Origin: Ganoderma boninense
Taxonomy: Eukaryota > Basidiomycota > Agaricomycetes > Polyporales > Polyporaceae
Assembly: GCA_002900995.3 (NCBI GenBank)
Contig: CM035311.1
Location: forward strand, 1,736,001 to 1,800,000
DNA: 64,000 nt
Reading direction: 5' to 3'
The position numbers and the translations under genes are program-made. Below the pieces are notes generated by a model. It was not told the origin of the DNA, did no database searches, and saw only the letters and a program-made list of their open reading frames with translations. Position 1 is the stretch's first letter. Every line of letters starts with the position of its first letter. Positions 1 through 64,000 of this stretch are shown one piece after another.

Positions 1-2968
1 CATGCCATACCGTCGTGCCCTCCTTGCTGCCCTTCTCCCGACTCGCCAGTGGCACCGCTGGCGCCGGTGCAGGGGCAGAGGACCCCTCGCCTTGCGACGG
101 CTGCTGTGAACCCGATGGCTGCGAGCCGTCCTCGGCTCCAGCTGCACGCATCTCGTCCATGCCGCGCTTCACGCCAGCCATCATCCTGTCCGTGCGCTCC
201 AGCATCTCCTCGAGCCGTTTCCGCTCCTCCGCGAGCGCCCGGTAGTGGTGATCCAGGTCTGCGAATGTCGGCACGCCCTCGATCACCGGCGGCGGAACCA
301 TGTGTGCGCCGCTGTGGTAGAACGAAGGCCCGACATGTGCGAACGGCGACGGCGCGTGCGCGGGGACGTGTAGTGGTGGGGGGATGCCGTATGGCGCTCC
401 AGGGTGCGGGGGCGCGTTCATCGAGTGCTGGACAGGCGAGTGCGCTCTGCTCGGGACGCCTTGGCCACCCATGCTGCCCTGAGCGGAACCGGAGCGGACA
501 TAGCTACTAGGCGGAGGAGGAGGGACGCTAACGTATTGTGTATTCATCAGACTTGTCAGCACCTCGGGGCCGAGCGTGGCGATCAGGCCCGGGAGTGTCT
601 GGCTGGCGTGCGGGGGAAAGGGGTTGCCACGGGGGGCACCGGGGCCGTAGCGGTCAAGCTCTTGCTGTAAGTGCTGGCTGCCCGAGGGCTCGCTCATGCC
701 CTGCATCATCGTCTCGCCCCACTGGCCGGCCTGCGCGACGTTGCTGCCCTCCCGCGATGCGCGAGCGGCACGTCCACCCGTCGTACGACGTGCTTTGCGG
801 GGCTTGCCCTCGTCGTCGTCATCGTCCACCTCCATCCCATCCGCGTCCTTGTCGCGCGCTTTTGACGTGCGAGGACGACGCGTCCGTTTCTTCGGCTGCT
901 CCTCCTCGCTCTCCGTCTGTGCACCAGCGGATCCGGAAGGCAATGCGCGGCCAACGCTGGCAAGGACTTCAGCCGCAGCTTGGTCGGTCATGCGGTCTTG
1001 CGGGGTGGGAGAGCTTGGTGCGCCAGCCGCTGCAGGGACCCGTTTCCTCCGTTTGATCACGGTCTTCTTCATTGAATTTGGACGATGAGTACCGTGAAGC
1101 TTGAAATAGAGGCCTGCAGCGTGCCAAGTGGGGGAGGGAAAGTGAAGGGAAAGCAGCGCGTCAGCGGGAGTTCGACGACGACGAGAAACTTTCCGACAGC
1201 AAATTCAGCGAGTCCCATGCCATCGCGCCAGGAAATAGTAGCATATTCGCACCCACGCCCACTGCCTCGGGACCCAGTTCCACCGCTGGTCCTGTCTCAT
1301 CCGCTCACGAAAAGATATATGACCATATATTCCGTCCAATCGGAGATCGACCACTCAACGCTTATCAGATAAGATGTCGACGGCTTGATAAACGAGGACA
1401 CCTCATATCTCCTCTCCCGCGGCACAGACGCCCGGACAACACCCGGCGACAAAGGTCACCACGCCCTCTCCGTGTTGAACGCAGGGGGACACAGCGCATT
1501 GGCAGATGGCAGATTGGGACAAAGGGCAAGGACCGACCGAGAAACACGTACCACAGGCATTGCAGATATTGTTCCCCACATCGTCTCGCCTCCATAACGG
1601 GGTCGTGCTGGTCCCACAGTTCGCACAACTGAGTGCCCCGACCTGACTTCGCCCCCGCGACCGATTGTTGCCGCCACCAAGGGTCTGGGAGCTGATAACC
1701 GGCGACGACTCGGCGCCCGATGTCTCCGCACCGCCCTGTTCAGGACCAGCCAGAACTGGATCCGCCTTCTGCGCTGGAGGCTGCCCGTTCGTAGGCTCGA
1801 TCGCGCCTGCTTGGATAGCGTTGTTATAAGTGGGACATCCATTGCAAGCAGACGTGCCTCCAGTGCCGTCGCAACGACCGTCGCCCGGGCAAGTGCCGCC
1901 CGGGTGCTTCTGGGCCGCCCGAGACGCTTCCGCCGGCTGGTTCTTTGTCTGATGAAGGGCGGGGGAAGCAGCGGGAGTCGGCATGGTGGGAGGGGAAGAT
2001 GTCCGACGGTCTTGACTTGGTGCCTGAGCCTGAGCTTGGGATTGGAAAGGGCTTGGTGGGACGGATTGCTTGGCGTTGGGGTGAGTGGCTGACTGAAGGG
2101 TCGATGTACGACCAAGAGAGAGAGGACGAGGAACGTGCTTCGTCCGGTAGTAGAGGCCTGGGGAGGGGGTGATAAGTCAACGAGGCGATGGGAGGAGCGG
2201 CAAGACGATATTATCGGTGCGAGCGAAGCACCATGAGCAAGACTGCAGGCTCATCACGGGCTGGATTGTCTAGAGGGAGTGGGCCAAGATGAAAGCGCGA
2301 GTGCAAGCCTCAAACTCGTGATATCACAACCCCCTAGCAGTCTGCGCTCCGTGATAGCATGTAGCAACGGTGCTTGAACGAGAAAGGGACGACGTCCTCA
2401 AGGCACAGATGGAAACACGCGCTCGTCACATAGATGCAGCGAGGAATCGATATCATTACGCCCGAGACTACGAGCGAACGCGTAGGACACGTGGCGTAGG
2501 AGAACAATCGTCATGTTGGGGAGGGTGAGGAAGATGAAGAGTGGGAGCCGAGATAGCCACGGCGGCAATGGGTCGAGTGAAACATGAGAGAGAACGGGGC
2601 TCACCGCAAGCATTACAGATCGACTTGCCGTCGTCGCCGCGTCTCCACTGAGGAGTTGTGACAGTCCCGCAGTTGGTGCACGCCAATTCAGAGTTAGCGG
2701 ATGGATTGCTGTAGTCTGCGGCGGGATCGGCGTTGTCACCAATGCGCTCCTTCAAGGCCGGGTCGAGGGGAAAGGGAGAACCTGTGTTGCGACCGTGTGC
2801 TGGGGGAAGAGGGGCGGGGGCGATGAGCGGAGACGGGTCGTCGTCGTTCCTGGAGTGATCGGAGGCGGGAGGGGTGTGTATATGGCCGTTGAACTGTACC
2901 CTAGACATGGGCGAAAGTGCGCTATTGTGCATGTTCACCACGGGCGATTCAAGAACGACCGGAGCCAT
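1..2968 (-). CDS. Two-finger GATA transcription factor, SREA/Urbs1-type iron (siderophore) repressor, 3' end outside window
   Basis: Exons (minus strand): 2605-2968, 1552-2157 and 1113 to the left edge; about 694 residues are visible and no stop is reached. Exon 1 codes the first zinc finger (C-T-N-C-G-T, W-R-R, C-N-A-C-G) and exon 2 the second (C-A-N-C-G-T, W-R-R, C-N-A-C-G). Between them lies a Cys-rich block, [12 protein letters not shown] then CNGCP, which is the signature of SREA/Urbs1/SRE repressors; that block is thought to sense iron. Each finger is cut at the same codon, right after CNACG, by introns of 447 and 438 bp, and continues as GLYYR or GLYFKLHG. Basic residues follow finger 2, and a heptad-like stretch (near [12 protein letters not shown]) suggests a C-terminal coiled coil. 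Family assignment is firm; the role as siderophore repressor is inferred from the family. Confidence 0.93.
1364..1372 (+). promoter_or_regulatory. ATCAGATAA site inside intron 2 of the GATA factor gene
   Basis: The 9-mer ATCAGATAA fits ATCWGATAA, the extended site reported for SREA-type repressors. It sits in the near-palindrome CTTATCAGATAAG, so two GATA cores face each other. It lies within the 438 bp intron of the gene that encodes such a factor. Function is inference. Confidence 0.45.
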
Positions 2969-5631
2969 TACAAGAGAGGAGATTAAGTGAGAGTATTGTT
3001 GCGGAGAAGCAATTAGTCAGGGCGGACTTGAGTACGGAAGGTAGAGGAAAGAGCGCCGTCGAAGAGACCGTCCGGGCGGGGAGCGAAGGACGAGAATGGC
3101 GGAGGGGTGGAGGTGGGTAGAGTCGGCGTCGGGGAGAGCGTTGCAGGTAAAGAGGCAAAAAGTCAGGAGCGGGACGAGTCTTGATAAAAAGGCTGATAAC
3201 GCGCAATCGAGACCCGCCGTCCAATCACCGCCTGTCCATTTGGCCCGCGCTGAACGGGCGTCTATCACCGAGATTCCCTCCCGTCTTATCTGCTATCTTA
3301 TCACTGGGCGTCAACCTACTTTCTTGTGTCGCTTTCCCGGCCCCGCTGTACTTGGTTGCGGTTGCTCTTCCTGCTGCCCTGCCCATCGTAGGACATGTCT
3401 GTCCCCCCCTCGCGTGCTTGAACCTGCTCGCCTCGGAGTAAATAGACAGCTGCGCGGCCGGCTCATGACAGGAACGGAGGATCTCAGCGTGGAAGCTCCC
3501 ACCGGGAAGCGAGAGCCACCCCTCAGCTGAGATCTGATCTCCGCCGCGTTCCTCGCTTGTAAACCCGCGTCCCAGTATGGATAAGTACGGTTTACTCTGG
3601 GCCCACACCCTCATTCTCTAAACTCTCCACCACACACCCTTCAGCACTCTACTCGCCCGCACAGGCGAACGGCTGCAACATTCCACTCTTGTAGACAGGA
3701 TGCCAGCCCAAGCTGTGCGAGAACGGTCCATGGCGCTGTGAAAGATCTGCTTCCGGATCCGGGACACGCGTCGCACGCTGGGAGGCTGGCCGATATTCCT
3801 CCATTCACATCATGACGAAAGCCGTGCGACCACCCATGCGGGTCCAGACCCTCGCGACCCGACGCCATGGAAGCAACTACCGGCGCCAGCCAGAGCGTAG
3901 ATCAGCGGGTGCGGCTGCTTCAGGCGCGCTTCCATCCACCTCCTTGTCCCCGCCTTTCCATGCAGATAACGGCCACCACGACCCAGATATCTTCAGAGAT
4001 AACTAGCCTCTGCTGACACGTCTTTGTGTGTTTTTTCTTCCTCAGAGGTGCGTCGCATGGACATTGAGGACGCCAGGCAGGCCTGGGGCCGTTGGCCTCA
4101 GACATTGAAATCAAGCCACCATAAAGCCTGGCACCCGTGCGCGTGATCATCCGCCACGTCGACTTCGCATGGCCAGTAGCAAGTCAGGCCTAGTCAGGGG
4201 CCACAAGTTCTCAGCACAAACGCGGTACCAGTCAAATCTGTCGCATATCAAACTGCATTCGACGGCGGAAGCCTCCTCCACAAGCTGCAGTCTCAGCCGA
4301 GCAATGAGACTCCGCCGCCGCCCTTGCTTGCAGTTGTGCTCAGACATCAGGTGGACGCCGCCGTCCAAGTACTGCAGTACTGCAACCTATGTTTCATTTT
4401 ATGGGGTAAGAGGAATCCGCATGTAGCCGCACGTTATCGAGGGCGCCATTTTGAACGGACAGTTTTGGTGCTAGACAAGTTCGCTGCCCAGCATCGAACT
4501 CCATCAGCGTCAGAGTGTAGTCTGCCGACCAGGCCAAGGCGCGCTCTGTGGACTGCGGAAAAACTTACGGGGCGGCGAAAGTTGCGCTGCGAACATGCGC
4601 ATACAGCAGCAGTGAGCCAGCGGAGGTAAACAGGTGAGCCTCTCGGCGCGCCAAGATACGCCCCGAGAGAGCAGCCCAAGGCTGACCCAAAAAATGAGTA
4701 CACATATTCCCAGGACATCGTATTTCATCCCCTCTGACCACCCGCAGAAGATGGTTTCGGGTCGGGTCCTGCACGCCGTTACGGTCCGAGCGCAGCGGGG
4801 TTAGGAAAACATCTGTTGCCAGAGCTAAGTATCCCTGCAGACCCTTGCACATCTGACGCAGTCAGGGTCGACTTCGACGTAGCACGGGCATCCCTACGAG
4901 TTGTTTTGGCCCCGCCTTTGTTCTAAACCCTTATTCATCCACAAGTCGCGAAGTACATGTCAGCACGGCGCGCCACCGTCCTGATAAACAGGTTGCAGCG
5001 CATCGGCAAGTGCTTCTGCGTCCTGAACGAGGCGCAAATTCGGTTGGTACCAAACAAATACTATCATCATGTATGCCATGCGGTGTGGAGGTTAGATAAA
5101 ATATTGCATGACTGAAGAGCATACCTTCCAACCTTCGGAAGTCCATTTGATGGCAACTTTGCCCATATCGCAACGTGACGTTAGATTCTTGAGGGTCCAA
5201 ATATTGTCCCTCTTCCCTATGATATTCGAAGATCATCTGTAAAATACCATATTTAGGGCGAAGACACTGAGCCAAACCGCGTACGTAGTCGTGCGGAGGG
5301 AACTGAGCCGCAGGATGGGAACTCAGGCTGTGGTGCGGTAACGTAGGAAGACCCTTACGGTAAGATTAGAGACCACACATTTAGGTAGTGAACGGGACAA
5401 ACCTACGCAGCTCACAGCAATCGAGTTACATGCATTTCATTATTTGTAGTCTTCTGAGGTGTGACAGAACACCGTGTGGTGGACTCCGGATCTGCAGGAG
5501 CGGGGCCTCCAGAGCCCCCGAGCGTCTTTTGGTAGCGCGCGCTTAAGCCACGTGGGGCCAATCGCGGTGGCTTCCCAACGACAGAGGCGATTTTGCACAA
5601 GACATCCCGGCCCCCTCAAGTTCAAGACACA
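2969..5631. other. Divergent intergenic region between the GATA factor and eL37
   Basis: 2.66 kb separates two divergently transcribed genes. Apart from the GATA cores no motif stands out. Short frames occur, and one minus-strand frame near 4960-5390 can be spliced into a coding-looking string, but it has no clear start codon and no recognised family. Long upstream regions are usual for fungal regulatory genes. Confidence 0.5.
3183..3302. promoter_or_regulatory. Cluster of four GATA cores upstream of the GATA factor gene
   Basis: GATAA occurs at 3183-3187 and 3195-3199, and TTATC (its complement) at 3286-3290 and 3298-3302, all within 120 bp and 215-335 bp upstream of the start codon at 2968. 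This would suit control by itself or another GATA factor. Short motifs are common, so this is only suggestive. Confidence 0.35.
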
Positions 5632-6452
5632 ATGGTGAGTCCATGCCCGTAATGCACGCCAGGAGGACACCCAGGACCGATGGACATACCAAACCCTTCG
5701 AACGGAGCAAAATGGATAGGTTGAGGGGATGGATTGGATGGACTCTGATCGGATGACGCTCCTCAGGCAGCGGTGTCAAACTCCTGGCGTGCTGCCCCGT
5801 ATTGCCCTCCGAGTGGCTGGTTGTGCTAATCGCATCTTTGTTTGTAGACGAAAGGTTCGTGCGCGGTGGATTGGAGGATGATCGAGGCCATGGGACTGAT
5901 GTTTGCATTGATGGGTCTGACGGTGCTCAGGTACCACCTCCTTCGGGTGAGTCTGTGCATGCCCTGTCCCCTTCCTCTGAAGTTCATTGCGTCTTGCGAT
6001 CTACAGTAAACGGCACACCAAGTCCCACACCCTCTGCAGGCGGTGTGGCAACCGTGCCTTCCACAAGCAGCACAAGGGTGCGTATTCATTTCCCACGTGT
6101 CACCTCATCGTCTCCTCCTCCTCTGCCGCACTTCACCTCCCCCATTTCCACTGTTTGCACTCACGCTTGAAGCATATTGATTGACTGCCTCGGTCACAGA
6201 GTGTGCGCAGTGCGGCTACCCCAGCGCGAAGCTCCGGTCTTACGAGTGGGGCCAGAAGGCCAAGCGCCGAAAGACCACTGGCACTGGCCGCATGCACTAC
6301 CTCAAGACCGTATCAAGGCGGTTCAAGAACGGATTCAGGTGCGTTCTAGTGACACCAATGGCTCGATATACCTTTCATATTGATCCGCGTTGTGATGTTT
6401 CAGGGAGAACACGCGCGCAGTCAAGCGGACCAAGAAGACGACGGAGGCATGA
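5632..6452 (+). CDS. RPL37: 60S ribosomal protein eL37
   Basis: Six coding exons: 5632-5634 (only ATG), 5848-5854 (7 nt), 5931-5946 (16 nt), 6007-6077, 6200-6338 and 6404-6452, giving about 93 residues, the normal eL37 size. The start reads [19 protein letters not shown] as in other eukaryotes. Two CxxC pairs (LCRRCG and CAQCGYP) form the zinc ribbon, and the [13 protein letters not shown] block is diagnostic. The protein is a small zinc-binding component of the large ribosomal subunit. The first intron follows the start codon directly, which is frequent in fungal ribosomal protein genes. The reading frame only closes if both micro-exons are used. It converges with the HAUS6-like gene. Confidence 0.96.
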
Positions 6453-6975
6453 TCCCCTGCATAGGCACATCCCCCACGATCGACTGTACTGCACGAGCTG
6501 GCGGCTCATCTTCGTCTCGCATCGCAACCCATCCGTATATGTCTTGCCCCCCTGTATACTGCTACACAAGATCCGGCACAAGCTGCCACCCACGCAAAAT
6601 ACATGAACTATGCCATGCCCGCTTTGTATGCATATATTTTGGATCGCCGCAGGCTATCGATGCAAGGAGTGCCCTGAGCGTGTGGAATACAGAGAAGTCC
6701 GTATACCATGCTCGATGTGGGAGGAAGGTTGCAAATCATAGATTAGGTCCGAGTGCTTCCTATCGTGGAACTGCTCTGAGCCCAGAGATGGTTGTCTTGA
6801 CCCGGCGGTGAGTGGGGATCATCGAATTTTCGCGTACCGTCGTAGTGGATGGAGGTGCAGCAGCCATGCTTTCTTCTGCCTAAGTTAGAATCAGGCCGCC
6901 AAATCCGCTTTGTCCCCATGCTTAAGGTTGATCCTCACTGATCACATTATGGTAACAGATTTCTGCAGAGCTCTC

Positions 6976-9926
6976 TCACTCCCAGTCCGACATATCACCC
7001 TCCAGATCGTCCTCATCAAGAAGTTGAGCTACGGAGACACCTCCCTGATGTCCAGCATGGAGAAGAATGTCCGCAAGGGTCATGCTGTTCCCCTCGTACG
7101 GTACGTCGTCCTCGCCTTCGCTCTCGGCAGCCCGAGGCCCGTTCTCGGAGGCTCCAGCCGCACGTCCGGAGAAAGGACGCCTGAGAGTAGTAGCAGTGGG
7201 AGTCGTGTCGTCCCCTTCCTGTGGGGCCTCAAGCTCAAGACCGTCCCTGAGGCTGGGCAGGCGAGGCATGCGCACACGTTCGTACTCGTCGATGTCGAAC
7301 GACTGCCGCGGGGCGGACTTCTTGAGCGTCGAGAGCAGCGTCCCGCGCGTGCCGGACCCTTTTCCTGGGGTCCGGAAGGGAGTTCGCGGGCCCGCATGCC
7401 CGGTAGGCACTCCAGTGTGCATGGCAGAAGCGGCGTTGGCGTACTCTTCGTCTGAAGGGTCTGAGCGATCTTCGACGGACTCCACGATCTGCATGCGCGG
7501 AAGGTTTTTTCAGAGCCAGAGGGGATCAGTGAACGGGTGGTGTGAGTGTTGGCACTGATCAAGCCACGCACACGAAGGATGTCTGCGTCCTCGCCGCGGC
7601 CAAACATAGTCGACCGCCGTGTCCGCGCAGCGGATGCACGGCGCGACAGCCGGCGAGCCCTCGTCGCCGCATCACCCTGGGTTATTCGGCCGGTCCCCGA
7701 CGGAATACGGTGTGGTGGAGGGACCCGACCATCCGCTACCAGACCTTCTCTTCTTGGTAGAAGTGTATTGAAGTTGCCCCTGCTTGACGACCTAGTTAGG
7801 GTGCTTGCCGTCATAGTCTCGCCGCGGTGGTTAGGTTTCTGCACAGCCGTCGGAACTTGCCCGCGAGCCGTCGGCTGGCGAAGGCGTGAACCCCGTCCAG
7901 CTGGCAGTTTGGCAGAGGGCGGTTCTGGCTCTGGTTCCGGCTCGGAGTCCGACGCTGGTAGAGGCTCCGCTATGAAGGGGGGGAGGAGTGCAGAGCGGAT
8001 GTGTGCGATGCGGTCTTCGATCGCGGTTTCAGACGGTGCTGTGGCGTCGAGGCAGAATTGAGCCATGATGGGCGCGTCAGGAATTTTCTGTGGGAGCACA
8101 GACATATACCATCGAGAGTCATGACCGCGGCGATGAGGCGGGTAATCGTGTAGACAAGATGAGCGGCTTATTGCATCGGCGAGGTAATGACGCTACCATA
8201 CCTCAAAGTCGACGGGGTTGCCGCCCCTCCTGTCCCATAAGCTCGCATCGAAGTGCAGGCTATTATCGCTCTTCACCGGGGCCTTCTTGGATGAAGTTGA
8301 CGGGTGCGGCGCTTCTTGAGACTTACCCTTTCGCAAACGCTTCTGGAGCTGAGCTTGTACGCTCCGTGCGCTGAGTAGTGCGTCCTGGAGAGACCTGTGG
8401 ACCCTCTCAATGGCGACTAAACGTTCCGATATTGAATGAGGCGTTGAGGGTCCCGGGTCTTCGCCTTGGGAGTCCTCTCCGTCAGGGTGTGACGGCCTGT
8501 CCGGCGCAAAGAGCGGCAGACCAAGCGAGTGTAGGTTGGCAGGGTGATGAGCCGCTGCAATTGGGAGCGGGGGAGGTGTTTCAGGGCTAGCCTGGACTCC
8601 CGGAGTGGAAGTGAGAGGACAAGACGTGAGCAAGGATGCCAGGCCGGAGGCACGCTGGTCATTATTAGAGTGCATATACCCACCTGGGGTTGAGAACTTG
8701 GCAATATGGAGCCTGATTTGGCTCCCGCAATAGCGTCTTCGCTAATGGTGAAATCAGCTGCCGTGGACGCAGAAGTCGAATCAAGAAGACCAGCAAGATC
8801 CGTGACGAGGCGCAGGGCTGACTGGCCGTCATCGCCCTGCCAGGATCTGCGAAGGAGATCCTGGTAGCGAGAATCTCGCAGTGCGAGAAGCCTATCTGTC
8901 GTAAGGCCGTCGTATTTCGAAGACATCGAGAGTCTGGGATCCGCAATCCTCGCCTACAAAACACGATAACCACGCACTCAGCATCGCCGTTTGGTGTGCG
9001 TCGACACCAAAAATGAACGTCCACCCACGCGAATAGCGGCTAAATCTATCTGCCTCTGCACTAGGAGCGCAGCCGAGCGTTCCCATTCGAACCGTGCGTT
9101 CTGCGCCGCTGCCAGCTGCGTCGTGTACCCAATGGATAACAAGCCAATATCGCGCTGCAAACGAGTGTATCAGCCCTCTGCAACGGAGATGAAGAGATGT
9201 CCCCCTCATATCACACGGGCCTCGCCTACCTGCTGGTCAGAAGCGTCCAAGCTCGGGGCTGGAGGATGCAACGAGGACGACCGTGTCTGTGTCCGCACGG
9301 CGTTCTTGAGGATGGCGTGACTAGACAAGGCCAGAATCAGGCGCTCGAAGCTAGAACCGAACGAACAGGGAGCAGAAACCAGATCAGTGAGCCGAACCAC
9401 AAAGCGAACAGATCCCTCGGGAACCGCACCGGTCCCCAGAGCATTCCTCCAGGATGGACTTGCGGACCACGACGTCTTTCCACCACCACGCGGCGACCGC
9501 GTCTTCGGCCGACGACACTGGCTGCTTGCCTTTAGGGTCGGCTGTATGCGCGTGCTTTGTATGCACCATGGCGTTCCTAAGCCCTTCGAGGTACTTGGCG
9601 AGGGCGATCCGGTACGCGGCTGTGTCAGATGGCTGGACGCATGGATATGCAGGTAGAATCTAATCCCAGTACATGTAAATTTAAGGCGCCGCAGCGGAGC
9701 ATATCCATTGAGCGTAACTGACCGATTTTGCACGCTCTTTGCTGCCCTCGAGTTTGCCCACTAGGAAATAGGTTATGTCCTCCATCGCCTTGCTCCGATC
9801 GCGCATGCCACGAGTGTGGTGGAAGAGGCGTTCGTTGTAGCCGCTGGCATCCTGCAGGGGGAAGTTAAGGAGATGGAGGTGGAGGATGGTGAGCAAGGTG
9901 TTGGGCAGTTTGTGTTGAAGCGCCAT
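6976..9926 (-). CDS. HAUS augmin-like complex subunit 6 (N-terminal domain family)
   Basis: Exons: 9723-9926, 9430-9659, 9230-9350, 9029-9154, 8684-8953, 8202-8591, 7572-8087 and 6976-7488; 789 residues with all junctions in phase. The first 250 residues match the HAUS6 N-terminal pattern: LLTILHLHLLNFPL, MEDITYFLVGKLEG, YPCVQPSDTAAYRIALAKYL, a W-W-W-K-D-V-V-V-R-K block, and FERLILALSSHAIL. Then come a helical region and TTDRLLALRDSRYQDLLRRS. The C-terminal half is low complexity, Ser/Arg/Pro rich, ending in an acidic tail. Augmin recruits gamma-tubulin to spindle microtubules; yeasts have lost it. The start at 9926 is the first in-frame ATG, but open frame continues upstream for about 30 codons, so a short 5' exon may be missing. 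Confidence 0.8.
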
Positions 9927-11080
9927 GTGCACGGAGTATGTCGGCGTCGGGGTTGCATCCGCGGCCGATCGGCGTGGATGCGAGTACGGGAGAAACGTGC
10001 TCGACGCGCGTCAACGCGCCACAACGCCATCGACGCGGTCACATGGCCACCACAACCACAAACAACCAGCAAAGAAAAACAATGCTCGTCTCCCTGTTCT
10101 AGTCACAAATCTCGCACGTATCCTGAAATCAGACGAGCGATGAGTTCCGCAGGTTAATTCGCTAATCTACACTACTTAACGTTACGAAATCCGAACCCGA
10201 GACACAGGACCATCCTTGAACTACCCTGCAGACCAGCGCCAAAATCCAGAGTAAGCAGAAAACAACGGGGCGCCCAGAGTGAACATAAGTAAAAGGGGGG
10301 TGTCGCAACCAATGCGAAAAACAAAATGGACAAAACATAAACCCAGGGCCGCGACACAGTATTGGGGTGAAGGGAAGGCGAACTCTATGCATGAGGCGGC
10401 GCGAATGGGTGAAGAGCAAATCCGGGGTAACGCTACATGTGCCAGATGCGGGTTAGGATAAACGAACACGCTACGCTAGAGGTACACAGCAAGAATAGAG
10501 CAAGAAAAACAGCGAAATGCAGGTAGGAACGCGACGCGGACTAGAAGCGGAGAGAGAGCAAACAGAGTGGGCAACTGAGCACGATGGGCGAGCTACACGA
10601 CGAGCCATCGCCACCAGTGGTAGCGGTAAATAACGACAATATACAGTAACGAATCTGCGAAGTGAACGAGCGTGGAGGTCCGAGCATTGCGGATGGACTT
10701 TGGAGATGCAGATAATAGTATGGCGATGCAGCTATGTTGATACAGTGATTTGGTGGTATGAGCGTGTGGTGTGAGTGGCGGGGTTGGGGGGTGGGGGAAG
10801 ATGACTCAGGGTAGAAAATGGTCAAGGTAGGTATTGGCATTTCAGAATCCTCAGTGAGCAAATGGTGAAGTAGATGCTTCCAACAGGAAGGTGCGGACAG
10901 CTCCAGTCGCGCCTTTTGCGCCATGACTGCGACGCAGGGCTCATGACCACGATTTGACCTGTGATGGTTTTGAGTAGTCACGATCAAATCTCGGGAATGG
11001 CGTTTGGTAGTGCAGTGGCATCGATGGCATTGGCTGAGTACGAGTCTAAGCACTGGACCATTATGACTGAATGACACTGC
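9927..11080. other. Intergenic, no gene seen
   Basis: About 1.15 kb between two minus-strand genes: the upstream region of the HAUS6-like gene and the 3' side of the DUF6534 gene. It contains short unrelated frames only, the longest (10541-11077, minus) being His/Ser/Pro rich without family resemblance. Confidence 0.5.
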
Positions 11081-13146
11081 TTACTTCCGGTTCTCTCGGT
11101 ACTGTGACTGGTGAGAAGCCATGTTGTGATTCGGACCGGAGGGACTGTTTGTCGAATGAGAAATGTTATTAACGCACGAGAGGTTGTATCGCTCACCGTC
11201 GTGTGTATGATGGGGTTATCGTTCCCGCCTTCGTGTTTGATCGTAGTTGTCTGGCCCACCATTAGGAACGTTGGCATGGTGGTGTGTTCAGCATCTGTGC
11301 CGCGTCCACGAACAGATCTCCGTGTGTTCAGGGCGGCGAAGAACGAGTTCGCATACACTGCGTCAAAATTCACTGTTACCACAGCACTTCGATTAATGAT
11401 ATGAAGCTGACATACCTTTGCTCAAGATGAAGTAAAACGCCATGAAAATGAAGTTTGACGGCATGGTGTTATACTTGATAGAATATCAATGAACAGACAT
11501 GGAAAATGATAACCACTATTGAACATACTAGGAGAAGGGTGCATAGACTGAATGCACTATGAAAGGGTCAGCAACGCATGCATGCAAAGCCAAGAACAAT
11601 GTAAACCGACCTAGAAATGACACCAGTATTTATCGCGTAGAGTGTGAGTTTGTTCACGATAGAGTCGTCCCTGTACGCGTCTCAACTTAGTCTGGCCTAT
11701 ATTACAGTAGAAGTGACTTTCACATACTTCCTAAACCCTGTTTTCAGGTTGCGAAGGAACCAGCAGAGAGCGCCAGCAGTAATCACATCGGTGGCCATGC
11801 CCAGGCCAAGCGCGACGGTTCCGACTAACTGTTGCGGCCGTTAGCAGTGTTCATCTGGAGCGGCGGCGGAGATTGAAAGGGGATTCACCTTGAGTTGACC
11901 AACTTCTGCCAGGGATGGGACATTTGCACTGGATGAGCGCTTGATTAAGTATTTTTGACGAGCGGAGCAGGAAGTGGACTTACGCTCTGACAGTGAAAAC
12001 TGAATTGGAGCGATGATAAGGCACGGATCGGTTTCAAGTGAGTAGTGGACATAGACATACCAAACGCGGCCGCTGAATTGCATCCGTTCAGCTAATGCCG
12101 AATGAGGATCAATGGCAGAAGTCTCACCCAGTTGTCCCAAGGCGCCGAGCATCTGAATGGAAGCAGCAAATTTTCAGTCCGCATGCTATCCAAGAAGCAC
12201 AGTGTCGACACCACTTACGATCAGCATCGTCACAGGGATATTGTGCTTGCTGACTGGTGGCGCACCGTGAGGAGAGAGACAGGCTAACAAATGCTCAACA
12301 ACTTACACCTCCAAACACGCAGACCAAAACAACTGTTACGAGAGATCAGGACAAGTCACCGACATCTCAAAATCCCGTACGCACACTTTCACGATCGCGC
12401 CGACAGCAGCCTAAGTAGAGGCTTTAGTATGAGACGTGCAGGAGAGTCTAGAGAATGACTCTCGACGTACTCCGAGAGGAACTTGGAGCTAAAGGTGAGA
12501 GCCAAGGTCAGGTACGTGGGCTTCCAGCTACGAGGCGCCAGACATGCTTACAATTAATGACCTGCATGAAAAAATGAGACGGATTGAACGATCGGCGACG
12601 ATGTCGCGGAAGTACGCACCACACGGGAGCTTCCAAGAGGACATTCGGCTGTCCCCAATTACTGCATATATGCGGGGTGAAACAGCAGTAGAGGGGGAAC
12701 GCGAAAAAGTCACGTACGTGACGACGTAGAAATAGACTGCATCTCCAATAAATGCTTGGTCAACAAGCTCCAAAATCCTACGAGGAGGTTAGAGGTGTGT
12801 CGATGGCACATATGCGCGTTATAGACACATGCCATATCGCTGCGACCTAAGGGAATGGGAAGAACGCGGTGAGACGCGTCCTACTCACGTGGGAGTTCAG
12901 CTGGACCAGGTACGCACCAATGCCTTGTACCACCAGACGTCGAGGGGATAACGCCTGAAGTAGCTGTACGCCTGCATGCTGAGAACGCCGAACGCGCTGT
13001 GAATAGCAACGTCATTCATTAAGCATGTGGGCCCGATAATCGGAGGACAGGAGGCGGACGTACACGCTGGAGAGGCCGAACCCGATGAAAAGCGCGCCGA
13101 AGGTAGCATTGATGTCGATGAGCTTGAGGAGGGGGGACGAGGCCAT
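11081..13146 (-). CDS. DUF6534-family seven-helix membrane protein, 20 exons
   Basis: Reconstructed exons: 13064-13146, 12918-12996, 12827-12846, 12718-12777, 12620-12661, 12532-12561, 12467-12488, 12385-12410, 12309-12332, 12219-12249, 12128-12152, 12061-12072, 11984-11999, 11889-11928, 11728-11828, 11611-11670, 11529-11556, 11416-11473, 11197-11372 and 11081-11107. Total 960 nt, 319 residues, the usual family size. Diagnostic pieces: GVLSMQAYSYFRRYPLD, ELVDQAFIGDAVYFY, VTNWGQPNVLLEAPVW, ALGQLAAAFVFTVRA, DVITAGALCWFLR, DDSIVNKLTLYAINTG and FYFILSKV...YANSFFAALNTRR. About seven hydrophobic segments are evident. The family is abundant in basidiomycetes and has no established function. Exons 6-10 are the least certain; the rest are held by phase and similarity. 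Confidence 0.85.
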
Positions 13147-15549
13147 TGCGCCTGCGATGGCGGGAGCGGGCGGGAGAGGGAGGTAAGGCTGCGCAGGACA
13201 GGAGTACTTGAAGGAGAACGAAAAGGGGGGGGAGGCGAAACGCTCGGGGAACCGGGGGGAGGATCAAGAGGCTGGGGTCGGACTTGTTCCCATATCCAGA
13301 ACCCAGGGAGCTGGATTGGGACGCCGGAATGTTTCCTGGGAGAAGGTGCATACAGTAACAAAACCGAGACCCGTCACACATCGGACTGGGCGCGGCGGCG
13401 GATGGCGCATGAGCTGGGAACTGAACTTGAGCGGCAGCCGTGCGTGTGCCCTGAATCTGATCCTTCTTTCTCCTCCCACTAGGCGCCCGGCAGTGCTACT
13501 TTCTCGGCGTCTGACTCTATGGCAAGGCTCCCCCAGGTCTGCCACCGTCGCACCGACTATGTAGCACTCGCATTTTCCATCCCCCTGTCCGCCTCGTCTG
13601 TCGGATCCTCCCTCTCGTCGGCCCCGCAGGCCCCGCCTGAGCCACTGCGCACCTGCCACCCTCTTGGTTTCCGCAGTCGCATACATGGCCCCTGCAACGC
13701 AGTCCTCAGTCCCTTCTAAACCCCCTGTCATCTGTCGCACTTCGCAACATTAGCCCCCGAGGAAACTTATCACACCACCTCACCAGCGAGCATCGTGGGA
13801 GCACCGGCGTCGTGAGTGCAGTTCCGTGACCTACTCCTGTTCCCCGTCCCGCACAGTTGGCCGACTCGAAGTGTTCGCCTGAATCTGCGATGATCCCATC
13901 TCAATTCAATGGCCTGCCCTGAGCTTCCCTCAGTCAATCGCAATTGTCTCCGCGCACTGCGGTGGGCCGACGACGGTCCGCGAATGTTGTTCAACTGGCC
14001 TTGAACATTTGGACTGTCCAGTTACCAGGTCTGGGTCTCCGCCCTGCTCGCCCAAGTCTACCTGGAAGTGGCATCTTCCCTACTTTGTCCCTCAATTTAA
14101 GCAAAAGAACACTGATATCATTCGCAGCCAATCCTTTCCGCGTCCGTGCTTTGCGCGTGAAGCCACTCTGTCCTTCCCCTCAAGGCCTCGGGAACTTCCA
14201 CTAGGCTTGTCTTCCGTCTAATCATTTCTCCCACAGTACTCAAGATATCTCATATTACCCCCGCCCGCTGAAAGCGATCCATCCGCATGAATAGTAGACC
14301 CGGTCCCGGCTGAGAACGCCCTGGCCAGCTCCATCCCAATCAATATACAACTTCCTCTCTGCCGACTTTGCCCCGACAGCCAAGTGATGGTTTTGCCTAC
14401 TGAGACTCGCCTCGAGGCTGCGAATCCGTCCGACCAAGCTCAACAGCGACATCCCGGGGCGACAGAGCCCCGTGTTCGCATAGTATAGGATTAGACATCC
14501 GGTCGAACCACCGGGAGATGATGCTGCCTGCTGGACTTGGAAGGAGGACAGCTCCACATCCCTGCGCTCAATTGGTCTTCTCTAGGGCCGGGGGTTCTAG
14601 CAGGTTTCCATAACCGTCGTCACCTTTATCCTCGTCCGCCTTGCCATCATCCCGCATCCCACATCGCAATCAAATCGCGCCTCCAAGCGGTGTGTGAAGG
14701 TTCGAGGGGCCTCCTCTCTATCCCCAACGCGACAAAATTACCGGATTGAAAGGTCCGAACATTGACACTCACAGCCCTACTGAGCCTTGAGACACCTCAC
14801 AATTTTCGAAGGCGAAGGAGAGGCGATGCATAACATTGCGGGTGGCCTTTCGAATTCTCGTCGCCATCCAGGTAAGCACAGGAACCCCATCATCACCATA
14901 CCAACGCCTGACCCGAGCAAGGCTCGAGTAGCTTAAACTGAAGCGAGCAGATTACCCCGGCCAGTGATGCAATCGCCGTGCATGGCCGCATCCCGTGGTC
15001 AGGGTCTCTTCTCCGGGTCGTATGGTTCTGACTAGGGTGGACATCGCTCGCAGTGTCGAAGTCGCCCGAGAGGCATGGTGACCGGCGGCAGCTCGCTTGA
15101 ACTAAAGAGTGTCAGCTTCCCCGGTGGTGGGTCGTAGAACCTTTGCATCTGGATGCACTTTCATCCCCAGCGGCCGAACCACATCTTTCCCGAACACACA
15201 TCGGAGCAATCCTCGGATGTATGCACATTAAGGCAAGCTCCGAAGCCACAACGTGGAAGACATGAAAATCAGCGAGGGAGAGTAGCGGCGGACAGAACAT
15301 GATATGTCCGTTTGCCCATACTTTAGATCTTCAGACTTCGACCATCGTTGATATTGTCCACCACCCATCGCTTCCGGACGAAGCCCCCTGCGAGCCTAGC
15401 GGCAAAAAGTCCGAGGTCACTCGACGCCTTGCCTCTCGAGCTCGGTCTTCTGGATCCTCTGACGGCAGCGACTCTCACGCGAGCGGACCGCCGGTCGCCC
15501 AAACGTCTTCTCGACTTCCCCTCGCAGCTTGCTGTCAGCGTCCAGCAGC
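13147..15549. other. Intergenic, no gene seen
   Basis: 2.4 kb between two minus-strand genes. Many short frames on both strands; none is long, conserved-looking or joinable through good splice sites. Nothing repeated was noticed. Confidence 0.45.
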
Positions 15550-18500
15550 TCAATTTTTCCATCTGCAATAACGCAAGACATTCGGCTTATCAACAACCGG
15601 TTGCCACCATCACTGAATGGCGAGAAGGGAAGGAGGACGAGACCAAAGAAAAGAAGTAGGACGCACATTTTGACGGTGCGGTCTCTCCCTCCGCTGACGA
15701 GCTTGTCCGCGACGAAGTCGACGCAATAGACCTCGTCCGTATGCCCTGGGAGGTCGTTTTTGATCTTGTATGTCTTGAGGTCCCATATCTGGTTCCGCCG
15801 CAGCCGTCATCGGAAAGGGGGGGTTGAGACAAGGTGGGGGTAGAGGTCGTTACGGCGCCAGGCACGCATGCCGTCAAGAAGGGCGGGATCGGACAGCGCG
15901 GAGCCCAAAACCGAAGCGCAAGAAGAGGAACAGTCAGCAAGCAGTCCGTCCATCACACCAGCTGGAGGCACGAAAGAACCGCAGGAAGCGAGGGGCGGCG
16001 CTTCTCCGACCAGAACGTCCTGAGCCACCCGCTGCCCCTTCGCTTCCACGACGACGGACTTTCCGCCCCCACCAGCCGACAGTCGACAGGGGATAATGCA
16101 CAAACTCGAACTCACCTTAAGCGTGCTGTCCTTGCTCGCGCTGACGAGCAGCCGCGAGTCCGCGCTCCACGCGAGCCGATAGACGGCCGCGATATGCCCG
16201 CGCAGCGTGGCGACGAACTTGCCCGTGCGCCCGTCCCACACGCGCACCGAGTTGTCCCACGCGGCGCTCGCGGCCCACCGGCCGTCCGGGCTGAACGCGA
16301 CATGCGAGACCTGCCGCTGGTGGCCAGTCAGCCGTGCCAGGGGCTTGAGCTTCCCGCCGCGCTCCGCTGCGGCCGCGGCTGCGTCGCCGGACGTCGTGCG
16401 CGCGGGGAAGAGGGACCACAGGAAGAGCGTGTGGTCGTCCGAGCCGGAGATGAGCAGTTCCCCGGTCGTGGACACGAGCGCGTTGTAGCGCGCGAGGGCG
16501 AGGGATTGGGCTGTGCAAGAAGACGGATCGTCAGTTTCTGGTTGGGTTTCAGTTCGAGTTCGGGGAGTGGAGGCGATCTGCGGTCGGGAGCCGCAGCGTT
16601 GTGACCGCCGACTGTCGCCGCACGTTGCGCATCTCGCAGGCAGCAAGCATCATGGAAGTTGGATAGACGAACGACGAATGAGAGGGTATTGCGGGCGCAG
16701 TCGCGGTGGCATACAGTGAAGAAAGATTTGCCTTTCTAAGTGCAAGCGCAAAGTGCGAGATGCGCTTGGGAGACCACAGCGATCCTGCCTGAGAGCACGA
16801 TGCTTCTTTGACTGAGAAAGAGACGATGACAACGTACCTTCGCTGTCTGAGCTAGTCTTCTTTCCGAGATGATCGAAAGGACCCGTGCGCAGTACGAAGT
16901 CAGTGTTGAGAGTAAGCGTCGTTACCCAATGTGCGTGATCTTTCAAGATGTGCAAGCACTTTCCCTATGAAAATGTTCCAGCTGCATGAGCATAGCGTAG
17001 CTGACAATAATGACGACATAACGTAGGAGAAACCCACCCCGTTCGCGTCCCATACCCGCACTGTCCGATCACTTGAAGCAGTATAGAGCACACCTTTGCC
17101 ATTAAGGCCACCACCTCCCCACCGGACGACGTTTACGCTCGCGGTGTGTCCGCCAAGCGCATATTCACACCGGCGCACGAGGGTTGACCACACGCGCACC
17201 GTCCCATCCTTCGAAGATGACGCAAGTCGAGGAGCAGCTGCATTCCTGTGAAAATGAGTTACGTTAGCGACGTAGAATCCGGGGTTCTCCCGCCATCGAG
17301 TACGCACAGATGGATTGGCTCCCACGAGAGGGACGTAACCCACTTCGTGTGGCCCTTGAGAGCATCCCCTATCGGCTTCCCAGTCTTCGGATCCCAAAGG
17401 CGTACCTGGCAACAAGAAACAAGGATGACGGGTTGATTAGTCGCTCGATGTTTGCGTGCTTCGACGGGAGGGAAAAGAACATACATGCCCGTCATGCCCG
17501 CCCGTCGCGAGTTTTCTTTCCATCGCCTCCCACTCAACGCATAACACCCATCCCTTGTGACCAGATAGCACATGCGACGGTGTCTCAGTGAAAAGGTCCC
17601 ACAGTCGCGCGTTACAATCGCCAGAACCGGTTGCGAGAAGGTTGCCAGTTGGCGAAAAGGATGCGCATAAAATCGGGGAAGTGTGACCTGGTTGGGACAT
17701 GAGGACGGGGTCAGCATGTAGGCTCGACTGCCAAAATGAAAGGGATGATCGGGAGCCTCGGCGACCACTATCTCGGCCCTATGTCAACCACACTCCATCC
17801 ATCGCATAAAACGGCAGAGAACTGGATGATTCTGCATGAACTTTACCCATACCAATCCTCTGCCGAGCGACACCAGAACCCAGACCCTCAAAAAACTTAA
17901 ACACAGTGTTCTGCAAGGCTTTGCAGTTTCCATGGCAGAGGGCTGCTCTTTGGGACGGTGTTTTAAGCCATAATGTGCCGCGTGCACGGAATTTCGCGAA
18001 ACATGACGCTCAATGAAGCCTGAAGCTGAGTCTCTCCGAAGAGCAACACGGACAGATTGTATTTAAGAAAGAAAAACTCACCAGACAACGTAGAAGAACA
18101 TCTTGTTGCAGGCCGAACCTTGAAGACAGCTTGGGGAGAGCAATGGATCACGAAGACATCTTCAGGTGTGAACGCGTGCGACGGATGTGATAGTACGTCT
18201 TCTTCGATGGATTTCGCTATTGCTATCCGCGTCGGCGCCCCGGGTGTTTGCTCATCTGTCGGAAGCGATATGTGGAAGGCGAACGGCACGGGGTCTTCAT
18301 CCTAATACCAACTGATTGAGCAGGCATGCACGAAAAACGGAGCGCATTCGCTGAGACCCATTTCTCGAGACTCAGAGAGAAGGATCACGAACCTTCGTGT
18401 TCAGCTTATTCACGATCGCCTCCAGGCCCTCCCTCGATACGTTCGCCGGGAGGTTGACGGCGGGCGCGAGGGGTTCCCCATCCTCCTCGCTCACAAATTG

Positions 18501-18599
18501 CACGACAATATGTGGTGCGGGCTTCGGCTCCTCCTTCGGAGGCTCGGGAATGCCGTGGTAGACCTTCTGTCGTTTTGGGGGCGGAAGCAAGGTTGCCAT
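15550..18599 (-). CDS. NLE1: Notchless/Rsa4 WD-repeat ribosome assembly factor
   Basis: Exons: 18393-18599, 18082-18301, 17485-17687, 17308-17405, 17038-17245, 16838-16964, 16116-16510, 15667-15788 and 15550-15562; 530 residues. The N-terminal NLE domain begins MATLLPPPKRQ and continues through VIHCSPQAVFKVRPATRC. Eight WD repeats follow, with HTSPILCASFSPTG, GHKGWVLCVEW, GHTKWVTSLSWEPIHL, HAHWVTTLTLNTDFVLRTG, LISGSDDHTLFLW and a terminal K-I-W-K-N. FVLRTG and the SWEP-HL string are characteristic of this family rather than of WD proteins in general. Rsa4 works in the nucleus with the AAA ATPase Rea1/midasin during 60S maturation. Introns of 394 and 327 bp are longer than the local norm. It is divergent from the pirin gene. 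Confidence 0.94.
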
Positions 18600-19039
18600 C
18601 GTGGGCCGTCAGCAGATAGCGTCAGCTGGAGGCGGGGTCAAGGAGAAAAACGAAGAGCGTGCAAGACGGAGCACCAGAAATGGTGAAGCGCCTGGGCGAG
18701 ACAAAACTCGCTTAGATAAGCGAGGGCCTTCAGGTTCCCCTGGTGGGTACCGAACGCCTTGGAAAGGGAACGCGCTACGGCTCTCCTTGTCACTGCCGCA
18801 TCGTGCTCAAGAGGAAGATGATTCATGCACACTACCACGTCATTGCACCCTGAGGGTATATAAGGGAGGCTAGCGTATTCGACGGCCATCATAACACCTC
18901 TCGAAGCCACCACACTCGACGGCGAGCAGCGAGAACCGCAAGCAAGCTGTCTTTCCTCCGATCGCTGCAATCCACCCGTGCTCTCAGCACTTCCCATAAA
19001 TTCTTCATCAGATCCTTCTCCTCAACCCCTGTAGCGTCC
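18600..19039. promoter_or_regulatory. Shared divergent promoter region of NLE1 and pirin
   Basis: 440 bp lie between the two start codons. The sequence tatataag occurs at about 18857-18864, facing the pirin gene. No other element is clear. A region this short probably serves both genes. Confidence 0.35.
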
Positions 19040-19942
19040 ATGAAGCTTGTTCCTCGTCCTAGCGCTGAACGTGGCAATGCTGACCACGGATGGCTGAAGA
19101 CCTTCCACACATTCAGCTTTGCCAGGTGAGTGCCTCATAGAATTTGCCCTTATCATTGAACTGACTAGTCGCACAGCTACTATGACCCCAGACATGATAG
19201 CTTCGGCTGCCTCCGCGTGATCAATGAAGATCGCGTTGAGCCCAAGACCGGTTTCGGGACCCATGCACACCGCGAGTTCGAGATTTTCTCTTACATCGTT
19301 AATGGTGCACTTGAGCAGTATGTTCCTATCTTGTTGTCCTCTCCTTACCTTGTCTTAAATGACCCATCTAACAGTCGTGACTCCATGGGCAATGTCGAAG
19401 TCATGAAGCGCGGTGACCTCCAAATGACCTCTGCAGGAACCGGCATACGCCATAGCGAGCACGCACACGGTGACAAGCAAGTGCATTTCCTCCAGATCTG
19501 GAGTCTTCCCTCCACGAACGGCCTCTCGCCCCAATACTTTACCCGCCATTTCACCGACGACGAGAAGAAGGATCGTTGGGCGCACATCGTCGCTCCTGTT
19601 GGAGCCGCTGGGGTCGAAGAGAAGCGCGAGGCGTCAGGACCCGCTCCGGTGCACTCCCCCTTGAACCTATTCGCGACGCTTCTGTCCCCTGCCGCGAAGC
19701 TCTCGCACGCTTTCTCGTCGGCATCACTGCAGCGCAAGGGGTACGTGCACGTCGTTCAGACGTCCGGGTACAATGCTGGGAAGTCGAATGGTGCCCAGGT
19801 GCGCGTTATCGGAGCCGAGGGGGGTCCCCTGGACTTGAAGGAAGGCGATGGCGCGTACATTATGGCCGCTCCTGGAGAGGAGTTGACTTTGGAGAACACT
19901 GGCGGTCAGGTGGCTGAGGTGCTAGTGTTCGACATGGAGTAA
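19040..19942 (+). CDS. Pirin-family cupin protein
   Basis: Exons 19040-19125, 19177-19317 and 19375-19942 give 264 residues. The N-terminal cupin carries the metal site: GTHAHREFEIFSY supplies two His, and GTGIRHSEHA supplies His and Glu. The HRDSMGN string between exons 2 and 3 is typical of pirins. A second cupin (C-terminal half) holds GYVHVVQTSGY and GDGAYIMAAPGEELTLEN. Pirins are Fe-binding nuclear or cytosolic proteins, some with quercetinase activity or a co-regulator role; which applies here cannot be read from sequence. Confidence 0.93.
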
Positions 19943-20627
19943 TGGCCTTCCCTGGGTGATAATTTGTCTGCACTGGTACTGTACGATGTATCCATTATAT
20001 TTCTGATATAACTGATTGGGCGGTGGTGTATTATATGGAACGCATCTACAGGATGATTAGGTCACTTTTGGTATTACTGTGAGATGAGGTCTTCTGGGCC
20101 TGACACGATTGGCTTACGGTCACCTCACCAACTGACGGGTATGTTTGATCAGTTCTGATGAGATATCGAAAGAAAGGGATCGACTGATTTCGCCGTGATA
20201 TGGCATCATGGTGAGCACCGCTGAGCTTTCAACGACCCAAGCCTGAGTCCCTTCACTGCAGCAGCCTGAGCAGCCGCCCAGCTAGATACTTCAGAGGTTC
20301 ATGGACGCGTTTGTCATGTGATCGAAACGCGTGCCGTTGACGCGTCTGTGATGTGACCCCATGTCACGGCCTACCGCGGGCGTGGGCCGGGCATGGGCGT
20401 CTGTCCTGGGTCTTGTCGCAAGCTTCAACTTCTCGGTATGGAGCACCAATTGTCCTGATGCTCAACAATTGTTCCTGAAAGCCGCCCAAGATACGGAACA
20501 TGTCTTCAAGTTGTGCACCTTACCAAGGCACGACGACTCCCTCCTTCATCCATCACACTCACGAAGTTCTCTGAAGATGCAGCAAGCTCCGCTTTTCATC
20601 GGACCACTGTCCTGCGACAAGAATTCA
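19943..20627. other. Intergenic, no gene seen
   Basis: 685 bp between two plus-strand genes, with the pirin 3' region and the ligase promoter. An open frame from 20361 runs into the ligase first exon but its upstream part looks non-coding. Confidence 0.45.
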
Positions 20628-23600
20628 ATGCCTACGCAAGAAGGGACGACAGTCCCTTTTTCTTTGCAAGTCATTCTTACCGTGTCGCTTCTCATGTCCT
20701 CATCAAAACTTGAATATGCAGTTTTGTCCAGCTCGTGCATGCCATAGCAGACATCAAGCCGCATACAGCCACAGAGAAGCAACCACGAAATGCTCGTTAC
20801 ATCGAGTCACCCGCATACAGGACCTTCAAGCGTTGGGTAACTGCTCTACGAGAGCGTTATTCCCCATTGTCGCCACATACAACCACAACTATCTTCCGTT
20901 TTCTGTTCCCTGGCGAAGACGGTCTACGAAAGTACGGCATGCAAGAGACTCGCTTGGCCCAACACCTGACCAAGGTCTTCTCAGTCTCAAGTGCCACCGA
21001 TGGCAGGGGCGAACGACTACGGAACTGGAAAGAAGAGGACTCACTGGGATGCCTCGGCGATGAGGTCTTCACCGTCATGTCCGCCACGGCGCATTCGCAA
21101 GGTTCAGCAACAAACATTTCCCTCGAGGAAGTCGACGCGCTTCTCGCCCAGCTCGCATCCAAGTGCGCGTTCACAGACGCTTCCGTACGAGCACCATTCT
21201 CCACAGTCACGCGGCGGACCCGAGAGGCGATCCTCACCACGCTTTTCGCATCCCTTACGCCAGCAGAGGGCGCTGTCTTGACTCAAATCATCTTGAAGGA
21301 CCTCCGACCCCTGCTCTATCCGATACCTCGCTCCGCCACACACTACACGGCTGCGCTCCTCCAGTACAAGAGCAACGCTGTCACAATGCTCACGGAGGAG
21401 GCCGCGATGCACGCGTGGGATCCATCGGGCCGTATGGCGCAGATTTTCAAGACTCGTGCCAACCTGGAGGAGACAACGCGCACGTTCGAGGGTCTCCAGC
21501 CTGGAGATACTCTTCCCGGACCCGAATATGGGAGCCCGGTTCAGGTTCCTAACTTTCGCTCCGCTTATATGCGCTTGTATTGATTTCGCCTGAGCAGATC
21601 CCGAAGTGCGTCAAGGGTCAAGGAACCGCGCAGGCTCTGCGACTGCTGAAGGGGGCTGACAAGGTGTGGGCGGAGACCAAGTACGACGGCGAACGAGCCC
21701 AGATCCACGTACGGCTCGACGAGGACGGTCTTCCTCGCATCAAGATTTTTAGCAAGAGTGGCAGAGACTCTACCCTGGATCGTGCTGGAATCCATACGTG
21801 TGTTCTCAGCGTCCCAATTCGACCCTGGTTCACCGCTCAAATTCGCTTTTCAGGATCATCTGCGATGCTCTTGGGGTTCCAAGGCGGCCGAGTATGTCGT
21901 CGAGAGCGCACAAGGCTCCTGTCGCAGTTGCTCCGGCATTCACGAAAGACATTATTATCGAGGCAGAGATGGTCGCATTCTCGGATGTTCTCGGTCGGAT
22001 CGACGGTGCGTTGATCCCAATGGTATTTACACCGTGGCTCATGCGCGCCATGTCAGAATTTTGGCGTATCCGGAGCCTTATCGCGAGCACTGCAATGGGT
22101 GTACGGCACAAGCTACCTCCGCCGCGACCGTCTTCTAATCGCGGTATTCCGTACGTCTTCTCAAGCTTGAGCATTTCATTGTATCCTAACTGAGATGCGG
22201 TGCCCTTAATAGGGAGTCACAGCAGTCCCTCATGTCGAACGCGTCGGATGGGGGAACCCGACACCTCGGACTAGTGTTTTTCGACATGCTTCTCCTCGAT
22301 GGCGTCTCACTTCTCTCGCTCCCCTATTCTGATAGGCGCAACATCCTTGAGAGAACCATTCGTGTGTCCCCTGGTTACGCGATGCTGGCGGAGCGGACCT
22401 GCGTCGACGTGACACGTCCAGATGCTGAGGAGTCGTTTAGGCAGGCATTTTCTAGTCTCATCTCTGATCACCAAGAGGGCGCCGTTCTGAAGGCCGACGG
22501 ATCTGCATACAATGAGCGGCGATTGCCTTGGGTCAAGGCGAGTAATCTAGTAGCGGAGGTGTGCTTCGCCAGACGGTTCAGACGATGCTGATACGCGACT
22601 GTTAGCTCAAGCGGGACTATATTCAGAACTACGGAGACACGGTCGATCTCGTCCTTCTTGGTGCATCCTGGGAGAAGGATCGGGCGAGAGAACTGCGAGG
22701 TACGAGTGGCCCGCTTAATCCAGCTGGAAATCATCTAAGGCTTCTCTCCAGTTCCGCCAACCGCATATACAACGTTTTATTTCGCGGTTCTCGCTAACGG
22801 TGATGCTCTCCAAGCCAACGTACGTATAGTCCCGATTTTACACATGCCTCAGCATTTTCATTGGCTAAGCTAGCCCCTTTGGCCGTCCCAGGCCCCTCAT
22901 TTCGAGGTGGTTTTCACCTCCTCCTATGGGCTCAGCCGGGAAGAGCTGGAAGAAATCAATTTCATCATCAAGAGCTCCGATCCCCTCTCGTACCGACCCG
23001 AGGTAAGTGCCCGTTCCCTGTCCATTGCGGGCTCGTTTTGAACACTCTATTAGGGCACCAAGGGGTTGCCTTACACATACACTCTATCTCCCAACCTTTC
23101 GCCTCCGGTCATCTTTCTCCGACAGCCATTCTTGGGGGAAGTTTTTGGCGCAGGTTTCTCGAAGGCCCCAGGCAGTAAAGTTCGTTCTGTAATGTCTGTC
23201 GCCTCCGCCGATCACTAATCCGTTTATTAGTTCTACGAGCTCCGCTTTCCCCGCATTGCCAAGATCTACCGCCCTTCTGATCGACCATGGATGGATGGCA
23301 TAGGTGTATCGGAGTATCAACAAATAGCTCGTGTTGCTGTTGGACGTGACCGTCCTGGAAAGGCAGAGGACGACTGGGTCAAGGGCATATTCCGACCAAA
23401 CCAGCCGCCATCTCCTGGTGTCCGATGCCCACAGAAGCGCAAGGAGATGGAGTCGGAGTGGGCTGAGAAGCTTGCTGCGGTTGACAGAAAAGTGAGCGCA
23501 AGGGGAAGTGTGGCGAAGAAAGCGAGGATACGAAGCCCAGAACCTAGACGTGCGGCGACAAATGTCGAAAACATCGCACAAGGGCAGAATGTGGACAAGA

Positions 23601-24409
23601 GGGACGTGCCTGGAGTCGTTGAAAGCCCAACTCCAAGAACTGGATTGGCGCGGTTGGGCTCTGTGACGAATATCACGGCGTCTCACTCTCCGTCCCGCCT
23701 TATCCAAGTCCCTCAACATCGGACATCCTCTCCGCCATCTGTACCCTGCCATGGTACAGTCAAAGCCTCTCGGACGCCAACTACCTCACGGATTCTGGCA
23801 ATACCACACGGCCTCAGGACGCCACAGTCGTCTCCGTTCCATCAAGCTTTGCAACCTCATCCAACGTCTCCCGGGTCGCCGCACGAAACCGCGGAGAAGA
23901 CAGCACCAGAAGCGATCCAACACGATCCCCAAACCAGCCCACTTCGCGCTCTCTCTCCCGAACAAAAAGATGACAAATGCACGCCGCCACCGCCTGTTTC
24001 TACACTCCATCAATATCTGCAAGATGCTGTTGTATGGATGGCTCGTCTCCCTGGAACCCCTCGTCCGCTGTGGAGAGCCCCCTCCCACGCTGTGATACCT
24101 ATTGGGAACCAAGTCAACTCTCTTGAAGCAGTCACTCTAGCTTGCGGCTGGGAACACGTCGCGCCGTGCAGCTGGGCAAAACGTGGAATCATTTTCGTCG
24201 ATGACTCGGAAACCACCTCGGCGTACACCGCTCATGTCTTTGAGAGTTTGGCCAAACGGAGGTCCGCTCTGTTGGATGACGATGACGACGAAAGCCGTGA
24301 TCTCAAGCCTATTCTTGTCGTCTCCGCGAAGATGCTGGCGTACGATAAGTTGGATCAGGCGATGACGGGGCAGGAGTTCGAGACTCATGCAATCTGCAAG
24401 TTCGGGTGA
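20628..24409 (+). CDS. ATP-dependent DNA ligase, ligase IV-like, without visible BRCT domains
   Basis: Exons: 20628-20669, 20732-21544, 21598-21797, 21854-22005, 22057-22150, 22213-22537, 22606-22699, 22752-22819, 22892-23002, 23054-23179 and 23231-24409; 1067 residues. N-terminal ligase domain: FRFLFPGEDGLRKYGMQETR. Adenylation motif I is ETKYDGERAQIHV (Lys nucleophile); motif III is LGLVFFDMLLLDG; motif IV is EGAVLK; motif V region is LPWVK-LKRDYI. The OB-fold includes GDTVDLVLLGASWEKDRARELR. Then follow YELRFPRIAKIYRPSDRPW, a long Ser/Pro/Arg linker and a compact C-terminal domain (WEHVAPCSWAKRGIIFVDD) that does not look like BRCT. It may be a paralogue of Lig4 comparable to fission yeast Adl1. 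The exon 6 donor is GC (22538-22539). An upstream ATG is possible, so the start is tentative. Confidence 0.9.
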
Positions 24410-24707
24410 CATCTCGAGTCAATCAATTATTTTTATTCTATCAACTCTCCACTTGACAATTCTACTATATAGTCTTAAACACTAGCGATGCGGTATTCGG
24501 TGCATTAATCTATCTGTGTGGGCCCCGACGGATCTGTGTGAATGACGACGGTTGCCATTTTGAGCGAGACACTCCGCAGCAGCCAAGCGCCACACTGCCC
24601 CGCACTCGGCAAGGCCACCCTCTCGCTCTGTCCCTCTCTCGTCGCTGCAGACAGCCTGCAGTGCTCGTGGCCATGCTTTCTACGCTTTCTTAGCCCAACC
24701 TGATGCA

Positions 24708-25720
24708 ATGGGCGACACCGAAACTCCGTCTTGGCCCTCACTGTACGACATATCTGTCGAACTCTTCCCGATCGTCCACCGCGAGCCCATCCAGCCCAAT
24801 GGCAAGTACCTCAGTGATGCCGATGGTATGCATTCCGCTGTGTATCCTCTAGGCCCGCACATTGAACCTCTGTACACGCAGACGTGTTCCGTTTCACACT
24901 GTTCTGGACGCTGGTGCTCTACGCGCCAGCCTTCATAATCTGCGGGGTCTACGCTTTCATCAACCTTTCCTTCCCTCCCCGCCGGCCCGACCGCCAAGGC
25001 CACAAGACCCGGCCGGGCCCGTCCAATGGAGGCCTGTCCTTTGGCAGTGCTGACAATGAGAACATCCCTCTGCGTCGGCGGGACGACCAGCAACTCGGCG
25101 CAGGGGTTCGGAGCCAGAGCCAGTTCCGGGTGCCATCGCGGGCCCCGGCCAGACAGAACGAGACGCGGTCGAGGGTGACGTTCGCGGTGCTTGTTTTCAT
25201 GCTCTTTGCGACGTTTGCTTTGGGAAGCGCGGTGGTTGGGTCAGCGATTATTGGGTATGTGCTTGCGGGGCTATACAAGGCGGGGAAATACAATATGTCA
25301 ACGTACGTGTTGCCTTTTCGTTGGCTTTTTTGTTCCAAACGCTATTGTGAATGTGGGGCATTGCGTATGAATGTCTTCCAGGCACGCCTCGCCCGGGAGA
25401 CTGGTAGAGAATGTTTCGCTATCTGGCAAGCGATGAACGCCGCCGGACCCCTCGAATGCGCATATCCTCTATTTGCATCGTCCGAGCGATGGAGTCCTCA
25501 TCATTGCCACTTTGGTTCCTTCTTCCCTTTGAATTCGAATTCTATGGAACTTCGGGGATCGATGTTGAGCCAGCACTTACAGGTGGATACCATTCCTTGG
25601 CGCCATGATACAAACACTCTTGGGATTCCTAGCGTGAGTCCTCCTTGCAATTCTGCTACGTCATCGTCTCATGCTAGCATTTCGTGTAGACTTTGGCCCA
25701 CTGTCATTGACATCATATGA
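24708..25720 (+). CDS. TMEM170-like small integral membrane protein
   Basis: Exons 24708-24825, 24882-25302, 25583-25633 and 25690-25720; 206 residues, frame closed at every junction. Hydrophobic segments: near residue 45 (LFWTLVLYAPAFIICGVYAF), near 125-155 (VTFAVLVFMLFATFALGSAV with GYVLAGLYKAGKYNMST), and the end WIPFLGAMIQTLLGFLALWP. The loop between them is Arg/Gln/Ser rich and polar. The GLY-AG-NMS-W-PF pattern resembles fungal TMEM170-family proteins, which in animals shape ER and nuclear envelope membranes; this is inference. The third intron (25303-25582, 280 bp) is unusually long. An alternative acceptor near 25382 would give a truncated protein. Confidence 0.7.
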
Positions 25721-28700
25721 GTCTGGAGTCATTTCGACGGCTCTCGCCGTGTCCAAAGACCCTCGTCTATACCACGTAGGGCCTCATATCCTTTCTTGTA
25801 ACGTTTCGGTCTTTTTATACCTTGCATCTAATCCCTTTCTCGCACATAACACAAATACCGCCGATGCTCTACCGGGGTTCCACAACCGGAAGGCCAATAG
25901 GTTCCTACCCATGCCGCTACGCAAACGGAGACGCGGCACTGGGAGCAGATGACCTTGTCATGTAAGGTCCCAGTGTTGTTAATGAGGCGCGTAGGTGTCA
26001 GTTGTCTGCACCGGCACCGCGCACATCGTGGGTTTCACCGGCTTGGGGGATACCCGGCATACCTGTTCGTTGTCGCCATATATCTGGATGCTGCACCTCC
26101 GCTCCGACTGGGCATCCGGATAGCCGGGGATACACTTTCTTCTATCCCTGGTACGTTACCTCCGCCAGTCTGGTTGCTTCTTCTAGCTCATCATTTGTTA
26201 TCTAGCAGATTCAGGCAAACCCAAAATACGAGAAGATGCTGAGCGCGATCTCATTCTTGATTCCCTCGGAGCGGGAGAATCTCGCCACTGACCTGTCCAC
26301 CCGCTGAGACCAACGATGTCAGGTCCTGGTCACCCCTGTGGCCTGTTCTCATCCAAAGGCTAGTGGTCTTCGTGAATAGTGGAGTATTTATCCGAGGTAT
26401 GACCTTGTCGCGCACCGGTCCTTGTTTCCTAGAGAGTCCTGGATGACGATCTCATTTTTCAGAATTGCCCACGGAAGATGAGCGGATCGAACGCTATGGT
26501 CCGCATGGGCCGATGAGCAGTCGTCAGCAACTCCAAAGAAGTTCGTATCGGGGCATGGGGATTTCAGGAGAGCATGCGCCCAGATTTGTGGCCAAGTCGC
26601 TTCTCGTTCCTTCCCCATTGAACAGCTAAGTATTGCCGATGATTCCACGAGCACAGGATATCGCCCACAGATCTCACATTCATTTCGCCCTTGCTAGGCA
26701 TTCGTTGCCGCCCAGCCCCACAACCGCAGGGCATCCTAATGGTGCCGTTGACCACCAGTCTCAGCTCGACCGGTGCATGCTTGGCGATTGAACTTTATAC
26801 CTCCTTGCCGATGAGACTCGCATTTGAGCTCATATACCGTCGTTTGCGGATGGGGTGTATGGCATTCGAGTTATTCTTGGCGCCGCATTCTCAGCTCATC
26901 CCGTGTTTCCCTTTCCGTTTCTCTGTTTCTACGCGCGCTCAAGAAGGACCTGGCCTTGACCATGGGTTCACGATCGAGAAGGCGGCGGCGTACTAGCAGC
27001 GGTCCAGTTGACTTGCATGCGAACAGGATCACACAGCTTGCATCGTACCTGCGGTCCGCGCGCTTTCGCCGTCCGCACATCAGCTGGACCGATCTCTGCC
27101 TGGTTTCACTCACCCCTGCACATTCAGCAACGCTGCGATACTCTCATGGCTGCCCCATCGATAGCCTTCCTGCCAGCATTAATGACGCCAAATGCGGCGG
27201 TGCGCTGCATCTAGGCGAGCCTCGTTCCCCAGTCCGGTATCTTCTCCCGACATGCATTCATGGCGAACGTTCCACCGCGTTCTCCGCGCCAGCTGATATT
27301 CTCCTCCGTAATGTGACGAACCGTCTGTCTGGATATCCGCCCACCTGGGGCACCTTACACGCCTACCGCGACGCCGGGTTACACGACCTGCTCAGCTGGA
27401 CCGTCTTTTGCCCACATTTTCTCATGCACGACTCTCAGGCGTGTCGGCTGGTGCCTTCTATCTTCTTTATCAGGTCATATTGTGCGCCTTCGCCGCTGCA
27501 GCCTACGGCCCCTCCCCGCACCTGATAATGTCCTGTCATACCGCCACCGCACTTCAACCACAAGCGAGGTGGTGGTATGTTGCAGTGTAATGTCCACCTC
27601 ATTTTCCTGGGATGGCGCTAAACGCTCATTGGAGGATGGCCTTACTAGAACAGGACGATCCTTTGATCTTGCCTTCAACAATTATAGTTTTGTTCATGAC
27701 CTCCGCGTTTGCCATAGTAAGCTCTCGGCACCGAACCCCGACATCGTCCGTCCGCCTTCAAATTTACACATGGTTGCGCCCAACCCGCGTTCGTCGTGCG
27801 TTCTTCTCCCATTGTGACTTCTCAGCTGACAACATGTGCAGTATCTGGCGCACTCCCCGCCGTCCCCGCCGGCGGTGCTGCCCGCCCAGTCCCATGGCAT
27901 TGGCAAACAACAACGGAAGTTCGCCCAGCTGTTGGGCCTCGTCCTCCTGGTGTGCCACTTCATCGGTTTGCGCCCACCGCGATCGCCGTGCGACAAACGC
28001 GCAGGAATGATGGTTCGGGTTGATGTTGGCACAGCGCTGCTCCGTCTCGCGCTATTCGCCATTCCGCGTCTTCCCTGCGTCCTTCCCAGCCGCCCCGCAC
28101 TCCCGACGCAGGCTATCGCCCAACGGGCCGCCAGGCGGGTCACTGTTCGGCGGATGCTTTTCGGGTTTGCAAATAGGGTCGTCCTCAGCATGGGAAACAT
28201 CTGCGTTGCGACCATGTTATTTGCAGTGTTCCGTTGCTCGGCTCAGCCTCCCACCGGGTATGTCTACGCAAGCTAATGCGAAACACTCCTGGCGTTGCGA
28301 GGGCAGACTCGGGCTGCGTTGTGTCATGTGCTTCCTTGTGACGGTCCCGCACTTGAGCTGGCGCGGCGCGGGGCCAGGTTGTCTTCAGGCCCTTGACAGT
28401 GTCGAGACCATCTCACTCACGCGTCTCCGACCGCCCAATATCCGACAAACGGTGCATATCAAACACGCAGGGTGACATAGTATGTTTACAAAGTCCGAGA
28501 CATTCACTCAGGGACGCTAAAACATTGAAGTTTCAGACGCTCATATGTACAGACGTCGACCGAACGCTCGACGCTCAACGTAATTCAATCGCAAGACAGA
28601 AGTTCAACGCCACGAAACAGAGTCTTCCGGGAGTCACGGCAGCGCCAAGGAGGAAACCGTCCGAGTTAGAGTTACTGTAGTTGGAATTGCCCCCTCTCCT

Positions 28701-31700
28701 CCCCGACTTTGATGTCTCGCACGCCTCCTCTCGTTTCCGGGCAACGTATGTATCCCTGACGGAATCTCGATTTCGGGACGTTCCAAAAGTGCATAAAGCC
28801 ATTCAACCAATCCGTCAGTCCGAGGGTTCTTCGTCGATACTGCGCAGAAACTCGGATATTCTAATGATGCGGGACATATCCATTGAATCTTCAGCTTTGC
28901 AGGTCGGTTAGAGCGAAGTCGAAATCGGTGGCCGGTGGCCATCTATCGGGATAGCTCGGTACAAACTATCATCATATTGCCATGCAACTCTGCCCGGTCA
29001 TCTTCACACACCTTATTCATTCGTATCGACTTATGAGCCATTTCTTCCGTCAGCGCAGTCTACGTTCAATGTTTGTCATTACACAGCGCTATGTGACGAA
29101 CATCGACCCGCCGGTGCGTACACAACCTGCTGCGCCCTGTGCAAAGGGCCGTGCGCGTACGTGTGCCTCTGGCAACCCACCCGTGGCCAGCCGCAGCGCC
29201 GCCACTCGCACCATCCACGGCGGTAACCTGCAAAGCGCTCTAAGGTACACAAGTTCGGCCGTATTTCGCTCGTTCCACTGCAACGCCGCCTTGGCGTTCC
29301 TGCCGTGCCGTACACCCACTGAATGGCGCACTGGAATCGGGGGAGGGCCGATTACGATCGTAGCAGTACGAGACACCGTGGTTGTCGTGGGTAAGGCGTC
29401 TGAGCAGGCCTGCGTTCCCAGCGACGCCACTCCAGAGCCCCTCCGCCACGCTGCCAATGCAGCCCCTGCAGCGGCTCAGCTTGCATTCCCAGCGGATAAA
29501 AGAACGCTTCGCCGCATCATGCCCCAGGCGCTGAGAGCCCGATCCCACTCGGGCTCCCATGGTGGGCACTGGGCCAGACCATTCGTACGGAACCACAGAC
29601 CGCATCATACCATACACCATTGTCTGCGACCGCACTGGCGCCAGTCGGTGAGAACGAATACAGAGCGGCGACGGCGAAAAGGCGCTTTGCCAAGCCAGCT
29701 GACTGCTGTAGTGCGGTGACTGGGGCGGTGGGAACATATACGGGGAACGTCGGCAGAGGCGGCGAATTTCTCAGTCGCCGCCTGGATACTTGGGATGCGC
29801 GAGAGGAGTCGGTCTTTTGTTAGATGAAAGCTTTCGCGATCGGAGGTTGAGGAGGACTGCGGGTGGACGTACGTGGGTGTCACCCATGGCATCGTCCGGT
29901 CTCCAGTCGTCTCATTGTCCATTGTGGATTCCATTCGTGTCTCCTGTGGTCCTTCCCAGGTCAAGAGAGAACGTTCCCCGCACTGGGAACGCAGAGCAAA
30001 TCGAACAGGGCTAGGGCCGCCCTGCCCGTCCGAGCCTCCAAGCCCCGTACCGTGGGTTCTTCGCAGATGTTGCGGTGAAACCAGGACGTTCCCTGATCCC
30101 CTTTTCGAGACACGTCGGTCAGAGCTAAAGCCGTCTCGATGCGAGAGACGGCCGACTTCGCAGCCTCCTGGACATTGAGTCTGGTACATATCCGTGTGCA
30201 CGACGACATGCTTGGCGACGGCGGGCGCACGCGGCGGTGGGTGTGGGTGTCGAGGATGCGCGCAGCAGCGGGGCGCGACGAGACCGAAATGGCTCGGATT
30301 CACAAGCCCGCCCTGTGGATCGCGTTTCGAGGGGTCGCGAGGGGTACAAGACGAAGTCGGTATGTGCCTGTTTTCCACCCATGTGCATGCCGTCGTCGTC
30401 GAGACCTTCGACGCGGCCGTCGCGCTCCCATGTTCATAGCAGCCAGAGGAGACCGGCCCCAGGCGCAGCGCGACGTAGCTACCTTGGGCATCGCGACCCC
30501 TCCAGCATGCGACGGAGGATGCGGCCAAGCCCTCTTGCCTGACGTCGTCGACCGGGTGACGTTGGAGAACGTTGAGTCCCACGGGATGTTTGAGAACATT
30601 GGGGCCAGCCAAGGACTGGCCCCACAATGATTAGCTTGCTAGCGTGTCTTCGCCGACACGTTTGAGAATCCTGGTCGTGGCCAAGTCCTTGGTCTCCCAA
30701 CCCAATAACATTTGGCGTGTTCTCGCAGAAGTTCATTGCGTCGCCGTCTTCGTGAGCGTCTGGAGGGGTAGTCGGAAATGGCCCGTGGGTATCCCAGCGA
30801 AAATTTCGACTGCACGCCCCGGCGGGAAGGCTTCTGCTTCTAAATGAAAGCTAATACAAATCCGTCAATATGACAAACACTACCGGTGAAGGGAAAGGCA
30901 AAGAGGATAATGCATAATGGCCTGCACTGCACGGCGGTGCCAATGACGTCCGAGCACGCCTCGGGGCTCTGAGTCTGGACCCTGCGGCGCCTGCAAAATT
31001 GAGCATGATGCGTCGAACGCACTCCGAGCCCTGTAGCAGGCTTCTGGCGTGCCCCACCCCGCGACGTGGAAGACGCGGAGGAGGGACTTCTAATGCACCC
31101 CGGAGTGACCAGCGCAGAGCCGACACGGACGCGGACGATGACGTGCGCATGGAGGCGCTGGCAGCGGAACGGAGGCGTGAGAACCAGCGTCCGCCCACAT
31201 ACCACCACCTGCTTGGAGGGTCAGGCGATGCATCACAAAGGCGCGACGCGACGCGGGACGAGCGAAGAAGGAACAGGAAACCAAGCGGAAGACGGTTCCC
31301 TGGCCCGCGTGCCGGGGCGAGCAGCTCTTCCCGGTGCTTCTCGACGTCACCGGTGGCCCTCCAGCGCGCATCCACGTTCGTCACGCGCGTGCAAAACTTC
31401 ATGCGGCCTGATTTATCGACAGAAGGCAAAGTTACAAGGCGGGTATCTGGGGATAGAAAATGAGGTGCGTCAGGGATGACGACGGACGCATGTCCTCTCG
31501 GCACCAGGTGTGAGTTGTATTCAACAGGACACTCACCGCCGGAGAATCCACGGCACGCGCCGGCGCAGGCAGACACGCTGCCCTCGCTAGGCAGCAGTGA
31601 GACTCCCCAAAGCTGAGCGAGTGGGAGCACAGAGATGGATCGAACGAGAGGTGCCCTGATGTGCGCTTGGCGTGCAGCACCACGCATGATCCTCACACGA

Positions 31701-34700
31701 TGCCGTAGGGATGGGAAGACTCCCTTGCGGTGGGGTCGAGCTTGCGAATGCGGCAGGAGGGTCCACGCCAGACGGTCGAACAGCAGAATGCACGCTGGCC
31801 GCCAACACCCTGGCGACATCGGCACGGATCGATATCGAGGATCCAGTATGCGTGTTTTCGTTTGTGCGGGGGGGCCTGGGGGATACCGCCGTCCCGGAGA
31901 TCGCTCGGTAGGATCAGCCTGTGAGCGGGCGGGATTCCGTTTGCCAAATATGCTGGATGCGCATGCTGCGTTGCGCGCGATCTGCGTGCCAAATGGCTCT
32001 CGGGACGGGGATCGATGGGAGAGTTGCGGGAAGGACGCGAGCGCAGGAGCGAGAACCGCGAGAATGGCACGTTTCAATTGGCGAGAACGATGGGCGGGTG
32101 TTGAGGGCGACTTCGTTGAAGATTGCATGTGCATTTCGAGTCGCGGAGTCGTCAAAGGGTGCCGAACAAACCAAAGCGGACCTGATGAGTGAACATGGAA
32201 GGGCGATAGGATGCGCGTCGGTGGCATGGTCCTTGGTTGTGTACGTACACGGGCGCAAATACACAATGCACGACGCGCACCGTGCGCACGCTGCCGTAAG
32301 AACTGTCTCGGCATCGTCTGCCTGCGGGGTTGGGGTAAGGCCTCGAGTGCAAGCGGTGAATGGCATCGGGGCGGATGCCGTTATGGTACGTACTTGAACC
32401 AATCCCGGACAGGTCCCGCGCAAAACTCGAGCGTCTTGTATCCCATGCTTCCCGTTGGGGTGTGGCCGCATGTTTCTGCACATACCAAGCTCTCGGGAGG
32501 AAGCGCCGTTACCGACGCCATCATGAAGTTTGTCCAACGTAAGTCCGTATGCCCGATAGCTGCAGCAGCCAGGACTCTGTATTAATAGTATGGGAACAGT
32601 GTGATGCAGCGGTGCGAGTCCGACAGAGGGCCGCTCGGAGCGACAGCACAGCGTCAGCAGTTCGTATGACCTCTGAGCCACGCCGGTACCTGCGCGAACG
32701 AAGTGTCAGACAGAGATAAAACCAGAGCGAGCGCGAAACGAGAAATCTGAATAGCGCCGTGTGAGAAGCGCACCACGGTCATGCCCCTGGATGCGAACAC
32801 GATGACAGAAGACGACGCGCGCACGTATGAATAGGGTGAAACCTCGGCGCGTCCACGTCTCTTGGGCCAGTTTGTATGCAAAATGCCCAGGTACTGACAG
32901 AACGTGAGCTCGCGAGCGTGGACGACGACGGCGAAACCGTGGCCATTCGGCGCGAGCACAGTTTTCGACGTGATCCCTTACGACCCGGCGGGCCGGGGAG
33001 CCCGTCCATGCGTGCGTACGTGTGGGCACCGTGGGTGGATCGCGCGCGTGGAGTGGCCCCGTTGCAAAAGAACCAGAGTTAGAACCCTGACATCGTTCGA
33101 CCATCGCGTTCGCGGTGAGCGCGACGGCCGTCTGTGGGAACCGGCGGAGACAGCATTGGCGGGTGTCCTGCCGAATCTGTTGCAGGGTGTGGTGGGGGAA
33201 GTGGACGTGAGCGAACGGACAGAACTGTTCGAAACTGTAAAGTTTCGAGAGGGAAGGCGCGGCTGGCACTCGCGTTCACACACGCTGAGCTCCTGCTCCT
33301 GCTGTTCAGGGTAGACAACGCCTGTGAGGCCGCGCCCTGCCCCTGGGTGCGCCTCCACCAGGCGCCTCTCGCAGGCGGCGAGTATGCGTTCTGAGGCGTG
33401 AAGCAAGAGGGTTGAACCCGAGTCTGGAGGCTCGCAGCGCGGGCACACACGCTCGCGCGCCTCCCGCTTCCCTGGCGAGACGTTTCGTGCGCCGCATCAC
33501 GACGCGCTTGCATTTCGCAAGCCGCGATTGGACGTCGGACGTCGGTTGGCAGATGCGCAGGGCAAATGCTGAACCAGGCGCACCACAGGGACTCAACTGG
33601 ACTCAGCGAGCCCGATTGTGGCGGATCCTGGGTCCCCAGGAGCTTGACGGTTGATGAGACAAACGCGCACCAACTGCCATGCCCAGGCGCAGCGCGCAAC
33701 GTCCCCCGAGTGTGGGTGCTGAATGTCGGGGGTGGCGACGCCGATTCGCTATATCGCGCCTTCCCAGGCTCTTCAACGGAGCAATGTGCGCATGTGGAAA
33801 TGGCGCATTTGTTGGCACATGATGGAAGGCGGGCAGGCGGGGAGTCCCACGAGCGGGCAGACACGAATGCGGAGATGAAATTGATGCGTACCGGACGAGA
33901 GAAAGGGAACGTCCGGATGCTGTCGTCCCATTGTGAACTTATTGACAACTTTCTTGGACGGAGCGGGTGTAAGCCAGGGACCTGGGTCTGGGTCCGCCTG
34001 CGATTGGCCTGACCGGTGGGAGCTTGGGAGAAGGCGGAAAGAGAACGCTAGGTGCTGTGGCGCGCCGCTCGCGAGAGCGGCAGAAGTGGGGGTGGGAGCT
34101 GGGAGGTTGGGAGCCCCAGAGTCGCTTTGGGATGGAACCGCGGACAGGCCTGGACTTGGATTTCGTGAGATTAATGGACGTTCTTGAAGAACGGTCGAAA
34201 GACACAGATGTCAGGCGGAAGTGGGGAGTTGGCCGTCTGCGAGCCTGGAAGGGCTAGGGCTGCCGGAGGCGGGGAATGTGTGCATTGCATGCGAGGGTAT
34301 AGGAGCGAAGACGGCGATATTGCGAGCATCTTGTCAGCGCGTACCGCCAAACACAAAGTGGGCAGGCGAAGCCAAAAGCTGAGCTTGCTTGCAAGCTTGC
34401 CCCGGAAGTCCGACACCAGAGAAACTTCGGAGCCGTCATCATATGTTAAACTTCGAAACGTGAGGCCATGAGGTTGGGCGTCGGGATCCACGTTACACCA
34501 CGTTTTCCGGCGTATGCGAGTGAGCTCCGAACTCGAGAATCCGATTCGGGCATCATAGTAGGCGAGCGAAGGGAATATAGCGCATGGCCCCGGAGAGCGT
34601 GAAGAGCTGAGTAAGCTCGCAAGTTTCTAGCGGGCGTTCGGTTTTGAGTGGAAGAGGGCGCATCGCGCATACCTGGTAGCAGCAGCGGGTTAGGTCCGTA

Positions 34701-37700
34701 GTCCGTAGCCCTGGAGAGCCTGAGAAAGGAATGCCTTGTTTGCGAGTGACGCAGGAAGCTGGAGCATTTGTTGGGTAGATGGGCCACAATCAGCCATCAG
34801 CGAGGAAACCGGCAGCGCCGATAAGTATCGACACCCACGACCGTCCACCAGATGACGATATCCCGCCGGGCTGTGTAAAGCAGCGATCCTAGATGGCGTC
34901 TGTTTGTCATTGGACTCGGGCCCGGACATGAGAGGTTTGAGATGATTGGGGCTGAGCGCAGTCGCCAGCAACTGCAACTGTGGATGCATCGATTGTTTAG
35001 TCAAGGACGAAGACGTCGGAACTGGGTGCAGAACCTCCCAACCTGTATTGACAATGTCGACGGTCGCCAGCTTCGCCTCGATCGTTCCCAGGTTCCTAAT
35101 GCGTTGTGGGACGGATCGTGACGGGAGCCTGGGCGAAGCCGCGATCGTGAGCTGCAAGTTCTGTACTCGCGGAGTCGACTGGGAGATGAGAAGCTGGCTG
35201 TATGCGCGTCGTACAGCCCCAACCTATCTTCGTATGCACGACCAGGAACTTTGAGCTTTTGCGGCACTGCCCCGGTACCACACACCACAGCACCGTGCCA
35301 CGCAAAGACCCCGGTGCGTGCGAGGAACCGCAACGCGCAGAGACCGGCCACACGGGCCATCGCAACATTGCCCAACGTTGCCAATGCTTGCAGGCCAACC
35401 TGTGTCTTTGGCCCAGGCCCCATAGCCCTAGATCCGTCACGCGGGGCGAGCCCGAGGCCGAATCTGGCCACAGATTTATTGCGGACAATGGCGTGGAGCA
35501 GCGGACAGATCCCGCTGTGTTCTGCCACCGGAACTGTCACGGTAAGTGCGGCTGTCACGAATAAGCAGGCTTGAAGGTTGCTTGAAGGTGTCCTGTCCCG
35601 GCGTGTCCCCGTCTTTTCCCCAGAGTCCTGCCCATCAGATCAAAGAACAGACATGAGAATGAAAATGAAAAAACCCTGACGCGTCGACGCCGGACGGACC
35701 GGCGACACAAACTTAGACTCGGATCCAGGCGCTCGCACCCTGAGACAGGCCCTCCTCAGAAACAATGGCCATTTGATCAGGGGCCAGCTCACCTGCTGCT
35801 GGAGCCGCCGGAAGCAAGCAAGTCGTGGGCCGTGTTGAGTAAAGATTGGGTTTTGACAGGACGTGGCAAGAAGCCTTGGCCACCTGAGAGGGGGCCCAGG
35901 ACATCCAAGGACGTGCAGCGGTTCCTTGGGCCTGGTCGTGACCGTCGTCGGCGGGCTCGCACGAACGGACATCGGAAGAGATGGCGAGATGGCCACTTGA
36001 CAGTTCGACCGCCGGTTGGCTGGCAGGGCAAGCAGATGAGGCGGGGAGGCGTGTTGGCGAGAACAAGAAGGCGCACTGGGCCAGGATCTTCTTCCCACCG
36101 TTGGGCGTGTGCAAGACACTGTGGCGGCGGCGGCAAACGCCAGCCCCCACTAGGCGCTGGGGTGGTGTCTCGCCTCTGCATTGTGGACGGTGCAGGCAGG
36201 TTGCTGCACGCGAACGTCCTGATCGATGCCTTCCGCAAAGCGACTGGTCCAGCACTCGTGGAGCGGGAGGATGATGCGTTCGTGCGTAGCCTGCACCGCG
36301 CGCATGATCCTCCGTGCCGGCGTGGGTGCGCACCCGTTCTGAGCGCACGTCGCGACGCGAGCTCCCCCGAGTCTCAGCGCACTCGGAAGCAGTATGCGTA
36401 TGTGCTAGTCCCAGTCAAGTCTCAGTCCTCACTTCTTCTCTGCGGCATGTGCCCCAAGCGCAGGCCCAAGCAGCCCACCACAAGCAAAAAGGAAATATCA
36501 CAGCAGCTCGACCTGCCGCATAACGCTAGCACGATTACCACAGTGCCCTCCGAGTCCTCTAACGCAACGCCGAACGGACAAGGTGTGCACTGACTGCGCA
36601 GCAAGTACATACATACCTGCACAAATTTTTCGCGAGCCGTGGCGTCTCCGCTCTCCAAACCAAACCGACGGGCATGGGGCATCATGGAATCAAGCTCAAG
36701 CTCAAGCAGGCAGGAGCCCTCGCCAGGCTTCTCCGCATACGCGAACAGACGGCGCCGGTGTCTCAAGCGCCAGCACCTGCCAAAAAGCCGGACTGGTCGC
36801 GATGTCCAGTGTTGCAACTGAGAGTTGCGAGGGTGCTGCTGCTGCTCGTTCAGTCGTTCTCCGCTCCAAGAGCACGAGACACTGGGCAGGGTTCGAAGGT
36901 TCTTTTGCTACGCACATTTTTTCTCTTTGTCGCTATTCTCGTTTCGGCCAGTTGATTGTCGGTTCTCGACGCCGATTGTCCTATGTCTATAGTGGGAGGC
37001 GCGTCCTCCGAATTCGAGCGGAAATCACGTAGATTTAGAACGTTTCGAAAGCTGGCAAGGTCAGCAGGGCCCCCGGTCCATGGGACCCGCCTGCGCGCGC
37101 GTACGACGAAGCGACGACAGCGAGCGCGAGTGCAAACCCACGCTACACCTCGTGGACCCATGTGACCTCACCTCCCCTGGCCTGCAGATGGCCACGACGA
37201 CCACGACGACGACGAGCAGTGCAGCGCGATGTGATCCCGAGAGAAGCTCAAACCGCGAGAGAAACGTGCGACGGCCATGGAGTTGTGGCGTCTAGAACTT
37301 GAACGCGAACGGTAAGGACGCGTCCTCACCGAGTGCTTGGAAGTCACAATGCGCACTCGAAGACTGGTACTTATCGTCAACGTGCATCATGTTTCGATTG
37401 CGTGGGCAAGTAGTAAGGTACAAATGCGCGCGTGTCGGGGCGGCATTACTAGACTAGATACAAGGGGGTAGGTAAGTACAAGTAGTAGACGGGACAAGTA
37501 TTGGCCGACATCGTTGCAACGACAATGCCAGAGGATATAACGTAGGTGAAACGTATGCGTACGTGTAGGGACTCGAGTCAACAATAGCACTATACGCGCG
37601 TAATGTAACAGATTATGCGGGTCTTCGCATATACGTAACTCCGGGCACATGCTGTATGTAGGGGATGGAGACATTGCGTTGTGGCGAGACATGGAGGACG

Positions 37701-38108
37701 AGAAATATGGGCGGCGCGCCCTTGCAGTGGATCATGGATAGAATGGGACAAGATGCCCGTGGAAGGGAAGCCTCCGAACAGGAGGCAGGGATGGGCAGGA
37801 TAGCGGGGGCGTGAGAGGGGCGTAGTTGGACGGCCGTGCGAAGGGATGGACGAGGTGCCGAGGAATGCAGGTAATAAAAATGCGCGGAGATAGGCGAGCG
37901 ATGCGGCGAGGGTATTGCATGCGATGAAGACGTCAGCGGAAATGCGAAATGGACGAGGGTGAAGAGCGAAACGATGAGGATCGAGGCGAGCCGTGAGAGA
38001 GGCAAGACCGAGGACGGTGCGCGATGGCGTCGCGAGTCTTGGGGGCAGAGTGCAAGGCGAGAGCGAGGTGAATGTGGGAAGGCGATCGAGAGCGGGAGAA
38101 GGATGGTG
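25721..38108. other. 12 kb gene-poor, GC-rich stretch
   Basis: No recognisable protein family, RNA gene, reverse transcriptase, integrase or transposase was found on either strand. Long frames such as 30851-32314 (-) and 29605-30627 (-) are Arg/Ser/Pro/His rich and typical of chance frames in GC-rich DNA. Possible coding scraps: 26040-26291 (+), with an exon end at 26150 and an acceptor at 26209; about 26300-26628 (+); and the two-exon candidate at 27612-28276. No long inverted or tandem repeat was noticed by eye. Confidence 0.4.
27612..28276 (+). CDS. Possible small membrane protein, unrecognised
   Basis: Two exons, 27612-27716 and 27842-28276, join in phase 0 through a normal GT (gtaagc) and an acceptor after tgtgcag. 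The 179-residue product has a hydrophobic segment near residue 20 (STIIVLFMTSAFAI) and another near 75 (LLGLVLLVCHFIG), then an Arg-rich tail. No family is recognised. It lies inside a gene-poor stretch, the tail composition resembles surrounding non-coding DNA, and it may be a chance assembly. Confidence 0.25.
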
Positions 38109-38895
38109 TCATGGCTCGAACCCGTACTCAACTGCTTCTCGGCAGGCATCGTTGAGGCCGGGCTGGTTTCCGTGCAGCCTTAGACTCTGGAGGGTGGCAA
38201 AGCCGGCGTCGCACGCCGAACACGAGTGTGCGCTCAACCGCCGTTGTTGCCAAGAGGGAGCGGAGACGTGCTCTGGAACCCGGTGTGGCTCCGGGGACAG
38301 GGAGCGGGAGCGTTTAGATGAGGACTGCGAGGACTGCGCGCGGAGACGTGAGCACAGGGGCGCAGTTTGGGGGCAAGACAAGGTACTCACAGAGTCATCA
38401 TCCGAGTCCCAGCGCGACTCGTGGTCGGCCTTACGTTTGAGAGAGGTCGCGGGGGATGATGAGATGGGGGAAGATGGTGGCGCTGAAGGGAAATCTTGCT
38501 CAGGGTGGGGTCCGGCGGTGCCACACAGAAAGGGACGAACCTGTGAGAGTGGCCGAGTTCTCGTCCTCGGGATCCACTACTGCCGTTGCCATTGCAAATC
38601 CGTCCCTCCATGCGAGGACGCGGTGAAGGCGCGTTTTGTAGGTGTCATCGTATGTGGGCGCCTGGTCCGCGTCGAGCTCCTCTTCAGAAGAGCAGTAGGA
38701 AGAGCAGACGGACTCGTCGTCCTCGGAGTCGTTGTCGGACGAGTCGCTGGAGGAGGAGGCGAAGGAGCTGGAGGCTATTGTGGAGGTGTAGGGGTGGGAG
38801 CGGGGCGGGGGCGGGGGAACCTCTATGAGTTGGATGATCTCGACGGTGGGCTGCTGGTGGAGGTAGAGGTGGGTGGGGTGGGCGTCCTTGTGCAT
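38109..38895 (-). CDS. Basidiomycete conserved hypothetical protein with C-terminal Cys motif
   Basis: Exons 38541-38895, 38391-38494 and 38109-38333; 227 residues. It begins MHKDAHPTHLYLHQQPTVEI, followed by a Ser/Asp/Glu-rich acidic tract (SSDSSDNDSEDDE), the block TYKTRLHRVLAWRDGFA, and a Lys/Arg-rich part (LKRKADHESRWDSDDDS, KRSRSLSP) that could act as a nuclear signal. The end reads HSCSACDAGFATLQSLRLHG then ACREAVEYGFE, which I believe is a conserved C-terminus in basidiomycete proteins of unknown function; CxxC plus His could bind one metal as in a degenerate C2H2 finger. An in-frame extension upstream of 38895 exists to 39159, so the start is a choice. Confidence 0.7.
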
Positions 38896-39761
38896 GAAGG
38901 ACGGGGACGCGGGATAGGCGGGGGGGAAGGGCGGGCTGTGCGAGCATGGCGGGAGAGCCGTTGTGCATGTGGCGGGCGGGGGGGCGGCGTGGAGGAGAGG
39001 AGCATGGGGGCAGGGATTATAAGTATGGACGGGGAGAGGGAAGAGAGAGCAGTCGCCGGATGCGGGCCTTCTCGAAGCGGCAGGAGCCAGATCCGCATCC
39101 TGGCCAATCAAGATAAAGCGGGATCTCGATGCACGCGCTCTGTGGGGGCGTTCCCACACATATTTTCGCCTTGGCCTGGTCGCCTGCGGGCGTCTGTGGC
39201 CCCCCGATGGGGACGCCCGAGACTCGGATGGTTCTCATCGGCGTTTTGGCGGACGCTCCTTGGCCATTTCCCTCCGTTTCCCATCGTCGCCTTCCATCTT
39301 TCCCTCGCTCGCCTCCATCTCCGACTCCAAACGGCCCTTCGCACACTCCCCAGCGCGGCCACAGCGTGCCCCATCATCCGCACATCCCCCTCACGCTCAT
39401 GGCGCTCACAGCCCATCACATGATTCACACCGCTCCCCCCACCCGACCACGAGTGACACAAGACGAACGCGAAGACGACCCGTCCTCGCTCTCTTCTGCT
39501 ACCGACCGTCCAGTGGCGTACCGACCGTCCTCTTACCTACAGTACAACTACCCCAATCGACCCTCCTCCACATGCCTCTCCCCGCACTCCCCGTCCGAGC
39601 CCCGTCCTGCCTTCCAAACCACTTCGCCCCCTCGGGCAGCCCACCCTCCCATCTCTGTCCGCTCCCGTCGCCCCCCTTCCATGAGACGATGTCGCCCGCT
39701 CGCAGCCAGAACGCCAATATAGTCATCTTGGGACACCCCAGTGCCCTCCCCGTGAGAGTCC
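38896..39761. other. Intergenic, no gene seen
   Basis: 866 bp between two minus-strand genes, pyrimidine-rich on the plus strand. Open frames here (for example 39260-39934, plus) are Pro/Ser/His rich and run into the MKT1 3' end, so they are not taken as genes. Confidence 0.45.
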
Positions 39762-42700
39762 TCACGGCCGCATTGGCGCCAGCCACGCTTCAGCCGCTTC
39801 AAATTGGTCGATCAGCTCTCGCAGGACAGCGCCTTCGGAGTGCAACTGCCTCATGGCCGTTAGCGTCTGCCCGCCGGAACGCACCCCGCAGGCCGCATCC
39901 GCGTCCGTGCCAACCAAACGACGCCCGCGCATAAATTTTGGACGCGCATCGCACGACGGACCCGAGTGAGCGCGAACAGCCAGAAGCGGGCCACGAGCCA
40001 AGCCACGGGTTGCGGGTGTCGGGGAGGGTGTGAAAACAAACAGGCGGCGAAAAATTAGGAAAAGAAGAAACAAAGATGATCTGTGGTCAATGGACGGTTC
40101 TGGCTCACGGCTAAACAAACGTGGGGGCTCACCACATCCCAGAACCGGAAGCCGCGTTCAACTTCTGCCTTCGGGAGCTTGACGCCCTGGAATGTCTCCT
40201 CGCAAATGTCTAGCGCCATTTGCTTGGCCTCCCGCACGCCTTCTGCGTTCGGGTCCCGTACCCGCTGCCGCCCGTTGATGTGCGTGAGTGCATCGAGGTA
40301 AACCTTCGCGAGCACACCAAACCCGGTGTTGACTTCTGTCTGGAATGGTAACGAGAGGTTGATGTCCAGCAGGTCGTCGCGCCCTCGGCGAGCGTCGTGC
40401 CGCAGGAGCATGTTCAACGACGTCACCTCCAACAGTGTTCGCAGCGCGCGTGTGAGCGACCGGACGAACGAGTTGAACACGAGCAACTCTCGCGACAGAG
40501 GCGCAGACCATGGTTGCGCCTATCGACGGTGTTGATCCGACACGGCGCGAAGTTGCGAGCGGACGGGCAGCGCATTGACGTTCGTTTATCGTACCATGCC
40601 CCATGAAACGCAAATTTGAGCGGAGCGGAGCCACAATTGGGGGCGGATTCACATCGCGAAGGTGTACGCGGATTTAGCGAAAATAATGAACGAGCGCCAC
40701 GGCGGACTGTAACCGCACTCTCACCTTGCAGTTGAGGGGGAGGATGCTCAACACCCGCATCACCAACAGCATGGAGGATTTCTCGTCATCTGGAACAAGC
40801 AACGTACGCGAATGTCAGTTGTGTTTGAGCAAACGATGGTCGCCATGATTCGTGGGAAACCTGGATCCGTATACGCACCGGTTCCGAAGCTGGGCCCGCC
40901 GCTGAAGGCGCGGCCAGACCAGAGGTGGCCATGGACGACGCCTGCCCGGACGAGCTCCAAAAACAGGTAAAGCGAATCTTGGAATTTGTCGTTGACGCGC
41001 GCAGGCCGGAGTGCTGTGTACATCGCCCGCGCCAAGGGGGAATGCGTATGAGTGTTCAGGAGGAATCTGTCACACGCCATCCCATCCCCACGTTAGCCTG
41101 CTGTCACGCTAGTAGTGTGCCTGTGGGAGGCAGCGGCGGCGGCATCGCGTCTCCTGCCCAGTGGATGCCCAATTCAAAGTAACGAACACGACGCACCCCC
41201 GCAGTTCCAGGAATCGCCAGATGACGTTCGCTACGACCTCGTCCTTCTTGTCGAGCCCAATCGAACCCTGTACCGACTTGATCTTCGTGCGCGACGCGAG
41301 CTTCTCGGACGCAGTCGCCCCGAGACAGAGCGAGAAGTCGATCGTGGACGACTGCGCAAGCAAAGCGAAGCCGCAAACGATCCGAGGTGAGCTCTCTTAG
41401 ATCCGCAGCTGCGCCCGGAAAAACGACACGAGAAGGGCAAGGCGCACTCACGTTCTGTCGCCTCAGCTCTTCCTCCACGATTGAGTACGGGACGTTCCAA
41501 CCAGCCACACGCTCGGCGAGCTGCGTCGTCTGCGGCGAATTGTGCGAGATGGGCTTCTGCGGCGCAGGTTGCTCGAACCAGAAGTGTCCAGTAACCTTCT
41601 TGGTCTGCCAGAATGTGTGCATGACGCTCGAGATGAGGGCGAGTGACGTCGCCCGAGGCCCCGTCTGCCCATCGGTGATGACCTCTTTGACGAATCGCTT
41701 ATACTCAGTCGTTTCGCCGTTGTCCAACGGCGGGTTCTCGATGACCTGCCCAGTAGTTAGCCACACGAGCGCCTGGGGCCCGAGGAGGCCGCGCGAGAGG
41801 TAGAAGTAGACTTCGTCTGGCAGTCGGTGCGTGAAGATCTCGTGCAGATCAGAGGGGATGTCTGCAGCAGTCGGGTGATGCTGGTGGTGGTTCTGGTGCC
41901 CATGTGCGGGTGGGGTGGTGATGGCGAGTGGGAGCGGGGTGACGGAGCCCTCAGAGGAGAGAATGAGAGAATATTTGATCATGGAGCGCGTGCGTGCGTA
42001 GTGCTCGGGATATTGCATTTGCTTCACATGGGGCTGATCTGCGAGGGCAGATACGGCGGCGAAGCCGGACTTGTAGTACTTGACCATGTCCACGGTCGCT
42101 TTCAAGCCCTGCTCGTGGATGGTCGGGGGGAAGGGGGGCGAGTGCTCGAAGCCTAGCAGGATTCCAATGTCCAAGAACTGATCTTCCGTCACACCCAAGT
42201 CGGTGAGGATGTTTCGTTTTATGACATACGAGAAGGTGGGATTGGCAGCCAATAGGTCGACGGAGGTGATCACCTTGTCCACGCCGGGGTAAAGGAGGGT
42301 ATCTGTCGGACCGTAAATGGCATGAATGTATGACTTTGGATGGCGCTGCAGGTAAATCAACTACAGATCGCATCCAAAACATCAGTACAGCGTCGGAACG
42401 CGTTGTATGCAGGCGCTAGACACGTCACTTGACAATACGCACCTGAGCCCATGCAACATACGGCGCAACGACGAACTCCACGTTGCGGTGCTTGAAAATC
42501 CTTAGCACTATCTTCCACAAATCCCACTGGTGGAGGTTGCTCCGGCCCTCGAACAGTTTCGTCGCGGCATCCTCCTGTCCTGACTCATACTTGGCCCACG
42601 CCTCACGCCGATCCTTGCATGCCTCATTCTGCTCGAAGCTCGCCTGCTGCTGGTGCTTCGGACGGCGACTTGGGAGCAGTCCAGGGAAGACGAAAACGGG

Positions 42701-43022
42701 CTTGATGCGAAGTTTTTCGAGCGCTCGCAGGTCAGACTCGATGCGCGTCGTGAGGGCCAGAGGAAGACCTCCTGTTGCAGCGAGAAGTGGTTCCCGTGAA
42801 GGAGGGTTGTCTGTTAGACTTGAGAAATAGTAGGATGCATCGATGCCCAAGCGTGAGTCGGAGAGAACGGAGAGAGGGTGTGTGTGGAGTTGCTTCCGGT
42901 CGACCAGGTAGTCTGGAAAGACGACGAGACCGACATGAGATTTGCTACTCGGGCTGTCTGCTTCTGCTCAGAAGCCAGAAAGACAGATTATGGTGCTTAC
43001 TGTCGAGGTGTTTGATGGGCAT
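39762..43022 (-). CDS. MKT1: MKT1 post-transcriptional regulator (XPG-like nuclease fold)
   Basis: Exons: 43001-43022, 42443-42912, 41452-42360, 41197-41393, 40879-41066, 40725-40789, 40133-40519 and 39762-39866; 780 residues. It starts MPIKHLDNYLVDRKQL and reaches SRLGIDASYYFSSL, the XPG/FEN-like N-terminal motif. The I-region follows: FVVAPYVAWAQLIYLQRHPK and GPTDTLLYPGVDKVI. The MKT1 N and C domains include IFTHRLPDEVYFYLSRGLLG, PWSAPLSRELLVFNSFV and the very end AEAWLAPMRP. In yeast Mkt1 works with Pbp1 on mRNA stability and translation and is thought to lack nuclease activity. The last intron (39867-40132, 266 bp) is long; the chosen acceptor joins the conserved C-terminus in frame. Confidence 0.94.
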
Positions 43023-46000
43023 GGCAGGCGGGGAGGAGCGAGGTTTTGGCGTTGTCTTAGGGTCGTTGGAGGCGAGCCGGCGTCGAACACAACAACGGGA
43101 AGGCAGCGACCGACGCTTACATAAGCACCGTTGTAGGCTCAGTGCCACTCTTCTCTCCTGGTCCACTCTCTCCCTCCAAGTCCTCTGGTCCATCCGTTGT
43201 CCTCCCCAGCCTGAATATCGTCCGTGACGGCGGCGAGCGTCGTGGCGCAGGGAACACCCACTCTCACTCCATTCTGAAAGCTCGGATGCCACGGCCTGCG
43301 GTTTGACCTCACTCTGACGGCTTCACCGTTCGACCGATTATCACAAGTTGCGGTGGCCGTGTGGTCCTTTCCCCGAATGCTTCTTGTTTCTGTTCCTCCG
43401 ATGGTCCGAGACGTATTGCAAACGACACTGACACAGTATGGAAACAACAAGATTTGTCACCATGCGCCTCCCAGCCTGTCCAAGCTCGCTGGCCACCGGT
43501 TCTTTGCGCGATTTGCAACCTAGCGACCTTGCAGATGCTATACTTGTGTTCTCGTGAGAACGCGCAGTGTGCCAAAATACCCCAGCCTTGTCCCCATTCT
43601 CACCATCTGCCACGCGCGGCCGCACTTGAGCACGTTCCCCGTCAGCGCACGAAGGCCAGAACCTCGCGCTCGCGATTTGGGTGGTGATACGGCCCCACCG
43701 ACTTCGTCCACGTCGTCGGTGCCGGTGTGGTCGGAGGTTCCTCGCAAGCTGACATGTGCCGGACATTCGCTGTTGCCCATGCCGGCCCACAGTCTTCCAT
43801 CCGACATGTTTCCCGCACGCGAGGCACAAGGGTCTGCACAACTGCAGTGTCTCATGTCTCGTCTCATTTTCACAGGGTCATGCATGGTACGTCTGCGAAC
43901 GCCGTCTAAGCCCACTGAACCGTGCTGACTGCCGATGTTTCTTCGTACGGAAAGAAGACCAGAACGTCGTCTCCGTGTGGAACCTAGACTAGACGCCCTC
44001 GTCAGCATGCTGGCTCTCGTATCGCAGTCGCCGCCCCACCGATAGCTCGTTTGGACCCGAACCTATCCTCGGTTATCACATGTCTTACTACGGTAAGCCA
44101 TCCCGCTCCAAAGGTTGCGATGTGTTACTCACAGTTTTCCCGGGAGTCCAGGAGACCAGTCAGCCGCATAGCAGAGCAGCAGTGCATTCGATGATCGCAA
44201 GAACGTTGCGCACTGCCCGAATGAATGGGCAGTGATCCACGACCTCACACGCCGGTATGCATGGGAAAGGGAATATCGAGGCGGCCACCAAGTAACGACG
44301 ATGGAGATGGTCAACATGGTGCCATCTTCTTCTGCTGTTATTCGATGCATACAGGTTGGGAATTGAAGGCGTTTTGAACCTTAACCTTCACCCCCAACTA
44401 TCTCTCGTGCCATGCCTCGGATTTCAGCCTCCACATCCGCCGGCACACCTTCTCAGGGTGTGTATTGCGCTCAGCCTTGTGCATGCACTTATCTGGAAAC
44501 CTGCAACTCTATCCGTAGTTCGTCTCGCGCTCTCATGAGAAGCTTGTGCGTTTCCTAGTCGCATTCTCACGGAAAAGCATCTGGCTGATGACCCTCCGAT
44601 GTTGGAGTATCCCACAGGCATGACTTGGCGTCGCCGCCCCACAGCGCCCCACATTTATAGTTCGACCGAAAATTCTACGATATTTCCATGGGAGTTACCT
44701 CGGAAGCTCCCGCCTGGTAGGAACCACGTCGACAAATCTGTTTGCGGGGACGACCATCGTGGATTCCGAGCGCAAGTAGATGGGAAGCGTTTATGAACAC
44801 GTATGGTGGCGTCGACAGCATGTCTACGAAGGTGCCGTACCTGGTTGTCTGCCGTATGCTCTCGTTAATTCACCCGATACCGTTAACACCAGGTTCCTGT
44901 GGAACCCACCCCCGGAAGAACGAACTCAGCGGCGGTTCTCTGGGAGACGGACAGCCGCAGCGGTCCTGCTGGTAGGTCTGCCGTTCGATCATGCGCTCCA
45001 ATGAATATTCGCTGGGTTTCACCTCCTCCAGGAGGCAGCATCGATGCCAATGATGATCATTATCAGCATGTCTTTGTTCACCCTCTCTTTCCCATGGCTT
45101 ACTGCGCTTGGCGGTATCTCTCGGCACGATTCCGACTGACACACCATAACCGCACCCAGAGACTAAACCGTATCACCGCCTGCTCCCTGTTCGCTCAAGC
45201 ATGCTTCATGCACAATGTGGCTGACTCTATGCCTCCAATGATGCACAGCTCAATCTCCGTGGTCTTGGTGCTTGCGGCGGCTTGCGCAGTGCGAAATGCC
45301 CCTCCAAGCTCCGCGCAGCAGACAACTCGTGGGGGTGCTTTCGAACAGGCGCTCTCACGCCCAGGCCATACCGAGCGTGATTCCTGAGAGCGGGTACAGA
45401 GTACGCGCTGCTTTTACCCCATCTCGGCCCTCCGAGGTTTAATCCAAGACGCCACCATTTCTCTCATGCAGCGAGGCACCGCGCGAACCTCTGGTGCCCG
45501 CATCGTGTAAGCCTTGGTGCGGAAGACGCGGCACCAGTCATCCATCGTCCTCTGCTATGCCATTCGCGGCGTAGCGTTTTGCAAACCCTGAGAGCCAGCC
45601 AACCTGGAGCCTCGGGCGCGGGCGGGGCCGTGTGTCCTGCGATGGCTTTGTGGGGTAGCGTCCGCATATCGTGGCACCGTACGCGACAAGTGCCATTGAC
45701 ACGTCTCCGTGCTGAACTAGCGTTCGGTGCCCAGACCTCGGCCAGGTATTTGTGTTCGGATGAACTTGAAGAAAGAAGCGCCGCTCGGAGGCGGACGGCC
45801 GTCGTCATGTCCTACTGGCCACTGGCCAGTGGTCCCAGCCGACCGCAGCTGGCTGTGACGCGACCTCATCGACAAGGGACCAGGTGTCCGGCATTGGCCC
45901 GACCTCGAGGCCACCGTGGTTTGTCGGGCCGCATGCTATAAGCAGTATGCAGGAACATCGCAGCCAGGGCATTGGACTCGGACGGATCGGAATGGCCCGA

Positions 46001-47752
46001 GCGCTGTGCAAGCTTCTGGACGTCACCCGGCGCTGGCTTCGGACTCTGTCGCACGAAGGGCCATGCGACGAGAGGCCTCGCGCGTTGTTTTCGCAGCTGG
46101 GCTGATGATCCATGCGTCATCTGAGCACCCGTCTTGTGAACGCAGATGCACGGCTTGCCGCTCGGCGAGGTGCCGCCTGGGATCTGGCTGCGTCTGGATG
46201 GCGGGATGCTAGCCCGCGTGGCTGATGCTCGTAAATCAGCCAGCCGGAAAATGTTGGACTTTTTTGTGAACGCGCGCATCCCGGATGTGTCGGGCGATGC
46301 CTCCGCAGGCTATGTTGCGCGAGGGGGGTCACAGGTGGGTAGATCCTGCTTTCTATGGCCATGTTGGCCCTGATCGCCTCCGATGCCAACGGGTTCTCGA
46401 GCCGGGCCGACCACCGCCCGTCCTCCTGCCCAGGCTGGACGATGCGACCCAGACGCTATCTTTCGTCCAGCGACAGTCAAGTCCCTGATTCAGAGCACAC
46501 CAAACCTCGGATACTTGCAATTTACGTACCCGCAGGGCCCACCCCGGTATCGATGGAGGTGAGACCTGTCGTTTCAATCACCGCGACCCCGTCCATCGAA
46601 TGCTTTTCAAGAGCGAAGCTGGGGAAATCCCACCGTCTTGCGACTAACCTTTTTCAATGGCTCCAGTAACGAATACCTGACCACGGGATCAACAGAATAC
46701 AAGGTAGTGGACGTGGTCAATCAGAGTGCGCTGGTGAGTGGACAGATCAGTGGACAGGCAGAATTTGTTATTCCGACACTTGGGCGAGAATCTCTCAGGC
46801 TTCAGCAAAACATTTGAACGGATAAACTTTGTCCGGACTCGCTTGTCCCAAGCACCTTGAGCTATCCCACCGCCCGTTCACCCATGTTGACTTCTTTACT
46901 GGTTGCCACTCAAGAGTCAACATACTACTCGACCTAACTAATAACCTACAAGTGCAGGAACCCTCAGCCACTGATGCTCAGCGCTCAGCGCGCATTGAAA
47001 CCGGTCAACAAACTATTTCGCTGATGTATCGCATCGCAGCTGAAAATCGGGAAGGGACGGATCGAAAGGGGCGGTGGCTGGTAAATGCGATCCTCTGGCC
47101 ATACTTTCAAACGCTCAGTAACCACTCCGAAATTGACGAATTGCGCAACACCGTGGAAAGAGTCTTTCCCAGTTCCTGAAAACCATTGCCGTTCTCAGGA
47201 TAATTCGTGCCAATGCCACATGGCAAGATGGGAGCGTTTGGGACCCTGAACTCCAGGAGCTTTGGGTGTAACTTTAAGTCGCTCGGCTCTTGCTCTTGGC
47301 ATGCCTGACGCTTAGCCGACATGCAACGTGATACAAGAGGCAATCTCAGCAGGGGGGACCTAACAAGCGTGCTTGCAAACTACTTACAAGGCAGGTTTCA
47401 CCTGTTGTCGCTGCGTTACATGCTGCGAAGATGGACTACGATCATCTAACCTCGCCCACCAACTGTGGACAGAGCATCACAGGTCACTGATCATCTGGAC
47501 TCTGCGTATACCGTGGGTGTAGGTGTGGGTTCGGGTGGGGCCATCCTGTGAGTCAAGTATCCTATGCATGATTGTTGAAGTTCGCGAGGGAGCTAAGAAC
47601 TAGAACAAGATGAATTGCGTTTGGCTGAGCTCTGCAAACGCATGAGGGACAAGATACAAGCGAGACGAGCAGAGATACTACGTGCTGACTAAGCATATCC
47701 ATACCGGGACTGGTACCGACAAGACTGCAATCCCAGATTCCAACAATGATGA
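43023..47752. other. Gene-poor stretch left of the transposon cluster
   Basis: 4.7 kb without a recognised gene. A coding-looking plus-strand fragment lies at about 46570-46817. A frame at 46829-47179 (plus) ends in a polar, helical-looking stretch (RIAAENREGTDRKGRWL) but has no identified family. A perfect 14 bp palindrome is at 45819-45832. Confidence 0.4.
46570..46817 (+). other. Possible exon of an unrecognised or decayed gene
   Basis: An open plus-strand frame reads ...FQERSWGNPTVLRLTFFNGS, then EYLTTGSTEYKVVDVVNQSA, with a good donor (gtgagt) after the last codon at about 46732; unspliced it stops at 46817. The upstream string FTYPQGPPRYRW at about 46515-46550 ends at a gtgaga donor. 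The beta-strand-like pattern faintly recalls basidiomycete DUF6593 proteins, but this is a guess. Confidence 0.25.
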
Positions 47753-48965
47753 CAGCTGTTGTAAAAACCAGCGTCGCATTCCTGGGGCCTGGTCCTATGC
47801 GGTAGGGTCGGCCAGAAAATTAAATTAAATTAATTCGAAAGAAGAAAATTAATTGGAGAGGGAGGGGAGCAAGTTGGAAGATTGTTGAATGGTGTGTATC
47901 GCGAGAGCCTCACCCATGCTTGGTCTGGCTAAAAATGAGCATCCAGACACAGAGAAAGAGCTGGAATTAATTGTTGCGGCCGGCGCTAACGCGCCGGGGA
48001 GGTGCACCAGATAGATTTTTTATTTCCCGGCCTACAAGTGATTGCAGGGGCACCAAAGTTTGCACGATGCTGAGCCTAGTGTCGGGATATGCTGTATTGC
48101 TGTTATAACGGTCGAAATACGCAGCCAGGTCCTCTGGTACCATTCACCGCGAGGGCATTATACGGGCGCTTATTCTGCCATCTCGCCTCTCTCCCCAGTC
48201 CCTCCTGCTCTCGAGTACCTCTATGAGGCCTGGAATTATACATGGATACTACCGTTGACTACTAACAGGAGTTTTCATCTTGCTTTCAAGACTGTTCAGA
48301 ACTATGAGCATGTTTTGATTTATGTTTTAATGTATTCAGTTGTTCTCACATCCACTGAATTAAAACAACATAGATACACTAATACATATACTATAAAGTG
48401 TCCTCCCGGTGTGTTCAGAGTTTTTCTTGGGTGGTTGGTGAGCAAGGGAGGCAAGTACTCGGCCTCGAGCAGCACGGCAGCGTACACACTTACTGCATTG
48501 GGCAGCCGGACATGTCCGGGCCGCTAGGTGCTAGGTTCAAACTCCGCCAGGTCCTGGGAGCCTCCCCACATAGGACGACTCCCCATTCCTGACCCCGCCC
48601 CATGTGCCCGGATCACCGGGAAACCCCGGCCGAGCAGCGCCTCGCTGGCAGACGCGGGAGAGATCGCGTTCTCGTCGCCCGTGGTCTCTTCCCCGTTTTC
48701 TCAACTAAGACCCTCCCTGCGGCCACCAGCTTTGGATATGATCGAGGAATGGGGTGGTGCTTGCCCCAAGACCAAAATCAGGACCTCGTCTACCTGTCCG
48801 TAACCCACAGCAATCTACAGCAATTCGAGTGGGGGACTGGCGAAGACAACGCGACCCCGCGCGCGCGCGTCTGCTTGCAGCGTAGCGCCGCTCGGCCGGG
48901 AGTTTCCGCTGATCCGGGCACATAGGGCGGGGTCCCGAATGCGACGCTGGTTTTTACAACAGCTG
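47753..48965. mobile_element. MITE-like inverted-repeat element split by a nested insertion
   Basis: The ends are inverted copies beginning CAGCTGTTGTAAAAACC; the terminal 29 bp (47753-47781 and 48937-48965) match perfectly. After removal of the nested insert 47785-48583 plus one copy of its target duplication, the left arm continues at 48592 and keeps pairing with the right arm for roughly 80-100 bp with few mismatches (GACCCCGCCC, ATGTGCCCGGATCA). The native element is therefore about 406 bp and fold-back. GA flanks both sides (47751-47752 and 48966-48967), the apparent target duplication. No coding capacity. Confidence 0.8.
47785..48583. mobile_element. Nested hAT-like non-autonomous element, 799 bp
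   Basis: An 8 bp direct repeat CATTCCTG lies at 47777-47784 and 48584-48591, exactly where the outer element is interrupted. The insert ends are inverted repeats: 14 of the first 18 bases match, with GTCCTATG shared. Eight-bp duplications with short terminal repeats are the hallmark of hAT transposons. The insert is AT-rich in places (near 47818-47850 and 48280-48400), unlike the GC-rich neighbourhood, and has no transposase frame. Confidence 0.7.
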
Positions 48966-48985
48966 GAACTTCAACTTGCTGATTA

Positions 48986-49528
48986 CAGCGCCTTGCATAA
49001 TTCCGTGAACACGCCGATTTTTTCGCACAGGCGTCTATCTCCCCATAACGGGAAGGTGCCAGTCACAGGTACAATCCCGTGACGCGGCATGACGCGGCCG
49101 AGTCACAACCCGTCCGGACCGCCCAGAGCCATCCGCTCGATTCCTGTCGCGCACACTCAAATCTTGCGTTTCTTGGGCCTCCACCTCTGACAAAGATGGA
49201 AATTCAACCGTCGCCTTGTGTTTTCTCGGTTTCCCCAACAGAATTAGTACTTGGGTCCAAGGTAGCGGGCAAGCCCATTCGGTGCCGGTGTATTCAGCCT
49301 TCTGATCCAGCAACAAAGAGGGACCTCTCATAAGAAGACTACCCCTGAATGCGACAGGCCACAGTGAATTTTTGATGACGTACTATGGAGCTGAAATGGA
49401 CCAGAATGCGGACGAAGGACTCGTTTGCGAGGTCAAGCTGGTCAGGCGTTGAGTAGAGCTGTGACCGTGACGAGTTTAAGCGCCAAAAGAAAAAATTTGG
49501 CGTGTTCACGGAATTATGCAAGGCGCTG
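48986..49528. mobile_element. CAG-type MITE copy 1, 543 bp
   Basis: Perfect 27 bp terminal inverted repeats start CAGCGCCTTGCATAATTCCG (48986-49012 and 49502-49528). TA flanks each end (48984-48985 and 49529-49530). It belongs with the POL1 element (57635-57992), which shares CAG-GCCTTGCATAATT-CGTGAAC and similar subterminal sequence. A TA duplication with CAG ends fits a Tc1/mariner-related MITE. It lies 20 bp from the end of the neighbouring element. No coding capacity. Confidence 0.82.
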
Positions 49529-49938
49529 TAGTAGACTTGATCCAAGTCTATCTACAAGCTTAAGGTCATCTATAGGAAAGGGCCCAAGGGTATGTAAACA
49601 CGCAGCCTGACCTTTCTGAAACCATTCACGCATGTCCATGTGGGATCCATGTGGAGGGGTTGCAAACGGTGGCGGTGGTAAACATTATGTCTAGGCCTGT
49701 AAGTCGTTTTAGAAACATCGCCTGTCCAGGTGTTAATCAGCAGTGCACCTTCTCGCGCATGCAAGCTTTGGAACTTCAAACGCGGTCATTGGGGTGAGAT
49801 CAGACCTTTGGCAACATGAAGCGCAAGGTCCATCTTCGCTCGTCTGTCGTGGCGGTGGCAAGCACATGATTTTCGTTACTTGGAGTGTGAGACCAATTTA
49901 AAACAAAGAACATTCGGAAATTCGCCCAACTGGTCAAT

Positions 49939-49977
49939 CCGTGGTCGTAAGAGTCTGACGCTCTATCCGATTGAGCT
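49939..49977 (-). pseudogene. Inverted 5' half of the tRNA-Lys gene
   Basis: On the minus strand this stretch reproduces the D arm, anticodon arm and the start of the intron of the tRNA-Lys at 50114-50199 (AGCTCAATCGGATAGAGCGT, then CAGACTCTTACGA-CACGG) with one difference in the intron. The acceptor stem and the 3' half are missing. The intact gene lies about 140 bp away in the opposite direction, so the two could fold back on each other. Confidence 0.75.
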
Positions 49978-50113
49978 CTGAGGCCGGGTTGTGGTTGCCT
50001 CCCGAGGGAGCCGATAGTGACGGACCTTGTTGCGTGGAGGGTTTGCTATGAATTTGGTGGGTAGCGAAAAGATGAAAGCGTAATATATATAACAAACATA
50101 ACATGCTAATATC

Positions 50114-50199
50114 GCCCGCCTAGCTCAATCGGATAGAGCGTCAGACTCTTACGAGCACGGGTGATCTGAAGGCTGCGAGTTCGACCCTCGCGGTGGGCT
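50114..50199 (+). tRNA. tRNA-Lys (anticodon CTT) with 12 nt intron
   Basis: The acceptor stem GCCCGCC (50114-50120) pairs with GGTGGGC (50192-50198). The D arm is GCTC...GAGC, the anticodon stem TCAGA/TCTGA with CTT at 50148-50150, and the T arm GCGAG-TTCGACC-CTCGC. A 12 nt intron (50152-50163) sits one base after the anticodon, the canonical place. A run of five T (50202-50206) follows as Pol III terminator. Confidence 0.93.
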
Positions 50200-50465
50200 A
50201 GTTTTTAGATCCCCTATCGAAGAGATTTTACGAGAGAAAAGCAACAATGTCACGAGAGGCAGCAGACTCTCGGCAGAACGACTTTTCACCTTTGAAATTC
50301 AGTACTAGTGGCGGTCGCGAACAGTATGAGACATGTGAATGTCGATGCGAACTACGACACCTTCCTTTTCAGGACTGACTGACATTCGATTTTCGTTTAG
50401 GTTCGCAATTGACTCATTCCACCATCCACTCGTAATTGGCCAACAGGACACGGGTCTCAGTGAAC

Positions 50466-51717
50466 ATGAGCTCGGACGCTCTCATCGATAGCAATCTGAC
50501 CGATCTGCACTTGCTCTCAAAGGGCAAAGTGCGCGACATCTATGCGACGTCCGACCCCAATCTCCTGCTCTTCGTCGCCTCGGATCGCATATCCGCCTAC
50601 GACGTAATCCTGCGCAACGTTCGTCCTCTCTTCCTGACCTCTCATACACAGCCCCCCCCAAAAAAAACTTACGATGCTTCTCTTGCATATGCACCATTCT
50701 ACGTCTGCGCCGATCCCGCTGTTGCGGCTCGGTGCTCCGGACACGCCTTCGACGCTGCATTTTTTCATACGGGACGAGAAACTAGGGCGTGCCAGACAAG
50801 GGGAAGGTCCTCACGAAGATCTCGCTCTTCTGGTTCGACAAGCTCAAGCACGTCATCCCGACGCATTTCGTCACCGCGGACGTCGACGCGATGCCCGCGG
50901 AGGTCAGGAAGCACAAGGACGTGCTCGATGGCCGAGCGATGCTCGTGAAGAAAGCGAAGGTCGTCCCGCTGGAGGCCATCGTCCGTGGCTACCTCTCAGG
51001 CGAGCATGCCGTCTCGGGATGGTCGGGACTGCCACTAATGTCTCAGTCTTGTCGGGCTGCTTACTTTGGACAGGCTCCGGGTGGGCCGAGTACAAGAAGT
51101 CGGGAACGGTCCACGGGATACAGCTCCCATCCGGGTTAGTGGAGTCGCAGAAGCTCCCAGAGCCCCTCTTCACGCCGTCCACCAAGGCTGAGCAGGGCGA
51201 GCACGACGAAAACATCTCGCCAGAGAAAGGTGCCTACTGCGAAGCGAATCCACGGGCGAATAGAACGTCGGGCTGACTCGAAATTCTTTTAGCCGCGTCC
51301 ATCATCGGGACAGACCTCTGCGCCAAGGTTGAGAAGGCCGCGCTCCAGCTGTACAAAGAAGCGGCAGACTACGCCCTGACCAGGGGCCTCATCCTCGCCG
51401 ACACCAAGTTCGAATTCGGGCTCGTCCCGTCCTCTGACGGTTCTGGTCAGGAAGAACTGATCCTGGTCGACGAGGCCCTGACCCCAGATTCGTCACGCTA
51501 CTGGCCCGCCGACGCGTACAAGCCGGGTGGGGGCCAGCCGAGCTTCGACAAGCAGTACCTGCGGGACTGGCTGACGAAGACGGGCTTCCGGAAAGGGCTC
51601 GAGAGCGGGCCGGAGGGGAAGGAGGGCGAGGGGTGGGTGATGGCGGGGGACGTCGTGGAAGGAACGAGGAAGAGGTATTTGGAGGCGTTGGAGCTGCTCA
51701 CAGGGCAGGGGCTTTAA
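50466..51717 (+). CDS. ADE1: SAICAR synthase (phosphoribosylaminoimidazole-succinocarboxamide synthase)
   Basis: Exons 50466-50618, 50786-50999, 51074-51229 and 51293-51717; 315 residues, matching the yeast Ade1 size. Markers: [13 protein letters not shown] and [13 protein letters not shown] (nucleotide-binding N-terminal lobe), [48 protein letters not shown] and [16 protein letters not shown]. It catalyses ATP-dependent joining of CAIR and aspartate in de novo purine synthesis in the cytosol. The second intron (51000-51073) only keeps frame with a GC donor (GCGAGC). An in-frame ATG at 50436 would add ten residues; 50466 fits the family start better. It converges with the MFS gene. Confidence 0.95.
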
Positions 51718-51990
51718 AGCGACGGAAGAAGTTATAAAGAATGTGAATGCCATTACAACAACTCTTGTACGGTTCGATCTATGTAGATGCAGATGTGCAC
51801 AGTCTACGATGTAAACAGACCATTGGCTAAGCCGGTGTGCGAATATCCTGGCGAGTGGGTAGCTATCATTGAAGTGATATGATATTGCTGAATACCGTAC
51901 CCGGATGATTGACGGTCTATGAATGTGGGCAGTCAAGCAGGAGGGAGCGAATTGATCTGGAGGGCACATATATGGATATTGACGTGACGT

Positions 51991-54425
51991 TCATTGCTTG
52001 TGGTGGACGACTTGCGATGCGAACTTGCTATGAGCACGGATAGCGGGTCCCTTCCAAAGTAACACCTAAAAATAAATGTTTTGAGCGGCATGTATCGGGG
52101 GTACGGGGGTATATGCGTACGAATGGGATAGGGATCATGACCACCGCGACGAAACCAAATAGTGAGGTGCCCCAATGGTATGTCAGGCGGTCATACATCT
52201 GTTGGGTGAACAGCGGGAACGCCGTGCCCATGATGTTACCTGCACATAGAGACAGCTAAGTTAATAGCTTCCACTTTGTAAATGCAGCAAACAAATTACG
52301 CGATAGGCTTTGCCCGGCAAGCGCGGAGGACGCGAAAATACCATAACTTCGAGACAATGTTGGTCAACTGGCTCCAAGCCTCACAACCGAAGTTAACATA
52401 CCAATCGGCAAGGTACGTGAAGACCGCAACATAAAGGATGAACAGAGCCGTCATGATGACCTAGGCGAGGATCAGTCATGGGCAATAAGAAAAAGGCCGG
52501 GGGCTACTCACAAATATCCCCATGACCATACCTATCCAAGGCACTGACGGGGACGCAGTCCAAGCGTAGATGAACATCCCCGCCGGGAAGAGCAACGCCG
52601 CAAGACATGCGCTAAACAGACGCGCTTCCGGACCCTTCGTAGGGTGATATTTCCTGGACAGAAGGCCAAAGTCATAAATTGGCGTCCGATATTGTGACTT
52701 CGGGCGAGCCTTACGCGTAGAGCTTTTCCTGATACAGCTGGATAGCCTCCCCGGCAAAACACCCTACGCTGCAAGAATTCGAGACGTCAGTCTCGACAGA
52801 ACGAAGTGAGTTGGCGGAATCTGTACATCATGGCCACAAATACCGTCCCGGTTTGCCCGGTATTGAAGTGGTGGATGTCGCTGAACGCAGGACCGACTGA
52901 CCTAAATTATCCATGAACTTTGCCGGCACAGGTGGCAGACATTAGGAAGCACCCACTCGATCAAAACATAGAGAATACCCCACGCGAATCCTACCCAGAG
53001 CTAAGCCCAGTGTGAGCCTCGAAGCTACGAGACAGGAGGAAATGTCGCACGCTAAAGGATGCGACCACAGGCTCCGTGAACAACAGGTCTGTACACCGTC
53101 AGCATGAACCTAACAGCTTCACAAAACGGCGCTCACAGATGGGGCGCGTGCACGAGATGTAAATCAGCGTCCGCAGGCTGGCGCGCTCGTCCTCCACGCG
53201 CGCCCGGTACAGCTCGTTCCCGGTCTCCCTGCGCATCCTGCGCGCCAGCCGCGTGAGCAGCACCGCCGCCCGCGTCTCGCGCATGCAGACCGGCATCACG
53301 ACGAGGAGCACGCCCAGCAATCTAACATGACAGCGACGGCGCGGCACAGAGGCGCGGACGCGTTGGTTGGTTCAGGGCGATCGTCGCAGGCGCAGTGAGA
53401 GGAAACGGAGGCGCACATTACGTGAATCCACTGGATCCAGCGCCACTCGAGGTGCGCGTTCTGCTCGATCCAGCCCGCGGAGAGACAGCCTATGCCGGGT
53501 CCGACGAGCACCAACACTGCGAACACCGACATGGGGAGTCCGCGCCTGTGGTGATGGGGGAGGAGCGTCGTTAGCCCGAGCTAATGGCGGCCGCGTGTGG
53601 CCGTGGCGGCTTACTTACTCGTAGGGGGCCCAAATATCCGCGATCGAGCCGCCGACCATGGCAGAGGAGGTAGATCCGAAGGCTCCTGCGAGAAAACGAG
53701 CCACGATGACCGTCTGTATGTTTTGTGCGCTGAAATGGGATGCGTCAAGCTGTTGTTCGCGCAAGCGTCTTGAAGCTTGAAGCGGCACTCACAGTGCTGT
53801 CATGACGTGCATGAGGAGGCACCCGATCGCACTGGCGATATACAACGGTTGTCGGCCGAATTCCTCGCTGAAGGAGGTCGTAACAAGCGGGACAATGGCG
53901 AAGCCTAAGGTGTACGTGGAAATGCCGACGGTTGCCTGGAAGTGAGTCGCATGCAGATCCCGAGTCATAGAAGGAAAGCCAAGGGCATACGCTCCGGAGG
54001 ATGATGCTAGAGAGTTGTTGTCAGATGGATGGATTGGACAACTGTATTGAGAACGGTCACACCTGTAATGAGCGAGAAGAACGAAGCAGTGATAGTGATG
54101 GCCCATTTTCGGCGATACGAGAAGTTTGCTGGGTTTTGTGGGTCCCCTTCATCGAAGTCCACCTGTCGAGAAGCATATCGGCATATTGAATAAATGAACA
54201 TGAATGGTGGGGGATGAGATTGCATACATATGCGATCTCGTTGAAGCTGTCCAGCGAGTTTTCATGGGTCTTCTCGTCGCCCTGTTTCTCGACATCCTCG
54301 ACAGTCTGGGAAATGCGGGCGAGGACTACCGCATCTTGCACTCTAGCGCTCGCGCAGGACTTGGTCGCACTGTTGTCTATGGGCAGGGGTTCTTCCTCGG
54401 TCACCCGCGGCCGGTATGCGGCCAT
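51991..54425 (-). CDS. MFS transporter, DHA1-type (drug/polyamine:H+ antiporter family)
   Basis: Exons: 54228-54425, 54063-54162, 53793-54006, 53619-53729, 53417-53545, 53137-53321, 53051-53088, 52957-53000, 52827-52901, 52715-52768, 52653-52512, 52402-52460, 52300-52346, 52121-52239 and 51991-52065; 529 residues. A cytosolic N-terminus (about 65 residues) precedes VDFDEGDPQNPANFSYRRKW, typical of fungal DHA1 proteins. Further markers: SFSEEFGRQPLYI (motif A loop), RFLAGAFGSTSSAMVGGSIAD, LVGPGIGCLSAGWI, ETGNELYRARVEDERASLRT in the central loop, GFAWGILYVLIESVGPAF, and the C-terminal NIMGTAFPLFTQQMY. Twelve helices are expected at the plasma membrane. Substrate cannot be told. The exon 5 donor was chosen as the only one keeping frame. 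Confidence 0.92.
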
Positions 54426-55471
54426 CCTCGACAAGATGGCGGAGACGAGGACGGGCTTGAGGATGACTGAGAGAGGAACAAAAGATGTCAGACCCTGTCT
54501 GCAGGGCTATTTTATAGGAAAGCGAAAGCTGGCGTAGGCTGGCGTGCGGACGAAAGGTTACAGGCTCCCAAGGTCCAACCAATTAAATCATTGTGTTGGG
54601 ACCAGCTGCCAGCGCCTTCACCGGGCCGAGCGAAGGGGGCATCGCATGTCCCCACTGAATTTCATCATCCCTTCGTCCCTGGCTCCGAGGCAATTTCCTG
54701 GAGGCCACTGACCTAGTGACCCTGACGTTAGAGGTGAATTCTCTCATACGGCTTCCTTCTAGTGCTCCTGTATGCGCCTTCTTTCCTTGTGTTCGAACCC
54801 GGTGGATAAAAAAAGGTCCAAAGCACTTTCATGATAGTTGACTGTCGGAGTCCGTGAGGTTTCCGAAAAACACGTTGATTCTGAATTCAGCAGTGTGCGT
54901 CTCTGGGGGCCCGACAGAGCACTCACTGGATGTTTGGCAAGTGTCGATGTTGTGGCAAAGAATAAGGCGTGTGGTGATGATGAGATCGAGACTAGAAGCA
55001 GGGCCGGACGACGTCGGACGACTCGAGTGCCGAGAGAATTGCATGCAAGGGACCTCATGAGATCCATCCAGCGTCATGCTTATGCAGTAATATTGTATTA
55101 CCGAGGACGTGCCGAGGATGGTGGGAGCGGACGGGCTTGAAGATGCTGGCACTCGGCCAACACTCGGCAGATCCCTGAGCGCAGGCGCCGTAGTGCGTGT
55201 CCTGATTCGGCAAAGGCTTCAGATCCTAACATGCACAAACACACCCCGCTATTGGCGCCTCCCACACCTGCGTCATACACACACAACATCCTGTACTGTC
55301 TTCCTCCTCATGCCGCATCGGCCGCGCGCGTCATAGTCGTGCAATCTCGTCTGCACCTAGTCCCCGAGGTGAGCATGGGTCGAAGGACTCCTACGCTTGT
55401 CGCTGACTGCCTGTTGAGCGTGCTAACTTCGAGTCCCACTAGGCTCAACCAACTCGCGCCGGAGAGTGCCA
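54426..55471. promoter_or_regulatory. Divergent intergenic region of the MFS and flavin-reductase-like genes
   Basis: 1.05 kb between divergent start codons. It carries upstream regions of both genes; no conserved element could be named. Short frames here are not gene-like. Confidence 0.4.
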
Positions 55472-56197
55472 ATGCTCACCTTTGCACGCGCTTTTGCACA
55501 GCGCACCTGCAGAGCACCACAATGCACACGCCCCCTGGCCACCGACGCGTCCGCCGTCCGCGCACAGCTGCGTTCGCTTCTCCGCGAGACCGCCCAGCCC
55601 GTCGCCGTCGTCACCGCCCTCATGGACCCTGACATCCCCCACAAAACGGGCTCCTCGCCCCGCTTCCACGGTGCGACCCTCTCCTCCTTCAGCTCCATCT
55701 CCATGGACCCACACCCGCTCGTCGCATTCTCCCTCCGAATACCCTCCCGCATGGCCACGTCTCTCACCTCTGCACACACCACCGCCTCCTCCCCCGCGCA
55801 CCTGGTCGTGAACATCCTCTCCGAACGCCAGGCGCGTGCCGCTGTGTGTTTCTCTCGGGCGGACCTATACCCCGAGCCGTTCAAGTCCGTCCCGCACACG
55901 CTCACACAGGAAGGCCTCCCGATCTTCGACGGGTGCGTAGGCGCCATGTCTTGCCGGCTCGTCGCGGCGTCCTGGCCACTACACAATCTGCAGACGCTTG
56001 CAGGCGAGGGGAAGGACGAGCGGGCAGTGTGGGAGGGGGAGGGTGTCGCGTCGGAGCTGTTCATCGCGGAGGTCGTACGTGTCGAGCGGACATCTTTGCC
56101 AGCAGGGGAGGAAACACGACCGCTGTTGTACCACCGACGAACGTATGTCACTACGAGTCCAATAGAGTCGGATCCAGGTGCGAAGCCGTTGCGCTAG
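55472..56197 (+). CDS. Flavin reductase-like (FMN-binding split barrel) protein, probably mitochondrial
   Basis: An intronless 241-residue frame, unusual among the spliced genes here. The N-terminus MLTFARAFAQRTCRA is Arg/Ala-rich without acidic residues, suggesting a mitochondrial presequence. The split-barrel domain follows: AVVTALMDPD, FHGATLSSFSSISMDPHPLV, FSLRIPSRM, HLVVNILSERQ and FDGCVGAMSCRLVAASWP, matching the flavin reductase domain fold (SS-S/T flavin-contact strand, then NIL). Such proteins reduce flavin with NAD(P)H or serve as oxygenase partners; the reaction here is unknown. It converges with POL1 at 182 bp. Confidence 0.85.
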   Translation: MLTFARAFAQRTCRAPQCTRPLATDASAVRAQLRSLLRETAQPVAVVTALMDPDIPHKTGSSPRFHGATLSSFSSISMDPHPLVAFSLRIPSRMATSLTSAHTTASSPAHLVVNILSERQARAAVCFSRADLYPEPFKSVPHTLTQEGLPIFDGCVGAMSCRLVAASWPLHNLQTLAGEGKDERAVWEGEGVASELFIAEVVRVERTSLPAGEETRPLLYHRRTYVTTSPIESDPGAKPLR

Positions 56198-56379
56198 ACT
56201 ATCCGCGATCTTGATTTTGCACCAAGAATACCGGAACGACGGGGCGCTTTCGTCCGTTAGCGAAGATAGCATTTAGCAATGGCCCATACGAGATGCAATG
56301 ATAGCGATACAACAGCGAAGACGGTACGTAGTACATAGATGCGACAACTCATGCCTCTAGGGGACCAGCACATGTGCGA

Positions 56380-59300
56380 CTACACCTTCATGAACGAGAA
56401 CAGGGTGCTCATCTGCACCCACCGGCGTCCGCTTTGGTCGAGATATTTGTTAACCACGCCGATCAGAGCATCACATGAGTTCCGCTGAAGACCTTGGAGA
56501 GACTCGAGATCTGGTCAGATGGAGAGCAGTGTTAGCCTGGCAAACCAATTCATGCCGTGAAGGATACGCACCCAGTTTTGTTGGTCCAGTGGCAACGCTG
56601 ACCGCTTTTGTGACGTCGAACAGGGATATGTAGTATCGCAGCTGGTTATAAAGTTGTGCGTCCGAATACTGCAGAACGATTCATCAGCGGCAAAGCCACG
56701 CAAAACCGAGTATGGAGCTCACCTCGAAAGCGACAGTTGCCTCGCACCCAGGGCGCAAGCACCTGCGACCGTACACGCCCATCATCCGTGTCCGGTTCCC
56801 GCAAGTCGTATCCTTGCAGACCGTCCAACCCTCGTAATACCTGGCGATGTGCTCCCGGATTTGGACCTCGAGCTGCGTTTGCACGCTCGCCATGCCCACG
56901 ATGGTATGACACTCCGGGCATATCAGCCCGCCGGCTTGAATATGGGATTTCTGCGGGAAACAAACGTGACGAGAATGAACACACCGGAACACGCAAGAGA
57001 TGATGGAGAATGTACCTGGCGGTCGGTGATGGGGGCGAAGGGGACAGTGTTCTGGCACGAACGGCAGCGGACGTTGAAGGGATCCGCGTCCTTGAACCGT
57101 TGCGAGTCGGACATGAGCGAGTCGAGCGTCCCGAAGGACCTATCCTCCGACTCCGTAGCGGTGACGGTACGGTAGCGGTTTGGATCCAAGCCCAGACACT
57201 CGGCCAACCGCGCACGGTCCGTGCCCTCTATGGGTTCGCACAGACGTTCAATGGGAGGAAGGACTTGCTGGGACAGGTAGTGCTCGTAGTCTGTCAAGTT
57301 TTTTAGCGAACGTGCTCGTTGTATCGCCCTACGTTGTTACTCACCGATCTTATACTTATCGCCCTCTCGTCGGATCTCTTCAGGCGACCTCGCCCGATCA
57401 GCTTGAGCGGTCTTCGCGGTCTCTCCACCCTCGCCCACACAGAAGATGTAGGGGATGACGTCTCCAGCGCGTGCGGTGCCTCCCTTGGCCTTGGTGCGCA
57501 AGGCAACCTGGACATGAGGCTGGCTCTTCGCATCAGGGTAGTCCTCAGGATTCTTGCCCAAGCGCTATAGACAGTCATGAGAAGACCGACGACACCGGAG
57601 AGAGAAGGACTAAGGCGCACCTTGTGGATGATGACAGTGCCTTGCATAATTGCGTGAACGCGCCGAAAAATGATATGATCGCCTACCAAATCAGGACGCC
57701 TGGGAAGCTTCAGATCGAGTTGGTGACCTGATGTGACATGTCTCTTGGATGGCATGACCTCCCGAAGCAGCTGAGCTGGTAAACTAGGAGGCCCGTTGAG
57801 AACCACTGAGCTCTCCAGGAAGTAGACAAGCGTGGGGGACAATGGGAACAGTCAGGCTGAAGTTAAGACCAGTAGAGGCGCACAGGCGGCGTTGGCGTTG
57901 CATGTGACCGTGATCCATCCGCATTTGGTAGGCGAGGTATAAGCGCCTGCTGGGGATTTTTCCGCGCGTTCACGCAATTATGCAAGGCACTGGAACTCCT
58001 CGAGCTTAATCTTGCCGGCACGGACCTGCTGCCCAATGATGGCGAGGTATTCGTGGATGTTCTCCACGACAGTTTCCGTAGCTTCACCGGAGAGAATCTG
58101 GTCCAAAACATAACTGCAGTACTTTTTTAGAGCGTATTCGACGATTTAGTTGCTTTTGCACTCACCCTGAAACGGTCTTGGAGAGCGCGCAGTATTCACG
58201 ACGTTTCATGTCCAAGCCCTTGACCTCCGTTGACGTGCGGGTGTTGTCTTCTACCTTGACAGCAGCGTATTTCTTCTTTTGCAAGAGCAAGAGACGCTTG
58301 AAAATGCCGTCAAGGTCGATCTCGAGCAACTTGTACCGGTCGTTGACGGCCTTCTTAAACTCGGCGGAGATTTTGAGGGCCTCAGACAGCTCCGTCACGT
58401 TCGAGTTGACGAAGACGGAGTCGGTATCACCATAAACGACCTGTAATCATGTCGGCAAAGGGCAAATCACGATAAAGGAACGCGGCAGACGCACATCGAG
58501 TTGCATACTCTCGGCGAGCTCCCTAGTATGAGTCAAGATCTCGCGACCCTTGAAAGTCGTCAAGGCAGCGAGAGGACGAGCGTAGAACCTCGAGTACTCG
58601 AAACCCAGACATCCGTACATACTGTTGGCCGTCAGCTTCAGAGCCATCTGCTTAATGTCCCACTACAACACAGCGGAATCAGAAACGACTTCAGGAAGTG
58701 TCGGTCGAGATCCGTACCTGGAGCAGCTGGCCTTGCGTGGCCTTCTTATCCTTCATCAGAGCTTTCACTGCCCGACGTCGACTGACGAGCGTTGCAATGA
58801 GACGAGGCAATACACCCTGACCGATCTGTGAACTTGGAGGCTCCGGGACCTTCTCTTCGCCCTCCTGCATAATGCATAGTATTCATATGAAAGCTCATCA
58901 GCGATGAGATGATGACCTCACCTCGTCCTCGACGGGCTCGACTGTCGTGAAGTCGATGTTATACTCCTGGATGATACTCGGGTACAGCGAGTTGAAGTCC
59001 ATGACGAGGATGTACTTGTCCCACAGGCCGCGCTTCGGGTCGAACACGAGACCACCCTTATACTTGTCCTTCTTGCCCTTGGTCGTCTTAGCGCCCTCGC
59101 CATCCTCGTGCTCCTCCTTCTCTGCCTTGATCGCTGTTGCCGCCTTCTTGCCGTACAGCTTGTCAGGGCAGATGTACTTGAGCCGATGAAACTCGTGCAG
59201 GAGAATGTATTCGTTCCGTTCAGCGCGACCACCGTTGAGAGTCTTGTTCCTGCGGGAAAAGAATTCAACACATGTATGCATATGGAGGGAGCGGATGGGT

Positions 59301-62059
59301 TACCATGAGTTCCCAGCTAAATTCGTCAACTGCCGCGTGAGAGGGAGCAGCTGAACTTTGTGTCCCAATGCCATCTGGAAATGGGCATCCAGCTCGCAGT
59401 GTCGGACAAAGTTCAGCAGTGGCTCCGGTGAGCTCACGCTGCCATCGAAGTAGTTGGCAGTGTCGTCGAAGTCGATCTCTTGTCGCTCGCTCTTGAGGTG
59501 CGTCTTACACATCTCGGTGAGCGACCATGTCGTCGAAGTGATCATTCCCTGTGGAGATACGAGTCAACTGGATTGACCTGTGGGAAAGGCTTTCCCCGAG
59601 TGCAAACCTTGGCGCCATCGCTAGCAAGATCGCATAGGAGTCGCCCGCTCAGGAAACGCAGGTTTGTACCCTGACGGCCGATATTGGGCCATCTTGACCG
59701 GCGAAAACGGCCAATACGAGACCAGTGGTCCGCTTTCAGCTCCCGCATTCGATGCAGGAGCACATCCAGTGATACTCCCAGGAATTCGTGCCCAACAATC
59801 ACGTCCGGATCAGCTTTGTGCAATGTCACTGGTGAAAAGTTGAGTACGGCGACTGAAATCAGCAATCCTAAGCGCAGCACATACCAAGAAGATTGTTGAG
59901 GAGCATACGCTCATTCTTCATTGTGGAGATCACGCCCTTCCCGTTCTTTGTGGCACGAGCCTCAAAGTTCGGCGGGAAACGGTCCAATGGTCTCACGAAT
60001 GTCCGGACGGTGCATGGGAGCGACTCAGGTGGTGCGGGGTCGTCGATGTTCACTGCCAAAAAGATGGGAATGGATGAAGAGATATCGTTGCCAAACCGGA
60101 CTCACTGTTGTGCCACGTCCGCGAGGTTGCACAGACGATCTCCCGTATGTTCTCGCGGTGGTTGACAATGGTGCGCAAACTAAGGGATACCACCGTGAGG
60201 GGCGGCGTATCTTTGGGTGCGGTCTCATCAGTTTCGGCGAACGGATTGATGTCTTTCGGATCAGATACGGTCGCCTCGACTTTGCACCACGAAACCTGCG
60301 CATATAGTGAACAGGAAGGTCATTCTAGGCAAACGGGTCGTACTTACGCCTTTGTTGTCGATCTCTGGGTGCTTGACCTGCAGCCAACATGGACCCATGA
60401 TCTTGCGTTTCAACACAAGCAGCTCGAACGCGCTCGTATTCGTACCGAATATACGCGAGAAATTGGGACTCGACGCATTATTCGGTAGCTGCGGTTCTGT
60501 TCTCAGGTGAGATTGGATTTAAAGGCGGCGCTGTACCACCACGTACCAGCAAAAGGATATACAACCTTCAGCCATTCCCTTTCCTCCCTCGGCACATCCT
60601 TCTCTCCAAACGCGTACTTCCGCTTCACGAATTTTGCTTTGAACTGCGTGATCCTGGCCTTCTTCCGCAACTTATCGAAGTCCGAGTAGATGTCTGCCAG
60701 AGACGGCACTACGTCCGTCTCGCACATCTCACCCGTGTACTCGTCCTCCTCCATCTGACGTTCGCGCGGCAGCACGAAGAGGTTACGCTCAAGGTTCTCG
60801 ACCGTGACGCATATCGAGACCCATGTCTTCGTCTTCTTGTCCTGCGTCTTCCCGATGAAGTAAAGCTTGCCCTCGTGCTCGAGATAATCCAGCCAGTAGA
60901 ACCGCAGAGAGCCATCCTCCTCGAGCACGGAAATGTTAGACGGTGCAGGTGTGCGGGTCGCTGCGCTCGTGGAAGCGGTTGGCCCAAAGGACTCATCGGT
61001 AGCCACAGTTAGCGAGTCATACACGGACAACCAAGATGGGTTATCGTCGAGCTTCTTGGTGTTGTCAGGCTTTCCGACGTTCCCATTGATGGGCTTGAGG
61101 GGTTTCGCCTCCGAATCGACCTCAATCTTCACTTTCGGTGCAGGCTTCGCGTCGAAGTCGTCATCGTCAATGTCCATAAACGCGTCCATGTCGATGTCAT
61201 CGAATGACTCTGCCTCGCTCCCGCTTTGTACCTCAAGCTTTGCAATGCGGTCAATGGCGGGAGTAATTCCTGGAGTCTCCACCTTGGGCTTCTTCCTCGG
61301 ACTCATCATATCGTCGCCGCTGGACGCGCCCGCGTTATCGTCGAAGTATGGGTCGGAAGACATGTCTTGATCGGAGCTTGCGTAGTCGTAGGTGGAGCCA
61401 TTCGACCGCGAGTTCCGCGTAGTTGAATAAGGGTTGGGGGAAGAACCACCATCGTATGTAGGTTCGGGCTCAGGCTTGCGCTTTCGTGATTTGGTCGTCG
61501 GCTTCGCCGCGATGGTGTCCATTCCCCCGAGGAGGCTCGCCATGAAGTCGGACTCTTTCGCCTCGGACACAGCTGGGCGATACGCACTGAACGAGGGTAC
61601 GACTTCTGGGGGAGGAGCCTTGGGTTTGGCTTTCGCCTTTCCCTTGCCCTTCGGGTCCGCCTTCGCCTTCTTGGCTGTAAAGCGAAGCGTTAAGCTACGA
61701 AAGAAGTACGTAGGGTGCAGGGCTACGCACATTTGTTCTTGGGACGCTCTTCCTCGTCCTCCTCCATGTCCTCTGCCTCCTCAAAGTCGTCCACACCTGT
61801 GTCCACATACCCGCTGAAGCCATCGTCAACCACAAAGTCGTCCTGAGCAAGCCGGCCCTTCACGATCGATTTGTACTGGTTCTCCGTTACTTCATCGTAT
61901 ATCTTGTCGTCTTCTTCGATCTAAGACGCGTCAGAAAGCGGAGCAAACGCGTGTTAACCCGCGTTAGCGTACCTTGTACTCGCGTTTGCCACCATCCCTG
62001 ATGCGTTTGAGCTCTGCGAGTTTTGCGAGCTTCTCCGCCTTGCTCTGCCGGCTTGACAT
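56380..62059 (-). CDS. POL1: DNA polymerase alpha catalytic subunit, coding exon interrupted by a MITE
   Basis: Exons: 61973-62059, 61731-61920, 60547-61674, 60348-60496, 60106-60295, 59885-60052, 59608-59828, 59304-59548, 58922-59249, 58718-58864, 58495-58662, 58166-58440, 57991-58113, 57621-57699, 57345-57564, 57016-57290, 56723-56950, 56572-56668 and 56380-56510; about 1482 residues. N-terminal Pol alpha domain ([20 protein letters not shown], acidic tract); [17 protein letters not shown] (motif A), [13 protein letters not shown] (motif B), VYGDTDSVF (motif C); [21 protein letters not shown]-terminal zinc sites CRSC, CPEC, CKDTTC, CLRPGC. It starts replication primers with primase. The 358 bp element at 57635-57992 splits the conserved exon after KLEEF; exons 57991-58113 and 57621-57699 assume splicing inside it and add 24 residues. 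Without that splice the frame stops after F-Q-C-L-A. Confidence 0.95.
57635..57992. mobile_element. CAG-type MITE copy 2 (358 bp) inserted in a POL1 exon
   Basis: Inverted terminal repeats CAGTGCCTTGCATAATTGCG run from 57635 and, reversed, from 57992, about 30 bp nearly perfect. GA flanks both ends (57633-57634 and 57993-57994). Excision with one GA restores GAG-GAG-TTC-ATC-ATC-CAC-AAG of POL1 on the minus strand. The family is the same as 48986-49528. Read in the gene direction, the repeat brings TAA at the fourth codon, but also GT at 57990-57989 and an AG at 57701-57700 that would remove 291 bp in frame. No coding capacity of its own. Confidence 0.9.
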
Positions 62060-62324
62060 GCGCGTATCTTGCTGTGTGCGTGCTGAAATGCGTGCGTGGA
62101 GGCTAATAACGAGAGCGAACAAAGGAGAAGGAGCTAAGTAGGTAAATGAAACGCGCTCAGTGCCGGCGACTCAGAGCGTGGCGCGCACGTGCTCGCTTCT
62201 AAACCCTAACCTGGCTTCTTACAACCTTAACCGACCGAACGTCATCCCGAGGCTCTCACTCAGCATTCACCACGGCCATTTGTGCCGATAGTCCACCAGT
62301 TGTGCTCTCACCGCTACCACCGTC
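62060..62324. promoter_or_regulatory. Divergent promoter of POL1 and GRX5
   Basis: 265 bp separates the start codons. No TATA box is evident; the sequence has CT-rich and GC-rich parts as in fungal housekeeping promoters. An MluI-like ACGCGT box, used by replication genes in yeasts, was not seen here. Confidence 0.35.
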
Positions 62325-62975
62325 ATGTTCAGAACGGCCCTTCGCACTTCTGTACGTCGTCGTTGATGTCTTTGGTGGTCTGGGGTCATAACTAATCGAT
62401 TTTCAGTTCTCCGCCCTCCGCGCACCAGCTCGCGTGCCAGCGGTCGCACTATCGTCTCCTTCCCTTTCGTTCGCGCGACGATACATCAGCCAAGAAGTGC
62501 GTGCGAAGCTCCAGCAAGCGGTCGAGTCTACCCCTGTAGTGCTGTTCATGAAGGGCACCCCGGACGCTCCGCAATGTGGGTTCTCGAGGGCGGCGGTGCA
62601 GGTGCTGGATATTCATGGCGTCCCGCCGGAGAAGATGAAAACGTTCGACGTGCTGGAGGATAGCGAGCTGAGGTCGAGCATCAAGGAATTCTCGTGCGTC
62701 CACGTTTGCACTTATGCTTGAATGGCGTGTGGGTGGGATGCTGACGCGCGTTATGGGAACGCAGTGATTGGCCGACAATACCTCAGCTGTACGTGAACGG
62801 CGAGTTTGTGGGTGGCTGCGATATCCTTCTGAACAGTGGGTACCTTTGCTTGTGCCGTGAGCACGGTGTATGGCTAACGAGGGCCACCGAAGTGCACCAA
62901 TCTGGGGAACTCGACGACCTTCTTGTCAAGAACAACGTCATACCACCCGAGGAGGCTGAAAAGGGAGAAGCATGA
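62325..62975 (+). CDS. GRX5: Monothiol glutaredoxin Grx5, mitochondrial
   Basis: Exons 62325-62351, 62407-62693, 62765-62835 and 62893-62975; 155 residues. The Arg/Ala/Ser N-terminus ([19 protein letters not shown]) is a mitochondrial presequence. The active site is CGFS in [15 protein letters not shown], the monothiol type that binds a 2Fe-2S cluster with glutathione; also [28 protein letters not shown] and [10 protein letters not shown], where the TIP and GGCD elements contact glutathione. Grx5 passes Fe-S clusters on from the ISC scaffold. It converges with ZIM17. Confidence 0.95.
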
Positions 62976-63186
62976 AACTAGAGGCACTTCCCCCCCTTTC
63001 AATATATTGGAGGCGTGTCCCACATTATTCTATGACGCGGATAGAGTCGCATGCCAGGATGCGTCCACGTTGCACATGCACATTGTATCCATACGCCGTC
63101 TACTAATACGCACTGCGCCATGCACCCTTCCTTCAGGCGTGGGACGATGTATGCATGTAGGGCAAAGGAGCCTGAACCCTCCCCGT

Positions 63187-63801
63187 CTATTCTGGAGCAT
63201 ATTCGACGACACCACCAGCATCTATTCGACCTCTCCGCACCTTCTCACCCTTCGCGCGGAGTAAGTCCTCAACTGTCTTGAGTTTCCCATCTTCCGTACT
63301 CTCCTTGAACCACCCTAGGTGGTCCGCAATAAGATGTCTTGCCGATAGATCATTTAGCAAAAGAATGGAGACCGCAGCGGACGTAACGGCTCACCGATTC
63401 TTGCAGCCTGGGCATTGCACGAGGACGATCCCGGACGTATAGCTCCGCTTAGTGAACTGGTGCGTTGATCGATGCCCACAGCCTTCCACTGTGCATGTAA
63501 ATGTCATGGAAAGTTTGGGCTCAGGCGGCTCGAGTGTAATCCGGGTTTGGGTTTGGGGTGCGGATGCTCCGGATGCTTCTGAAGTGGACCCAGAAACTTG
63601 GTCTGCTGGGCGAGACGCGGGAGCGGAAGAATCGTCTCGAAGACGAGGAAGAGATGAGGAGAATGTTCGAGCGTTGTGGCGGACATCGGAGAACGCAATA
63701 CCACGGTAATGGAAAGGATGATGCACCATAGAAGACGATGGCTTTGGAGCGGCTAGGATGGGTTGCTGGAAGAGACGGAAAGCCTGACGGAGAGACGACA
63801 T
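63187..63801 (-). CDS. ZIM17: Zim17/DNLZ-type mitochondrial Hsp70 chaperone partner
   Basis: Exons 63395-63801 and 63187-63337; 185 residues. An Arg/Phe/Ser-rich N-terminus (MSSLRQAFRLFQQ) looks like a presequence, followed by a Ser/Ala/Pro linker. The DNL zinc-ribbon has TCTVEGCGHRSTHQFTKRSY, GIVLVQCPGCKNR and HLIADHLGWF, including the D-H-L signature; zinc ligands would be two cysteine pairs, the first here spaced C-x4-C rather than the usual C-x2-C. Zim17/Hep1 keeps mitochondrial Hsp70 soluble, supporting import and Fe-S assembly, the same compartment as its neighbour GRX5. Confidence 0.94.
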
Positions 63802-64000
63802 TGTGAAATGTTATGGTCAAGCCGCAGAGCCGTCGTTGTCAGGAAGAGAGAGGCCCCCTGGTAAGGTCGTAGTAGAGGCTGTAGTGGACACTGGACAGCG
63901 AGCAAACTGCCCCTTCCAGCTCGCGCTCGTCATCATTGAGGGTTTCACCAGAAGAATTGATGACCAAGACACGCCATCACGTGATGACACGTGCAACCAG
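63802..64000. other. ZIM17 upstream region at window edge
   Basis: 199 bp upstream of ZIM17; nothing else identifiable before the window ends. Confidence 0.4.

Follow-up and report, generated by a model that had tools for sequence, protein, structure and literature searches.

Part of the work of Gozashti et al. (2022, PMC9860276) describes introner families that carry both splice sites, one of which adds 12 nt to the message, and the fungal group named with introners in that part is the Pezizomycotina. Like the introners as described there, the element reported here is a DNA element with terminal inverted repeats and a target-site duplication that lies in an exon, but it differs from them in that its splicing is a proposal and in that no set of intron-located copies was found among the open reading frames (ORFs) abutting 21 of 66 copies. 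The family to which it belongs resembles IS630/Tc1-mariner MITEs in that its members are short and non-coding, have long terminal inverted repeats in common with a transposase-bearing relative of 3.4-3.5 kb, show a TA duplication (TA/TA flanks in 58 of 62 two-ended copies), and include many identical copies, whereas the copy described here is flanked by GA/GA on the forward strand (TC/TC in the gene direction) and carries private indels. Also comparable is the insertion of a transposon in one nucleus of a dikaryon, which would account for the interruption of an essential gene, the dikaryotic state of the present strain being assumed.

The locus lies in the window, a stretch of 64,000 nucleotides of Ganoderma boninense (assembly GCA_002900995.3, contig CM035311.1, positions 1,736,001 to 1,800,000 of the forward strand), in which a MITE interrupts the gene for the catalytic subunit of DNA polymerase alpha (Table 1). 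The present insertion was not named in the titles and abstract openings obtained from a literature search. Judging from the assembled sequence, we consider it rather probable that this is a recent null insertion, probably present in one haplotype or in some of the nuclei, and that its five indel clusters are assembly errors. The insertion shows that an active MITE burst has reached an essential gene.

Table 1 Features of the interrupted POL1 gene and of the large related elements (window positions, unless a locus handle is given)
Feature	Position	Strand	Remarks
POL1 (DNA polymerase alpha catalytic subunit), start to stop codon	56380..62059	-	18 exons, 17 introns of 50-65 nt
POL1 exon 13 with the inserted element	57621..58113	-	133 nt without the element and one target-site duplication
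MITE copy	57635..57992	- (gene direction)	358 bp as assembled
Terminal inverted repeat, 5' end in gene direction	57956..57992		site of the proposed donor and of the TAA in frame
Terminal inverted repeat, 3' end in gene direction	57635..57671		
Target-site duplication GA, first copy	57633..57634		
Target-site duplication GA, second copy	57993..57994		
Stretch that contains the five private indel clusters	57635..57780	-	3' part in gene direction
Proposed donor GT (CCA/GTGCCT)	57989..57990	-	matrix score 1.7
Proposed acceptor AG (GAAGCTTCCCAG/GCG)	57700..57701	-	matrix score 9.7
Large elements with MITE ends	L078:2590-3321 (C9), L026:2001-5410 (C2), L079:101-3611 (C11)		

The interrupted POL1 gene

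The exon borders of POL1 were placed by hand using open frames and GT-AG dinucleotides. When the element and one copy of the target-site duplication (360 nt together) are left out, the 18 exons encode 1459 amino acids without any internal stop, and the codons around the site read EEFIIHK (residues 1137-1143 of the reconstructed protein), the element splitting exon 13 between F1139 and I1140. A piece of 216 residues around the site resembles the solved catalytic subunits of DNA polymerase alpha in the PDB, with a best E of 7.4e-55. The terminal arms of the element are 37 nt long and 97% complementary, and there is a further inner pair of 18 nt. The preliminary description, which had reported an inverted-repeat element of 358 bp with GA flanks inside an otherwise conserved POL1 exon and had recognised polymerase alpha in the codons around it, is borne out on all of these points.

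As assembled, the inserted 360 nt keep the frame and contain two stops. Translation into the element after F1139 reads Q-C-L-A-stop, which makes the stop the fifth codon after TTC and not the fourth, as had been given before, and the truncation would cost residues 1140-1459, which amount to 22% of the protein and not to its C-terminal third. Because translation would halt so early in the element, a null allele is the most likely state of this POL1 copy. A search of the assembly (55.6 Mb, 74 contigs) with the DNA_pol_B profile gave 13 matches in four places, and no second copy or allele of POL1, which had been raised earlier as something that would speak against intron birth, was found among these matches. 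Presumably, this POL1 is the sole polymerase alpha, and the other places correspond to polymerases delta, zeta, and epsilon. If the strain were haploid and uniform, the essential POL1 would need to work somehow, and this counts against reading the copy as a null allele. The insertion is probably limited to part of the nuclei or to one haplotype, so that an uninterrupted allele would supply the function.

The MITE family and its autonomous relatives

With at most three mismatches, the 28-base terminal repeat has 94 forward and 94 reverse matches genome-wide, which is far above chance, and its reversed control has no match genome-wide. The comparison set consisted of 62 distinct two-ended copies (60 of them short), against 94 terminal-repeat matches per strand, and three further copies with one recognisable end each (L019, L028, and L039) were also compared. 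The 60 short copies represent 21 distinct sequences, and 46 of these copies have one or more exact duplicates among the rest; these 46 copies are 382-384 bp long. Three elements of 3.4-3.5 kb (L026, L078, and L079) have the same ends as the MITE. In L078, an open stretch of 244 residues matches HTH_32 (1.1e-11) and DDE_3 (8.3e-9), both past the cut-off, and the ORF pieces of L026, which is broken there, match DDE_3 alone with E values of 0.05-0.09, below the cut-off. The MITE family was apparently mobilised by an IS630/Tc1-mariner transposon with these two domains, and it is a large and very young family that arose in a recent burst. A non-autonomous member of this burst entered exon 13 of POL1 at a non-canonical TC/GA dinucleotide.

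Besides the window copy, flanks other than TA/TA are found in L005, L025, and L059, the last two being irregular. L005 (C8:2442687-2443078), with TG/TG flanks, represents a second non-TA insertion. In L044 and L021, the complement of the left end seems to have taken the place of the right end, as though one terminal repeat had been copied across to the other. A further element of 734 bp (L032:2001-2734) has terminal repeats as in the MITE.

Private differences of the window copy and indels in other copies

The nearest sibling of the window copy is L002, with which it is identical over the first 215 bp. Thereafter, the window copy departs from L002 in five clusters (8 to 1, 4 to 1, 1 to 0, 2 to 1, and 14 to 1 bases) without a single free-standing substitution, and these clusters, at element positions 216, 235, 263, 277, and 320, were unseen in the other aligned copies. 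Our cluster-splitting script counts them as seven indels and no substitutions against the nearest copy; such nearest-copy indel counts depend on the aligner, as MAFFT treats some events differently in joining or splitting them. Descent of the indels from a different copy was rejected, since a genomic source was found neither for the first two clusters, which together have no second place in the genome at up to three mismatches, nor for the 3' part, for which a genome search (40 of 99 candidates scored) gave no better match. Old age was rejected as their source because the first 215 bp match L002 throughout and both variants that distinguish L002 from L003 are shared.

Indels accompanied by few or no substitutions occur in nine copies besides that of the window, and in the autonomous copies as well. 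Compared with the nearest copy, L015, L047, L069, L070, and L016 have no substitutions and 6, 7, 4, 4, and 2 indels, respectively (L047 shows two small substitutions in the MAFFT alignment), L036 has one substitution and eight indels, and L049 has two substitutions and three indels. L019 (1752-2028) lacks 106 columns in 17 runs with no substitution, and L028 (2001-2284) lacks 108 columns in 24 runs with five substitutions. Between the autonomous L078 and L079, there are 21 gap runs and one substitution, and between L026 and L078, 87 gap runs and 20 substitutions. Other copies differ from their nearest copy without indels (two substitutions in L002, one in L025, and five in L072); L021 and L044 are separated by one indel and two substitutions, and L039 shows an ordinary mix of two insertions and three substitutions against L002. 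L018 is a diverged copy with 14 substitutions and 27 indels against its nearest copy, and with 88 substitutions in another alignment.

In the neutral decay of a sequence, substitutions outnumber indels. A sequence that has lost columns in patches and shows few substitutions or none may resemble a consensus built where many reads are without the insert or where support is thin. The 4.4 kb of POL1 coding sequence that flank the insert are free of frameshifts, so the indel noise is confined to the insert. From these comparisons, the five indel clusters of the window copy most likely arose as consensus errors where the assembly had too little support for the insert, and not through evolution, and the gaps of L019 and L028 are likely consensus errors too. 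However, most copies of the repeat are perfect, which is unexpected under a general failure of polishing and speaks against this explanation, as does the ordinary mix of L039.

It is unlikely, in our view, that the indels are real and come from an unusual process by which certain members of the family acquire small deletions in clusters. Such a process would agree with the clean state of the POL1 flanks and of most copies, which makes the noise locus-specific, and with the presence of indels in both copies recognised in a conserved domain, that of POL1 and that in the F-box of L070. Nevertheless, the 17 separate deletion runs of L019, the like pattern in the 3.5-kb autonomous copies, and the fact that no event common to different copies was seen in the nearest-copy comparison all argue against it, and we know of no mechanism for clustered small deletions in certain transposon copies.

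Proposed splicing of the element from the POL1 message

The preliminary description proposed a newborn intron with an exonised tail, in which splicing from a GT inside the terminal repeat to an AG downstream would drop 291 nt and leave a working polymerase with 24 added residues. Both dinucleotides are present as described, and the removal of 291 nt is in frame and free of stops, but the added residues number 23 (69 nt). The reading frame leading to IIHK stays open over 77 codons, as far as the end of the exon, in the window copy and over 21 codons in L002. At this site, 42 GT-AG pairs of the window copy are in frame and open, and four of them use a donor within the element; this exceeds the other 40 copies placed at the same site, which have 8-16 such pairs in this orientation and 10-22 when reversed, in both cases with 0-2 from a donor within the element. 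The L002 sequence placed at the site gives no in-frame solution from such a donor, and the last of the five differences (net -13 bp) is both necessary and sufficient for one. Thus, the in-frame product hangs entirely on this net deletion and would vanish if the indel clusters are consensus errors in an under-supported insert, as the many copies compared suggest.

Selection on the indels was tested by random placement of the events in the whole element or in its 3' part, with the same or with random sizes. With the same five events, 77 open codons were obtained in 8% (whole element) and 24% (3' part) of the trials. One or more solutions with an element donor appeared in 17% and 35%, and at least four such solutions in 8% and 16%, respectively. 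With random sizes, the corresponding values were 4% and 5%, 15% and 33%, and 3% and 7%. Since random indels open the frame or give element-donor solutions in 3-35% of the trials, according to the measure, the region, and the sizes used, an open frame by itself is weak evidence of selection.

Splice sites were scored with a matrix trained on 17 introns, all from POL1 and with hand-set borders. The proposed donor (Table 1) scores slightly under the weakest native POL1 donor (2.7-9.8 in leave-one-out scoring), and the proposed acceptor is like the strong native ones (-2.7 to 11.5). Their sum of 11.5 ranks fifth among 304 pairs and first among those in frame and open, the four pairs that outscore it all breaking the frame in the window copy. 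As nine of the 17 native introns lie below 11.5 when scored by leave-one-out (6.3-20.2), the score alone is no argument against splicing. The idea that the proposed pair falls below all native introns was rejected, because it held only when each intron was scored by a matrix that included it (14.8-24.6). With L002 at the site, no in-frame pair of whatever kind goes above 3.6 (rank 36 of 326); for the 57700 acceptor, the highest-scoring pair reaches 9.9 there against 15.7 in the window copy. The private differences are favourable to the frame as well as to the acceptor context, which is predicted by intron birth and is also possible by chance.

An intact remainder of POL1, a stop-free pair that is the best of its kind, and an improved acceptor context would thus all suit a newborn intron. 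On the other side stand its reliance on the 13-bp net deletion, the like outcome in a share of the random indel placements, a donor slightly below the native range together with higher-scoring pairs that break the frame, a length over four times that of any native POL1 intron, and the landing of the 23 added residues in a segment that aligns gap-free with solved polymerase alpha chains. We therefore give a functional newborn intron a small chance, and a smaller one to the fuller account in which the MITE, very recently inserted into POL1, was caught as one of its spliceosomal introns, the clustered deletions having opened an exonised tail and made the insertion viable. If the splice model were true, intron birth would be seen in progress. 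The proposal of a newborn intron is left unsupported, as its in-frame product needs a deletion that resembles an assembly error, and we infer that an insertion in one nucleus or haplotype, which the preliminary description had named as its alternative, fits better. Indel-only differences in some assembled transposon copies can make or break reading frames, and claims of exonised transposons in this assembly need read support.

The insertion could also be homozygous and tolerated through other splicing, for example, from CAG/GTCCGT of the exon itself at 58025, which would give a shortened or altered polymerase. This site is the best donor in the exon ahead of the exon's own end (5.9), and the pair 58025-57708 is in frame and open. 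However, splicing from 58025 removes residues that align with solved polymerases, and the top-ranked 58025 pair, with the 57700 acceptor, shifts the frame. We regard this possibility as highly improbable.

Other insertions in or near coding sequence

Two insertions were recognised inside a conserved coding domain, and both bear indels. The second, besides that in POL1, is L070 (G000:C11:1756370-1757231), where an indel-bearing MITE copy with no substitutions sits within the F-box match of an open frame (E 6.9e-7, residues 67-110), the insertion site being at residue 82. Indels in both domain insertions would be expected were exonic insertions mostly confined to some of the nuclei, although two cases prove nothing. 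A Pfam search on 41 ORFs (minimum length 110 aa) that abut 21 of the 66 copies gave one DSPc and one marginal UPRTase match. The perfect copy L054 sits in an open frame that has, 66 residues further downstream, a match to dual-specificity phosphatase below the Pfam cut-off.
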